Part shown: positions 1 to 37,095 of the stretch, piece after piece
How the letters are laid out: each line of letters begins with the position of its first letter
Position numbering within the stretch: position 1 is the stretch's first letter
Source: a virus
Strand: one strand, 5' to 3'
Virus record (IMG/VR): IMGVR_UViG_3300031972_000264
Location: 1 to 37,095 of that record
Length of the DNA stretch: 37,095 nt
Made by a program: the position numbers and the translations under genes
The notes under the pieces: model-generated
Told to the model about the DNA's origin: nothing
Seen by the model: only the letters and a program-made list of their open reading frames with translations
Database searches by the model: none

Positions 1-793
1 GTTGTGTCTCACCTCTATACTGATATACAAATGCTGTAGCACCATCTATTATTACAGGTGCAAATCTATCAGGTATAGTTGTTGTGTCTCCGTGTGCTGA
101 TAAGTCACTAGGGAATGTGTAGTAGTCAAACTTTATTGCATATGATTTATTTGGATAGGGATATAATAAATAGTTATTATCAGGTGTTCTTACTACGTAT
201 TCAGGAACACCCCCTCTATCAAACTGTGCTACTGTTACACCACTAGCTATTGAAGCAGCAGTTGTGCTACTAGCACCTCTTGTACAACCTGTAAATGTAG
301 TACTAGTTACTCCTGTATAAGTAATTGTTTCATTACCTATAACTATTGTACCTGCACTATCAAATCCTGATGTACTTGAAACAGTTATTGTTGTAACACT
401 ATCTGTGTGTGTTGTACTAGTTGTTGTTGTTTCTATTTCATCTTCTTGATTTATAACTCTGTTTATGTAGTCATTATAATCAAGTAGTCCTAATTTATAT
501 CCACCATTACCTAAAGAACTGTCTTTGACTATTCTAAATGTATTGTAATCTACTGTCTTAGTAGAAGCAGGTAAACTATATCTAACCACACCTGCTGTCA
601 GTGTCTGAGTAGCAGTAGCATGGTTAAATGGGTAGTTAAACTCTCGTTGGTTAATAAATCTAATAGACTCATTAATTGCGTTTTGACATTGAACTTGTAT
701 ACCCCTAGCATTAGAAAAGGTCGCTGAAGTTAATGCAACCTCATTCAACCTTGCTATTACTTTATTTGTAAGTGTTAGGTAAGTTTCTGCCAT
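1..793 (-). CDS. Head-tail adaptor/connector protein (partial, C-terminus beyond the left edge)
   Basis: About 264 codons are open from ATG at 793, with AGGA 8 nt upstream, to the window edge, so the C-terminus is missing. The N-terminal part (MAETYLTLTNKVIARLNEV, then a block ending in LGLLDYNDYINRV) resembles the phage adaptor proteins that sit under the portal ring (SU10-adaptor-like, from memory). A Thr-rich stretch (ETTTTSTTHTDS) leads into a beta-rich insert with the pattern GTIVIGNETITYTG...TFTGCTRG, a module I know from other marine phage structural proteins. After it the adaptor-like sequence resumes (PDRFAPVIIDGATAFVYQYR). It is the last visible gene of the head operon, after capsid and decoration genes, which fits a connector role. 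Role by position and pattern only. Confidence 0.7.
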   Translation of the reverse strand, partial: MAETYLTLTNKVIARLNEVALTSATFSNARGIQVQCQNAINESIRFINQREFNYPFNHATATQTLTAGVVRYSLPASTKTVDYNTFRIVKDSSLGNGGYKLGLLDYNDYINRVINQEDEIETTTTSTTHTDSVTTITVSSTSGFDSAGTIVIGNETITYTGVTSTTFTGCTRGASSTTAASIASGVTVAQFDRGGVPEYVVRTPDNNYLLYPYPNKSYAIKFDYYTFPSDLSAHGDTTTIPDRFAPVIIDGATAFVYQYRGETQ

Positions 794-815
794 AATAATT
801 CCTAAGTAAAATGAA

Positions 816-835
816 AGAGCAAGTTGCCCTGCTCT
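816..835 (-). terminator. Small hairpin between decoration and adaptor genes
   Basis: AGAGCA (816-821) and TGCTCT (830-835) form a 6-bp stem with an 8-nt loop. On the minus strand it is followed by TTTCATTTT, a broken U-run. It could act as a weak terminator or attenuator lowering expression of the adaptor relative to the abundant capsid and decoration proteins. The stem is short, so this is tentative. Confidence 0.35.
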
Positions 836-847
836 CTCATATATAAG

Positions 848-1339
848 TTAAGCTAAAGTGTCTCTATCAACTTCATTAGCTGCCATGTCACCTGCATCAC
901 TGATGTCCATAAGAGTTGCGAACACTCTTATCTTTCCAGTTAATGTAGTTCCAGTCTGAGCTGCCACAAGTATATCTAGAGTATCTGCTGCTCCAACAAT
1001 TACAGGAGCATAAGCTGCTGGAGTAGGAGCATAAGCACCTGCCGCAGCACCATCTGCATCAAAACCATCAACAAAGTTGTCAACATCGCCACCTGTGATA
1101 CCTAAGTCGTATCCCACATCGCTTGATGTACCTGTTAATGCTTCTGTCACTTCCATACCTGCGTGAAGAATCACAGATTCAGCAGGAATATTCAGACATT
1201 GATATACGTCACTAGAAGCTAGTGCAGTACCTTTAGATGTAGTAGCTACAGCTAAATCAATAGTATTCTGAATCATGTATGGTTTTCTACCTCTAGGGTG
1301 ATTTCCTCTAGCAGGTATAGTTAAGTTTACGGTTGCCAT
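848..1339 (-). CDS. Probable capsid decoration / minor head protein
   Basis: 163 aa, starting at ATG 1339 behind AGGGAG. It lies directly after the major capsid gene with only a 12-nt gap, the usual place for a head decoration protein. The sequence is Ala/Thr/Gly-rich and acidic, low in Lys and Cys, with no transmembrane segment. The first half includes RGRKPYMIQNTIDLA and later ESVILHAGMEVTEALTGTSS. A low-complexity Ala/Pro patch (near residues 96-108) precedes a beta-like end (LDILVAAQTG, GKIRVFATLMDI). No catalytic motif is visible. The structural role is inferred from position and composition. Confidence 0.6.
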   Translation of the reverse strand: MATVNLTIPARGNHPRGRKPYMIQNTIDLAVATTSKGTALASSDVYQCLNIPAESVILHAGMEVTEALTGTSSDVGYDLGITGGDVDNFVDGFDADGAAAGAYAPTPAAYAPVIVGAADTLDILVAAQTGTTLTGKIRVFATLMDISDAGDMAANEVDRDTLA

Positions 1340-1351
1340 TAATCAATCTCC

Positions 1352-2410
1352 CTATGCTAAGTGGTATATTGCAGTACAGATTGCTTCAGGTCGAAGAATC
1401 TTTCTGCCATACAAATGCATACCACGAACAATATCAGCAAAAGAATCAGGGTCTCTATAAGTCTCTGTCTTGTTGATTTGCTCGGCAGTAGCTACTGAAG
1501 ATGAGTGACCAGCTACAATAACACCAAAGTTTGTAGAACTATTAGTACCTGTTGTTGCAGGTCCTGTTCCTAAACTTGGAAGATTATTTGACTGATATAT
1601 CTTAAACCCATGCAAGTTATTCATTACTAAACCATTCTGAAGTCCAGACCCACCCCAATCGGATTGGAATAATCTTGAATCTTCGTCTTTTAGTACTTCA
1701 ATAAATACAGGGTCTAATACCAACCATCTACCATTAGTGTCAACATTCTGTTGGTCCATTAGTCTAGACATTCTAGCTATTAGAGTTAATGGGAATGTAT
1801 CACCTGCGGCAGGAGTTGCATCAGTTGCACCCGGCATTCTTGGCTGAATAGCAATAGCATCGGCTGCTGTACCAGCAAAGGTAGCAGCATCTAGTTGCAT
1901 AGAACTTAGTAGTTCATCAGTACCAGCAGTTGAAACTGCAACACTACCGTTAGTTGTAGTATTAGCTGTATCGGCTGCACTATGCAATGTACTCTGCTTG
2001 TAACCTGACATATAACCAAGTACATCTTGGTCAAATTGGTCGGCTAGTCTATAAGCTGCTCTATCTGATGCTAACTGTTGAAAGTTAATATGAGAATGAG
2101 CTTCTTCAATATCATCCACTTTAAAGGCAAAGTAGTTAGCTTTGTCAATAGTAAGTGAAAATTCTTCATCGTCAAGATCTTGAGGAGTTATTGTAGTTCC
2201 TCTTGAATATTCCTTGACTGTTATTTCTGGTTCTTTAATAACCTTAACGGAATCGCCCATATTAGCAATTTCACCGAAGTAATCATTATTAGTGATTGCA
2301 TCGACTACAGAACCCTTACGAAACGCAAGTTGTACCTGTTTGCTGTAAATAATAGGACTAAAATTACCGTTAGGAAGGTTACCATAACCACCTGCTGATG
2401 CAAATGCCAT
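1352..2410 (-). CDS. Major capsid protein
   Basis: 352 aa. The frame opens six codons earlier, but AAGGAG lies 5-6 nt before the ATG at 2410 (MAFASAGGYG), so that start is used. The N-terminal part (SKQVQLAFRKGSVVDAI, then GDSVKVIKEPEITVKEY and DKANYFAFKVDDIEEAHS) is typical of HK97-fold phage capsid subunits that bind and cover DNA. RWLVLDPVFIEVLKDEDSRL and GFKIYQSNNLPSL are also familiar capsid-family blocks. It follows a scaffold gene (separated by an oxygenase gene) and precedes the decoration gene. A 225-bp leader with two inverted repeats lies upstream, possibly to stabilise or process this highly expressed mRNA. Confidence 0.9.
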   Translation of the reverse strand: MAFASAGGYGNLPNGNFSPIIYSKQVQLAFRKGSVVDAITNNDYFGEIANMGDSVKVIKEPEITVKEYSRGTTITPQDLDDEEFSLTIDKANYFAFKVDDIEEAHSHINFQQLASDRAAYRLADQFDQDVLGYMSGYKQSTLHSAADTANTTTNGSVAVSTAGTDELLSSMQLDAATFAGTAADAIAIQPRMPGATDATPAAGDTFPLTLIARMSRLMDQQNVDTNGRWLVLDPVFIEVLKDEDSRLFQSDWGGSGLQNGLVMNNLHGFKIYQSNNLPSLGTGPATTGTNSSTNFGVIVAGHSSSVATAEQINKTETYRDPDSFADIVRGMHLYGRKILRPEAICTAIYHLA

Positions 2411-2437
2411 TTTAATCTCCTTAAACATTTAACAAAT

Positions 2438-2453
2438 GTACACATAAGTGTAC
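2438..2453 (-). promoter_or_regulatory. Hairpin just upstream of the capsid ribosome binding site
   Basis: GTACAC-ATAA-GTGTAC is a perfect 6-bp stem with a tetraloop, ending about 15 nt before the AAGGAG of the capsid gene. It lies in the untranslated leader. It may protect or define the 5' end of a processed capsid mRNA. No U-run follows, so it is not an intrinsic terminator. Confidence 0.4.
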
Positions 2454-2565
2454 TATAATTTAGTCATTTTACTTTATAAGGACCATTCATAGTTGAGGTT
2501 GTACGTAGGATAGCGAGTCCATTGTAGGCTCATATAATTGGGTAATCTCTAAAGTGGGTATTTTA

Positions 2566-2603
2566 GTATAACATAAGTATCCAAATATGGGGTTATGTTA
2601 TAC
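2566..2603 (-). repeat. 11-bp perfect inverted repeat in the capsid leader
   Basis: GTATAACATAA (2566-2576) and TTATGTTATAC (2593-2603) are exact inverted copies around a 16-nt loop. The stem is AT-rich and no T-run follows on either strand, so simple termination is unlikely. It may be an RNA processing site between the oxygenase and capsid transcripts, or a protein-binding dyad. I found no convincing sigma70 promoter in this 225-bp gap. Confidence 0.5.
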
Positions 2604-2635
2604 CTCTAGTTACATATAGTTATACTTAAAAATAA

Positions 2636-3322
2636 CTATTTGTCAACATTCTTTTTATCTTTATCTTTAATCATCTCTAAAAAATTAAAGTTTACACTAA
2701 AAGACCTGCGTTCTCCCTTTGTTTTAAACGGATATACGCAGTGAAATAGATCAGAAGGGAATATATAAAAGTCTCCTACTTGTGGCTTAACCATAAAGTT
2801 TGTATTATTGTAACCTGATGATGTACCATGAACAAACTGTATGTGTCCATTCGCAGGATGATGGTCTTTATAATCCTCTTCCCATTCTTTTTCTATGCCT
2901 TCAGGTAGTGCTAGATAACCAACACACGACATACTAGAACCTATATGTAAGTGAATAGGGTTGTACTCGTGCTCGTATTGTCTAACAAACCATCCTGAGT
3001 TTATCTTGATACCATAAGTATACTTATTAGCATCTAAGTTTTTAACACCAAAAGAGTTTCTTTGCTCTGAATACGAATGAAATCTAGCTATAAAAGCTGA
3101 TACTTCTTTCATCCACAGAGTTTCAATCTCTTTATTAAAGGCTAACTCTTGTGTAACCTTACCAACTAATTGGTCAGAAAAGTCTTTTAACTCCATCTTC
3201 ATTAAGGTATTCATCTTCTTAACAAAGGCAGGACTTAGTTTCATGTAACCCATTGAAGGACCAAAGGGTGATATATACTCCTCATCCTTCTTGGGTACAT
3301 ACATTTTTGAGTGTGCTGTCAT
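2636..3322 (-). CDS. 2-oxoglutarate/Fe(II)-dependent oxygenase
   Basis: 228 aa, ATG at 3322 behind AGGAG. It shows the double-stranded beta-helix pattern of phage 2OG-Fe(II) oxygenases (2OG-FeII_Oxy_5-like): NPIHLHIGSSMSCVGYL (H124, H126) for the first metal ligands, then GDFYIFPSDLFHCVYPF (H194) and an R-x-S-x-x-x-N-F block (R205/R206) that would hold the 2OG carboxylate. Such enzymes hydroxylate proteins, nucleobases or small molecules. The substrate here is unknown. The gene sits inside the head operon between scaffold and capsid, so a virion protein is a possible substrate. The first 80 residues are helical and Lys-rich, without recognisable domain. Confidence 0.85.
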   Translation of the reverse strand: MTAHSKMYVPKKDEEYISPFGPSMGYMKLSPAFVKKMNTLMKMELKDFSDQLVGKVTQELAFNKEIETLWMKEVSAFIARFHSYSEQRNSFGVKNLDANKYTYGIKINSGWFVRQYEHEYNPIHLHIGSSMSCVGYLALPEGIEKEWEEDYKDHHPANGHIQFVHGTSSGYNNTNFMVKPQVGDFYIFPSDLFHCVYPFKTKGERRSFSVNFNFLEMIKDKDKKNVDK

Positions 3323-3331
3323 TGTCTACTC

Positions 3332-4216
3332 CTATCTAGCCGAACCAGATACATCATACACAAAGTTGCCTGACCTTATAGCTTCCATTATTGTGTCAGC
3401 TTGTTTTTCATACTGTTGAGCAGACATTTTTTGAACAGCAGATTCAAGTATCTTTTTATTTGACTCCGTAGCATCAACTTTAGTTCTCGCAGATTTCGTG
3501 CCAACTTCCATAGCAGCACCCTTATCACTCTTTGTCTTAACTTCCTTACCGATTCCTTTATCTGATTTGTACAAGTCAATAGCTCTTGCTGCTGACCTTG
3601 CATCATTGTCGTTTTCATATAGTGCATCCTGTACCCATTTAGGCTGTTCATCTGCCCAATCGTGAAACTCATCACTGTCTCTAATATCATTAAAGTCAGG
3701 GTGAATCTTCATTAATTCTACTTCAGCTTTATCTTTCTTAGCTTCAATAGACATCTCATCTATTTTCTGTAGCCTACTTTCTATGTCTGCCGATTGCTCT
3801 CTTGCTTTCTTCATAGCAATAGTCTCAACAATCTTGGCTACATCAGGATATTCTGTTGCCCATGCTTCTATGTCCTCATCCGACTTAGGCAACTTCATTT
3901 CTTTCTTAGTAGCCTTGCCTAGCTGTTCCTTTAAGTCATCTAACTGTTTTTGGAACTGTTTTTCTTTCTCTTGGGTATGTCTACGTAAATCGCCATATCG
4001 TTTTTTAAAAGTTCTTTCTTCAGCAGTAGTCGGTGTTTCTTCTTCTTCTGTTTTCTTTTCAGCAACCTCGCCTTCACCTTTTTGCTCCTCAACGAGCCTT
4101 GCAAGTTCTTCTTCATCTCGCTTTACTCTTTCTTCTTGAGAATAAGGTCTATTCATAAACATTGCTTTTTTAGGTGTAGCATCTTGCACCATTTCGTTTG
4201 TAGCTTGTTCAGCCAT
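3332..4216 (-). CDS. Capsid scaffold protein
   Basis: 294 aa. The frame opens at 4246, but AAGGAG lies 7 nt before the ATG at 4216 (MAEQATNEM), so that start is preferred. It is highly charged and mostly helical: an acidic N-terminal stretch (EEELARLVEEQKGEGEVAEKK), a long coiled coil (TFKKRYGDLRRHTQEKEKQFQ onward), a middle block with WATEYPDVAKIVETIA and MKIHPDFNDIRDSDEFHDW, and a basic C-terminal part. This is the composition and order of scaffolds in marine podoviruses, placed downstream of the portal and upstream of the capsid gene. It would guide procapsid assembly and leave the head before or during packaging. Confidence 0.8.
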   Translation of the reverse strand: MAEQATNEMVQDATPKKAMFMNRPYSQEERVKRDEEELARLVEEQKGEGEVAEKKTEEEETPTTAEERTFKKRYGDLRRHTQEKEKQFQKQLDDLKEQLGKATKKEMKLPKSDEDIEAWATEYPDVAKIVETIAMKKAREQSADIESRLQKIDEMSIEAKKDKAEVELMKIHPDFNDIRDSDEFHDWADEQPKWVQDALYENDNDARSAARAIDLYKSDKGIGKEVKTKSDKGAAMEVGTKSARTKVDATESNKKILESAVQKMSAQQYEKQADTIMEAIRSGNFVYDVSGSAR

Positions 4217-4282
4217 ATTTCTTCTCCTTGGGGTTATCGTAGCCATTATGTTGGGGGATAAGTAGCCTTTAATTGTGGATTA

Positions 4283-7120
4283 TTAACGTGAAGCTAATCC
4301 ACCTCGCTTCATCTTCTTAGGTTTTTTCTTAGATGGTTGTTTTCGTGTTATCAATGAGCCTTTGTATGTAGCACCGTATCCACCACCAAATCCTGTATCA
4401 CCACTTTGACTAGAACTGTTATTATTTTCAGACTCACCAAAAGAAGTGCTTCCTGCTCCTGTAGAAGGTCCTATTCCTTGTCCACCACCTAACTGTCCTG
4501 TAGAACCTACGTAGTTATCTTCTGGAGCAATTATATTTCCTTCATCTGTAGTTATAGCAGCTGTTGTATTTTTCATAGGAGTTAATGTTCCCTTACCTTT
4601 TAATCCTTCTTGTATTTTTTGCATATCACTTAAAGAAAAACCATCAGGAGCTACTTGTTGTTCAATAGCATCTTTTACTCTAGTTTCTAAAAACTTTCTA
4701 ACTTTTGGATTAGTTATACTAGGCTTAGTTCCTTTACCTGTTTTATCTCTAGGATCAGGTATTTGTATTATATCGTTTAATTCTTTTCCTGAAATACCAA
4801 TCTTAACATTTGGATGTCCTTTTGGTGTTAGTGTAAAATTTGCTTTTTCGTCATACTTTCCTGTAACTACATTAACGATTGCATCTTTTACAGATGATGC
4901 AATAGCCATTGTTCCCGGAATAACACCTTCAGGCATAGTTTTATTTATGCTAAATTCCATACTTTTTTCAACTCTGCCTTTATTTCTACCGGATTCTATA
5001 ATATTACCACCTAACGATATAACTGTAGGATTAGTAACACCAAAGTTGTCCATATTTTCTTTGTCTTCTCTTTGTCTATCATTGTTTCCACTGTCATCTT
5101 GTTCAGCTACCTTAGTAGTAGTTGGTGTAGCAGATTCAACAGTAGGTGCTTCTTCTACAACTTCTTCAGGGTCTACATATGTATAGCCTTCAGGTATAGG
5201 ATAAATAGGAGCACCATTAACAAAAGGTATCTTTAATATCATACCTGACTCACTTCTGTATTCACGTAGCTCGTCATATCTGCCATCGGTATTACCTAGT
5301 AAGTTTTGAAACGTAGGTATAACTGTTTGTCCTGACTGACCTGTTTGACCTGAGAATTGAGGTGTATAACCACCGACAGGTGCTGCTGTAGGTGTAGGTA
5401 TAGTAGGTGCTGTATATGTATTAGTTGTAGGTAGTTGCTGATTAGCAAACTGTGACTGTTGTGTAAATGTATTAGGTGCTGTATTCACAAGTGTTCCTGT
5501 AGCAGCCTTAACAACACCCCCTTGTGCCATTTCAGTAGTTTCACTATTATACTGCTCTTCTTCTTCTGTGTCAAGATCATTTATGTCAAAAGGTAAATTA
5601 TCAGGTATAGTCGCTTCTTCTGAATTGCCCATCTGACCCATGTCTTCCATCTTCTGTAGACCCATTTTAGCTTTCTGTCTCATTTGCATTAGTTTCTCTA
5701 AGCCAATAAAACGAACCACATCAGCAGGAAACACAAATTCTCCCTCACTTAGTTGTGCAGGTATATCATCTCTAACTTCTTCTTGTGTAGAACCCGGAGG
5801 AACATCATTACCTGATACAGGATCAACTGTACCACCTTCGTCTTTAAGACCACCCTCGTCAAACATTTCCATTTGATTATTCATAGTTACTCCACCTTTT
5901 GCTAATAATAGTCCACCCTTATTTTTCATAAAATCAGGATCGCCTTTTGTCTTTGTACCAAACACACCCTTTGCTTGATCTTCTTCTAATAACATATAAC
6001 TGTCTGACTGCTTGCCGACATCAATAGTCTTGGGATCACGTTTACCTGCCATCGCTTCTTTTATCTGTACTGCTAAATCGTCAGGAGAAGCACTGCCAAC
6101 TTCATATTCATTTTTATATACATAGGAATCGTAGCCATTTTTATTAGCTACTCTTTTAATTGTTTCAAACCATTCTTTTCTGTCATTATAATTTTTAGTT
6201 GTGTCTAAGCCTACTCTTACTGCCCTGCCTGCTTCTAAAACTAAGTCTTTCCACAATTTTTTATCCATACCCATACGTTCAGCATCAGGTAACATATAGT
6301 ATGTAGTATTGTTCATTTTTATAGGTATCTTATTCTCAACCTGATCTAATATTAAATTAGCATCTTTAGGGTCTTGCATAAGAAATTTTAGTAAGTCTTT
6401 GTCATTACCATTTACAGATATTTCAGCTAACCATCGTTTAGGTTCTTTAAAAGAACTTAGGTCAGGTATTCTTGCAGGTTTAAGTGTAGTCCTTAATTGT
6501 AAAGGTAAAGTTCTTTCGCCTATCTTTTTTGTAGTTCTTCGTTCTGCTTGTACAGGAGTTCCTACATGAAAGCCTATATCTGCTTCATCATTTTTTGAAA
6601 CAAAACCAAATTCTTTAAAATTCTTAGCTGTAGCATGGTATACTTTTTTTCCTTGATACTCGTCTTTTTTTAAAACAGAAGAAGAAGTAGGTTCTTTATC
6701 AACAACAGATTTATTAATTGTAGGAGTATCGCCTGCAAGAGCAGGTGTCATACTTGAGTCTCCAGAAGCTGTCTTAAAAACATTAGACATTTCATCTGAT
6801 GTTTTTTTAATTACAGGTTTTAAAAATGATTTAGCTGTTCTTCCAACTACACCTGCAACAGGTATAAGACCTGCCGTTACAGCAGTTGCATATAGTGCAC
6901 CCATACCTAGTTTTTTAAAATCAGATTCTCTGTAGCCTTCTTCAAATAAAGTTTTTATCTGTTTAACATCATCTGGTAATTCTTTAATTGCAATAGCATC
7001 TCCTGTTATAGGAGCTACAGAAGCAGCAGTATATGCTTCGTCTTTAGTGATACCTTCTTTAGTATCCTGCTCCATTTTATTTAAAACATTTTGAAACTGT
7101 TGCTGCGTAGAACTAGCCAT
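4283..7120 (-). CDS. Large internal virion protein with ADP-ribosyltransferase-like segment
   Basis: 945 aa. A hydrophobic stretch lies near residues 74-92 (ALYATAVTAGLIPVAG). Residues about 155-345 resemble phage ART/PolyVal-type modules: KVYHATAKNFKEF (H162), then DIGFHVGTPVQAERR, ending NGYDSYVYKNEYE. Residues 431-470 carry a block common in marine podophage virion proteins (DPVSGNDVPPGST...DDIPAQLSEGEFVFPADVVRF). The middle is Pro/Thr/Gln-rich, and the end is basic with Gly-Gly (KKMKRGGLASR). It overlaps the 51-aa gene upstream by 8 nt and has only a weak AAGGGA-type SD. It is probably carried in the head and ejected. ART activity is an inference from weak pattern similarity. Confidence 0.6.
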   Translation of the reverse strand: MASSTQQQFQNVLNKMEQDTKEGITKDEAYTAASVAPITGDAIAIKELPDDVKQIKTLFEEGYRESDFKKLGMGALYATAVTAGLIPVAGVVGRTAKSFLKPVIKKTSDEMSNVFKTASGDSSMTPALAGDTPTINKSVVDKEPTSSSVLKKDEYQGKKVYHATAKNFKEFGFVSKNDEADIGFHVGTPVQAERRTTKKIGERTLPLQLRTTLKPARIPDLSSFKEPKRWLAEISVNGNDKDLLKFLMQDPKDANLILDQVENKIPIKMNNTTYYMLPDAERMGMDKKLWKDLVLEAGRAVRVGLDTTKNYNDRKEWFETIKRVANKNGYDSYVYKNEYEVGSASPDDLAVQIKEAMAGKRDPKTIDVGKQSDSYMLLEEDQAKGVFGTKTKGDPDFMKNKGGLLLAKGGVTMNNQMEMFDEGGLKDEGGTVDPVSGNDVPPGSTQEEVRDDIPAQLSEGEFVFPADVVRFIGLEKLMQMRQKAKMGLQKMEDMGQMGNSEEATIPDNLPFDINDLDTEEEEQYNSETTEMAQGGVVKAATGTLVNTAPNTFTQQSQFANQQLPTTNTYTAPTIPTPTAAPVGGYTPQFSGQTGQSGQTVIPTFQNLLGNTDGRYDELREYRSESGMILKIPFVNGAPIYPIPEGYTYVDPEEVVEEAPTVESATPTTTKVAEQDDSGNNDRQREDKENMDNFGVTNPTVISLGGNIIESGRNKGRVEKSMEFSINKTMPEGVIPGTMAIASSVKDAIVNVVTGKYDEKANFTLTPKGHPNVKIGISGKELNDIIQIPDPRDKTGKGTKPSITNPKVRKFLETRVKDAIEQQVAPDGFSLSDMQKIQEGLKGKGTLTPMKNTTAAITTDEGNIIAPEDNYVGSTGQLGGGQGIGPSTGAGSTSFGESENNNSSSQSGDTGFGGGYGATYKGSLITRKQPSKKKPKKMKRGGLASR

Positions 7121-7268
7121 TGTTTACGGAATCCCTTAATAACTTCATTCGTCTTAATGTTGCAATAGCTCCTTGGCATCTATGCATCATAATAACATTA
7201 TCGGTTTGCTCTAAAGCCTTATGTTGTTGTTCAATTAATGCATCAATGTAATCATTGAAGCTGTTCAT
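7113..7268 (-). CDS. Small helical protein between portal and internal virion protein
   Basis: 51 aa from ATG 7268 (MNSFNDYIDALIEQQHKA). The frame extends upstream to a GTG at 7322, but that part duplicates portal coding sequence in another frame and looks non-native. The protein is helical (LIEQQHKALEQTDNVIMMH, then CQGAIATLRRMKLLRD) and resembles short conserved proteins found after portal genes in marine podoviruses. It overlaps the portal end by 17 nt and the next gene by 8 nt, so it is translationally coupled. Function unknown. A chaperone or head-tail role is possible from position. Confidence 0.65.
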   Translation of the reverse strand: MNSFNDYIDALIEQQHKALEQTDNVIMMHRCQGAIATLRRMKLLRDSVNNG

Positions 7269-9393
7269 TAACTGTAGGTTGTTCACCAACGGTTTCAGTT
7301 GGCTGAGTATTTGCTTGTCCACTTTGCTGAGGTACTCCTGTAAATCCTTGTTCTCCCGGAACTGGAGCTTGCCCTGTTCCTATGGTACTGCCACCTGCTC
7401 CTGTAGGGTCTAGTGGGTCTTGGGGTTGTTGTTGTGCTTGTTGCTGTGGAGGTCCTTGAAACTGTTTCATTAGTTCTGCCTGCACTGCTGCTTCATCCAT
7501 ATTATTTGTTACTTTATTTGGATCAAGGTCTAATGCTTTAGCAATCTCTGTGATAACATACTGAAATTTAGCAAAGGGTGCAAGAACAGGACTAGATGCT
7601 ACTTGTAAAAAAGACATTAATCTTTGACTTCTTACTTCATTAGCCATTAGACTTTCTGTACCTCTAGCTTTTACTTCTAGGTCACCACGTATCTTAGGGT
7701 CAAAGTCAAACTGCATATTAAATCTAAACAAGCCTTCACCTAAAGGTTTAAGTAAATAATCATCTACATTTTTTATAACCGTTTTAACACTACCACTAGC
7801 TGCGTTCATAAGCATTGATATACCAGATGCAGTTCTACCTACTCCTGACACACCTGTCTGACCGTGAGAAAAAGATGGTATACTTGTGCTTTCATCAGCA
7901 AGTTGTCTAGCTTTATCAAACAACTGTAGGTTCTCGCCAGACACGTTTGGAAACTTTGTACCAAATATAGCTTGACCCGGAGCACCACCCTGTCTTCTGA
8001 ATATCTTGCCCGGATACACTGATAAGTCTTGACCCGGAACTAGATTGGTTTCATCTACTTCTATGAGCAAGTTACCTGATAACACAGCATTGTCTACAGC
8101 CATTCTCATAAAACCATTCATTAATGTCTGTGTATCATCCATATTCTCAGCAACACCTACTCCAAAGAAAGAGTATGGGTTTAACTCATACGGAGAAGCC
8201 ATGTAAGGTATTCTAGCAGGCTTAAATGGATTTAAGACAGCACGTATAACTCTGTTGTTACAACACCATATATTAACTTGTAATTCATCGTAATCTTTTA
8301 AATCGTCTGGTATATCTACTTCTTGATCTATAAGAAGCTCTGTCTCCATCATACCCCAATATTCAAATACTTCAAATCTATCTACGTCACTATCTTGGTT
8401 GTAGTCATTAAGATCATCTTCCCAATACTTTTTAACGTAGTTCTCTCCTTCAGCTATTGCATCTTTAATAACTTCTTCTCTGAAGTAAGGTCTACGTTTT
8501 AAAGCTCGTAGCTCTGACCTAGACATTTTATGTCTTTGGATTACATACTGTGCTTCATCTATATTATTAGCATCTGGGTCAGGATAAAAATCCCAAACAG
8601 ATACATGATTAATTTGTGGCACAGTTTTAAATATAGGGTTATATTCACCTTCTTCATCCCAATTAGGATACTCTTTATCAAAAGCAAAAGGTCCTTTCAT
8701 AACGCCTGTTCCAAATAGTGCCATTTCAAAAGCTGTGTTTCTTAAATGTTTATTAGCATTTGATTCTTCTAATTGGTCGTGGATTTTCTTTTCCATATTT
8801 TTTGCCGCAACCATCGCAGGACTAAACGTAATTGCTGACGGAGTTTTACCAACGCCTTCTTTAAGAGTTTCAATATCTGACAAGTTATCTGCCAAAGGAC
8901 CAAGCATATCTTCCAAGCTCTTTGCAGTAGCTCCTTTAGGTAAGTCTTTGCCATCTCCCTTGAAACCATAAGGGGATTCCATATTATTGCTTCCCATAAG
9001 TTCTTGAGGTTCTTTAGGATCAAAGTTAACATCTTTTGCTACTCCTTCTGGTAATTCCGTTGGATCAACGCTTAACGGAAACTTATTGTTTGCAAATAAA
9101 ACATCAACAATCTGACCATAGGCTGCTAATGTCTTAGTCTTAGTTACTTTAATAAATACTCTTGATTTTTCTGCTTCAGTAAACTGTACATCAGGTCCAT
9201 ATAAACCTCTATAGTTTCTGTAGGCTCTAACCCATCTCTGTTCATCCTCATATCTATAATCGTCTGACTTTTTATACTTAGCCATAACATAATTATTTAA
9301 GGCTGCAGTAGAGGGTTCATTTTCTACTGAATTTTCTTCTATATCTTCTAATGCTATTGCATCAGTATCCATGTTTAAATCTTCATCTGCCAT
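7252..9393 (-). CDS. Portal protein
   Basis: 713 aa from ATG 9393 (MADEDLNMDTDAIALEDI), which overlaps the terminase stop. An upstream ATG at 9414 is possible but has no better RBS. The core has portal hallmarks: KYKKSDDYRYEDEQRWVRAYRNYRGLY, an IKVTKTKTLAAYGQIVDVL block, VSVWDFYPDPDANNIDEAQYVIQRH, then PYMASPYELNPYSFFGVGVAENMDDTQTLMN and GVSGVGRTASGISMLMNAA. The C-terminus is Gln/Pro/Gly-rich and flexible. The large size fits podovirus portals with a C-terminal barrel. Twelve copies would form the ring at the packaging vertex. Terminase, portal, scaffold and capsid follow in order. Confidence 0.92.
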   Translation of the reverse strand: MADEDLNMDTDAIALEDIEENSVENEPSTAALNNYVMAKYKKSDDYRYEDEQRWVRAYRNYRGLYGPDVQFTEAEKSRVFIKVTKTKTLAAYGQIVDVLFANNKFPLSVDPTELPEGVAKDVNFDPKEPQELMGSNNMESPYGFKGDGKDLPKGATAKSLEDMLGPLADNLSDIETLKEGVGKTPSAITFSPAMVAAKNMEKKIHDQLEESNANKHLRNTAFEMALFGTGVMKGPFAFDKEYPNWDEEGEYNPIFKTVPQINHVSVWDFYPDPDANNIDEAQYVIQRHKMSRSELRALKRRPYFREEVIKDAIAEGENYVKKYWEDDLNDYNQDSDVDRFEVFEYWGMMETELLIDQEVDIPDDLKDYDELQVNIWCCNNRVIRAVLNPFKPARIPYMASPYELNPYSFFGVGVAENMDDTQTLMNGFMRMAVDNAVLSGNLLIEVDETNLVPGQDLSVYPGKIFRRQGGAPGQAIFGTKFPNVSGENLQLFDKARQLADESTSIPSFSHGQTGVSGVGRTASGISMLMNAASGSVKTVIKNVDDYLLKPLGEGLFRFNMQFDFDPKIRGDLEVKARGTESLMANEVRSQRLMSFLQVASSPVLAPFAKFQYVITEIAKALDLDPNKVTNNMDEAAVQAELMKQFQGPPQQQAQQQPQDPLDPTGAGGSTIGTGQAPVPGEQGFTGVPQQSGQANTQPTETVGEQPTVNEQLQ

Positions 9394-9394
9394 A

Positions 9395-10951
9395 TTAATA
9401 TCCAAAGGTTGCATCAGCTACAGGCATACTTCTACTTGGTACACCCATAGGATCATAGTCAAATATACTAAATCTAGGTCTTGACATTATACCATATCTT
9501 AACGCATCGTACAAGTGATCTTCTGAATGAGTATCTATATCTTCAGGATTTTTCTTGTCGATAGGTAAAGCAGGTAATTGAGATGTGATATTAGTACAAT
9601 TATTAAAGAACACAAGTCTTGGTTCTTCCGTGTATTCATCTACCTGTAAACGTCTATGTATCTCATTCTTTCCTGATACACGACTGCCTTTACTTCTGTC
9701 TGAGGGTCTCCAACGACAACCTCTCATAATCATTTGTTCTGCAAGAGAAGGACCAGTATCACCACGTTTGTGCCAAAGGCTACTGTCCAACACACCATAC
9801 TTAATATTTCCATCCCCTGCTTCTGCTTCTAGTATCATATCTGCCAAATCTGTGGCAAGGACTTTGCTAACGTAAAGTTCTCTGTAGACAATAAGCTGTT
9901 CAGCAGGTGATACAGCAAACCAAAGAACCCCAGACTTACTACCATAACCGTAATCGCAAGCTCTAAACTTAACCCAATTATTAGGTATCCGAAAAGGCTC
10001 AACAGTGTGGATACTCCTATCAAACTCAGTAAAAGCAGCACCTTCCTTAATATCCCAATCGCCATCCAATAATTGCCTTCGTTGCTGTTCAGGTAATGAT
10101 AAGAGCATGGCTTCGTAATCCCCTTGCTCTGCAAGATAAGGATTGTCTGATAATCGTGCAGGGATAAATCTCCTCTTGAATAATGATTTTCCAGCCTTTT
10201 CATGTCCTGCTGGATATTTAAGTGCTTCTCCTGTTTCAATATCGGTTGCATCAAACTTTTGTCCATATGGTGATGGATCAATAAACATCTTCTTTACCCA
10301 ATGATGTCCTCTTCCTCCGGGGTTTGTTGTTGCCCTCATAAAAATTGGTAAGTCAGGTGCTGTAGAACGTAAACGTGATCGCATATAATTCCAAGCAAAG
10401 GGAGTTGCCCATTGCGTTAATTCATCAAAGCCTATCCAACTAAAAGCTAAACCTTGATATCTTAAAACGTCATCATCTCTATCAAGATAAGACATCCATA
10501 ATCTTGCACCAGATGGTGCTACCCATTGCATCTTTCGTTCTGACCATTTTATGCCAGACCAAATACGTGGATATATTTCCTGCGACTTATATATAAGTTC
10601 TCTTAATTCTTCTGTTGTATGTCTTAGTAGCAACCCACTAAATGAAGGGTGACCCATGTAACGTAGTGGGTCTGCAAGCATAGCATAAGACTTGCCACCA
10701 CCTGCTGATCCACCATATAAAACTTCTCTTTCGCCTGCGGCTAAGAAGTCAGTCTGAGGTCCAGCATTAGGTTTAAATATAACATTATTTTTTTCTTCAA
10801 TAGATATAGTCTCAACTTTATCTACTACCTTAATGCTAGGCTTTTGCTCCTGTTCTACCTTCTTCGATTTTTTTGATCGTGTTGATCGCTTTTTCGGCAT
10901 AGTCTGCCCACTTGCGTAGGCTTCTAGCTTTGTTCTTACGATATTGCTCAT
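9395..10951 (-). CDS. terL: Terminase large subunit
   Basis: 518 aa DNA-packaging motor. The ATPase half has Walker A GGSAGGGKS (80-88) and Walker B SWIGFDE (171-177, D176/E177), with the coupling motif near ATTNPGGRGHHWVKK. The RNase H-like nuclease half has CDYGYGS (D333), VLDSSLW (D389) and EDHLYDALRYG (D478, D482). It begins inside the preceding gene by 116 nt if ATG 10951 is used. ATG 10900 (MPKKRSTRSKKSKK) is an alternative. Neither has a clear SD, so the start is uncertain. It cuts and pumps DNA through the portal encoded next. Confidence 0.95.
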   Translation of the reverse strand: MSNIVRTKLEAYASGQTMPKKRSTRSKKSKKVEQEQKPSIKVVDKVETISIEEKNNVIFKPNAGPQTDFLAAGEREVLYGGSAGGGKSYAMLADPLRYMGHPSFSGLLLRHTTEELRELIYKSQEIYPRIWSGIKWSERKMQWVAPSGARLWMSYLDRDDDVLRYQGLAFSWIGFDELTQWATPFAWNYMRSRLRSTAPDLPIFMRATTNPGGRGHHWVKKMFIDPSPYGQKFDATDIETGEALKYPAGHEKAGKSLFKRRFIPARLSDNPYLAEQGDYEAMLLSLPEQQRRQLLDGDWDIKEGAAFTEFDRSIHTVEPFRIPNNWVKFRACDYGYGSKSGVLWFAVSPAEQLIVYRELYVSKVLATDLADMILEAEAGDGNIKYGVLDSSLWHKRGDTGPSLAEQMIMRGCRWRPSDRSKGSRVSGKNEIHRRLQVDEYTEEPRLVFFNNCTNITSQLPALPIDKKNPEDIDTHSEDHLYDALRYGIMSRPRFSIFDYDPMGVPSRSMPVADATFGY

Positions 10952-11231
10952 GCTGTAATCTTTTTCTTAGTCCTACATGAGATATGTAACGATCCGTTTG
11001 TTTTGTTAGCCAATTAGCTACCTCTCTATATGAATACTGTTTAACGTAGTTTCTAGCCATCTCTAGCTTGTCTAACTCGTTTTGTATAGGTTCTAGTACG
11101 TCAGGGTCTTCCAAGCTCTGTACGTAGCCAAAAGGCACTGTACGAGCTATACGTGGTATCTGTGTCCATTCATTGTCTTCTTTTAGGTCTGTTGGTTGTG
11201 GTAGTTTCCATTTACCTACTGATCTATTCAT
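10836..11231 (-). CDS. HTH-like protein upstream of terL
   Basis: 131 aa, conserved in my memory directly upstream of terL in marine podoviruses. Visible blocks are ARTVPFGYVQSLEDPDVLEPI, then LEMARNYVKQYSYREVANWL and ISHVGLRKRLQHEQYRK. The last two look like a helix-turn-helix resembling recombinase or terminase small-subunit HTHs. The end is basic and coiled. It overlaps the putative small terminase by 8 nt and terL by 116 nt. It may be a DNA-recognition subunit working with the terminase. It is an alternative candidate for the small subunit itself. Confidence 0.75.
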   Translation of the reverse strand: MNRSVGKWKLPQPTDLKEDNEWTQIPRIARTVPFGYVQSLEDPDVLEPIQNELDKLEMARNYVKQYSYREVANWLTKQTDRYISHVGLRKRLQHEQYRKNKARSLRKWADYAEKAINTIKKIEEGRTGAKA

Positions 11232-11598
11232 CTTCGTCTTCAGTTTTCTTTGCAGGCATTAACATGACACCACCAGTAGCTTCTACTTGCATCTTCTCTG
11301 TTTTAACTAAACCTGTCCTATCTAGTAATTCTTTAGCTGCCATCATCTTATCTTTGAGACCTAACTCAGTAGGGTCATATAAGCCACCTACCATAGCCAT
11401 TGCAGCTTTAGGTGCATTTCTACTCATGTACATTTGTGTTGCTTCCATGATTTCATCTTTCATAGATTTAACTATATCATTTGTAGATGTACCATCTGCA
11501 TAACCTGCTAACTTTTTAGCTGCTACTACATCCCCACCTGCTTCATCAAATAAAACAGCTAAAAACTTTTGCTGTCGTTCTGTTAGTTCTTTACTCAT
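11224..11598 (-). CDS. terS: Putative terminase small subunit
   Basis: 124 aa. The N-terminal part (LTERQQKFLAVLFDEAGGDV, AAKKLAGYADGTSTNDIV) has the layout of Terminase_2/TerS helix-turn-helix domains, followed by a helical oligomerisation-like middle (GLKDKMMAAKELLDRTGLVK) and an acidic tail (KKTEDEDE). ATG at 11598 overlaps the previous stop as ATGA. The position one gene upstream of terL supports the call. It would recognise phage DNA and load the large subunit. Confidence 0.7.
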   Translation of the reverse strand: MSKELTERQQKFLAVLFDEAGGDVVAAKKLAGYADGTSTNDIVKSMKDEIMEATQMYMSRNAPKAAMAMVGGLYDPTELGLKDKMMAAKELLDRTGLVKTEKMQVEATGGVMLMPAKKTEDEDE

Positions 11599-11975
11599 TT
11601 TAATTTCTTCTTTCTAATTAATAATTTTTCTTGTATTTGAGTTACAGAACCATCTCTGCTACCACCACCCACTTTTAATATCTTAGCTACAAGTTTTTTT
11701 GCTTCAGTCATGTTTTTTACCGAAAGTTTATGTACTGGATTTTTTTCATTTTTCTTTGCTAATTTTATTTGTCCTTCTGTCAGTAAACCTTTTTTTATTC
11801 TTTCATTTTGCATTTGTTTTGTAATAGATAGTGGGATAGGTTTATTAGTTCTTATTTCAACTTTATTTCCTAGTTTATCAGCAGAAGGTTTATTTTTTAT
11901 TGAGCCAAAGCCTTTACCATCTTTATCTTTAATTGAAATACCTGCTCCAATTTTTTTAAACTTTAACTCACTCAT
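11595..11975 (-). CDS. Basic protein of unknown function
   Basis: 126 aa, very Lys-rich, with no Cys and no membrane segment. Visible segments are ELKFKKIGAGISIKDKDGKG, then ITKQMQNERIKKGLLTEGQI and TEAKKLVAKILKVGGGSRDG. ATG at 11975 overlaps the endolysin stop (TAATG), with AAGGAAA further upstream. It sits between lysis and packaging genes. A DNA- or virion-associated role is possible from its charge. I do not recognise the family. Confidence 0.7.
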   Translation of the reverse strand: MSELKFKKIGAGISIKDKDGKGFGSIKNKPSADKLGNKVEIRTNKPIPLSITKQMQNERIKKGLLTEGQIKLAKKNEKNPVHKLSVKNMTEAKKLVAKILKVGGGSRDGSVTQIQEKLLIRKKKLK

Positions 11976-12439
11976 TATGCTGGTATTTCCTTAATCATTT
12001 GTTTTTCAACACGGTCTATGAGACGTTGTGCTCTGTTAGGGGTTTGACGATACCAATTACTGTCTTGCATCTCATCTGCCATACTTGCCCAATCTAAGTC
12101 TTCTACGGCAGCAATCATGTTCTTAAACTTAGATAGTCTCGGTCTACCTAATTGAAAACACATGTTAGCTAATACATGTTGTATATCTTCTGGTAGATTA
12201 TTAAATTGCGAAAATAATAGGTTACAATCTTTTATAGTTGTTTCTATGTCTTTCGCAAACCAATCATTTACTTGTTCAGTTGGTATCTTTGTTCCTATAG
12301 GTCCTGAATATATATCTTCATCCCATTCAGTAATTAAGTGTCCTATACCCCCAGTTAAATGTCCTAGTGAACATCTGTAAGTTTCATACTTGACACCTTC
12401 ATCGTTTGATATTTCGTCTTGTAGTTTAATTAAGTTCAT
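11975..12439 (-). CDS. Endolysin, GH24 (T4-type) lysozyme
   Basis: 154 aa muramidase that would cut the glycan strands of peptidoglycan. The N-terminal active site matches T4 lysozyme Glu11-Asp20-Thr26: E14 in SNDEGVKYETY, C23 in YRCSLGHL and T29 in HLTGGIGHL. Cys in place of the Asp is a known natural variant in GH24 endolysins. The lower lobe is helical (LPEDIQHVLANMCFQLGRPR) and ends YRQTPNRAQRLIDRVEKQM. There is no signal peptide, so it should need a holin; one is encoded two genes upstream. ATGA overlap with the preceding gene shows coupling. Confidence 0.92.
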   Translation of the reverse strand: MNLIKLQDEISNDEGVKYETYRCSLGHLTGGIGHLITEWDEDIYSGPIGTKIPTEQVNDWFAKDIETTIKDCNLLFSQFNNLPEDIQHVLANMCFQLGRPRLSKFKNMIAAVEDLDWASMADEMQDSNWYRQTPNRAQRLIDRVEKQMIKEIPA

Positions 12440-12891
12440 TTAGTTTTCCTTGACTTACCGTTAAATGGTTTTGCACCTTTTATATTGTCAGAACCTTTAC
12501 CTGCTGGACTAGAAGAAAAAGCAGTTATAAAAGCACCTGCTCCCGGAATAGCTCTTAAACCAATTTTCTTAGCTATGTCCTTTAAGGTACTACTAGTTCC
12601 CTTTTTAATAATATCTTTTTGTTTTTTAATTAACTCGTTCTTAACTTTAATATTTGACTTGTTTAAGTCAGAGTTTTTTATTTTTTGCAATCTTTTTAAA
12701 TCTTCTTTAGCAAAAGATAATTTAGCTTTGTCTACTTTTACCTTGCTCTGATTTATTTTTTTATTTTGTTTATTTCTTCTTTCTTGTGTTCTATTTGTTT
12801 TAGTATTTTTAGGACCTAGCGAATATATACTTGCTGCACCTGCTGCACCCATTAAGGCAGCTCCTGCTGCTTCCATTTTTCTATCACCCAT
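12436..12891 (-). CDS. Unknown protein in the lysis cluster
   Basis: 151 aa. A small-residue hydrophobic N-terminal segment (AAGAALMGAAGAASIYSLG) is followed by a long Lys-rich helical region (KVKVDKAKLSFAKEDLKRLQ) and a second hydrophobic, Gly/Ala-rich patch (GLRAIPGAGAFITAFSS). It lies between holin and endolysin genes with TAATG and ATGA overlaps, so it is co-translated with them. It could be a membrane-associated lysis accessory protein or a virion protein. Family not recognised. Confidence 0.65.
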   Translation of the reverse strand: MGDRKMEAAGAALMGAAGAASIYSLGPKNTKTNRTQERRNKQNKKINQSKVKVDKAKLSFAKEDLKRLQKIKNSDLNKSNIKVKNELIKKQKDIIKKGTSSTLKDIAKKIGLRAIPGAGAFITAFSSSPAGKGSDNIKGAKPFNGKSRKTK

Positions 12892-13283
12892 TACTTCTTC
12901 CCCATGATTTTCATAGCCTGACCTGCACCTTTAATACCAAAGGATGCACTAATTGCTATAAATAAAAGATACTGATACCACTCAGGAAGTGTATTTAATA
13001 CCTCAAAGCCTACTCTTACGTATTCTGTCATGCTAGGTACAAACACTAGTATAGCAGGTAATAACAAAACAATCAAGGCAAATTCGTCTTTCCAACTTCC
13101 ATCGGTTGCATCTGCCATTGTTTTTTCCCATTCTACTTCACCTGTCGCTACTTTCTCTGCTACAACAGCTTTAGCTTTAGCTTGTGCTACTTTAGCTTGA
13201 CCATCAGCTTTGACCTTCTCAACCTTGCTGTCCATCCAAGAACTAGCTAAGTTTGCTATAGGTCCTATCAACGCCGTAAACAT
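12891..13283 (-). CDS. Holin (3-TM / GTA-holin-like)
   Basis: 130 aa. ATG 13283 follows AAGGAG by 5 nt. A GTG two codons upstream is less likely. The N-terminus is amphipathic (MFTALIGPIANLASSWMDSK), then an Ala/Lys helix, then the signature GSWKDEF leading into transmembrane segment 1 (ALIVLLLPAILVFVP), a short linker (VLNTLPEWYQ) and transmembrane segment 2 (YLLFIAISASFGIKG). This is the pattern of the GTA-holin/Holin_3TM family. It would open the inner membrane for the endolysin encoded downstream in the same operon. Its start overlaps the end of the 48-aa membrane protein upstream. Confidence 0.85.
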   Translation of the reverse strand: MFTALIGPIANLASSWMDSKVEKVKADGQAKVAQAKAKAVVAEKVATGEVEWEKTMADATDGSWKDEFALIVLLLPAILVFVPSMTEYVRVGFEVLNTLPEWYQYLLFIAISASFGIKGAGQAMKIMGKK

Positions 13284-13414
13284 GTACACTCCTTATGTTT
13301 AAACTTAGTATCAATCCACACTTTACCATAGTACAAAATAAATAACCATACTGTAAATAGAACACCCTCACCATAACTAAGGTCATTCCATGCATCTAAA
13401 ACCATGTTCTCCAT
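13268..13414 (-). CDS. 48-aa membrane protein next to the holin
   Basis: ATG at 13414 is preceded by AGGAG with 6-nt spacing, and TGA at 13268-13270 lies inside the holin start, a 16-nt overlap that couples the two. The peptide begins MENMVLDAWNDLSYGEG, followed by a single transmembrane segment (VLFTVWLFILYYGKVWI) and a short basic, Cys-containing tail. Its length and coupling suit a holin partner, an antiholin or a small pinholin-like protein. Function inferred from context only. Confidence 0.7.
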   Translation of the reverse strand: MENMVLDAWNDLSYGEGVLFTVWLFILYYGKVWIDTKFKHKECTCLRR

Positions 13415-13423
13415 TATAGTCTC

Positions 13424-13564
13424 CTAATTCCTTCTTTTTCTTGTTTTTCTCTTAGAGCTTTCACGTGCTTGTTGAATAGATAGTTTCCTAGCTTCAGCAG
13501 CGGCTTCGCCAAGTTTAAGTACAATTTGTCTTTTCTCATCTAAATCTCGCCGTTTTTCTAGCAA
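13424..13564 (-). CDS. Possible small basic protein with TTG start
   Basis: After the DUF5872-type gene ends at 13536, a different frame stays open to TAG at 13424 and looks coding: LLEKRRDLDEKRQIVLKLGE, then AAAEARKLSIQQARESSKRK, helical and strongly basic. The only plausible start near the junction is TTG at 13564 (preceded by AAAAAGA), giving about 46 aa. The frame stays open further upstream, but that part is a shadow of the neighbouring gene. Start and even existence are uncertain. Confidence 0.4.
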   Translation of the reverse strand: MLEKRRDLDEKRQIVLKLGEAAAEARKLSIQQARESSKRKTRKRRN

Positions 13565-13781
13565 TCTTTTTGGGTTGTTTAGCCACTTGTTTACCTGCTC
13601 TAGTTGCTTTGCGTTTAACAGCCGAAGTGGCGGCGTATTCTTTGGAAGAAAGAGCCTTAATTGCTTTTTCAGGTAGATAACGTTCACCGGTAGCTTTTGA
13701 CCCTTGTGTACTAGGTTTACCACTCTTAGTTCTCCATTTCTGCCTTGTCCAATTTGCTAGTGACCTTTGTGGTGCTTTCAT
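13536..13781 (-). CDS. Small basic protein, DUF5872-type
   Basis: 81 aa from ATG 13781 with AAGGA 5 nt upstream. The layout NWTRQKWRTKSGKPS, TGERYLPEKAIKALSSKEYA, then KRKATRAGKQVAKQPKKIAR is a pattern conserved in marine phages. I associate it with DUF5872 from memory, unchecked. It is very basic and has no Cys. It overlaps the DUF1289-like mini-gene by 56 nt. Function unknown. The charge suggests nucleic-acid or virion association. Confidence 0.8.
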   Translation of the reverse strand: MKAPQRSLANWTRQKWRTKSGKPSTQGSKATGERYLPEKAIKALSSKEYAATSAVKRKATRAGKQVAKQPKKIARKTARFR

Positions 13782-13866
13782 ATGCTTCCTTAATCTCTTC
13801 TATTGTTCTGTTGCATCCTATGCAGACATTCTCTTGCAACGTGCAGATGCCTATACATGGGGTTAT
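13726..13866 (-). CDS. DUF1289-like Cys4 mini-protein with non-standard start
   Basis: About 46 codons in a frame distinct from both neighbours. The peptide TPCIGICTLQENVCIGCNRT matches DUF1289: PC-x3-C, then C-x2-C at the usual distance, followed by IEEIKEAYES. The four cysteines probably bind a metal. An in-frame TAG at 13872-13870 leaves only ATT (13869) or ATA (13866) as possible starts. AGG at 13875-13873 gives 6-nt spacing to ATA. The start overlaps the TAA of the upstream gene and the end overlaps the DUF5872-type gene. Stop TAA at 13728-13726. The family match is strong; expression is unproven. Confidence 0.6.
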   Translation of the reverse strand: MTPCIGICTLQENVCIGCNRTIEEIKEAYESTTKVTSKLDKAEMEN

Positions 13867-14306
13867 AATCTACCTGTCCACTTAGCTACAAACCAAGCTG
13901 CTAATCCTGCAAAGAATATAATGATAATAAAACCTATACTATATCCTACATATTCCATTAACTCTTCTTGACGTTTCTTTGCCATCTTTTCTTGATAACG
14001 TCTAGACTTTCTTGCTTCAGCTTGAAACTGTTGCCAATCTTGCCACAATCCGGGTCTACCTAGATATATCATCATCTTCTTGAGTTCTTCTTCTTTTTCT
14101 CTTATCTGCTCAAGAGCCATGAACTCTTCTAAATCTGCACCACCTATGCCTTTGGCTTTTTTCTTTTTAAGGTTTTTTTCTATTGCTTCTTTAGAGAATA
14201 CAAAATCTGATATTTGTTTAGCACAACCTGAAAGCTCTTTACCATTTGATATAAAACTTTTGATTACACCGAAGGCTGCGTTTGCTGCTGCGAGTTCTGC
14301 TAACAT
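13863..14306 (-). CDS. C-terminally anchored membrane protein of the lysis region
   Basis: 147 aa, ATG 14306 with AAGGA 7 nt upstream. The N-terminal half (MLAELAAANAAFGVIKSFIS) leads to a Lys-rich coil (EAIEKNLKKKKAKGIGGADL), a conserved-looking block (EEFMALEQIREKEEELKKMM, YLGRPGLWQDWQQFQAEARK) and a C-terminal transmembrane segment (YSIGFIIIIFFAGLAAWFVA) with a short basic tail. I recall close relatives in many marine podo- and myoviruses without assigned function. Its topology and location near holin and endolysin would suit a spanin-like or membrane-docking role. Confidence 0.75.
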   Translation of the reverse strand: MLAELAAANAAFGVIKSFISNGKELSGCAKQISDFVFSKEAIEKNLKKKKAKGIGGADLEEFMALEQIREKEEELKKMMIYLGRPGLWQDWQQFQAEARKSRRYQEKMAKKRQEELMEYVGYSIGFIIIIFFAGLAAWFVAKWTGRL

Positions 14307-14488
14307 TATCTTTTCCTTCTAGGTTTACAGTATGCTGTTATCTGTAGATTAGCTCCTTCCATCTGTGGTATTGATGGTTGCTTGTGTAATCTCTCTGCAA
14401 AGTACAAGCATCTATCTATGTCTTCAAAGGTTTGTGTTTGGTCTACTACTCTTAATCCCATCATAAACACTAACACAAACTCAATCAT
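14306..14488 (-). CDS. Small secreted or membrane-anchored protein
   Basis: 60 aa. A hydrophobic start (MIEFVLVFMMGLRVVDQTQT) resembles a short signal or anchor segment, followed by FEDIDRCLYFAERLHKQPS and an end containing ITAYCKPRRKR, with two Cys that could pair. It resembles small periplasmic marine-phage proteins with the plan hydrophobic start, Cys, helix, YC near the end. The 93-aa protein at 16619-16900 has the same plan. The ATG overlaps the end of the Cys-rich gene (AATGATTGA), so it is coupled. Function unknown. Confidence 0.65.
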   Translation of the reverse strand: MIEFVLVFMMGLRVVDQTQTFEDIDRCLYFAERLHKQPSIPQMEGANLQITAYCKPRRKR

Positions 14489-14585
14489 TACCTTTTTCTG
14501 CTACCTTGTCTTCGTGGCACTCACAAGTACATTCTTCACAATCACATTCATAACACTCACAAGTATCACACTTTTCTTTTGTCAT
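14481..14585 (-). CDS. 34-aa Cys-rich, metallothionein-like peptide
   Basis: ATG at 14585 follows AAAGGA by about 9 nt, and TGA at 14483-14481 overlaps the next start. The peptide contains CDTCECYECDCEECTCECH: eight Cys in 34 residues spaced C-x2-C-x-C repeatedly, plus His24 and many acidic residues. This looks like a small metal-thiolate peptide (Zn, Cu or Fe). The N- and C-terminal ends are charged and non-hydrophobic. It overlaps the upstream 103-aa gene by 20 nt. No known family assigned. The dense, regular Cys spacing and good RBS argue that it is real. Confidence 0.65.
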   Translation of the reverse strand: MTKEKCDTCECYECDCEECTCECHEDKVAEKGND

Positions 14586-14877
14586 TCTCGTGTTTCCTTT
14601 TTAATTGTTCTTTTGCTCTTTTTGCGAGAGCTGCTTGCTCCCTCTTCCCAGATACTTTGGCTCGTTGTTCAAGGACAGTAAGTATTTGTATCTTTCTCGC
14701 ATATGGTTTATTGATTCTTTTAACTTTTGCAATGGTGTCTTTGGCATCTGCGACCGTGGCAAACTTGATGCTAACTGTGTCTTTAGGGTTTTCATCCGTG
14801 TATAATCGTCTGTCACTACCTTTTGGTTTTTTACCTGTGCCAACTTTAGGGTCTGCCTTCTTTTTCTTTTTTGCCAT
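14566..14877 (-). CDS. Conserved small basic phage protein
   Basis: 103 aa, ATG 14877 with AGAGG nearby. I recall its core from many marine phages: DPKVGTGKKPKGSDRRLYTD, ENPKDTVSIKFATVADAKDT, then RINKPYARKIQILTVLEQRA. The end is Lys/Arg-rich and helical. No Cys and no transmembrane segment. The invariant-looking KPKGSGRRLYTDENP motif suggests a specific, unassigned function. It overlaps the Cys-rich gene downstream by 20 nt. Confidence 0.75.
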   Translation of the reverse strand: MAKKKKKADPKVGTGKKPKGSDRRLYTDENPKDTVSIKFATVADAKDTIAKVKRINKPYARKIQILTVLEQRAKVSGKREQAALAKRAKEQLKRKHENDKRKV

Positions 14878-15062
14878 TATCCTCTATATCCACCACCCTT
14901 GGCTTTGTAGGCTTTGGCAACCATCTGTGCTTTTCTAGCTGACCATTGACCGGGAGCACCTCCCTTACCACCTGCTTTGACACGGTTGAATATGTTCTTA
15001 CGTAATGTAGGCTTGGTGTAATTCCCAGCTGCATTAACTTTGCTTTTTGTTTTTATCGCCAT
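14877..15062 (-). CDS. Conserved small basic protein with GGGY end
   Basis: 61 aa. KSKVNAAGNYTKPTLRKNIF is followed by NRVKAGGKGGAPGQWSARKA and ends KAYKAKGGGYRG. The GG-PGQWSARKAQ block and a C-terminal GGGY are recurrent in marine phage mini-proteins. It starts inside the end of the preceding 63-aa gene (29-nt overlap) and abuts the next. Function unknown. A virion or DNA-binding role is possible from its charge. Confidence 0.75.
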   Translation of the reverse strand: MAIKTKSKVNAAGNYTKPTLRKNIFNRVKAGGKGGAPGQWSARKAQMVAKAYKAKGGGYRG

Positions 15063-15225
15063 TTTTCAACTTCTTTAATACTGTCTTACTTAAATCACCA
15101 TAGTGTAGTAACTTCTTACTAGACTTAGTGTGTGTCTTACCTGTGTGGAGAGAACCATCTTTCATTTTGTGCATAGCACCAGTCCAGACCGTTCCATCCT
15201 TTAGGTAATGTTTAACACCTTTCAT
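15034..15225 (-). CDS. Conserved small basic protein
   Basis: 63 aa, starting MKGVKHYLKDGTVWTGAMHK and continuing MKDGSLHTGKTHTKSSKKLL. Two short repeats of the form KDG-x-x-x-TG and several His residues are visible. The end is Lys-rich (LKKLKNGDKNKKQS). The SD is weak (GAAG). It is one of a row of overlapping small late genes; relatives occur in other marine phages as far as I recall. Function unknown. Confidence 0.7.
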   Translation of the reverse strand: MKGVKHYLKDGTVWTGAMHKMKDGSLHTGKTHTKSSKKLLHYGDLSKTVLKKLKNGDKNKKQS

Positions 15226-15227
15226 GG

Positions 15228-15365
15228 CTACTTCTTTTTCTTCATTGAGTAACCACCACCCATCATTTTAGTGGCTTTAGGTTTAGTCACCTTTGTTTTC
15301 TTTGTAGCAGTTCCATAACCACCCATGTTCATTTTCTTTGGTTTAACTTTCATTACTTTTTTCAT
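15228..15365 (-). CDS. 45-aa Lys/Gly-rich protein
   Basis: ATG 15365 follows AGGAG by 9 nt, and TAG at 15230-15228 is 2 nt before the next start. The peptide starts MKKVMKVKPKKMNMGGYGTA and ends KMMGGGYSMKKKK, so it has two Gly-Gly-Tyr motifs separated by a Lys/Thr-rich linker. It fits exactly between its neighbours, leaving no gap, which supports it despite its length. Function unknown. It shares the GGY feature with the 61-aa and 113-aa proteins nearby. Confidence 0.65.
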   Translation of the reverse strand: MKKVMKVKPKKMNMGGYGTATKKTKVTKPKATKMMGGGYSMKKKK

Positions 15366-15367
15366 AA

Positions 15368-15646
15368 TTATGCTCTCCTATTTTTTTTGCCAGCAGTCTT
15401 AGTTCTTGGATAAGACCTATTCTTAGTTTTAGATACAACCTTTAAATTAGAAGGTCTATTGTCTTTAGGGTTGCCATTCTTATGTGCAACATCTTTACCT
15501 GTAACACCAACACCCTTTTTCTTGAGCAAGTTACGAGCAGCATTTCTACTGTCTCTTCTTTTTATTTGGTCAGGCTTACCGTGGTAGTTGTCATACTCCT
15601 TACGATAATTTCTTTTAGGCTTAGGTTTAAGTTTTACTAGTACCAT
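15368..15646 (-). CDS. HNH-like small protein
   Basis: 92 aa. The region RRDSRNAARNLLKKKGVGVT, then GKDVAHKNGNPKDNRPSNLK and VVSKTKNRSYPR has the HNH_3-like pattern D-V-x-H-K-N-G-N-x-x-D-N-x-x-x-N-L followed by N-R-S, with candidate catalytic H55 and metal-site Asn residues. It may nick DNA, for example beside the terminase, or be a DNA-binding derivative of an HNH domain. It starts inside the preceding 72-aa gene and is flanked by small basic proteins. Confidence 0.75.
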   Translation of the reverse strand: MVLVKLKPKPKRNYRKEYDNYHGKPDQIKRRDSRNAARNLLKKKGVGVTGKDVAHKNGNPKDNRPSNLKVVSKTKNRSYPRTKTAGKKNRRA

Positions 15647-15845
15647 TATTACTCTTCTTTATTTTATTCTTCAGTGTAGCTGTTGTATACAGCTTGTCTT
15701 TATACTTAAACGTAGCAGCTTTTTTACTTATAGCAGCTTTCAGAGCAGTCATAAAAGATTTACCACTACTTATCTGAGAAGGTTTAGTTTGTAGCTGACT
15801 AGGTCTCTTTTGTGTCTTGCGTTTATTAGACTGCGTTATACTCAT
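15627..15845 (-). CDS. Small basic protein
   Basis: 72 aa. A disordered, Gln/Ser/Lys-rich start (MSITQSNKRKTQKRPSQLQT) is followed by SFMTALKAAISKKAATFKYK and DKLYTTATL. The F-x-x-A-L/F-x-x-A...F-x-[YW]-x-x-K-x-Y-x-T pattern recurs in small marine phage proteins. It overlaps genes on both sides by 4 and 20 nt. Weak SD (AAGAA). Function unknown. Confidence 0.65.
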   Translation of the reverse strand: MSITQSNKRKTQKRPSQLQTKPSQISSGKSFMTALKAAISKKAATFKYKDKLYTTATLKNKIKKSNNGTSKT

Positions 15846-16183
15846 TTCTTGTTCTTTCTATTGTCTACAGTATTAAGCACATAACCACCCTTACGGTAGT
15901 CATTACCACCTATTCTGTTCTTTGTTACTGAACCACCCTTAGACTTCTTTTCTTTGTCTCCAGCTTTCTCTGGAGCTTTTACGTCACCTGTCTTCTTCAT
16001 ATTAGCATCTATTTCGTCATACATATCTATCAACAGACTATTAGGAACTTTATCCATGCCTTTTATTTGGGTAGATGTTTCTGCACCACGATTATACACT
16101 TGATTAACCATATCTCGTCTAATAGTTCCATATAAAGTAGAACCTACTAACTCTTTAACTTTTGCTTGTGCTGTATTAGCCAT
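15842..16183 (-). CDS. Small basic protein with GGNDYRKGGYV motif
   Basis: 113 aa, ATG 16183 with AAGGA 8 nt upstream. The N-terminal half is helical (ELVGSTLYGTIRRDMVNQVY, LIDMYDEIDANMKKTG), the middle is a charged linker, and the end is VTKNRIGGNDYRKGGYVLNT followed by a basic tail. The RIGGNDYRKGGYV end recurs in marine phages in my memory. Overlaps of 1 and 4 nt with its neighbours. Function unknown. Confidence 0.7.
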   Translation of the reverse strand: MANTAQAKVKELVGSTLYGTIRRDMVNQVYNRGAETSTQIKGMDKVPNSLLIDMYDEIDANMKKTGDVKAPEKAGDKEKKSKGGSVTKNRIGGNDYRKGGYVLNTVDNRKNKK

Positions 16184-16395
16184 TATGCTTTTCCTTTTTT
16201 AGTTACTTTAGGCTTTTTCTTCTTAATCTTACCTATAGTTATGCTAACGACAGTAATATCCTTGTTTTTCTTCTTCTTATCTAGCTTTTTCTTAGTAGGT
16301 GCACCCCCACTACTTAAATATCCCATCTTATTACGCACAGGTGTAGGTAATTTCTTTAATCCTGTCTGACTAGGTGTTGTTTTCTTTAATGCCAT
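16183..16395 (-). CDS. Small basic protein
   Basis: 70 aa, ATG 16395 behind GGAGATG. The N-terminal motif QTGLKKLPTPVRNKMGYLSS is conserved-looking, followed by GGAPTKKKLDKKKKNKDITV and a hydrophobic-basic end (VVSITIGKIKKKKPK). It is nearly one-third Lys. Function unknown, and it belongs to the same row of overlapping late mini-genes. Confidence 0.7.
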   Translation of the reverse strand: MALKKTTPSQTGLKKLPTPVRNKMGYLSSGGAPTKKKLDKKKKNKDITVVSITIGKIKKKKPKVTKKGKA

Positions 16396-16689
16396 TTAAC
16401 ATCTCCATCTTTTTCTAGCTTGTCGTAAGCGACTATTAGGATTTTTAGCTGCTTTAGGAAACTTTTTCATTTGTCCTGCACTTCTTGCACAAAATGATTT
16501 ACGTCTCGCTGCCCTTTTTCCTGTTGGTTTCTTTTCTGTTACAGCAGTTTTAAGTTTACTACCCGGATTATCTCTTCTGTACTTGGCAACACCCTTAGCA
16601 GTCATTCCTGCACCAGATTTAGTGGGTCGTTTTTGACCACCACTTATCGTGTGACCCTTCATCGTGCCTTTGCGTGTCTTTGTTGCCAT
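16396..16689 (-). CDS. DUF6321-type small basic protein
   Basis: 97 aa. GAGMTAKGVAKYRRDNPGSK, LKTAVTEKKPTGKRAARRKS, then FCARSAGQMKKFPKAAKNPN and a RQARKRWRC end is a very conserved phage mini-protein that I associate with DUF6321 (recalled, unchecked). Two Cys (in SFCARS and at the C-terminus) may bind metal together. Strong positive charge. Its start overlaps the 3' end of the secreted-protein gene by 71 nt. Function unknown. Confidence 0.8.
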   Translation of the reverse strand: MATKTRKGTMKGHTISGGQKRPTKSGAGMTAKGVAKYRRDNPGSKLKTAVTEKKPTGKRAARRKSFCARSAGQMKKFPKAAKNPNSRLRQARKRWRC

Positions 16690-16900
16690 AATTTATTCTC
16701 ATCTTATTTGATTCTTTATCTTCAAAGCACTTATACTTCAATGCTTGGAACATAGGCATGTAGTCTGGGAGGTCAGCAGCCATTTCATAGGTACGTACTA
16801 TACATTCCTGTTTAGTTTCGTATGGACCTTCCAAATCTTTTAGTGTGTGACATATATTGGAGTTACCGATCATGCACACAAGCACAAATGCTTCAAACAT
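16619..16900 (-). CDS. Small secreted Cys-containing protein
   Basis: 93 aa from ATG 16900, preceded by GGAGG with 8-nt spacing. An ATG five codons upstream lacks an RBS. The N-terminus MFEAFVLVCMIGNSNICHTL looks like a short signal or anchor, followed by KDLEGPYETKQECIVRTYEM and MFQALKYKCFED, so Cys residues are spaced as in small disulfide-bonded periplasmic proteins of marine phages. The last 25 or so residues run over the start of the DUF6321-type gene. Same general plan as the 60-aa protein at 14306-14488. Function unknown. Confidence 0.7.
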   Translation of the reverse strand: MFEAFVLVCMIGNSNICHTLKDLEGPYETKQECIVRTYEMAADLPDYMPMFQALKYKCFEDKESNKMRINYGNKDTQRHDEGSHDKWWSKTTH

Positions 16901-17106
16901 TACGTATCCCTCCATCCTTCTGCCTTCATAGCAGTCTCTACATGCTTCAGAGTAAATGGTTTGCCGTAATGTGCTTCTACTGCTGCCCTCACGTAATAGA
17001 CATCACTGTGAGGAATATGCAATTTATCTAACGTATTAGTTGCTACAGCATGGTAGAATGATTCTAGCACGTTATCTGTATATAGTTTTACTGATTTTTT
17101 CTTCAT
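16900..17106 (-). CDS. First gene of the leftward late operon, unknown function
   Basis: 68 aa from ATG 17106. A TTG two codons upstream is unlikely. KLYTDNVLESFYHAVATNTL is followed by DKLHIPHSDVYYVRAAVEAH and FTLKHVETAMKAEGWRDT, a helical protein. No clear SD precedes it. It lies about 138 nt downstream of the predicted start of the strong leftward promoter, and its TAA/ATG abuts the next gene. I recall relatives in other marine podoviruses at the same place. Function unknown. Confidence 0.7.
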   Translation of the reverse strand: MKKKSVKLYTDNVLESFYHAVATNTLDKLHIPHSDVYYVRAAVEAHYGKPFTLKHVETAMKAEGWRDT

Positions 17107-17250
17107 TGTCAAGTCAATTCTAGTTATTTGTACGGAGGGTTAAGGATATATGATAAGATACATTTAATATGTATCATTTATATGTTTTTTTATATTATAA
17201 TAATTAACATTTACTATGTTACATATACAATGTGTTTTAAGTTATACTTA

Positions 17251-17279
17251 ATTATACCGGAATAATAAAAGGTTGTCAA
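17251..17279 (-). promoter_or_regulatory. Leftward late promoter, perfect sigma70 consensus
   Basis: On the minus strand TTGACA (17279-17274) is separated by exactly 17 nt from TATAAT (17256-17251). Transcription would start near 17244 and run into the whole late module. No phage RNA polymerase gene is visible in the window, so host RNA polymerase would be the reader. Such a perfect site needs a repressor, DNA topology or competition to delay late expression. Confidence 0.8.
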
Positions 17280-17294
17280 GACATTTATTATGTC
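17280..17294. promoter_or_regulatory. Dyad abutting the late promoter -35
   Basis: GACAT-TTATT-ATGTC is a perfect 5-bp dyad starting at the base next to the -35 box of the leftward promoter. The location is classic for an activator or repressor half-site pair. The short arms could be chance in AT-rich DNA. Confidence 0.35.
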
Positions 17295-17529
17295 ACCACC
17301 CAAAATGTGTACATAGGCTATGCTCATGCTAGTTGCTAAGACAGTTATTCTTGTGGTTAACACTTAAAATACCTGATCTGTGTATTTCTCCATGCATACG
17401 TACCGTACCGGGGGTAGTGGCAGTGGCGTACCCATGCGATCAAATCCGATAATATAAGGCTAAAACCCTGATTTCAAATAAAATAATACTATATATACGC
17501 AAAAAAAAGTTTAAATATCCAAATATAGC

Positions 17530-17544
17530 TTAACAACTTGTTAA
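17530..17544. repeat. Palindromic repeat, site 1
   Basis: TTAACAACTTGTTAA, a perfect 15-bp dyad around a central C, flanked by AGC and ACT. It lies in the divergent control region and shares its last base with the AACTGAT inverted repeat. One of nine copies. Confidence 0.85.
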
Positions 17545-17570
17545 ACTGATTAACTGTTATGGTATCAGTT
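17544..17570. repeat. 7-bp inverted repeat next to site 1
   Basis: AACTGAT (17544-17550) and ATCAGTT (17564-17570) face each other across 13 nt, directly adjoining palindrome site 1. It may be a second protein-binding dyad in the control region. Confidence 0.35.
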
Positions 17571-17724
17571 GTTTAATTGATAATGTTTTGATGTAATGAT
17601 ATTTGAAAAGTAAATGAAATGGATATCGTATGCTTATTTCAAAATATATACCCCATAAAATGAAAACCAGTTGAACGCCTTTTAAAAATTTTTACATTAA
17701 AAACATATCTTAAACCCTTGCAGA

Positions 17725-17739
17725 TTAACAACTTGTTAA
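17725..17739. repeat. Palindromic repeat, site 2
   Basis: TTAACAACTTGTTAA, identical core to site 1, followed by GCT. It lies 30 bp upstream of the -35 box of the promoter for the 210-aa gene, a place suited to control of that promoter. Confidence 0.85.
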
Positions 17740-17768
17740 GCTGACCCTAAATTATTTTATTTTTTTGT

Positions 17769-17796
17769 TTGACATATTCTCAAAATAGTTTAATTT
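17769..17796 (+). promoter_or_regulatory. Promoter of the 210-aa gene
   Basis: TTGACA (17769-17774) with TAATTT (17791-17796) 16 nt later. The -35 is perfect, the -10 imperfect; GATAAT at 17797 is an alternative at poor spacing. The transcript leader would contain GTTGAA (17804-17809) and TTCAAC (17824-17829), able to pair before the AGGA of the 210-aa gene. Confidence 0.55.
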
Positions 17797-17852
17797 GATA
17801 ATTGTTGAACGGCAATTAAGCAATTCAACTTTTACTTTTAGGAAAAACTATT

Positions 17853-18485
17853 ATGAAAAATCAATATGTAAACGGCACGTTCTCAAAGTCTTACTTTACG
17901 GCTTCAAATAATTTTGATATCAAATTATCTAAATCTTTATGTTCTAACATTGAGCAATGGTTTTTAGATTGTGATGATATGCAAGCGTTACCAAAAAATG
18001 ATAAAGGTGAATTAGCTAACAAGACTTTAAAAGACACTAATTACGAATTGTTATCTTTACCAAAATATGCGAATGAAAAAGGTAAAATGTTAAAAGTTGA
18101 TAATGAAAAGAAAGATGAAATTAGATTTTTTCTTGCAACTAATACTGAATACAAGGGTAAAAAACAAATTCGTGATTTGTTTGATAATTCAACAGTTTAT
18201 TTAAATAGCTATATGAAAAAGTTTTTTGATTATAAATCACCTGAAATTAAAAAGCCTGAAGAAAAGCCTGAAGATACAACTGTTGAAACTGATACTGTTG
18301 AAACTGTTAAAACGCAAGCTGAAATTCAAGCTGAAACTATGCAACTAGCATACTCAAATCTTTACAATCTTATGGCAAAAAATAATATTACAATGGATAA
18401 GTTTTATGAATTTGCCATGAAATTAGAAATTGATAATAATATTAATATTGAAAAAGTTGAAGAGTTAAAACTAAAAACAGCTTAA
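17853..18485 (+). CDS. Lone early protein, candidate regulator
   Basis: 210 aa, ATG 17853 with AGGA 10 nt upstream. Family not recognised. The N-terminal 120 residues are Lys/Asn-rich and mixed (SKSYFTASNNFDIKLSKSLC; EIRFFLATNTEYKGKKQIRD; STVYLNSYMKKFFDYKSPEI). A Glu/Thr/Pro/Lys linker (KPEEKPEDTTVETDTVETV) follows, then a helical C-terminal part (AYSNLYNLMAKNNITMDKFY; KLEIDNNINIEKVEELKLK). It is transcribed alone: its own promoter, palindromes 45-130 bp upstream of the promoter and overlapping its stop codon, and an intrinsic terminator. Codons are more AT-rich than in the late genes. An autoregulated DNA-binding protein acting at the palindromes is a reasonable but untested idea. Confidence 0.75.
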   Translation: MKNQYVNGTFSKSYFTASNNFDIKLSKSLCSNIEQWFLDCDDMQALPKNDKGELANKTLKDTNYELLSLPKYANEKGKMLKVDNEKKDEIRFFLATNTEYKGKKQIRDLFDNSTVYLNSYMKKFFDYKSPEIKKPEEKPEDTTVETDTVETVKTQAEIQAETMQLAYSNLYNLMAKNNITMDKFYEFAMKLEIDNNINIEKVEELKLKTA

Positions 18486-18496
18486 CAAGTTGTTAA
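18482..18496. repeat. Palindromic repeat, site 3 (overlaps a stop codon)
   Basis: TTAACAAGTTGTTAA. The TAA stop of the 210-aa gene (18483-18485) is part of the palindrome: the gene ends GCT TAA CAA. It is followed 12 bp later by the intrinsic terminator. Confidence 0.85.
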
Positions 18497-18508
18497 ACCA
18501 AACCCCAA

Positions 18509-18544
18509 ACCCTAGTCAATTAATTTTGGCTAGGGTATTTTTTT
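18509..18544 (+). terminator. Intrinsic terminator of the 210-aa gene
   Basis: ACCCTAGTCAA pairs with TTGGCTAGGGT over 11 bp with one G-T pair and a 6-nt loop, followed by ATTTTTTT. It is a textbook Rho-independent terminator 24 nt after the stop codon, isolating this gene from the early operon. Confidence 0.92.
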
Positions 18545-18675
18545 GCCTAGAAAAAAGTATATTTTTTTTAAAAATTACTATCCTACTATCCTAGTGGTGG
18601 TGGTGGTGGTAGTCGTTCTTCCGTGCAAATTACAATGCCTGCAAGCTAATGTTGGTGGTAGGTGGTGGGGGTAGC

Positions 18676-18690
18676 TTCACAAGTTGTTAA
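18676..18690. repeat. Palindromic repeat, site 4
   Basis: TTCACAAGTTGTTAA. One arm has C instead of A at position 3. It lies in the non-coding spacer, so here the C variant is not explained by coding needs. Confidence 0.8.
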
Positions 18691-18693
18691 CTG

Positions 18694-18725
18694 CACCCCA
18701 AACTCAAGTGGTGGTGGTTGGGGTG
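18694..18725. repeat. CACCCCAA/TTGGGGTG inverted repeat
   Basis: Perfect 8-bp arms (18694-18701 and 18718-18725) around a 16-nt GGT-rich loop, starting 4 bp after palindrome site 4 and ending 33 bp before the next promoter. GC-rich arms make a stable stem, with no T-run after it. Confidence 0.5.
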
Positions 18726-18757
18726 TAAGCTGCTGAGGTGTTGGCTAAGTCCTTGAT

Positions 18758-18786
18758 TTGACATAATAAATTACTTGTGTTATAGT
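18758..18786 (+). promoter_or_regulatory. Main early promoter
   Basis: TTGACA (18758-18763), 17-nt spacer, TATAGT (18781-18786). The start would be near 18793, ahead of palindrome site 5 and the first early gene. The block from the -10 onward (TATAGTATATACATAAT) closely matches the promoter at 19851-19879. Confidence 0.75.
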
Positions 18787-18825
18787 ATATACATAATGAG
18801 AGAACAACTTACCGAGCAATTCAGC

Positions 18826-18840
18826 TTAACAAGTTGTTAA
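18826..18840. repeat. Palindromic repeat, site 5
   Basis: TTAACAAGTTGTTAA, perfect dyad, in the leader of the early transcript: about 33 nt after the predicted start and 5 nt before the AAGGAG of the 68-aa gene. The position could block elongation (stoperator-like) or initiation of translation. Confidence 0.85.
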
Positions 18841-18856
18841 ACTATAAGGAGCTAAA

Positions 18857-19063
18857 ATGTACTACATAATTAATAATCATACTCAAGAGTATCAGTTTTT
18901 TAGAAACAATATGTTGCAGGATAACCCTCACCCATTTGATACGAGGGAAGATGCACTAGCTAATATAAACAAGTATTTCTATTCTGTTGGTCATTGTGAA
19001 ATGTACTTTAAGCACCTAGTTGACAAATACTTTACTATTAAGTATATTAAACCAAGATTTTAG
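18857..19063 (+). CDS. Small early protein, unknown
   Basis: 68 aa, ATG 18857 with AAGGAG 5 nt upstream. MYYIINNHTQEYQFFRNNML, then PFDTREDALANINKYFYSVG and a basic aromatic end (YFTIKYIKPRF). It looks like a compact soluble alpha/beta mini-protein. First gene after the early promoter, so probably among the first made after infection. Family not recognised. Confidence 0.75.
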   Translation: MYYIINNHTQEYQFFRNNMLQDNPHPFDTREDALANINKYFYSVGHCEMYFKHLVDKYFTIKYIKPRF

Positions 19064-19074
19064 AAGGAGATTAC

Positions 19075-19365
19075 ATGAAGAAAGGTTTTGAGAATGGAAG
19101 TCTAGTTCCTATCAGTCATGGCATACAATCGCATAGTGGTAGTATGCATCTACATGCAGATAGAGAGAGCTTCAAGGATATGTATATTATAGCTAGTCGT
19201 GGGGGTGCATTGAATGATGTAAGCAACCTACGTGAGTATAATAAACAAAAGCAGAAGGAAAAGAACGTCAATGCTCTTAGTAGACTTATTGCTAAGGGTA
19301 AAGAGAGAGCAAGTAAACTAAATTCAGCTTCACAAGTTGTTAAACTGTTCAACAAGGAGAACTAA
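19075..19365 (+). CDS. Small early protein whose 3' end runs through a palindrome
   Basis: 96 aa, ATG 19075 with AAGGAG. The first half is His/Ser-rich (MKKGFENGSLVPISHGIQSH), the second half helical and basic (REYNKQKQKEKNVNALSRLI; AKGKERASKLNSASQVV). Codons GCT TCA CAA GTT GTT (residues 85-89) are palindrome site 6; an A instead of C would have made TAA and ended the protein 11 residues earlier. Family not recognised. Confidence 0.75.
   Translation: MKKGFENGSLVPISHGIQSHSGSMHLHADRESFKDMYIIASRGGALNDVSNLREYNKQKQKEKNVNALSRLIAKGKERASKLNSASQVVKLFNKEN
19329..19343. repeat. Palindromic repeat, site 6 (inside a gene end)
   Basis: TTCACAAGTTGTTAA within the 3' end of the 96-aa gene, in the frame GCT TCA CAA GTT GTT. 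It ends 10 nt before the AAGGAG of the next gene. Confidence 0.85.
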
Positions 19366-19366
19366 A

Positions 19367-19681
19367 ATGTTACAATTAGAGTTAGTCAAGACTGTTCCCT
19401 ACCTATCATGTGGTGGACAAAACATAAAAGAAGTCTATAGGGGTACTAATGTATCAGATGCAGAAGTTGAGATTACGCATCACAATAGACATTCAACACA
19501 TGAGTTTTCATCGTCTGTTGGGGTATATATACGCCGAGATTTAATATGTGAAAGTATTGGTCAGTATCAGCCACCACCAATTCATACACACAAAGCGAAA
19601 GTATTTAGGACTATGGAAGAAGCTAAAAGGTGGGCAGAAACACAAGTGTGTATGTCTTGGGATATAGGAGAAGAAGTATGA
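19367..19681 (+). CDS. Small early protein, unknown
   Basis: 104 aa from ATG 19367, with AAGGAG 7 nt upstream. An upstream TTG in frame lies inside palindrome site 6 and is rejected. MLQLELVKTVPYLSCGGQNI, then EVEITHHNRHSTHEFSSSVG and PPPIHTHKAKVFRTMEEAKR. His-rich. The part ending EEAKRWAETQV looks like the C-terminal helix of a small alpha/beta fold. Ends as ATGA with the next gene. Function unknown. Confidence 0.75.
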   Translation: MLQLELVKTVPYLSCGGQNIKEVYRGTNVSDAEVEITHHNRHSTHEFSSSVGVYIRRDLICESIGQYQPPPIHTHKAKVFRTMEEAKRWAETQVCMSWDIGEEV

Positions 19682-19842
19682 CTGAAAAACTAGGAGCAAT
19701 CGTACTGTTAATCGTATCTGTGGTGGCAGTAGTCGTATTAGGTAATGACATTATGTATAGTGCAGGACTACTAATGTTAGCTATCTTTACTATGGGTGTA
19801 TTAGGTTTATGTGGTTCAATTTATGCCATCATGCGACTATAA
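19678..19842 (+). CDS. Two-TM small membrane protein
   Basis: 54 aa from ATG 19678, overlapping the previous stop (ATGA), GGAG upstream. It is nearly all hydrophobic: LGAIVLLIVSVVAVVVLG and SAGLLMLAIFTMGVLGLCGS form two membrane helices around a short polar loop (NDIMY). An early inner-membrane protein of this size could alter host membrane functions (superinfection exclusion or host takeover), but nothing in the sequence proves this. Last gene before a new promoter. Confidence 0.75.
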   Translation: MTEKLGAIVLLIVSVVAVVVLGNDIMYSAGLLMLAIFTMGVLGLCGSIYAIMRL

Positions 19843-19850
19843 TACCTCAT

Positions 19851-19879
19851 TTGACAAAGTATAAATCATGTGGTATGGT
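19851..19879 (+). promoter_or_regulatory. Second early promoter
   Basis: TTGACA (19851-19856), 17-nt spacer, TATGGT (19874-19879), 10 nt after the stop of the two-TM gene. The downstream block (TATGGTCTATACATAAT) nearly repeats that of the 18758 promoter, so both belong to one promoter family. Confidence 0.65.
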
Positions 19880-19917
19880 CTATACATAATAACAACTAAA
19901 CAATAGGAGAATCTAAA

Positions 19918-20241
19918 TTGCTTATTATAAATTTTGAAGACGTTAAAAAAGGTACTACAATTAAAGGTGGTATCACACCAATTAAGATAGCCTTGACTTT
20001 ATTAAAGTTAAGATATATTGATGGTCATAAGCCTGTTATCTTTAGGAACAAATCTATAATCGAAAAGGGTTGGTTTGTTCGCAAGGGTGATGGTGGTAAA
20101 TCAGGTGAAGCCTTGATTAGATTTAATTGGGGTAATAAGTATTCATCTTTCCATGCCTATAATAGGAATGGTAAGCCTAGAGTAGCACAAAATTGGTACG
20201 TTGCTATCAAGTCTGCTCTAATACAAAAGAAAGTAGCTTAA
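19918..20241 (+). CDS. Small early protein, TTG start
   Basis: 107 aa. The start is TTG at 19918: AGGAG sits 8 nt before it and no ATG or GTG is near. LIINFEDVKKGTTIKGGITP, IKIALTLLKLRYIDGHKPVI, FVRKGDGGKSGEALIRFNWG, and an end with RVAQNWYVAIKSALIQKK. It is basic, beta-rich and compact. The TAA stop is part of palindrome site 7 (GCT TAA CAA). First gene after the second early promoter. Family not recognised. Confidence 0.75.
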   Translation: MLIINFEDVKKGTTIKGGITPIKIALTLLKLRYIDGHKPVIFRNKSIIEKGWFVRKGDGGKSGEALIRFNWGNKYSSFHAYNRNGKPRVAQNWYVAIKSALIQKKVA

Positions 20242-20252
20242 CAACTTGTGAA
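20238..20252. repeat. Palindromic repeat, site 7 (overlaps a stop codon)
   Basis: TTAACAACTTGTGAA. Here the A-to-C type change is in the right arm (TTGTGAA), the mirror image of TTCACAA in sites 4, 6 and 8, as expected for a dimer-binding site. It contains the TAA of the 107-aa gene (20239-20241). Confidence 0.85.
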
Positions 20253-20333
20253 GCTATACAACTAGAGGAGGAGCTAGGCATCTCATACGTTAAACTGCCT
20301 ACTTACTTTAACTCTAACGACATGGAGATTTAT

Positions 20334-20933
20334 ATGTCAGTACAAAATATACTAGCCGTATACAACTTGGCAACAACTGATGAGATCAAAGATGGTGTTA
20401 CATGGTATCGCAGAGCCTATCTTGATTGCAGAAAGATTGCCATCAAACACAAAGTACCTATACATATTGTCGTAGGTGTTGTGTCAGCATTATCACCTAA
20501 CAACAAGTGGGAACGTAACGTAGTCAATGCAGACGAGTTGATTGGTGCATACATAAATGGAGATGGTATTGATAGCATCAAGGTATCAACGTATCACAAG
20601 ATGAAGGAGAAGGCTTGGCATATACTAGGTCAGATGCCTAGAAAAGATGATGTTGCTTTCATTCTTAATGGTCAAAAGATTACCTCGTTCTATCAAAATA
20701 TTATGGGATATGATACGTGTACTGTTGATGGTCATGCTAGGAATATATACTATGCAGAACGTGAAGGCTTGACTACACCTAAAGTAAACGTAGGCAAGAA
20801 AGAATATATTATGTTACAACAAGCCTATGTTGATGCAGGTAAGCAAGTCATAGTGAATGGACAACCCCTAAAAGCCTATGAGATGCAAGCTATAACATGG
20901 GTAGCATGGAGACGTATACATGGAATTAAGTAA
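20334..20933 (+). CDS. Conserved phage protein, DUF7178-like
   Basis: 199 aa from ATG 20334, with GGAG 6 nt before it. The frame is open upstream to 20193, but no good start is there except the puzzling GGAGGAG at 20267. Landmarks are MSVQNILAVYNLATTDEIKD, VVGVVSALSPNNKWERNVVN, KITSFYQNIMGYDTCTVDGH (TVDxHARN) and ITWVAWRR. I recall this ALSPxxxWERN...VTVDxHA family from many phages (DUF7178 by memory). The layout faintly recalls HhH DNA glycosylases, but no catalytic proof is visible. Its end overlaps the next gene by 14 nt. Confidence 0.75.
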   Translation: MSVQNILAVYNLATTDEIKDGVTWYRRAYLDCRKIAIKHKVPIHIVVGVVSALSPNNKWERNVVNADELIGAYINGDGIDSIKVSTYHKMKEKAWHILGQMPRKDDVAFILNGQKITSFYQNIMGYDTCTVDGHARNIYYAEREGLTTPKVNVGKKEYIMLQQAYVDAGKQVIVNGQPLKAYEMQAITWVAWRRIHGIK

Positions 20934-21219
20934 CGTATCCTTAAATAGATTAGTACCTATCTATCTTATGAGTTCTTTCTTATACTATGAGTGTGATAAG
21001 AATGTATTAGAAGATGAGCAGTTTGACTATCTATGTAAAAAACTATATGATAATTGGGATAAGGTAGAGCATATGCACAAACACTTAATAGACAAGGATA
21101 ACTTGTTAGCAGGTAGTGGATATGGTATAGAATATACTAGCATGATTAGAGGTGGAGCAATCAGTTGGTATGAGCAAGAAACAGCTTCACAACTTGTTAA
21201 ACCAAATCAGGGAGATTAA
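20920..21219 (+). CDS. Small early protein whose 3' end runs through a palindrome
   Basis: 99 aa, ATG 20920 inside the end of the previous gene, GGAG 8 nt upstream. SFLYYECDKNVLEDEQFDYL, then CKKLYDNWDKVEHMHKHLID and a Gly-rich part (NLLAGSGYGIEYTSMIRGG). The Y-x-E-x-D...LxDxxFDxL pattern recalls the N-terminal domain of NAD-dependent ligases, but the protein is too short to be one. Residues AlaSerGlnLeuVal near the end are encoded by palindrome site 8, so TCA again replaces a TAA stop. Function unknown. Confidence 0.75.
   Translation: MELSNVSLNRLVPIYLMSSFLYYECDKNVLEDEQFDYLCKKLYDNWDKVEHMHKHLIDKDNLLAGSGYGIEYTSMIRGGAISWYEQETASQLVKPNQGD
21186..21200. repeat. Palindromic repeat, site 8 (inside a gene end)
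   Basis: TTCACAACTTGTTAA, within the 3' end of the 99-aa gene in frame GCT TCA CAA CTT GTT, ending about 8 nt before the AGGGAG of the next gene. Confidence 0.85.
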
Positions 21220-21221
21220 AC

Positions 21222-21431
21222 ATGATACAAGTAACTAGACAATCAGCAATCACTAGGAAGATAAACACAATGGAGTTACCTATAACTCAAGAACATCTAG
21301 ACATGTATGAAACTGTAGGTGATGTACTTATACAAGATGCTTTCCCTAATTTAAATGCAGAACAACGAGAGTTCCTACTAAGTGGTATTACACCACAAGA
21401 ATGGAACGATACTTTTGGAGAAGAAGAATGA
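21222..21431 (+). CDS. Conserved small acidic phage protein
   Basis: 69 aa, ATG 21222 after GGGAG. MIQVTRQSAITRKINTMELP, ITQEHLDMYETVGDVLIQDA, FPNLNAEQREFLLSGITPQE, then WNDTFGEEE. This is a very common mini-protein in marine phages, recognisable by the FPNLxxxxREFLxSGxTPxEW motif. Role unknown. Overlaps the next gene as ATGA. Confidence 0.85.
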   Translation: MIQVTRQSAITRKINTMELPITQEHLDMYETVGDVLIQDAFPNLNAEQREFLLSGITPQEWNDTFGEEE

Positions 21432-21643
21432 TACATTGGAAAACTAAAGAAGAGATGGGCGAAGGCTATCAATATAATCAAGATGAACACAATGATAATG
21501 AATATAACTCTTTAGTTGTCATTGATGAGCATGAAACTAATACCATGCGAACTAAGTATCTCATTAGAGATGTGTGGGATATGGATAAACTAGTAGACTT
21601 AAAGAATCACTTAGATGATATAATATTAGAAGGGAAAGACTAA
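21428..21643 (+). CDS. Small acidic early protein
   Basis: 71 aa from ATG 21428, overlapping the previous stop, GGAG upstream. Asp/Glu/Asn-rich: MIHWKTKEEMGEGYQYNQDE, SLVVIDEHETNTMRTKYLIR, then DMDKLVDLKNHLDDIILEG. Its stop overlaps the next start (TAATG). Family not recognised. Acidic small proteins in this position could be host-protein inhibitors or DNA mimics, but nothing specific is seen. Confidence 0.7.
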   Translation: MIHWKTKEEMGEGYQYNQDEHNDNEYNSLVVIDEHETNTMRTKYLIRDVWDMDKLVDLKNHLDDIILEGKD

Positions 21644-21822
21644 TGGAAAAGAATAGAGAACTGTTATCACTACTGTTACAAGTAAAAGATAGCCAAGAAC
21701 GTAACAAAAAAGTATTAATTACAGAGGGCATATACCCCTACAATCTTAATCTAATTAATCAAGCTATATCTATTGTTGAGAATACCATACGATATAGACA
21801 AGCATTTTTTACAGAGGAGTAA
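21643..21822 (+). CDS. 59-aa early protein
   Basis: ATG 21643 overlaps the preceding TAA (TAATG), and TAA at 21820-21822 is followed 4 nt later by the next start. MEKNRELLSLLLQVKDSQER, then ITEGIYPYNLNLINQAISIV and RYRQAFFTEE. Mainly helical. AGAAGGG upstream serves as SD. It fills the gap between two genes exactly. Family not recognised. Confidence 0.7.
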   Translation: MEKNRELLSLLLQVKDSQERNKKVLITEGIYPYNLNLINQAISIVENTIRYRQAFFTEE

Positions 21823-21826
21823 TGTT

Positions 21827-21961
21827 ATGAGAAACACAAATAATTTTCAGAAGATTGCAGTAAAGAAGAAGCCTACCAAGACTTACAATAAAGATTGGAA
21901 GATTACTCGGAAGCTGCAACGTAAAAGTAAACAAGTTATGCAGGATAAAGTTTATGCATAA
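21827..21961 (+). CDS. 44-aa basic protein
   Basis: ATG 21827 behind GGAG (7 nt). MRNTNNFQKIAVKKKPTKTY, then NKDWKITRKLQRKSKQVMQD. Strongly basic, no Cys. It may bind nucleic acid. Tail overlaps the next tiny gene by 8 nt. Confidence 0.65.
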   Translation: MRNTNNFQKIAVKKKPTKTYNKDWKITRKLQRKSKQVMQDKVYA

Positions 21962-22037
21962 TCGTAATGATGCACTAGTAATATTAATCTTGAGTGGGGT
22001 AGCTATGCTATTCCTCTCATGTTACATAGGAGTATAA
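21954..22037 (+). CDS. 27-aa single-TM peptide
   Basis: ATG 21954 follows AGGA by 8 nt, and TAA at 22035-22037 is 1 nt before the next ATG. The peptide starts MHNRNDALVILILSGVAM and continues with a hydrophobic run ending in Cys, Tyr and Ile-Gly-Val, so it is one membrane helix with a polar N-terminus. It fills the gap between two genes and uses normal signals. Very short, hence moderate confidence. Confidence 0.45.
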   Translation: MHNRNDALVILILSGVAMLFLSCYIGV

Positions 22038-22038
22038 G

Positions 22039-22449
22039 ATGCAGAAAGTTAGAGTATATTGGAACTTACACAAGAAGACTTGGAGCATACAAGATTGCAA
22101 GAGTGGTCTAGTGATAGACCATATGAGTGACCTTGTTTTAGATGATGGTGCTAAATTTGTTGTACGTAAAGGTGGACAAAAGAAAGTACGTGAGCAAGGC
22201 AAGAAGAATGTCCATGCCTTCGCAGTAGGTTACATCTACAAGGGTAATGCTATACCTTACGTAAAGGGTAGGCTACACCTTGATTGGGATAGAGTAAAAT
22301 ATAATCCATATGATGATGATTACTTTATGCATCAAAGACATGATGACAACCAATACAAACCTAAAGAGTGGAAAGAAATACAACGAGATTGGACAGGTTG
22401 GATTCTCTTGGATTCTACAGAGAATGGTAACCCTAAAGTTTATATATAG
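22039..22449 (+). CDS. Conserved phage protein, unknown
   Basis: 136 aa, ATG 22039 with AGGAG 6 nt upstream. MQKVRVYWNLHKKTWSIQDC, KSGLVIDHMSDLVLDDGAKF, VVRKGGQKKVREQGKKNVHA, then YNPYDDDYFM. The VRVYWNLHKKxWSxQDxxxGxVxxHxxxxxLxxxxFxVxxxGxxKV layout is conserved in marine and enteric phages in my memory; function never assigned. Located just before the methyltransferase. Confidence 0.75.
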   Translation: MQKVRVYWNLHKKTWSIQDCKSGLVIDHMSDLVLDDGAKFVVRKGGQKKVREQGKKNVHAFAVGYIYKGNAIPYVKGRLHLDWDRVKYNPYDDDYFMHQRHDDNQYKPKEWKEIQRDWTGWILLDSTENGNPKVYI

Positions 22450-22460
22450 GAGATAAGATT

Positions 22461-23645
22461 ATGAATACACTAAGTTTATTTGATGGTTGTAGTGGTGGTC
22501 AAGTTGCCCTACAAAAGCTAGGTATTACCTTTGATGGCAAGGATAACTGCTACTTTGCATCAGAGATTGACCCTTATGCTATTAAGGTTACACAAGCTAA
22601 CTTTCCTAATACCTTTCAGCTAGGAGATGTTACAGACCTAGACCCATATGAGATATCATGTTGGAACATAGACCTAATGATGGGTGGTTCGCCATGTCAG
22701 GGATTTTCTTTTGCAGGACATCAGCTTCAGTTTGATGACCCACGTAGTAAGTTGTTCTTCAACTTTGTGGATATACTCAAGGTGGTCAAGCCTAAGTATG
22801 TACTGCTAGAGAATGTACGTATGGCTAAGAAATCACAAGATGTGATATCAGAGTACATGGGGTTTGAGCCACAAGCTAGAAACTCTAAGTGGCTTAGTGG
22901 TCAGAATAGGTACAGACTATATTGGTTTGGTAAGCTACAAGCTGATGGCACATACAAGCAGATGCCTATTGATGACATGATTGACAAGGGTATCACTATG
23001 CAAGACATCTTGGAAGATGGCTATGCTACTGATGAGATGACTAGCCAAGATGGTAAGTCTCATTGTCTTACTGCTAGGTACAATGGTGCAGTATGGTGGA
23101 ATAGTATTGAACGTAAGCAACGTACTATGGTACTGAAAGATAACCCTACCATGTCTAAAGATGGATTGATTAGGGTTGGTACTGCTGACCTCAAAGGACA
23201 CGACAGTATCAAGCGAGTGTATGCACAAGAAGGTAAAGCACCTACTCTTACTACCATGCAAGGTGGACACAGAGAACCAAAGGTTGCTATTGGTAGGATT
23301 GTTAATCGTAGACTAGACGAGCATGGTACTAGGAAAGATGACCAACTAGACTTGCCCTTCACTAGGCAACTAGAGGTACGAGATGATGACAAGTCTAACT
23401 GTCTTACTACTGTGCAGAAAGATAATGTGGTAGTATCAAAAGATATGTGGCGAAAGCTGACACCTCTAGAGTGTGAGAGATTGCAGACATTACCTGACAA
23501 CTACACCAACCATGTATCCAATAGTCAGCGATATAAGATGATTGGTAATGGGTGGACAGTTGATGTGATTGCACATATACTCAAGGGCATACAGTTAGAT
23601 GAGACATGGCATGAAATGTATAACAATAACAAGGAGTTAGTATGA
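22461..23645 (+). CDS. C5-cytosine DNA methyltransferase
   Basis: 394 aa. Motif I LSLFDGCSGG (AdoMet binding), motif IV GGSPCQGFSFAG with catalytic C79, motif VI LLENVRM (E117), a target-recognition region between about 180 and 330, and the C-terminal motifs TPLECERLQTLPDNYT and MIGNGWTVDVIAHILKGI. It transfers a methyl group to carbon 5 of cytosine in a specific site. No restriction nuclease is next to it, so it is an orphan phage methyltransferase, probably protecting phage DNA from host restriction or marking it. AGGAG precedes ATG 22461. Confidence 0.93.
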   Translation: MNTLSLFDGCSGGQVALQKLGITFDGKDNCYFASEIDPYAIKVTQANFPNTFQLGDVTDLDPYEISCWNIDLMMGGSPCQGFSFAGHQLQFDDPRSKLFFNFVDILKVVKPKYVLLENVRMAKKSQDVISEYMGFEPQARNSKWLSGQNRYRLYWFGKLQADGTYKQMPIDDMIDKGITMQDILEDGYATDEMTSQDGKSHCLTARYNGAVWWNSIERKQRTMVLKDNPTMSKDGLIRVGTADLKGHDSIKRVYAQEGKAPTLTTMQGGHREPKVAIGRIVNRRLDEHGTRKDDQLDLPFTRQLEVRDDDKSNCLTTVQKDNVVVSKDMWRKLTPLECERLQTLPDNYTNHVSNSQRYKMIGNGWTVDVIAHILKGIQLDETWHEMYNNNKELV

Positions 23646-23884
23646 CAAACGAGACACGATATAAAAAAGCATTGGTTAATATATTATATTACCAAGCAAT
23701 AAATATGAGCAAGGAAGAACTTCAACCTGTGTTGTTCTTTGAAGAAGTAGCAACAGACTTTTGGACACTTGAACAATGTCGTATGCAGTATGTCAGAGAC
23801 CAACTAGAATTTATTGAGGGTGGTAATCTTGATGATGAGATTGAAGAAACTTGGAATAAAGTATTTAAAAAGGAGAATGTATAA
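23642..23884 (+). CDS. Small acidic early protein
   Basis: 80 aa, ATG 23642 overlapping the methyltransferase stop (ATGA), AAGGAG upstream. RYKKALVNILYYQAINMSKE, LQPVLFFEEVATDFWTLEQC, then QLEFIEGGNLDDEIEETWNK. Helical and acidic. Family not recognised. Confidence 0.7.
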   Translation: MTNETRYKKALVNILYYQAINMSKEELQPVLFFEEVATDFWTLEQCRMQYVRDQLEFIEGGNLDDEIEETWNKVFKKENV

Positions 23885-24090
23885 TGGGAGAATTTAAAGA
23901 CAGATATTACAAGCAGTTAGAAGGATTTAGAATAAAAAAATTCTTAGGTATAGATGCAGAAGGATTTCCTGAGTTCACACTAACTAAACCTAAGTATGAA
24001 GACGTTAAGATAGCAGTAAGTTCTGACCCTGAGGGTAATAGTGGTGGGTTCTTATTTATAATGAGTGAGAATGGAGAGGAGATATACTAA
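23884..24090 (+). CDS. Small early protein, unknown
   Basis: 68 aa, ATG 23884 with AAGGAG 8 nt upstream, overlapping neighbours by one base at each end. YYKQLEGFRIKKFLGIDAEG, FPEFTLTKPKYEDVKIAVSS, then GFLFIMSENGEEIY: a small beta-rich fold. Similar mini-proteins occur in many phages. Function unknown. Confidence 0.7.
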   Translation: MGEFKDRYYKQLEGFRIKKFLGIDAEGFPEFTLTKPKYEDVKIAVSSDPEGNSGGFLFIMSENGEEIY

Positions 24091-24527
24091 TGTTATTGGA
24101 ATCAATGATATGCCTAGCACTCAATGTGTACCACGAAGCTAAGAATCAAAGTTACGTAGGGCAAGTGGCAGTTGCACAAGTTGTAATGAATAGGGTAAGA
24201 GATACACGATATCCCAACACAGTATGTGACGTAGTTAAACAAGGTGATACGTACAAATGGAAACCTGACTTTCCTATCAAGAATAGGTGTCAATTTAGTT
24301 GGTACTGTGATGGCAAGAGTGACAAGCCTAAAGAACATAAGGCATGGAGAGATGCAATGCACATTGCTAATGGTGTATATAATGGACACCTAGATGACCT
24401 TGTTGAGGGTGCTACACATTACCATGCACACTATGTTAATCCTAGTTGGGCAGATACTAAGACATATGTAACAAGAATAGATGACCACATATTTTACAGA
24501 TGGGATATTGAAAGGGGTAAGAAATGA
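24090..24527 (+). CDS. SleB-type cell wall hydrolase (Hydrolase_2)
   Basis: 145 aa. The SleB/CwlJ pattern is complete: CLALNVYHEAKNQSYVGQVA with catalytic E16, VAQVVMNRVRDTRYPNTVCD, NRCQFSWYCDGKSDKP, then GATHYHAHYVNPSWA and RIDDHIFYR. Such enzymes cut peptidoglycan, often as lytic transglycosylases. No signal peptide is obvious. A second peptidoglycan hydrolase in the early operon, away from holin and GH24 endolysin and on the other strand, is unusual: it may have a non-lysis job or back up lysis. AGGAG precedes the start. Confidence 0.88.
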   Translation: MLLESMICLALNVYHEAKNQSYVGQVAVAQVVMNRVRDTRYPNTVCDVVKQGDTYKWKPDFPIKNRCQFSWYCDGKSDKPKEHKAWRDAMHIANGVYNGHLDDLVEGATHYHAHYVNPSWADTKTYVTRIDDHIFYRWDIERGKK

Positions 24528-24712
24528 ACTTAATAGAACTTGAGAGACATATAAAAAAGCATAAGATTATAGAAAAGTATACACAAGGTCTTCTAGATGC
24601 TTACATAGATGGCACACGAGATGAGGAACAATCCCACCATTACTATAAGCGAGGATATGACGTTGGTTTAGATTTATACTGCAAACTACACGAGGAGACA
24701 GAGAATGAATAG
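24524..24712 (+). CDS. Small phage protein, unknown
   Basis: 62 aa, ATGA overlap with the hydrolase. MNLIELERHIKKHKIIEKYT, QGLLDAYIDGTRDEEQSHHY, then YKRGYDVGLDLYCKLHEE. The YxRGYDxGLxLY ending is familiar from marine phage mini-proteins. Helical. Function unknown. Overlaps the next gene by 8 nt. Confidence 0.7.
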   Translation: MNLIELERHIKKHKIIEKYTQGLLDAYIDGTRDEEQSHHYYKRGYDVGLDLYCKLHEETENE

Positions 24713-25211
24713 ATTTATTATAGAACAAACACCACAAGAGATAGCATCATCTCTATGTGACCAACACGTAGTTAAGATGCCACTAGAAGAAGCACAGATG
24801 CTATGTACTGCACTATGGCATCATGCACCTGACTATGCAGAGGAACATAACTTATACAAACCAGTACATCAGAAGCATCCTTGCACACTATGGGCAATGG
24901 ACAATAGGTTGAACTACATATTTGCTTTCCGTTTGTATGACTGTATGTTGAGTGAGTACACTAGAAGATACAATAAAATACATGGTGCAATAAAACATTT
25001 TCAAGCCTTGTGGGAAGGCAAAAAGTTTGTGCCTGATTGGAAGAACTATATGACACCACACCCACAATGTTTTAGTGGGCATGATGATTTGAAGACAGAT
25101 GAGAACTTTCCTATAGAAGCATACAGAAAGTTTTATATAGTTGACAAGTCTAGATTTGCAAGGTATAAGTATACAAATAAACCACAATGGATGACAGGAG
25201 AAGTAGCATGA
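24705..25211 (+). CDS. Widely conserved phage protein, unknown function
   Basis: 168 aa, ATG 24705 behind GAGGAGA. IASSLCDQHVVKMPLEEAQM, LCTALWHHAPDY, LYKPVHQKHPCTLWAMDNRL, NYIFAFRLYDCMLSEYTRRY, then ENFPIEAYRKFYIVDKSRFA and KPQWM. This CDxHVVKMxLExxQML...YKPxHxxHPxxxWA...Y pattern is found in many marine and T4-like phages. Invariant-looking His and Asp suggest an enzyme, but I know no assigned activity. Confidence 0.8.
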   Translation: MNRFIIEQTPQEIASSLCDQHVVKMPLEEAQMLCTALWHHAPDYAEEHNLYKPVHQKHPCTLWAMDNRLNYIFAFRLYDCMLSEYTRRYNKIHGAIKHFQALWEGKKFVPDWKNYMTPHPQCFSGHDDLKTDENFPIEAYRKFYIVDKSRFARYKYTNKPQWMTGEVA

Positions 25212-25903
25212 AGATACACAGAGTAGTACAGATGTTGGGAGCAACAACAAGCACAGGTAAATTAGCAGATGATATGTATGACTTAAATTATAAGACATAC
25301 TATTCAGAAGCAGAGGGTAGAGATATACCTATTTCACACATGGACTTTCAACACATGGTCAGAGCATTTGTTAAACAGAATGAAGAAGATGTTAGGACTG
25401 ATACACAAGAAGGTAAGATAAAAGAACAAGCAAAGTTCTATGACGATGTTGTTGAAAAGAACGACAAAATATATAGGAAAAAGATAAAGGAACTTGAGTT
25501 AGAAAACCAACGTCTTGTCCAACAACTTGAGCATGATGAAACTGTAGTGTCTAAGGAAGCCTACCAAGTCATGTGGGATAACTGTGATGTATGGAAGGAA
25601 AGGTATCAGAACGAGGTAAGTAAAGCTGAGTTTTGGAAAGACTTGTGGGATACTAGGGTAAATAACTTAAGAGAATTACCTAAAGGGTGTGGCTATGCTT
25701 TCAGCGAGATACCTAATGATACTGATGGTCAAGAGTTTGTTGATACTATGAAGAAGTATCTCAATAAGAAGTCGTATAAGATGCGAGTACGTGGACAACA
25801 CATCAAGCCTGAGTTAAGAGGTACAGGTGCTACATACTTTGGTCAGAGCAAAGCTGAATCAACACACATGAGAGTATACATAGATGCAAAGAAAGGAGAA
25901 TAA
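25208..25903 (+). CDS. Coiled-coil early protein
   Basis: 231 aa from ATG 25208, overlapping the previous stop, AGGAG upstream. The N-terminal part (MKIHRVVQMLGATTSTGKLA) is followed by MDFQHMVRAFVKQNEEDVRT, a coiled coil about residues 80-120 (KKIKELELENQRLVQQLEHD), then Trp-rich helices (WDNCDVWKERYQNEVSKAEF; WKDLWDTRVNNLREL) and a C-terminal domain (NKKSYKMRVRGQHIKPELRG). Family not recognised; possibly an oligomeric regulator or nucleic-acid-binding protein. Confidence 0.75.
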   Translation: MKIHRVVQMLGATTSTGKLADDMYDLNYKTYYSEAEGRDIPISHMDFQHMVRAFVKQNEEDVRTDTQEGKIKEQAKFYDDVVEKNDKIYRKKIKELELENQRLVQQLEHDETVVSKEAYQVMWDNCDVWKERYQNEVSKAEFWKDLWDTRVNNLRELPKGCGYAFSEIPNDTDGQEFVDTMKKYLNKKSYKMRVRGQHIKPELRGTGATYFGQSKAESTHMRVYIDAKKGE

Positions 25904-25905
25904 GA

Positions 25906-26085
25906 ATGGCTACAATAAATTTAACTGAGGGTACTCATATATACAAATCACCTGAGAGAACCAAGCTAGAAGAAATACGTAAGGCACTTATGGTATTGAC
26001 AGGTAATGATGGTTGTGTACAATACAACACAGAAGTAATTACTATATTGTGTAATCAAATAGAAGAAGTAGAAAGGGAGGTATAA
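25906..26085 (+). CDS. 59-aa early protein
   Basis: ATG 25906 after AAAGGAG, 2 nt behind the previous stop; TAA at 26083-26085. MATINLTEGTHIYKSPERTK, LEEIRKALMVLTGNDGCVQY, then TILCNQIEEVEREV. It looks like a small alpha/beta protein with a C-terminal helix. Uses normal signals and fills the gap. Family not recognised. Confidence 0.7.
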   Translation: MATINLTEGTHIYKSPERTKLEEIRKALMVLTGNDGCVQYNTEVITILCNQIEEVEREV

Positions 26086-26086
26086 A

Positions 26087-26218
26087 ATGTGGCATAGAAT
26101 ACAAGATTTCTTTGAGAAAGATTTCAATAAAAAATATGGCGAGGGTACTAAGTATGACCTTGACTATGGTAAACTATTAATAATAGCATTATGTATTTAT
26201 ATAGCATTGGAGGTGTAA
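26087..26218 (+). CDS. 43-aa C-tail-anchored membrane protein
   Basis: ATG 26087 after GGGAGG (6 nt), TAA 26216-26218 one base before the next ATG. MWHRIQDFFEKDFNKKYGEG, then a C-terminal hydrophobic segment (LLIIALCIYIALEV). The polar head and hydrophobic tail suggest a tail-anchored inner-membrane peptide. Function unknown. Confidence 0.6.
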   Translation: MWHRIQDFFEKDFNKKYGEGTKYDLDYGKLLIIALCIYIALEV

Positions 26219-26219
26219 C

Positions 26220-26474
26220 ATGACTAAAAAGAAAACAAAAGAAATAAATAAGATACTAAACTTAACTAAACATCAAGCAAAACAGATACTAGATATGCTT
26301 GAGGACTTACGTAGCATCAATGCTAACACAGATGAAAAAGTACCACTAGATTACGAACAGATATGTAAGCTAGATGGAATGGAGTTTCAACTTGCTAGTA
26401 TAGTAGGTGCTACAGTTGAGTGTGAGCATGGGCACTATACAAGATGGAGTGGGTCTTATGTATATAAGACTTGA
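26220..26474 (+). CDS. Small early protein, unknown
   Basis: 84 aa, ATG 26220 with GGAGG. KKKTKEINKILNLTKHQAKQ, ILDMLEDLRSINANTDEKVP, LDYEQICKLDGMEFQLASIV, then ECEHGHYTRWSG with Cys/His/His that might bind metal. Helical. Last gene of this block before a promoter-like site and palindrome site 9. Confidence 0.7.
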   Translation: MTKKKTKEINKILNLTKHQAKQILDMLEDLRSINANTDEKVPLDYEQICKLDGMEFQLASIVGATVECEHGHYTRWSGSYVYKT

Positions 26475-26497
26475 CTTCTGTCTCAATATCTTATACA
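26471..26497 (+). promoter_or_regulatory. Weak promoter candidate before the DUF932-like gene
   Basis: TTGACT (26471-26476) and TATACA (26492-26497) are 15 nt apart, shorter than ideal. The site is in an 84-bp gene-free gap and is followed 18 bp later by palindrome site 9, the same promoter-then-palindrome order as at 18758/18826. Confidence 0.35.
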
Positions 26498-26515
26498 ACA
26501 CAATTATAAATCAGT

Positions 26516-26530
26516 TTAACAAGTTGTTAA
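26516..26530. repeat. Palindromic repeat, site 9
   Basis: TTAACAAGTTGTTAA followed by GCT, 16 nt before the AAGGAG of the DUF932-like gene and more than 5 kb from the other copies. It stands at the border between the small early genes and the recombination/replication module. Confidence 0.85.
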
Positions 26531-26558
26531 GCTACAACAGTAGAAAAGGAGAATAACT

Positions 26559-27410
26559 ATGCCATTAGATATAGTACAAGACAAATTAATTAAATTAGAT
26601 GAAAAATTAGACTTCAAGGTAGCTTATGAGCCTACTAAGATGAGAGACCACAAGTATGTAGTCAGAGAAGACACAGGCGAGTACATGGGCATTGTAGGTA
26701 GTGGCTTTAAGTGTGCATCACACCCTGCATTTTTTGATGCTATGGAAGATGTTATACAAGACAATCGTGACTTCAAAGATTTATATGGTGCAGAGGTTAA
26801 ACTAAGAAGTGCTAGAAATAATGCTTGGTCACTAGTAGACATCACATTGCCTAATGTATCACATACAATAACTACAGCTAAACATCAGACAGTTATCAAT
26901 GAGAGAATTATAGGCTTACATGCTATTGATGGCTCATGTTCTAATCAAGTACACTTTGGTGCTATAGATACTTACTGTACTAATGGTCAGATTACAGGAG
27001 AATACGACACAGTACGTAAGAAGAATACATCAGGCTTTGACATAGAGACTTTTATACGAGAACTCAAGAACTCTAAGAGTACTTTTGATGCTAGACAAAG
27101 ATATCTACAGTCAATGGCTGATACACCACTCAACGTAGATGGTAAGACTTTACTTGAGAAGATAATCAAGTCAGAGAAGTTAGCTAAGAAGATGTACGAG
27201 TTAGCTTGTGTAGAAATCTCTAAGAGAGGTAAGAATGTGTTTGCATTATACTCTGCCTTCACAAACTATGCATCTTATGCAGATGAGAGAAATGGTTTCA
27301 CACTACGAAACACAGGTAAGGATACTGTTGCACAATCTATGTGGGCAAGAGAGCAGAAGGTATCACAATGGGTATCATCACCTGAATTTAAATCTCTGAT
27401 GGCAGCCTAA
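26559..27410 (+). CDS. DUF932-like phage/plasmid protein
   Basis: 283 aa, ATG 26559 with AAGGAG. DHKYVVREDTGEYMGIVGSG (the VG-x-x-[YF] block), FKCASHPAFFDAMEDVIQDN, WSLVDITLPNVSHTI, RIIGLHAIDGSCSNQVHFGA, IDTYCTNGQITGEYDTVRKK. This follows the DUF932 (YubP-like) pattern of phage and plasmid proteins: inner GxS-like block, then CxN before a helical C-terminal half (ARQRYLQSMADTPL; NVFALYSAFTNYASYADERN). The biochemical role of the family is not established; it is often near recombination or replication genes, as here. Confidence 0.8.
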   Translation: MPLDIVQDKLIKLDEKLDFKVAYEPTKMRDHKYVVREDTGEYMGIVGSGFKCASHPAFFDAMEDVIQDNRDFKDLYGAEVKLRSARNNAWSLVDITLPNVSHTITTAKHQTVINERIIGLHAIDGSCSNQVHFGAIDTYCTNGQITGEYDTVRKKNTSGFDIETFIRELKNSKSTFDARQRYLQSMADTPLNVDGKTLLEKIIKSEKLAKKMYELACVEISKRGKNVFALYSAFTNYASYADERNGFTLRNTGKDTVAQSMWAREQKVSQWVSSPEFKSLMAA

Positions 27411-27411
27411 G

Positions 27412-28305
27412 ATGAAGTTATCAAACTTAATAGATAAGTATTATTTATCCTTTGATTTCAAGAACTTACGTCAAGAAACTAAAGTACAATATCAATACTT
27501 TCTGAGTGTGTTATCTGATACAAAAACGGATAATGCACAAGTTTTAGGCAGTATCAAGATTTCTGATATCACTACTAAAATGGCAAAGGTATCATATGAG
27601 ATGTGGTGTGAAAGAGGTATACACTTAGCTAATCATGTGATGTCTGTTGCAAGGGTTATATATAACTTTGCTATACACATGGAGCATTATCATATTAATC
27701 CTTTCACGAGCATCAAGAGAAAGACACCTGTAGCAAGAAAGGTAGTGTGGACAAAAGAGAATGTCTGCACATTCCTTGATTATGCCTATCAAGACTTTCA
27801 TACAAGAAATATAGGTTTGATTGCACAGATGGCATATGAGTGGTGTCAGAGACTTGGAGATATGCGAGTAATAAAATGGGAGAACCTAGAATTGGATAAA
27901 AATAAAATGCACATAGAACAATCTAAACGTAGGGCAGAAGTGTTTCTACCTATATCAGAGCCACTATGCGAGATGCTTACTCAGCAGAAACAAGACTATG
28001 GGTTTCAAGAGTATGTAGCACCCTGTACAAAGCCTTCTAATGGGGTCTACAAGCCTTATTCTAAACATAGGCTACCTAAACTAGCTAGAGACATAATGAA
28101 TGATGCAGGACTTCCTGTGGAGTTACGTCTGTCTGATCTAAGAAGAACAGGTACAACAGAGATGGTTGATGCAGGTGTTTCTATGGGTAATATTATGGCA
28201 GTCACAGGGCATACTAATCCTCAGAGTGTCAAGCCATATATGAAAAATACACTAGCTAGTGCTAATCTTGCATTAAATTTAAGAAAAAGTTTGACGGATG
28301 TTTAA
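27412..28305 (+). CDS. int: Tyrosine recombinase / integrase
   Basis: 297 aa. N-terminal SAM-like core-binding part (LRQETKVQYQYFLSVLS; HVMSVARVIYNFAIHMEHYH) and a C-terminal catalytic domain: R147 in EWCQRLGDMR, a beta-hairpin Lys in QSKRR, LRLSDLRRTG with R244 (the usual box-II His is Ser241), H267 in VTGHTNPQSV, and nucleophile Y276 in KPYMKNT. It would cut and rejoin DNA through a 3'-phosphotyrosine. No tRNA-like attP was found beside it. The phage may integrate, or may use it to resolve genomes. It begins 1 nt after the DUF932-like gene stop. Confidence 0.9.
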   Translation: MKLSNLIDKYYLSFDFKNLRQETKVQYQYFLSVLSDTKTDNAQVLGSIKISDITTKMAKVSYEMWCERGIHLANHVMSVARVIYNFAIHMEHYHINPFTSIKRKTPVARKVVWTKENVCTFLDYAYQDFHTRNIGLIAQMAYEWCQRLGDMRVIKWENLELDKNKMHIEQSKRRAEVFLPISEPLCEMLTQQKQDYGFQEYVAPCTKPSNGVYKPYSKHRLPKLARDIMNDAGLPVELRLSDLRRTGTTEMVDAGVSMGNIMAVTGHTNPQSVKPYMKNTLASANLALNLRKSLTDV

Positions 28306-28319
28306 ATCCATGCTACAAG
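28291..28319 (+). promoter_or_regulatory. Promoter candidate for the replication module
   Basis: TTGACG (28291-28296), 17-nt spacer, TACAAG (28314-28319), overlapping the end of the integrase gene and 29 bp before the primase ATG. It is the only break with a gap (42 bp) before the replication genes. The -10 is poor. Confidence 0.35.
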
Positions 28320-28347
28320 GCATTGTCATTGCCCAGAGGTACATACT

Positions 28348-29115
28348 ATGAACAACATAAAAGAATACGTAAAAGACTTAGATATATCTAACGGAGAGAC
28401 ACGAAGATTAAACTGTCCATCTTGTAATGGTTATAAAACATTTACTGTAACAAATAATATGGGTAGTATACTGTGGAACTGTTACAAAGTAACCTGTGAT
28501 ATAAGTGGCAACAGTAAAGTACGTCTCTCTGTAGATGATATTAAAAAGACTAGTGTACAACAAGCTGAAGTAGACTTTGTATTGCCTGACTATATTGTAC
28601 CTCATAGATATAGAAGAGAGGTCATGGACTTCTGTGAACTATGGGATTTAGATATTGACACACTAGACTTATACTATGATGTAAAAGAAAAACGTGTCGT
28701 ATTCCCTGTCACACACAATGGTACTATCCTAGATGCAGTAGGCAGGTCTGTCACCAACCGATTACCTAAATGGAAAAGATATGGAAAAAGTGACTTGCCT
28801 TTTATACATGGTTGTGGTAGTGTCGCAGTTGTTGTTGAGGATTGTGTCAGTGCTTCAGTTGTAGGTAGTGGTGCATATGTTGGGGTAGCTGTGTTAGGTA
28901 CATCATTATCTGAAGCTCATAAAGAGTATATGACACGATTCTCAACAGCTATTATAGCACTAGACCCTGATGCATTACCTAAGACACTATCTTTTGCTAA
29001 AGAGTTAAAAGCATACGTAAAGAATGTTTACGTACTGAAGTTAACAGATGATTTGAAATATAAGAATGACGTAGATATAATAAATTTAATGAACCTAACC
29101 CCAAAGGAGATATAA
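28348..29115 (+). CDS. DNA primase (zinc finger plus TOPRIM)
   Basis: 255 aa. N-terminal zinc-binding residues C23/C26 (CPSC) and C45/C50 (WNCYKVTC), then a TOPRIM-like core: VVVEDCVSASVVG (E164), VAVLGTSLS, and AIIALDPDALPKT (D206, D208). It would make RNA primers for lagging-strand synthesis. Here primase and helicase are separate genes, unlike the fused T7 gp4. Starts after AGAGG. The next gene starts 1 nt after its stop. Confidence 0.9.
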   Translation: MNNIKEYVKDLDISNGETRRLNCPSCNGYKTFTVTNNMGSILWNCYKVTCDISGNSKVRLSVDDIKKTSVQQAEVDFVLPDYIVPHRYRREVMDFCELWDLDIDTLDLYYDVKEKRVVFPVTHNGTILDAVGRSVTNRLPKWKRYGKSDLPFIHGCGSVAVVVEDCVSASVVGSGAYVGVAVLGTSLSEAHKEYMTRFSTAIIALDPDALPKTLSFAKELKAYVKNVYVLKLTDDLKYKNDVDIINLMNLTPKEI

Positions 29116-29116
29116 T

Positions 29117-30346
29117 ATGGAACTAGCACTATTAAGAAGTTTAATGGATAAAGAATTTTATTCAGAACACAGAGGAGCAAAATGTCCTGACAGACTATTC
29201 AGTAAGGATGCTCGTAAAATAAAGAACGCAATAGACACAGCAATGGATAGGTATGAAAGGACACTAACACCTGACGAGATTGAAGCATTGTTTATGTCTA
29301 ATAACCCTACACTAACGACTGCACAGAAACAGGCATACTCTTCTCTGTTTGCTCAGGTAAAAAAAGAGACACCTCTAGGTGGTGATGTTGCACAAGAAGT
29401 GTTATCAAAGTTATTTCAACAGGTAGTAGGAGAGGATGTTGCTAACTTAGGATTTGAGTATGTTAATGGAACACAGTCAAGCCTTGAACCCTTGAGACGT
29501 TTGATTGAGCAACATAATGATGACTTTACACCTGACTTAAATATAGAGTGGGATGATATATCCATAGAGACACTTCTAGCTAAGAATGATTTAGAAGCTA
29601 GATGGCATTTCAATATACCCTGTCTAACTAGACAGATTAGTGGAGTTAATGCAGGACACTTGATTGAGATAGGTGCTAGACCTAATACAGGTAAGACATC
29701 TTTCCATGCAAGCATGATAGCAGGACCTGAAGGTTTGGCACATCAGGGTGCAAACTGTATTGTGTTGTGTAACGAAGAAGGGTATCACAGAGTTGGTGCA
29801 AGATACTTGACTGCTTGTACAGGTATGACTATGCAAGAGATTAAGGCAAACCCTAGTAAGGCTAGAGATTCCTATGCACCTATCAGAGATAAAGTAAAAA
29901 TAAAAGATGCTTCTGATCGTGACATGGCATGGGTAGAGAGTGTGTGTAAAACATACAAACCTGACGTACTCGTACTTGATATGGGAGATAAGTTCTCTAG
30001 ATCAGGTGGGTTCTCAAGACCTGATGAAGCACTTAAAGCAAATGCTATACATGCTCGTATGATTGCCAAGCAACATGAGTGTGCCGTGTTTTACATGTCG
30101 CAGTTAAATGCTGAAGCAGAAGGTAAGGTTATACTCAATCAAGCTATGATGGAAGGTAGTCGTACAGGAAAAGCAGCGGAAGCTGATCTGATGATATTGA
30201 TTGCTAAGAATCCACCTAAACAGGAGAGTCCTGAAGAAGAAGAAGATTTACAAAGACATTTAAATGTGGTAAAGAATAAACTAACAGGGTGGCATGGTTC
30301 TAGAATATGCACACTCAACTATAAAATAGGAAGGTATGAGTTATGA
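29117..30346 (+). CDS. Replicative DNA helicase, DnaB-like
   Basis: 409 aa. A helical N-terminal part of about 150 residues is followed by a RecA-like ATPase: Walker A GARPNTGKTSF (K193), catalytic Glu in VLCNEEGYHRVGAR (E220/E221), Walker B DVLVLDMGD (D288), then HECAVFYMSQLNAEAEGKVI, GSRTGKAAEADLMILIAKNP and VVKNKLTGWHG. It unwinds the fork as a hexamer and should act with the primase encoded just upstream. AGGAG start, ATGA overlap with the next gene. Confidence 0.92.
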   Translation: MELALLRSLMDKEFYSEHRGAKCPDRLFSKDARKIKNAIDTAMDRYERTLTPDEIEALFMSNNPTLTTAQKQAYSSLFAQVKKETPLGGDVAQEVLSKLFQQVVGEDVANLGFEYVNGTQSSLEPLRRLIEQHNDDFTPDLNIEWDDISIETLLAKNDLEARWHFNIPCLTRQISGVNAGHLIEIGARPNTGKTSFHASMIAGPEGLAHQGANCIVLCNEEGYHRVGARYLTACTGMTMQEIKANPSKARDSYAPIRDKVKIKDASDRDMAWVESVCKTYKPDVLVLDMGDKFSRSGGFSRPDEALKANAIHARMIAKQHECAVFYMSQLNAEAEGKVILNQAMMEGSRTGKAAEADLMILIAKNPPKQESPEEEEDLQRHLNVVKNKLTGWHGSRICTLNYKIGRYEL

Positions 30347-31068
30347 CAAAATATTTAACGTGTATCAAGTGTGACATAGAGCAACCTGTAACACAGTTTA
30401 TTGCAATGAAATCAGGTGAGATAAAGAGAACCTGTAAGTCATGTAAGAATGGTCACAAGGCTGTAATTAAAAAGTTAAGGAGTGAAAATGAATACCCTAG
30501 TGAAGACTACTGTTGCCCTATATGCGAGAGAGATATAGAGGAAATAGCTAAGTATGGTCAGATGAGAATGAAGAATTGGGTACTAGATCATTGCCATGAA
30601 ACCAATACCTTTAGAGGTTGGATATGCCATCACTGTAATACTGGACTTGGAGCATTTGCTGATGAAACAAGAAGATTAACTAATTCCACAAGGTACTTAG
30701 ATGAACATAGAGCTAAGATAGAGAAAGCAGAAAGTATGTATACTAAGAAAGACATACCTGATCTGATGCAGGAGTTACACCAAGAACAGATTCTTGCTAA
30801 GGAATGTGATCAAAGAAATTATCATAAGCTACAGTACTCTAATTCCTCTCAAAGAGAAGTTAATAGACTTAAAAAACTAATAAAGTTAATTGAAGCAGGT
30901 CTTGATGTAGAAGATTATGAGAGTGGTACTGTATTAGTTAATGGTAAGTTTGTAGTCACACTACTGCATGATAATTGGAGAAATCTGTATAAGAACAGAT
31001 GGTACAGACATAAAGCTGATATACAACACTTCATAGATAATTATGTATTAAAGGAGTATAAACAATGA
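30343..31068 (+). CDS. Recombination endonuclease VII-like resolvase
   Basis: 241 aa. An N-terminal CxxC pair (C7/C10, C31/C34) precedes the endonuclease VII core: CPIC (C58/C61), WVLDHCHETNTFRGWICHHC (D82, H83, H85; C95/C98) followed by N99, matching T4 gp49 zinc Cys and the D-H-H-N active site. The C-terminal half is helical and basic (NRLKKLIKLIEAGLDVEDY; NWRNLYKNRWYRHKADIQHF). It would cut four-way and branched DNA before packaging. Overlaps helicase and polymerase genes by 4 nt each. Confidence 0.9.
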   Translation: MTKYLTCIKCDIEQPVTQFIAMKSGEIKRTCKSCKNGHKAVIKKLRSENEYPSEDYCCPICERDIEEIAKYGQMRMKNWVLDHCHETNTFRGWICHHCNTGLGAFADETRRLTNSTRYLDEHRAKIEKAESMYTKKDIPDLMQELHQEQILAKECDQRNYHKLQYSNSSQREVNRLKKLIKLIEAGLDVEDYESGTVLVNGKFVVTLLHDNWRNLYKNRWYRHKADIQHFIDNYVLKEYKQ

Positions 31069-33077
31069 AATTAACACTAGACGTAGAAAATACAGTCACT
31101 AAGCGAGATGGCAAGATGCACCTTGATCCTTTTGAGCCTACCAACAAATTAGTTATGGTGGGTTGTCTAACGGATACAGGTAAGGAGTATCTATTCAGAG
31201 ATAACTTTGATGGAGTACAAGAACTACTAGATAAAGCTACAATACTTATTGGTCACAATATATCTTACGACCTAATGTGGTTGTGGGAATGTGGGTTCAA
31301 GTATGAAGGTAGTGTGTTTGACACTATGTTAGCAGAGTATGTATTACAGAGAGGTATAAAGAAACCTCTTTCACTAGAAGCATGTGCAGAAAGATATGAC
31401 CTAGATACAAAGAAACAGGACACACTGAAGGAATACTTTAAGAAAGACATGGGAGTTGACGAGATACCACCTGAAGAATTGTCTGAGTATCTTTCAGCAG
31501 ACTTACATGCTACACAGCAACTATCTGATGAACTATACAGAAAACTAAACACTGTAGAATATAGTGGTTTAATGGAAACAGTAGTACTCAGTAATAGTGT
31601 ATCTATAGTATTAGCTAAGATATACTCACGAGGTTTTGCTGTTAATCTAAGTAAGCTAGAAGAAGTTCGTTCTGAGTTTGAGAAAGAAAAGATTGAGACA
31701 GAGAAGAGACTTCGTTTACAAGTATCTAACCTAATGGGTGACACATCTATTAATTTAAATAGTCCTGAGCAAATGTCTTGGGTTATATATAGTCGTAAGC
31801 CTAAAGAAAAAACAACATGGTTGAATCACTTTCATCCTTACATGAATAAGTCAGACTTAGTACGTAAAATAAATGAACATTCAGACATAGTGTATAAAAC
31901 TACAGCAGTTAGATGCTCTCATTGTTATGGAACAGGCAGGCTTAGAAAGATAAAGAAAGATGGTACACCCTATATTAATCAGCCTAAGTGTGATAAATGT
32001 GAGGGTAGTGGTTATATATTTAAACCATCTAATAATGTAGCAGGTTTTAAGTTCAATCCACCAACTGCTAAGTGGGTTACTGCTAATGGTTTTAGTGTTA
32101 ATAAAAATATGTTAGCAATACTACAGAGATCAGCTAGGAATACAAATAGACAGGATGCTTATAACTTCTTAACTGATCTACAAAGAGTATCAGCATTAGA
32201 TACTTACCTGTCCTCTTTTGTAGAGGGTATAAATATATATGTAAAACCTGACAAGAAACTACATGTTAGATTATTACAACACAGAACTTCTACAGGCAGA
32301 TTTAGTGGTGCAGACCCTAATATGCAGAATATGCCTAGAGGTGGTACATTCCCTGTCAAGAGGGTATTTGTATCAAGATGGAAAGGGGGAAAGATACTTG
32401 AAGCTGACTTTGCTCAATTAGAGTTTAGGGCAGCCGCTTTCCTATCACAAGATAAAACAGCAATGAAGGAGATTGAAGATGGATTTGATGTACATGCATA
32501 CACTGCTTCTGTCATTACGGAATCAGGTCAGAAGACTACTAGGCAAGAAGCAAAAGCTCATACCTTTGCACCCCTCTATGGAGCAACAGGATTTGGGAGA
32601 ACGACTGCTGAAGCAAAATATTATGAGCAGTTCACGGAAAAGTACCAAGGTATCAAGCTATGGCACACCAGATTGGCTAAAGAAGCTCTAGATAAACGAA
32701 TGATTACTACACCATCAGGTAGACAGTTTGCTTTCCCTGATGTAGAACGAAGAAGAAACGGCACTGTTAGTCACTTTACACAGATAAAGAATTATCCTGT
32801 ACAGTCATTTGCTACTGCTGATATAGTTCCCTTAGTGCTAATACACATGGAGAACTTGCTATCTACACACAAGTCTTGTATAGTTAATTCTGTGCATGAT
32901 TCTGTAGTAGTTGATATACATCCTGAAGAAGTAGATCAGGTTTTATATATAATTAAGAAACTTAATGGTGATCTGCAAAGTATCATTGAAAGGCAGTTTA
33001 AGATTGAGTTTAATGTGCCATTATTACTTGAAGCAAAAATAGGTGATAATTGGCTTGACACTAAAGATGTTGCGTGA
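31065..33077 (+). CDS. polA: Family-A DNA polymerase with 3'-5' exonuclease and DnaJ-type zinc finger
   Basis: 670 aa. Exonuclease residues D6/E8 (LTLDVENT), N65/D69 (GHNISYDL) and Y142/D146 (YLSADLHAT). Inserted at 284-316 is a DnaJ-type zinc finger: CSHCYGTG and CDKCEGSG. The polymerase part has motif A EADFAQLEFR (D448), motif B RQEAKAHTFAPLYGATG (R493, K497, F501, Y505) and motif C SVHDSVVVD (D612). F501 corresponds to E. coli Phe762. The exonuclease/zinc-finger/polymerase order is the HMO-2011-type signature as I recall it. Replicates the phage genome. AAGGAG start. Confidence 0.97.
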   Translation: MKLTLDVENTVTKRDGKMHLDPFEPTNKLVMVGCLTDTGKEYLFRDNFDGVQELLDKATILIGHNISYDLMWLWECGFKYEGSVFDTMLAEYVLQRGIKKPLSLEACAERYDLDTKKQDTLKEYFKKDMGVDEIPPEELSEYLSADLHATQQLSDELYRKLNTVEYSGLMETVVLSNSVSIVLAKIYSRGFAVNLSKLEEVRSEFEKEKIETEKRLRLQVSNLMGDTSINLNSPEQMSWVIYSRKPKEKTTWLNHFHPYMNKSDLVRKINEHSDIVYKTTAVRCSHCYGTGRLRKIKKDGTPYINQPKCDKCEGSGYIFKPSNNVAGFKFNPPTAKWVTANGFSVNKNMLAILQRSARNTNRQDAYNFLTDLQRVSALDTYLSSFVEGINIYVKPDKKLHVRLLQHRTSTGRFSGADPNMQNMPRGGTFPVKRVFVSRWKGGKILEADFAQLEFRAAAFLSQDKTAMKEIEDGFDVHAYTASVITESGQKTTRQEAKAHTFAPLYGATGFGRTTAEAKYYEQFTEKYQGIKLWHTRLAKEALDKRMITTPSGRQFAFPDVERRRNGTVSHFTQIKNYPVQSFATADIVPLVLIHMENLLSTHKSCIVNSVHDSVVVDIHPEEVDQVLYIIKKLNGDLQSIIERQFKIEFNVPLLLEAKIGDNWLDTKDVA

Positions 33078-33115
33078 TATAACTACGGAACTTATGTAAA
33101 CAGAAAGGAAATTTA

Positions 33116-34048
33116 ATGACAGAAATAATGACAATAGATACTAATAACTACAATGCTATGGCTAAAGCTATGGGTATTGCAGGAGAAGGTACTACTACAC
33201 CTAAAAAGAGTAACAATCTTAATAGGTTAAGAATATGGCACTCACCATTAATGGGTTATGAAGAAGTTAATGGTAAGAATAAAAAGACTGAGATAATAGA
33301 AGGTGGATCATATCGTCTAGAAGTACTAGACGGAGACAAGTCTACATTTTATTATGCTAATGAGATGTCAGTCAGACCTTTTATGCAACGCTTTATGTAT
33401 AGAAGATATGTAGCTAATACCAATGCCAAGCAGGGTGAACCAAAAGGAACTTATCAAAGAACTATTATGGCAGACAGCCTTAATATGGATTTAAAAGATA
33501 ATACAGGTAAGTTTAACTGTGGTAAACCTACAGGTTATGTAAAGGACTTTAAGGCATTGCCATCTGACATGCAGGACTTAATACGACAGATTAAAAGAGT
33601 TAGAGTTGTGTTTGGTACTGTTCAACTAATAGGTGCAAAGGATTCAAACGGAGATGATGTCTCTTTAGAACCACTTCCTTTTATATGGGAGATAGATAAT
33701 AAGGATGCTTATAAGACAGTAGGAGAGCAGTTTACTGAGTTCACAAAGAAGCAGAGACTACCTATACAGCATAGTATTTATTTTGACAAGACAGAGGAAA
33801 ATCCTTTACCAAATGGTAGTTCTTTCTATACACCTGTAGCTAAGTTAGACATGACTAAATCCTTAGATATAAGTAGTGAAGATCAAAAACTTTTTTCTGA
33901 TTTTATGGATTGGGTTAAAAACTTTAACGACTATATATACAAGGATTGGGATGAGAAGGCTTATGCTAATCAGAAAGAATCCTCTCAAGAAGACATTGAA
34001 ACTGTTGAGCAGTTTATTGATGTTGAATTAGAAGAAGGAGCAGCCTAA
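33116..34048 (+). CDS. Putative single-stranded DNA-binding protein
   Basis: 310 aa, ATG 33116 with AAAGGAA. The protein has a beta-rich middle (SYRLEVLDGDKSTFYYANEM; KRVRVVFGTVQLIGAKDSNG; PLPFIWEIDNKD) and an acidic C-terminal tail (DIETVEQFIDVELEEGAA), the usual mark of ssDNA-binding proteins that recruit replication partners. It sits between polymerase and nuclease genes, where an SSB is expected and none other is seen. No family match recognised, so the role is inference. Confidence 0.6.
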   Translation: MTEIMTIDTNNYNAMAKAMGIAGEGTTTPKKSNNLNRLRIWHSPLMGYEEVNGKNKKTEIIEGGSYRLEVLDGDKSTFYYANEMSVRPFMQRFMYRRYVANTNAKQGEPKGTYQRTIMADSLNMDLKDNTGKFNCGKPTGYVKDFKALPSDMQDLIRQIKRVRVVFGTVQLIGAKDSNGDDVSLEPLPFIWEIDNKDAYKTVGEQFTEFTKKQRLPIQHSIYFDKTEENPLPNGSSFYTPVAKLDMTKSLDISSEDQKLFSDFMDWVKNFNDYIYKDWDEKAYANQKESSQEDIETVEQFIDVELEEGAA

Positions 34049-34902
34049 TGAATCACCCTGCTGAACTGCTAGTGCATCAATATATGACGGATGCTATAAA
34101 TGGTAAATCTACTATGTCTGAGGAAGTAATTGAACAAGTAGGTAACGATGTAAAGGAAGCACTTAGGAAGCAGTTTGGTGGGGGAGTCAAACGAGGTGAC
34201 TTCCGATTGCGTATGTCCAACTTAGGCAGACCTACCTGTCAACTGTGGTTTGATAAAAACAAGCCTGAAGAAGCATCTAGTAAACCAAATAACTTTATGA
34301 TGAACATGATGTTAGGAGATATTGTTGAAGCAGTATTTAAAGGTTTACTAAAAGGTGCAGGAGTTAAGTATGAAGAACCTGAAAACGTGACCCTAGACTT
34401 GGGAGATACCAAAATAGCAGGTACTTACGACTTAGTTCTAGATGGTGCAGTTGATGATGTTAAGTCAGCTTCAGGTTGGTCATACGACAACAAGTTTGTT
34501 GACTATGAAACTCTGAGAGAAGGAGATGCATTTGGTTATGTTAGTCAGTTAGTTGGTTACGCAAAAGCTGCCAAGAAAAAAATTGGTGGTTGGTGGGTAG
34601 TCAACAAAGCTAATGGTGCATTTAAATATGTATCAGCTAGTAATGCTAATGAAGAAGAAGAAATGAGAAAGATCAAAGCAACAGTAGAGACAGTAAACGA
34701 AAATAAGTTTGCTCGTTGCTTTGAGCCTATTGAAGAAACATTTAGAGGTAAGCCTACAGGTAATAAAATATTAGGAGTTAACTGTAGCTTTTGTTCATAT
34801 AAAGAATCCTGTTGGGATAATCTGCAACAGCTACCCTCTGTAATGTCTAAAGCACAGTTTCCTAAAGTTGTAAACTATGTAGAGTTAAATGTCTCCTCAT
34901 AA
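34048..34902 (+). CDS. Cas4/RecB-like exonuclease with four-Cys cluster
   Basis: 284 aa. PD-(D/E)XK residues are visible: E94 (GDIVEAVFKGLL), D128 (IAGTYDLVLDG), D137 and K139 (VDDVKSAS), then Q167/Y171 (YVSQLVGYAKA). C64 (RPTCQLWF) plus C246, C249 and C255 (NCSFCSYKESCW) are spaced like the iron-sulfur staple of Cas4 and AddB nucleases. It probably degrades or resects DNA ends in phage recombination and host DNA recycling, the job of gp6 in T7. TAATG overlap with the preceding gene. Confidence 0.88.
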   Translation: MNHPAELLVHQYMTDAINGKSTMSEEVIEQVGNDVKEALRKQFGGGVKRGDFRLRMSNLGRPTCQLWFDKNKPEEASSKPNNFMMNMMLGDIVEAVFKGLLKGAGVKYEEPENVTLDLGDTKIAGTYDLVLDGAVDDVKSASGWSYDNKFVDYETLREGDAFGYVSQLVGYAKAAKKKIGGWWVVNKANGAFKYVSASNANEEEEMRKIKATVETVNENKFARCFEPIEETFRGKPTGNKILGVNCSFCSYKESCWDNLQQLPSVMSKAQFPKVVNYVELNVSS

Positions 34903-35341
34903 AATAAGAAGAGAAGCAATAAAATATGGGTATAGGAGTGGATTAGAGCATAAGATAGCAGAGTATCTTACCCTACTAAAGCATAAGTATGAGTATGAAA
35001 GCCTTAAAATAGAGTGGGAAGACTTGACTTATCGCACCTATACCCCTGATTTTATTTTAAAAAATGGTATAATAATAGAAACTAAAGGTAGATTTCTAAC
35101 AGCAGATAGAAAAAAGCACCTATGTATAAAAAAACAACAACCAAGTCTTGACATTAGGTTTGTTTTCACTAATAGTAGAAGTAAATTAAGTAAAGGAGCA
35201 AAATCAACCTATGGGGAATGGTGTATAAAACATGGTTTTAGATACTATGACAGAATCATACCTGAAGATTGGTTAAAAGAAAAAGGAAAAAACAAGCACC
35301 CTAAATTCATAAAGTTTTTAGGTACAAAAATAAGGAGATAA
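34889..35341 (+). CDS. Endonuclease I-like Holliday junction resolvase (T7 gp3 type)
   Basis: 150 aa. YRSGLEHKIAEYL (E20), YTPDFIL (D54), IIIETKGRF (E64, K66) match T7 endonuclease I residues E20, D55, E65 and K67. The part VFTNSRSKLSKGAKSTYGEW, then RIIPEDWLKE is also typical. It would act as a dimer on four-way junctions and branched replication intermediates. ATG 34889 overlaps the nuclease gene by 14 nt and has no clear SD, so translation may depend on coupling. Confidence 0.93.
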   Translation: MSPHKIRREAIKYGYRSGLEHKIAEYLTLLKHKYEYESLKIEWEDLTYRTYTPDFILKNGIIIETKGRFLTADRKKHLCIKKQQPSLDIRFVFTNSRSKLSKGAKSTYGEWCIKHGFRYYDRIIPEDWLKEKGKNKHPKFIKFLGTKIRR

Positions 35342-35345
35342 TAGA

Positions 35346-35696
35346 ATGATAAAAAATATGTTTGAGAGAAGACCTGAGTGTTGTTACATAGAACTACAAC
35401 CTAACTTAACAAAAGACAATAAATGGACAGGACAAGTAGAAGTCAATATATTGACATCACGTAATAACCCTATGGACACAGAATCTAGGAATGACTTACT
35501 ACATTTATGTCAGCTTACAGCTAGTACTGTGGCTTTAATGGAACAAGATTATGACTTAGTTGATAGACTAGAAGAATTTGTTAATGAAAAAGATGAATAT
35601 ACGCCTGATTATGATAATAAAAAGGTTGACATTGTCCACGGAGAAGATAATATAGTACACCTATCGTTTACTACAGAAACTAAAGGGAAAGCATAA
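35346..35696 (+). CDS. Small protein, unknown
   Basis: 116 aa, ATG 35346 after AAGGAG. ERRPECCYIELQPNLTKDNK, WTGQVEVNILTSRNNPMDTE, LLHLCQLTASTVALMEQDYD, then acidic stretches and VHLSFTTETKGK. Beta-strand, helix, beta-strand layout; acidic overall. Relatives occur in other phages near replication genes as I recall. Function unknown. Overlaps the DUF3310 gene as TAATGG. Confidence 0.7.
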   Translation: MIKNMFERRPECCYIELQPNLTKDNKWTGQVEVNILTSRNNPMDTESRNDLLHLCQLTASTVALMEQDYDLVDRLEEFVNEKDEYTPDYDNKKVDIVHGEDNIVHLSFTTETKGKA

Positions 35697-35962
35697 TGGA
35701 AAGGTATGGTGAATATATGGCAAGAAGAATGAACGAGGAAGCTAAAAAGGATATGGTTAATAGTCCTGAGCATTACAATAAAGCAGGCATTGAGACTATT
35801 GATGCTCTAGAAGCTATGTTAACTAATGGGTTTGATTATTACCTACAAGGTAACATAGTTAAGTACCTATGGAGATACAGGTACAAGAATGGTGTTGAAG
35901 ATTTAAAAAAAGCACAATGGTATCTCAATAAATTAATTGAGGTCTATGATGATAAAAGTTAA
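35696..35962 (+). CDS. DUF3310 protein
   Basis: 88 aa. VNSPEHYNKAGIETIDALEA, LTNGFDYYLQGNIVKYLWRY, KNGVEDLKKAQWYLNKLIE: the complete DUF3310 signature (PxHY...E.ID...Y..GN..KY..R...K.G..DL.KA.WYL). In phages this domain is often called a nucleotide-kinase-associated or SaV-like protein; the activity is not established. It lies between replication and nucleotide-metabolism genes, consistent with a nucleotide or replication role. Confidence 0.9.
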   Translation: MERYGEYMARRMNEEAKKDMVNSPEHYNKAGIETIDALEAMLTNGFDYYLQGNIVKYLWRYRYKNGVEDLKKAQWYLNKLIEVYDDKS

Positions 35963-36113
35963 AATGATGTTAACTTTACATGTAGACGAAGAAGAATATC
36001 CTATACCTGCCGATCAAAATGTAGCAGAGGAATTAGAGACAAGTATGACAGAATTTATATATGATATAGGTGGTGTTAAAATAAAAAATATTAGAACTTT
36101 ACAGGAGACATAA
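35949..36113 (+). CDS. 54-aa early protein
   Basis: ATG 35949 lies inside the end of the DUF3310 gene, with GAGG 6 nt upstream; an adjacent ATG at 35946 is equally possible. MIKVKMMLTLHVDEEEYPIP, ADQNVAEELETSMTEFIYDI, then GGVKIKNIRTLQET: a small beta-alpha-beta protein. TAA at 36111-36113 abuts the reductase ATG. Similar mini-proteins are common beside phage replication genes. Function unknown. Confidence 0.7.
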   Translation: MIKVKMMLTLHVDEEEYPIPADQNVAEELETSMTEFIYDIGGVKIKNIRTLQET

Positions 36114-37095
36114 ATGATACGAAATTACTTACCAACTGATTATCAGAACTTCATAGCACTCTCTCGCTATGCAAGATGGAAAGAAGACGAACAACGCAGA
36201 GAGAATTGGAGTGAGACTGTAGATAGGTACTTTGACTATATGAGCAACCATCTTAAAAATAATCATTCTTATACTATTACAAAAGCTCTTAAAGAGAAAT
36301 TGACAGACCAAATAATGTCTCTAGGTATTATGCCTAGTATGAGAGCCTTAATGACTTCAGGACCTGCGTTAGATAGATGTCATGTGGGTGGTTACAACTG
36401 TAGCTACATACCTGTGGATAGTCCACGTTCATTTGATGAATGTATGTATATACTTATGTGTGGCACAGGTGTAGGTTTCTCTGTTGAAAGAGAGAATGTT
36501 GACAAGCTACCTGTAGTTAATGAACACTTTGAGAACTCTTCTACTATAATTAAAGTAGGAGATAGCAGACCGGGTTGGTCAAAAGCATTACGTGAGTTGA
36601 TTGCTATGCTGTACGCAGGGCAGATACCAACTTGGGATACATCTGAAGTTAGACCAGCAGGTGCAAGGCTCAAGACATTTGGTGGTAGAGCATCAGGACC
36701 TGCACCACTGGAAGAGTTATTCAGATTTTGTATAGATAAATTCAAGGGTGCTAAAGGCAGACGATTGTTTCCTATTGAGTGTCACGACTTGATGTGCAAG
36801 ATTGGCGAAGTTGTAGTTGTAGGTGGGGTTAGACGTTCTGCTCTTATATCATTGTCTAACTTAGGCGATGACCAAATGAGACATGCTAAGTCAGGTCAGT
36901 GGTGGGAGAATGAAGGTCAAAGATCATTGGCTAATAACTCTGTTGCATTTAAGGGGAAGCCTGAGATGGGTACATTTATGAGAGAATGGACATCATTATA
37001 TGAGTCTAAGTCAGGTGAACGTGGTATCTTCAATAGAAAAGCTGCTCAAGTCAAAGCATCTGAGAATGGCAGACGAGATGCAGACCATTACTTTG
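36114..37095 (+). CDS. nrdJ: Class II ribonucleotide reductase (partial, continues beyond the right edge)
   Basis: 327 codons visible from ATG 36114 (AGGAG 5-6 nt upstream). DYQNFIALSRYARWKEDEQR, GIMPSMRALMTSGPALDR, then NCSYIPVDSPRSFDECMYIL (C96, likely redox cysteine), MCGTGVGFSVERENVDKLP, VGDSRPGWSKALRELIAMLY and VVVVGGVRRSALISLSNLGD. This matches adenosylcobalamin-dependent monomeric ribonucleoside-triphosphate reductases. It makes dNTPs from host rNTPs and would depend on cobalamin. The active-site radical Cys and C-terminal Cys lie beyond the window. No intein seen in the visible part. Confidence 0.9.
   Translation, partial: MIRNYLPTDYQNFIALSRYARWKEDEQRRENWSETVDRYFDYMSNHLKNNHSYTITKALKEKLTDQIMSLGIMPSMRALMTSGPALDRCHVGGYNCSYIPVDSPRSFDECMYILMCGTGVGFSVERENVDKLPVVNEHFENSSTIIKVGDSRPGWSKALRELIAMLYAGQIPTWDTSEVRPAGARLKTFGGRASGPAPLEELFRFCIDKFKGAKGRRLFPIECHDLMCKIGEVVVVGGVRRSALISLSNLGDDQMRHAKSGQWWENEGQRSLANNSVAFKGKPEMGTFMREWTSLYESKSGERGIFNRKAAQVKASENGRRDADHYF

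Follow-up and report, generated by a model that had tools for sequence, protein, structure and literature searches.

A candidate stoperator-like regulator and its dispersed palindromes in the early region of an HMO-2011-type marine phage

What is the role of a small gene that stands where the two transcription directions of a marine phage genome part, and whose product has no match above chance in the sequence libraries searched? The question is raised by the window, the whole 37,095-nucleotide stretch analysed here, a 37-kb viral contig that is not classed as complete. It is part of the genome of a marine phage of the HMO-2011 type that encodes an integrase. Its DNA polymerase (31065-33077) is 64% identical over the full length to that of Puniceispirillum phage HMO-2011, and terminase, portal, capsid, integrase, helicase and C5 methyltransferase genes are recognisable with Pfam and PHROGs. 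Phages of this type reportedly rank with the most abundant ones in the ocean (PMC9038755, PMC6918029). From about 17.1 kb the late genes point leftward; the early and replication genes point rightward from about 17.9 kb. A gene of 210 codons (17853-18485, + strand), the proposed dispersed-operator regulator, is the first of the rightward genes and sits at the divergence point. The tyrosine integrase (27412-28305, + strand; Pfam PF00589, E 2.8e-16; PHROG integrase) supports a temperate lifestyle. A pyrimidine-dimer DNA glycosylase-like gene is found at 24705-25211 (+ strand; Pfam PF03013, E 6e-7).

The first-pass annotation saw in the 210-aa gene an isolated unit with its own promoter, terminator and palindromes, and took it for an autoregulated repressor or a nucleoid-type protein unrelated to recognised families. 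The open reading frame is real, and the lack of recognised relatives is borne out: searches of Pfam, PHROGs, NCBIfam, PADLOC, PDB sequences and INPHARED (tblastn) give nothing above chance, no helix-turn-helix or repressor model of Pfam matches above the cut-off, and there is no significant sequence match to any PDB chain. Structure prediction and remote-homology searching were proposed in the same annotation; the AlphaFold2 model built from the three known sequences was unusable and was discarded (pLDDT 36), and no significant family match emerged. The protein has an acidic linker at about residues 130-150, followed by a C-terminal part that is helical in a low-confidence prediction. Its gene has the lowest G+C content of the 33 ORFs compared (26.4% vs 36.4% for the window), as the remark on AT-rich codons had implied, although its GC3 of 19.0% is low without being the lowest. 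A separate origin, suggested from these codons, would fit the exchange of modules observed between related phages.

The two palindromes noted beside the gene are present, but they do not belong to it alone. The 15-bp dyad TTAACAA-S-TTGTTAA occurs in perfect form upstream at 17725-17739 and again at 18482-18496, where it provides the TAA stop codon of the gene; seven further copies occur elsewhere in the window. The nine sites follow the consensus AGYTTMACAA-S-TTGTKAARCT, with the core TTMACAA-S-TTGTKAA and the half-site AGYTTMACAA; written as a duplex, the site word is AGCTTAACAAGTTGTTAAGCT. Among the 18 half-sites, seven of the ten positions vary hardly or not at all (six are strictly constant, one is the same in 17 of 18). 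The sites are symmetric, and both the S at the centre and the A/C changes are seen in either orientation. Searched de novo for families of palindromes, the window yields five perfect and nine total copies, the best result for any palindrome in 40 dinucleotide-preserving shuffles being two perfect and four total. A palindrome had also been described across the promoter region; beyond a repeat with 6-bp arms, no further notable one is found there.

All nine copies fall between 17.5 and 26.5 kb, among the rightward early genes, and the late and replication genes carry none. The first (TTAACAACTTGTTAA, 17530-17544) lies between the divergent transcription units, the second (17725-17739) 30 bp upstream of a -35-like TTGACA, and the third over the stop codon at 18482-18496. 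The fourth (TTCACAAGTTGTTAA, 18676-18690) is intergenic. The fifth (18826-18840) precedes the ATG at 18857 by 31 bp. The sixth (19329-19343) and the eighth (21186-21200) occupy the 3′ ends of the ORFs 19075-19365 and 20920-21219, respectively, each ahead of the next ribosome-binding site, and the seventh (20238-20252) includes the stop codon of the ORF 19918-20241. The ninth (26516-26530) stands 43 bp before a DUF932-like gene (26559) that is itself 5′ of the integrase gene. An SD-ATG start follows six of the sites at 31-128 bp, and five of them at less than 100 bp (18826, 19329, 20238, 21186 and 26516, at 31-96 bp).

The transcription signals of the region are distributed otherwise. The TTGACA on which the gene's own promoter had been claimed is present (17769-17774, + strand), but it has no acceptable -10 at 16-18 bp, is absent from the promoter-scan hits and reads TTGACT in both close relatives described below; the claimed promoter is thus weak, because it lacks a -10 at normal spacing and its -35 is poorly conserved. 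The strong terminator stands as annotated: an 11-pair stem followed by the T-run ATTTTTTT (18509-18536, + strand), conserved in one of these relatives (L006). Between this terminator and the next promoter, short GGT/GTGG-rich repeats at 18588-18740 are likewise conserved in L006. The promoter scan identifies a TG-extended sigma-70-like promoter with 11 of 12 consensus positions (18758-18786, + strand) for the following early genes, about 40 bp before the fifth palindrome when counted from its -10, and a perfect sigma-70 consensus, 12 of 12 and TTGACA-17-TATAAT, for the leftward genes (17251-17279, - strand). The latter is free of palindromes, the nearest being 250 bp away. Since the good promoters at 18758-18786, 19851-19879 and, leftward, 17279-17251 are all free of overlapping sites, the sites lie mostly in transcribed gene boundaries and not on promoters.

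Two IMG/VR contigs carry the window protein, at 93% (L006) and 84% (L007) identity. All nine sites are kept in L006, and in L007 all three of those that its sequence covers, including the first. The non-coding DNA beside the upstream sites has diverged, in L006 with a deletion of more than 50 bases; the upstream palindromes persist in both despite this divergence, with at most the central base changed. In the second site it is this base alone that differs (C to G, in both contigs).

A third contig, L367, comes from a near relative of the window phage; it has a DUF7178 gene 86% identical to that of the window and carries a different 15-bp S-centred palindrome, GTCGTYA-S-TARCGAC (GTCGTTAGTAACGAC). 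This word occupies the places that match window positions 19329 and, approximately, 20238. It is found at 95, 213, 486 and 1265 of L367 and at 2791 of another contig (L368); the regulator gene of L367 lies beyond the end of the contig. The same places filled with another word are what a change in repressor specificity would leave. A third family, that of L023 and L446-L450, has a first early gene of 199 codons and five to nine copies of TTACCAA-S-TTGTTAA, one of them spanning the stop codon, precisely as the third site of the window does. This gene (L446, 7001-7600, and its counterparts in L447-L450) has only weak matches, to the PADLOC candidate PDC-S02 (E 0.001). Profile comparisons among the window, L023 and CRP families are not significant.

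The same arrangement, with a palindrome of another sequence, is seen in HMO-2011, CRP-1, CRP-345 and about 90 relatives from metagenomes. HMO-2011 carries five copies of AGTCCG-N4-CGGACT, from upstream of gp74 (205 aa) through gp02, and CRP-1 and CRP-345 carry GTCCAAYRTTGGAC around and beyond gp01 (208 and 210 aa). HMO gp74 is homologous to CRP gp01 (blastp 5e-5, together with a profile match). With CRP-1 gp01, CRP-345 gp01 and HMO gp74 as queries, at least 183 relatives are found. Dispersed palindromes accompany the gene in all 69 relatives first examined, usually in 4-8 copies where the flank suffices, and in nearly all of these one copy lies about 230-330 bp upstream. The main branch has a further copy within the stretch of the gene that encodes the linker, and others follow in the next 3 kb. 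The layout is the same in 23 of 25 more divergent loci, the other two (L350 and L358) being short on downstream sequence. The downstream sites lie outside ORFs of at least 100 aa in 199 of 212 cases, vs 59% for random points. Each of the 51 loci whose downstream sequence reaches 7.5 kb or more also encodes an integrase. No prophage with this family was found among 84,980 bacterial and archaeal genomes searched with short conserved patterns for that family alone.

Other members of the phage group lack both components. A tblastn search of the phage collection with CRP-345 gp01 reveals no gp01-like first gene in CRP-2, 603, 207, 3, 212, 738, 235 or HTVC033P, and no comparable dispersed palindrome family is seen in the same eight phages (within the first 14 kb for CRP-212, 738 and 235). 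CRP-3, which is more remote within the group and has no gp01 system, has been shown to integrate in a tRNA gene (PMC6918029). Upstream of gp01 in CRP-603 (L209/L219), three copies of TATGTGATCACAAA lie within about 110 bp, and such clustered lambda-like operators may replace the dispersed system there. L377 (1396-5090), a further early region from these phages, holds six TGTTTCA-N5-TGAAACA-like palindromes.

Weak Pfam matches of 61 members of the gp01 family include no helix-turn-helix or repressor model. The predicted structure (pLDDT 73.6, pTM 0.53) consists of a helical N-terminal domain, a disordered linker and a helical C-terminal part. Foldseek gives no significant match to the PDB, and VIA-align yields weak matches only (best Z 3.9; the LEAFY DNA-binding domain Z 3.4). 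The one good viral match is a 205-aa protein, S4S2E1 (E 2.3e-5), of the same length as HMO-2011 gp74.

It is in this family that protein and palindromes can be seen to change together. The operators read GTCCGA..TCGGAC instead of GTCCAA..TTGGAC in 10 of the 77 loci scored. The switch from A.T to G.C nearly always affects all sites of a genome together and has occurred in about eight lineages; a tree from which the helix columns were left out requires eight changes. Residue 113 changes from T to S along with the switch in seven of eight independent pairs and in none in the opposite sense (sign test p 0.016); three S113 loci are mainly A-type, two of them with mixed sites. A scan of 168 columns is led by 113, 117, 136, 121, 102 and 119. 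Column 136 was rejected as a specificity residue because an operator sits inside that part of the gene, so that the column tracks the switch trivially; the top non-trivial columns are 113, 117 and 121. These are spaced i, i+4 and i+8 and share one face of a predicted helix (112-125) within an otherwise helical domain, the 10-residue mean pLDDT over residues 101-130 being about 63-92 and highest within that helix. The pattern is what a DNA-recognition helix would be expected to produce, and it constitutes strong in-silico evidence that the first-gene product of the CRP-gp01 family reads the palindromes. A similar word, GTCCAAGGTTGGAC, is conserved inside the integrase genes of CRP-1 (6868), CRP-345 (7079) and their relatives. 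It was rejected as an operator and treated as coding because it keeps A.T even in L228, which is otherwise G-type; its conservation probably reflects coding constraint.

Does the window protein belong to this family? Against the CRP-gp01/HMO-gp74 profile it scores E 0.59 with hmmsearch (15-protein set) and P 0.11 at best with hhalign. The best local alignment pairs window residues 15-64 with family residues 39-77, in an order that fits shared ancestry but is not significant. The covariation evidence therefore applies to the window by analogy. What the window shares with the family is its layout: a first rightward early gene of about 200 codons in an HMO-2011-type genome with an integrase, with dispersed palindromes around and downstream of it. 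The role of the window protein therefore rests on position, layout, the sites kept in L006 and L007 and the palindrome of L367. On these grounds we assign the window gene, with moderate confidence, the same role as CRP-gp01, by position and layout and not by family membership.

Regulators acting on many dispersed sites are known from other phages. In the cluster A mycobacteriophages L5 (Gp71) and TipsytheTRex, a small two-part repressor is associated with 20-30 dispersed stoperators, which lie in short intergenic gaps and mostly not at promoters, and site motif and repressor diverge jointly between heteroimmune relatives (PMC9283540, PMC6550527). Many of the window sites, to which binding is putative, similarly lie in short intergenic gaps away from promoters. 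The L5 sites are asymmetric, 13-14 bp long and aligned with the direction of transcription, and a monomer binds them, whereas those of the marine phages are near-perfect palindromes numbering 4-9 per phage. The A3 family profile has no significant sequence match to any PDB chain. In the Bacillus phage SPbeta the master repressor MrpR acts on a repeated element, SPBRE, in many intergenic regions (PMC10516654). One regulator for a repeated dispersed element is likewise what is proposed here, but MrpR is larger and has a tyrosine-recombinase fold, to which the marine proteins of about 200 aa show no significant Foldseek match. A further parallel is offered by HMO-2011 gp74 and CRP-1/CRP-345 gp01, hypothetical proteins of 205-210 aa whose genes are also first early genes with dispersed palindromes, although their palindromes (GTCCRAYRTYGGAC or AGTCCG-N4-CGGACT) differ from those of the window. 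In phage lambda, CI and Cro are phage-encoded dimeric regulators that recognise palindromic operators clustered at two promoters. The window sites, in contrast, extend across 9 kb, and none of the window proteins scanned, a part of the total, is recognised as a Cro-like partner.

The window protein is probably a dimeric early-gene regulator, a repressor for immunity or lysogeny that would use its palindromic sites in the manner of stoperators, a reading we favour while holding it well short of secure. The protein would bind the nine dispersed 15-21-bp palindromes in a sequence-specific manner. Bound beyond the early promoters, where one gene gives way to the next, it would block or dampen rightward early transcription, the damping extending to the approach toward the integrase, and through the sites beside its own gene it would limit its own synthesis. 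Binding, repression and a block of elongation, not of initiation, are our inferences for this protein, as are autoregulation and immunity. Of the two roles first proposed, the autoregulated repressor is thus retained as the best reading, with strong indirect support, by analogy, from gene-palindrome covariation in related phages. The nucleoid-type protein finds no support: the sites are long and specific, there are few of them, and they keep to the boundaries of early genes.

Dispersed specific sites in multiple copies are also typical of centromere and iteron binders, and here they occur in the early region near the replication genes, so the protein might serve partition, replication start or compaction instead of transcription control. 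This is unlikely: the window proteins scanned, part of the total, include no ParA-like partner, the sites, rather than forming a cluster, are distributed over gene boundaries ahead of ribosome-binding sites, and the counterpart genomes have integrases. It is similarly doubtful that another phage gene product or a host regulator binds the palindromes and the 210-aa gene is merely regulated. The window protein has no demonstrable homology to the covarying family, and many other unknown genes lie nearby; on the other hand, the covarying residues of the related family belong to the product of this very position, the sites flank or sit inside this gene in all families examined, and concerted switches between close relatives speak against a host factor.

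Palindromes at gene boundaries might instead work in RNA, as hairpins for processing, attenuation or stability. The CRP-type sites can form stable hairpins (-6.5 to -7.8 kcal/mol), and paired switches from A.T to G.C preserve RNA pairing as well. The window sites form only weak hairpins (-0.9 to -4.5 kcal/mol), the unpaired A/C change in four of the nine fits the half-site consensus TTMACAA while breaking the stem, the site at 17530 lies between divergent promoters, and the switches follow one face of a protein helix, all of which makes an RNA function very improbable. Chance repeats beside an ordinary gene can be practically dismissed even in a window of 64% A+T, where short palindromes are common, since none of the 40 shuffles comes near the observed copies and the sites are fully conserved in L006 vs diverged or deleted neighbouring non-coding sequence.

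The preferred reading, a dispersed-operator repressor, can be extended to the locus as a whole. There is perhaps an even chance that the small, unrelated or far-diverged proteins of this one HMO-2011-type locus constitute a new class of immunity regulators, with dispersed operators, palindromic stoperators and a DNA-binding domain not described before, with at least five specificities (operator words TTAACAA, TTACCAA, GTCGTYA, GTCCRA and AGTCCG) and, in one family, a code readable from sequence that links helix residues 113, 117 and 121 to a single operator base pair. The two main papers on HMO-2011-type phages make no mention of a repressor or a palindrome, and many of the phages carry an integrase. 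A dispersed-operator phage regulator is of a known kind, but the protein families, the symmetric sites and the marine-phage setting appear to be new. If the reading is true, a candidate repressor of HMO-2011-type phages is named and its binding sites are given in many genomes, superinfection-immunity groups would become predictable from sequence, and a concrete protein-DNA recognition code would be on offer.
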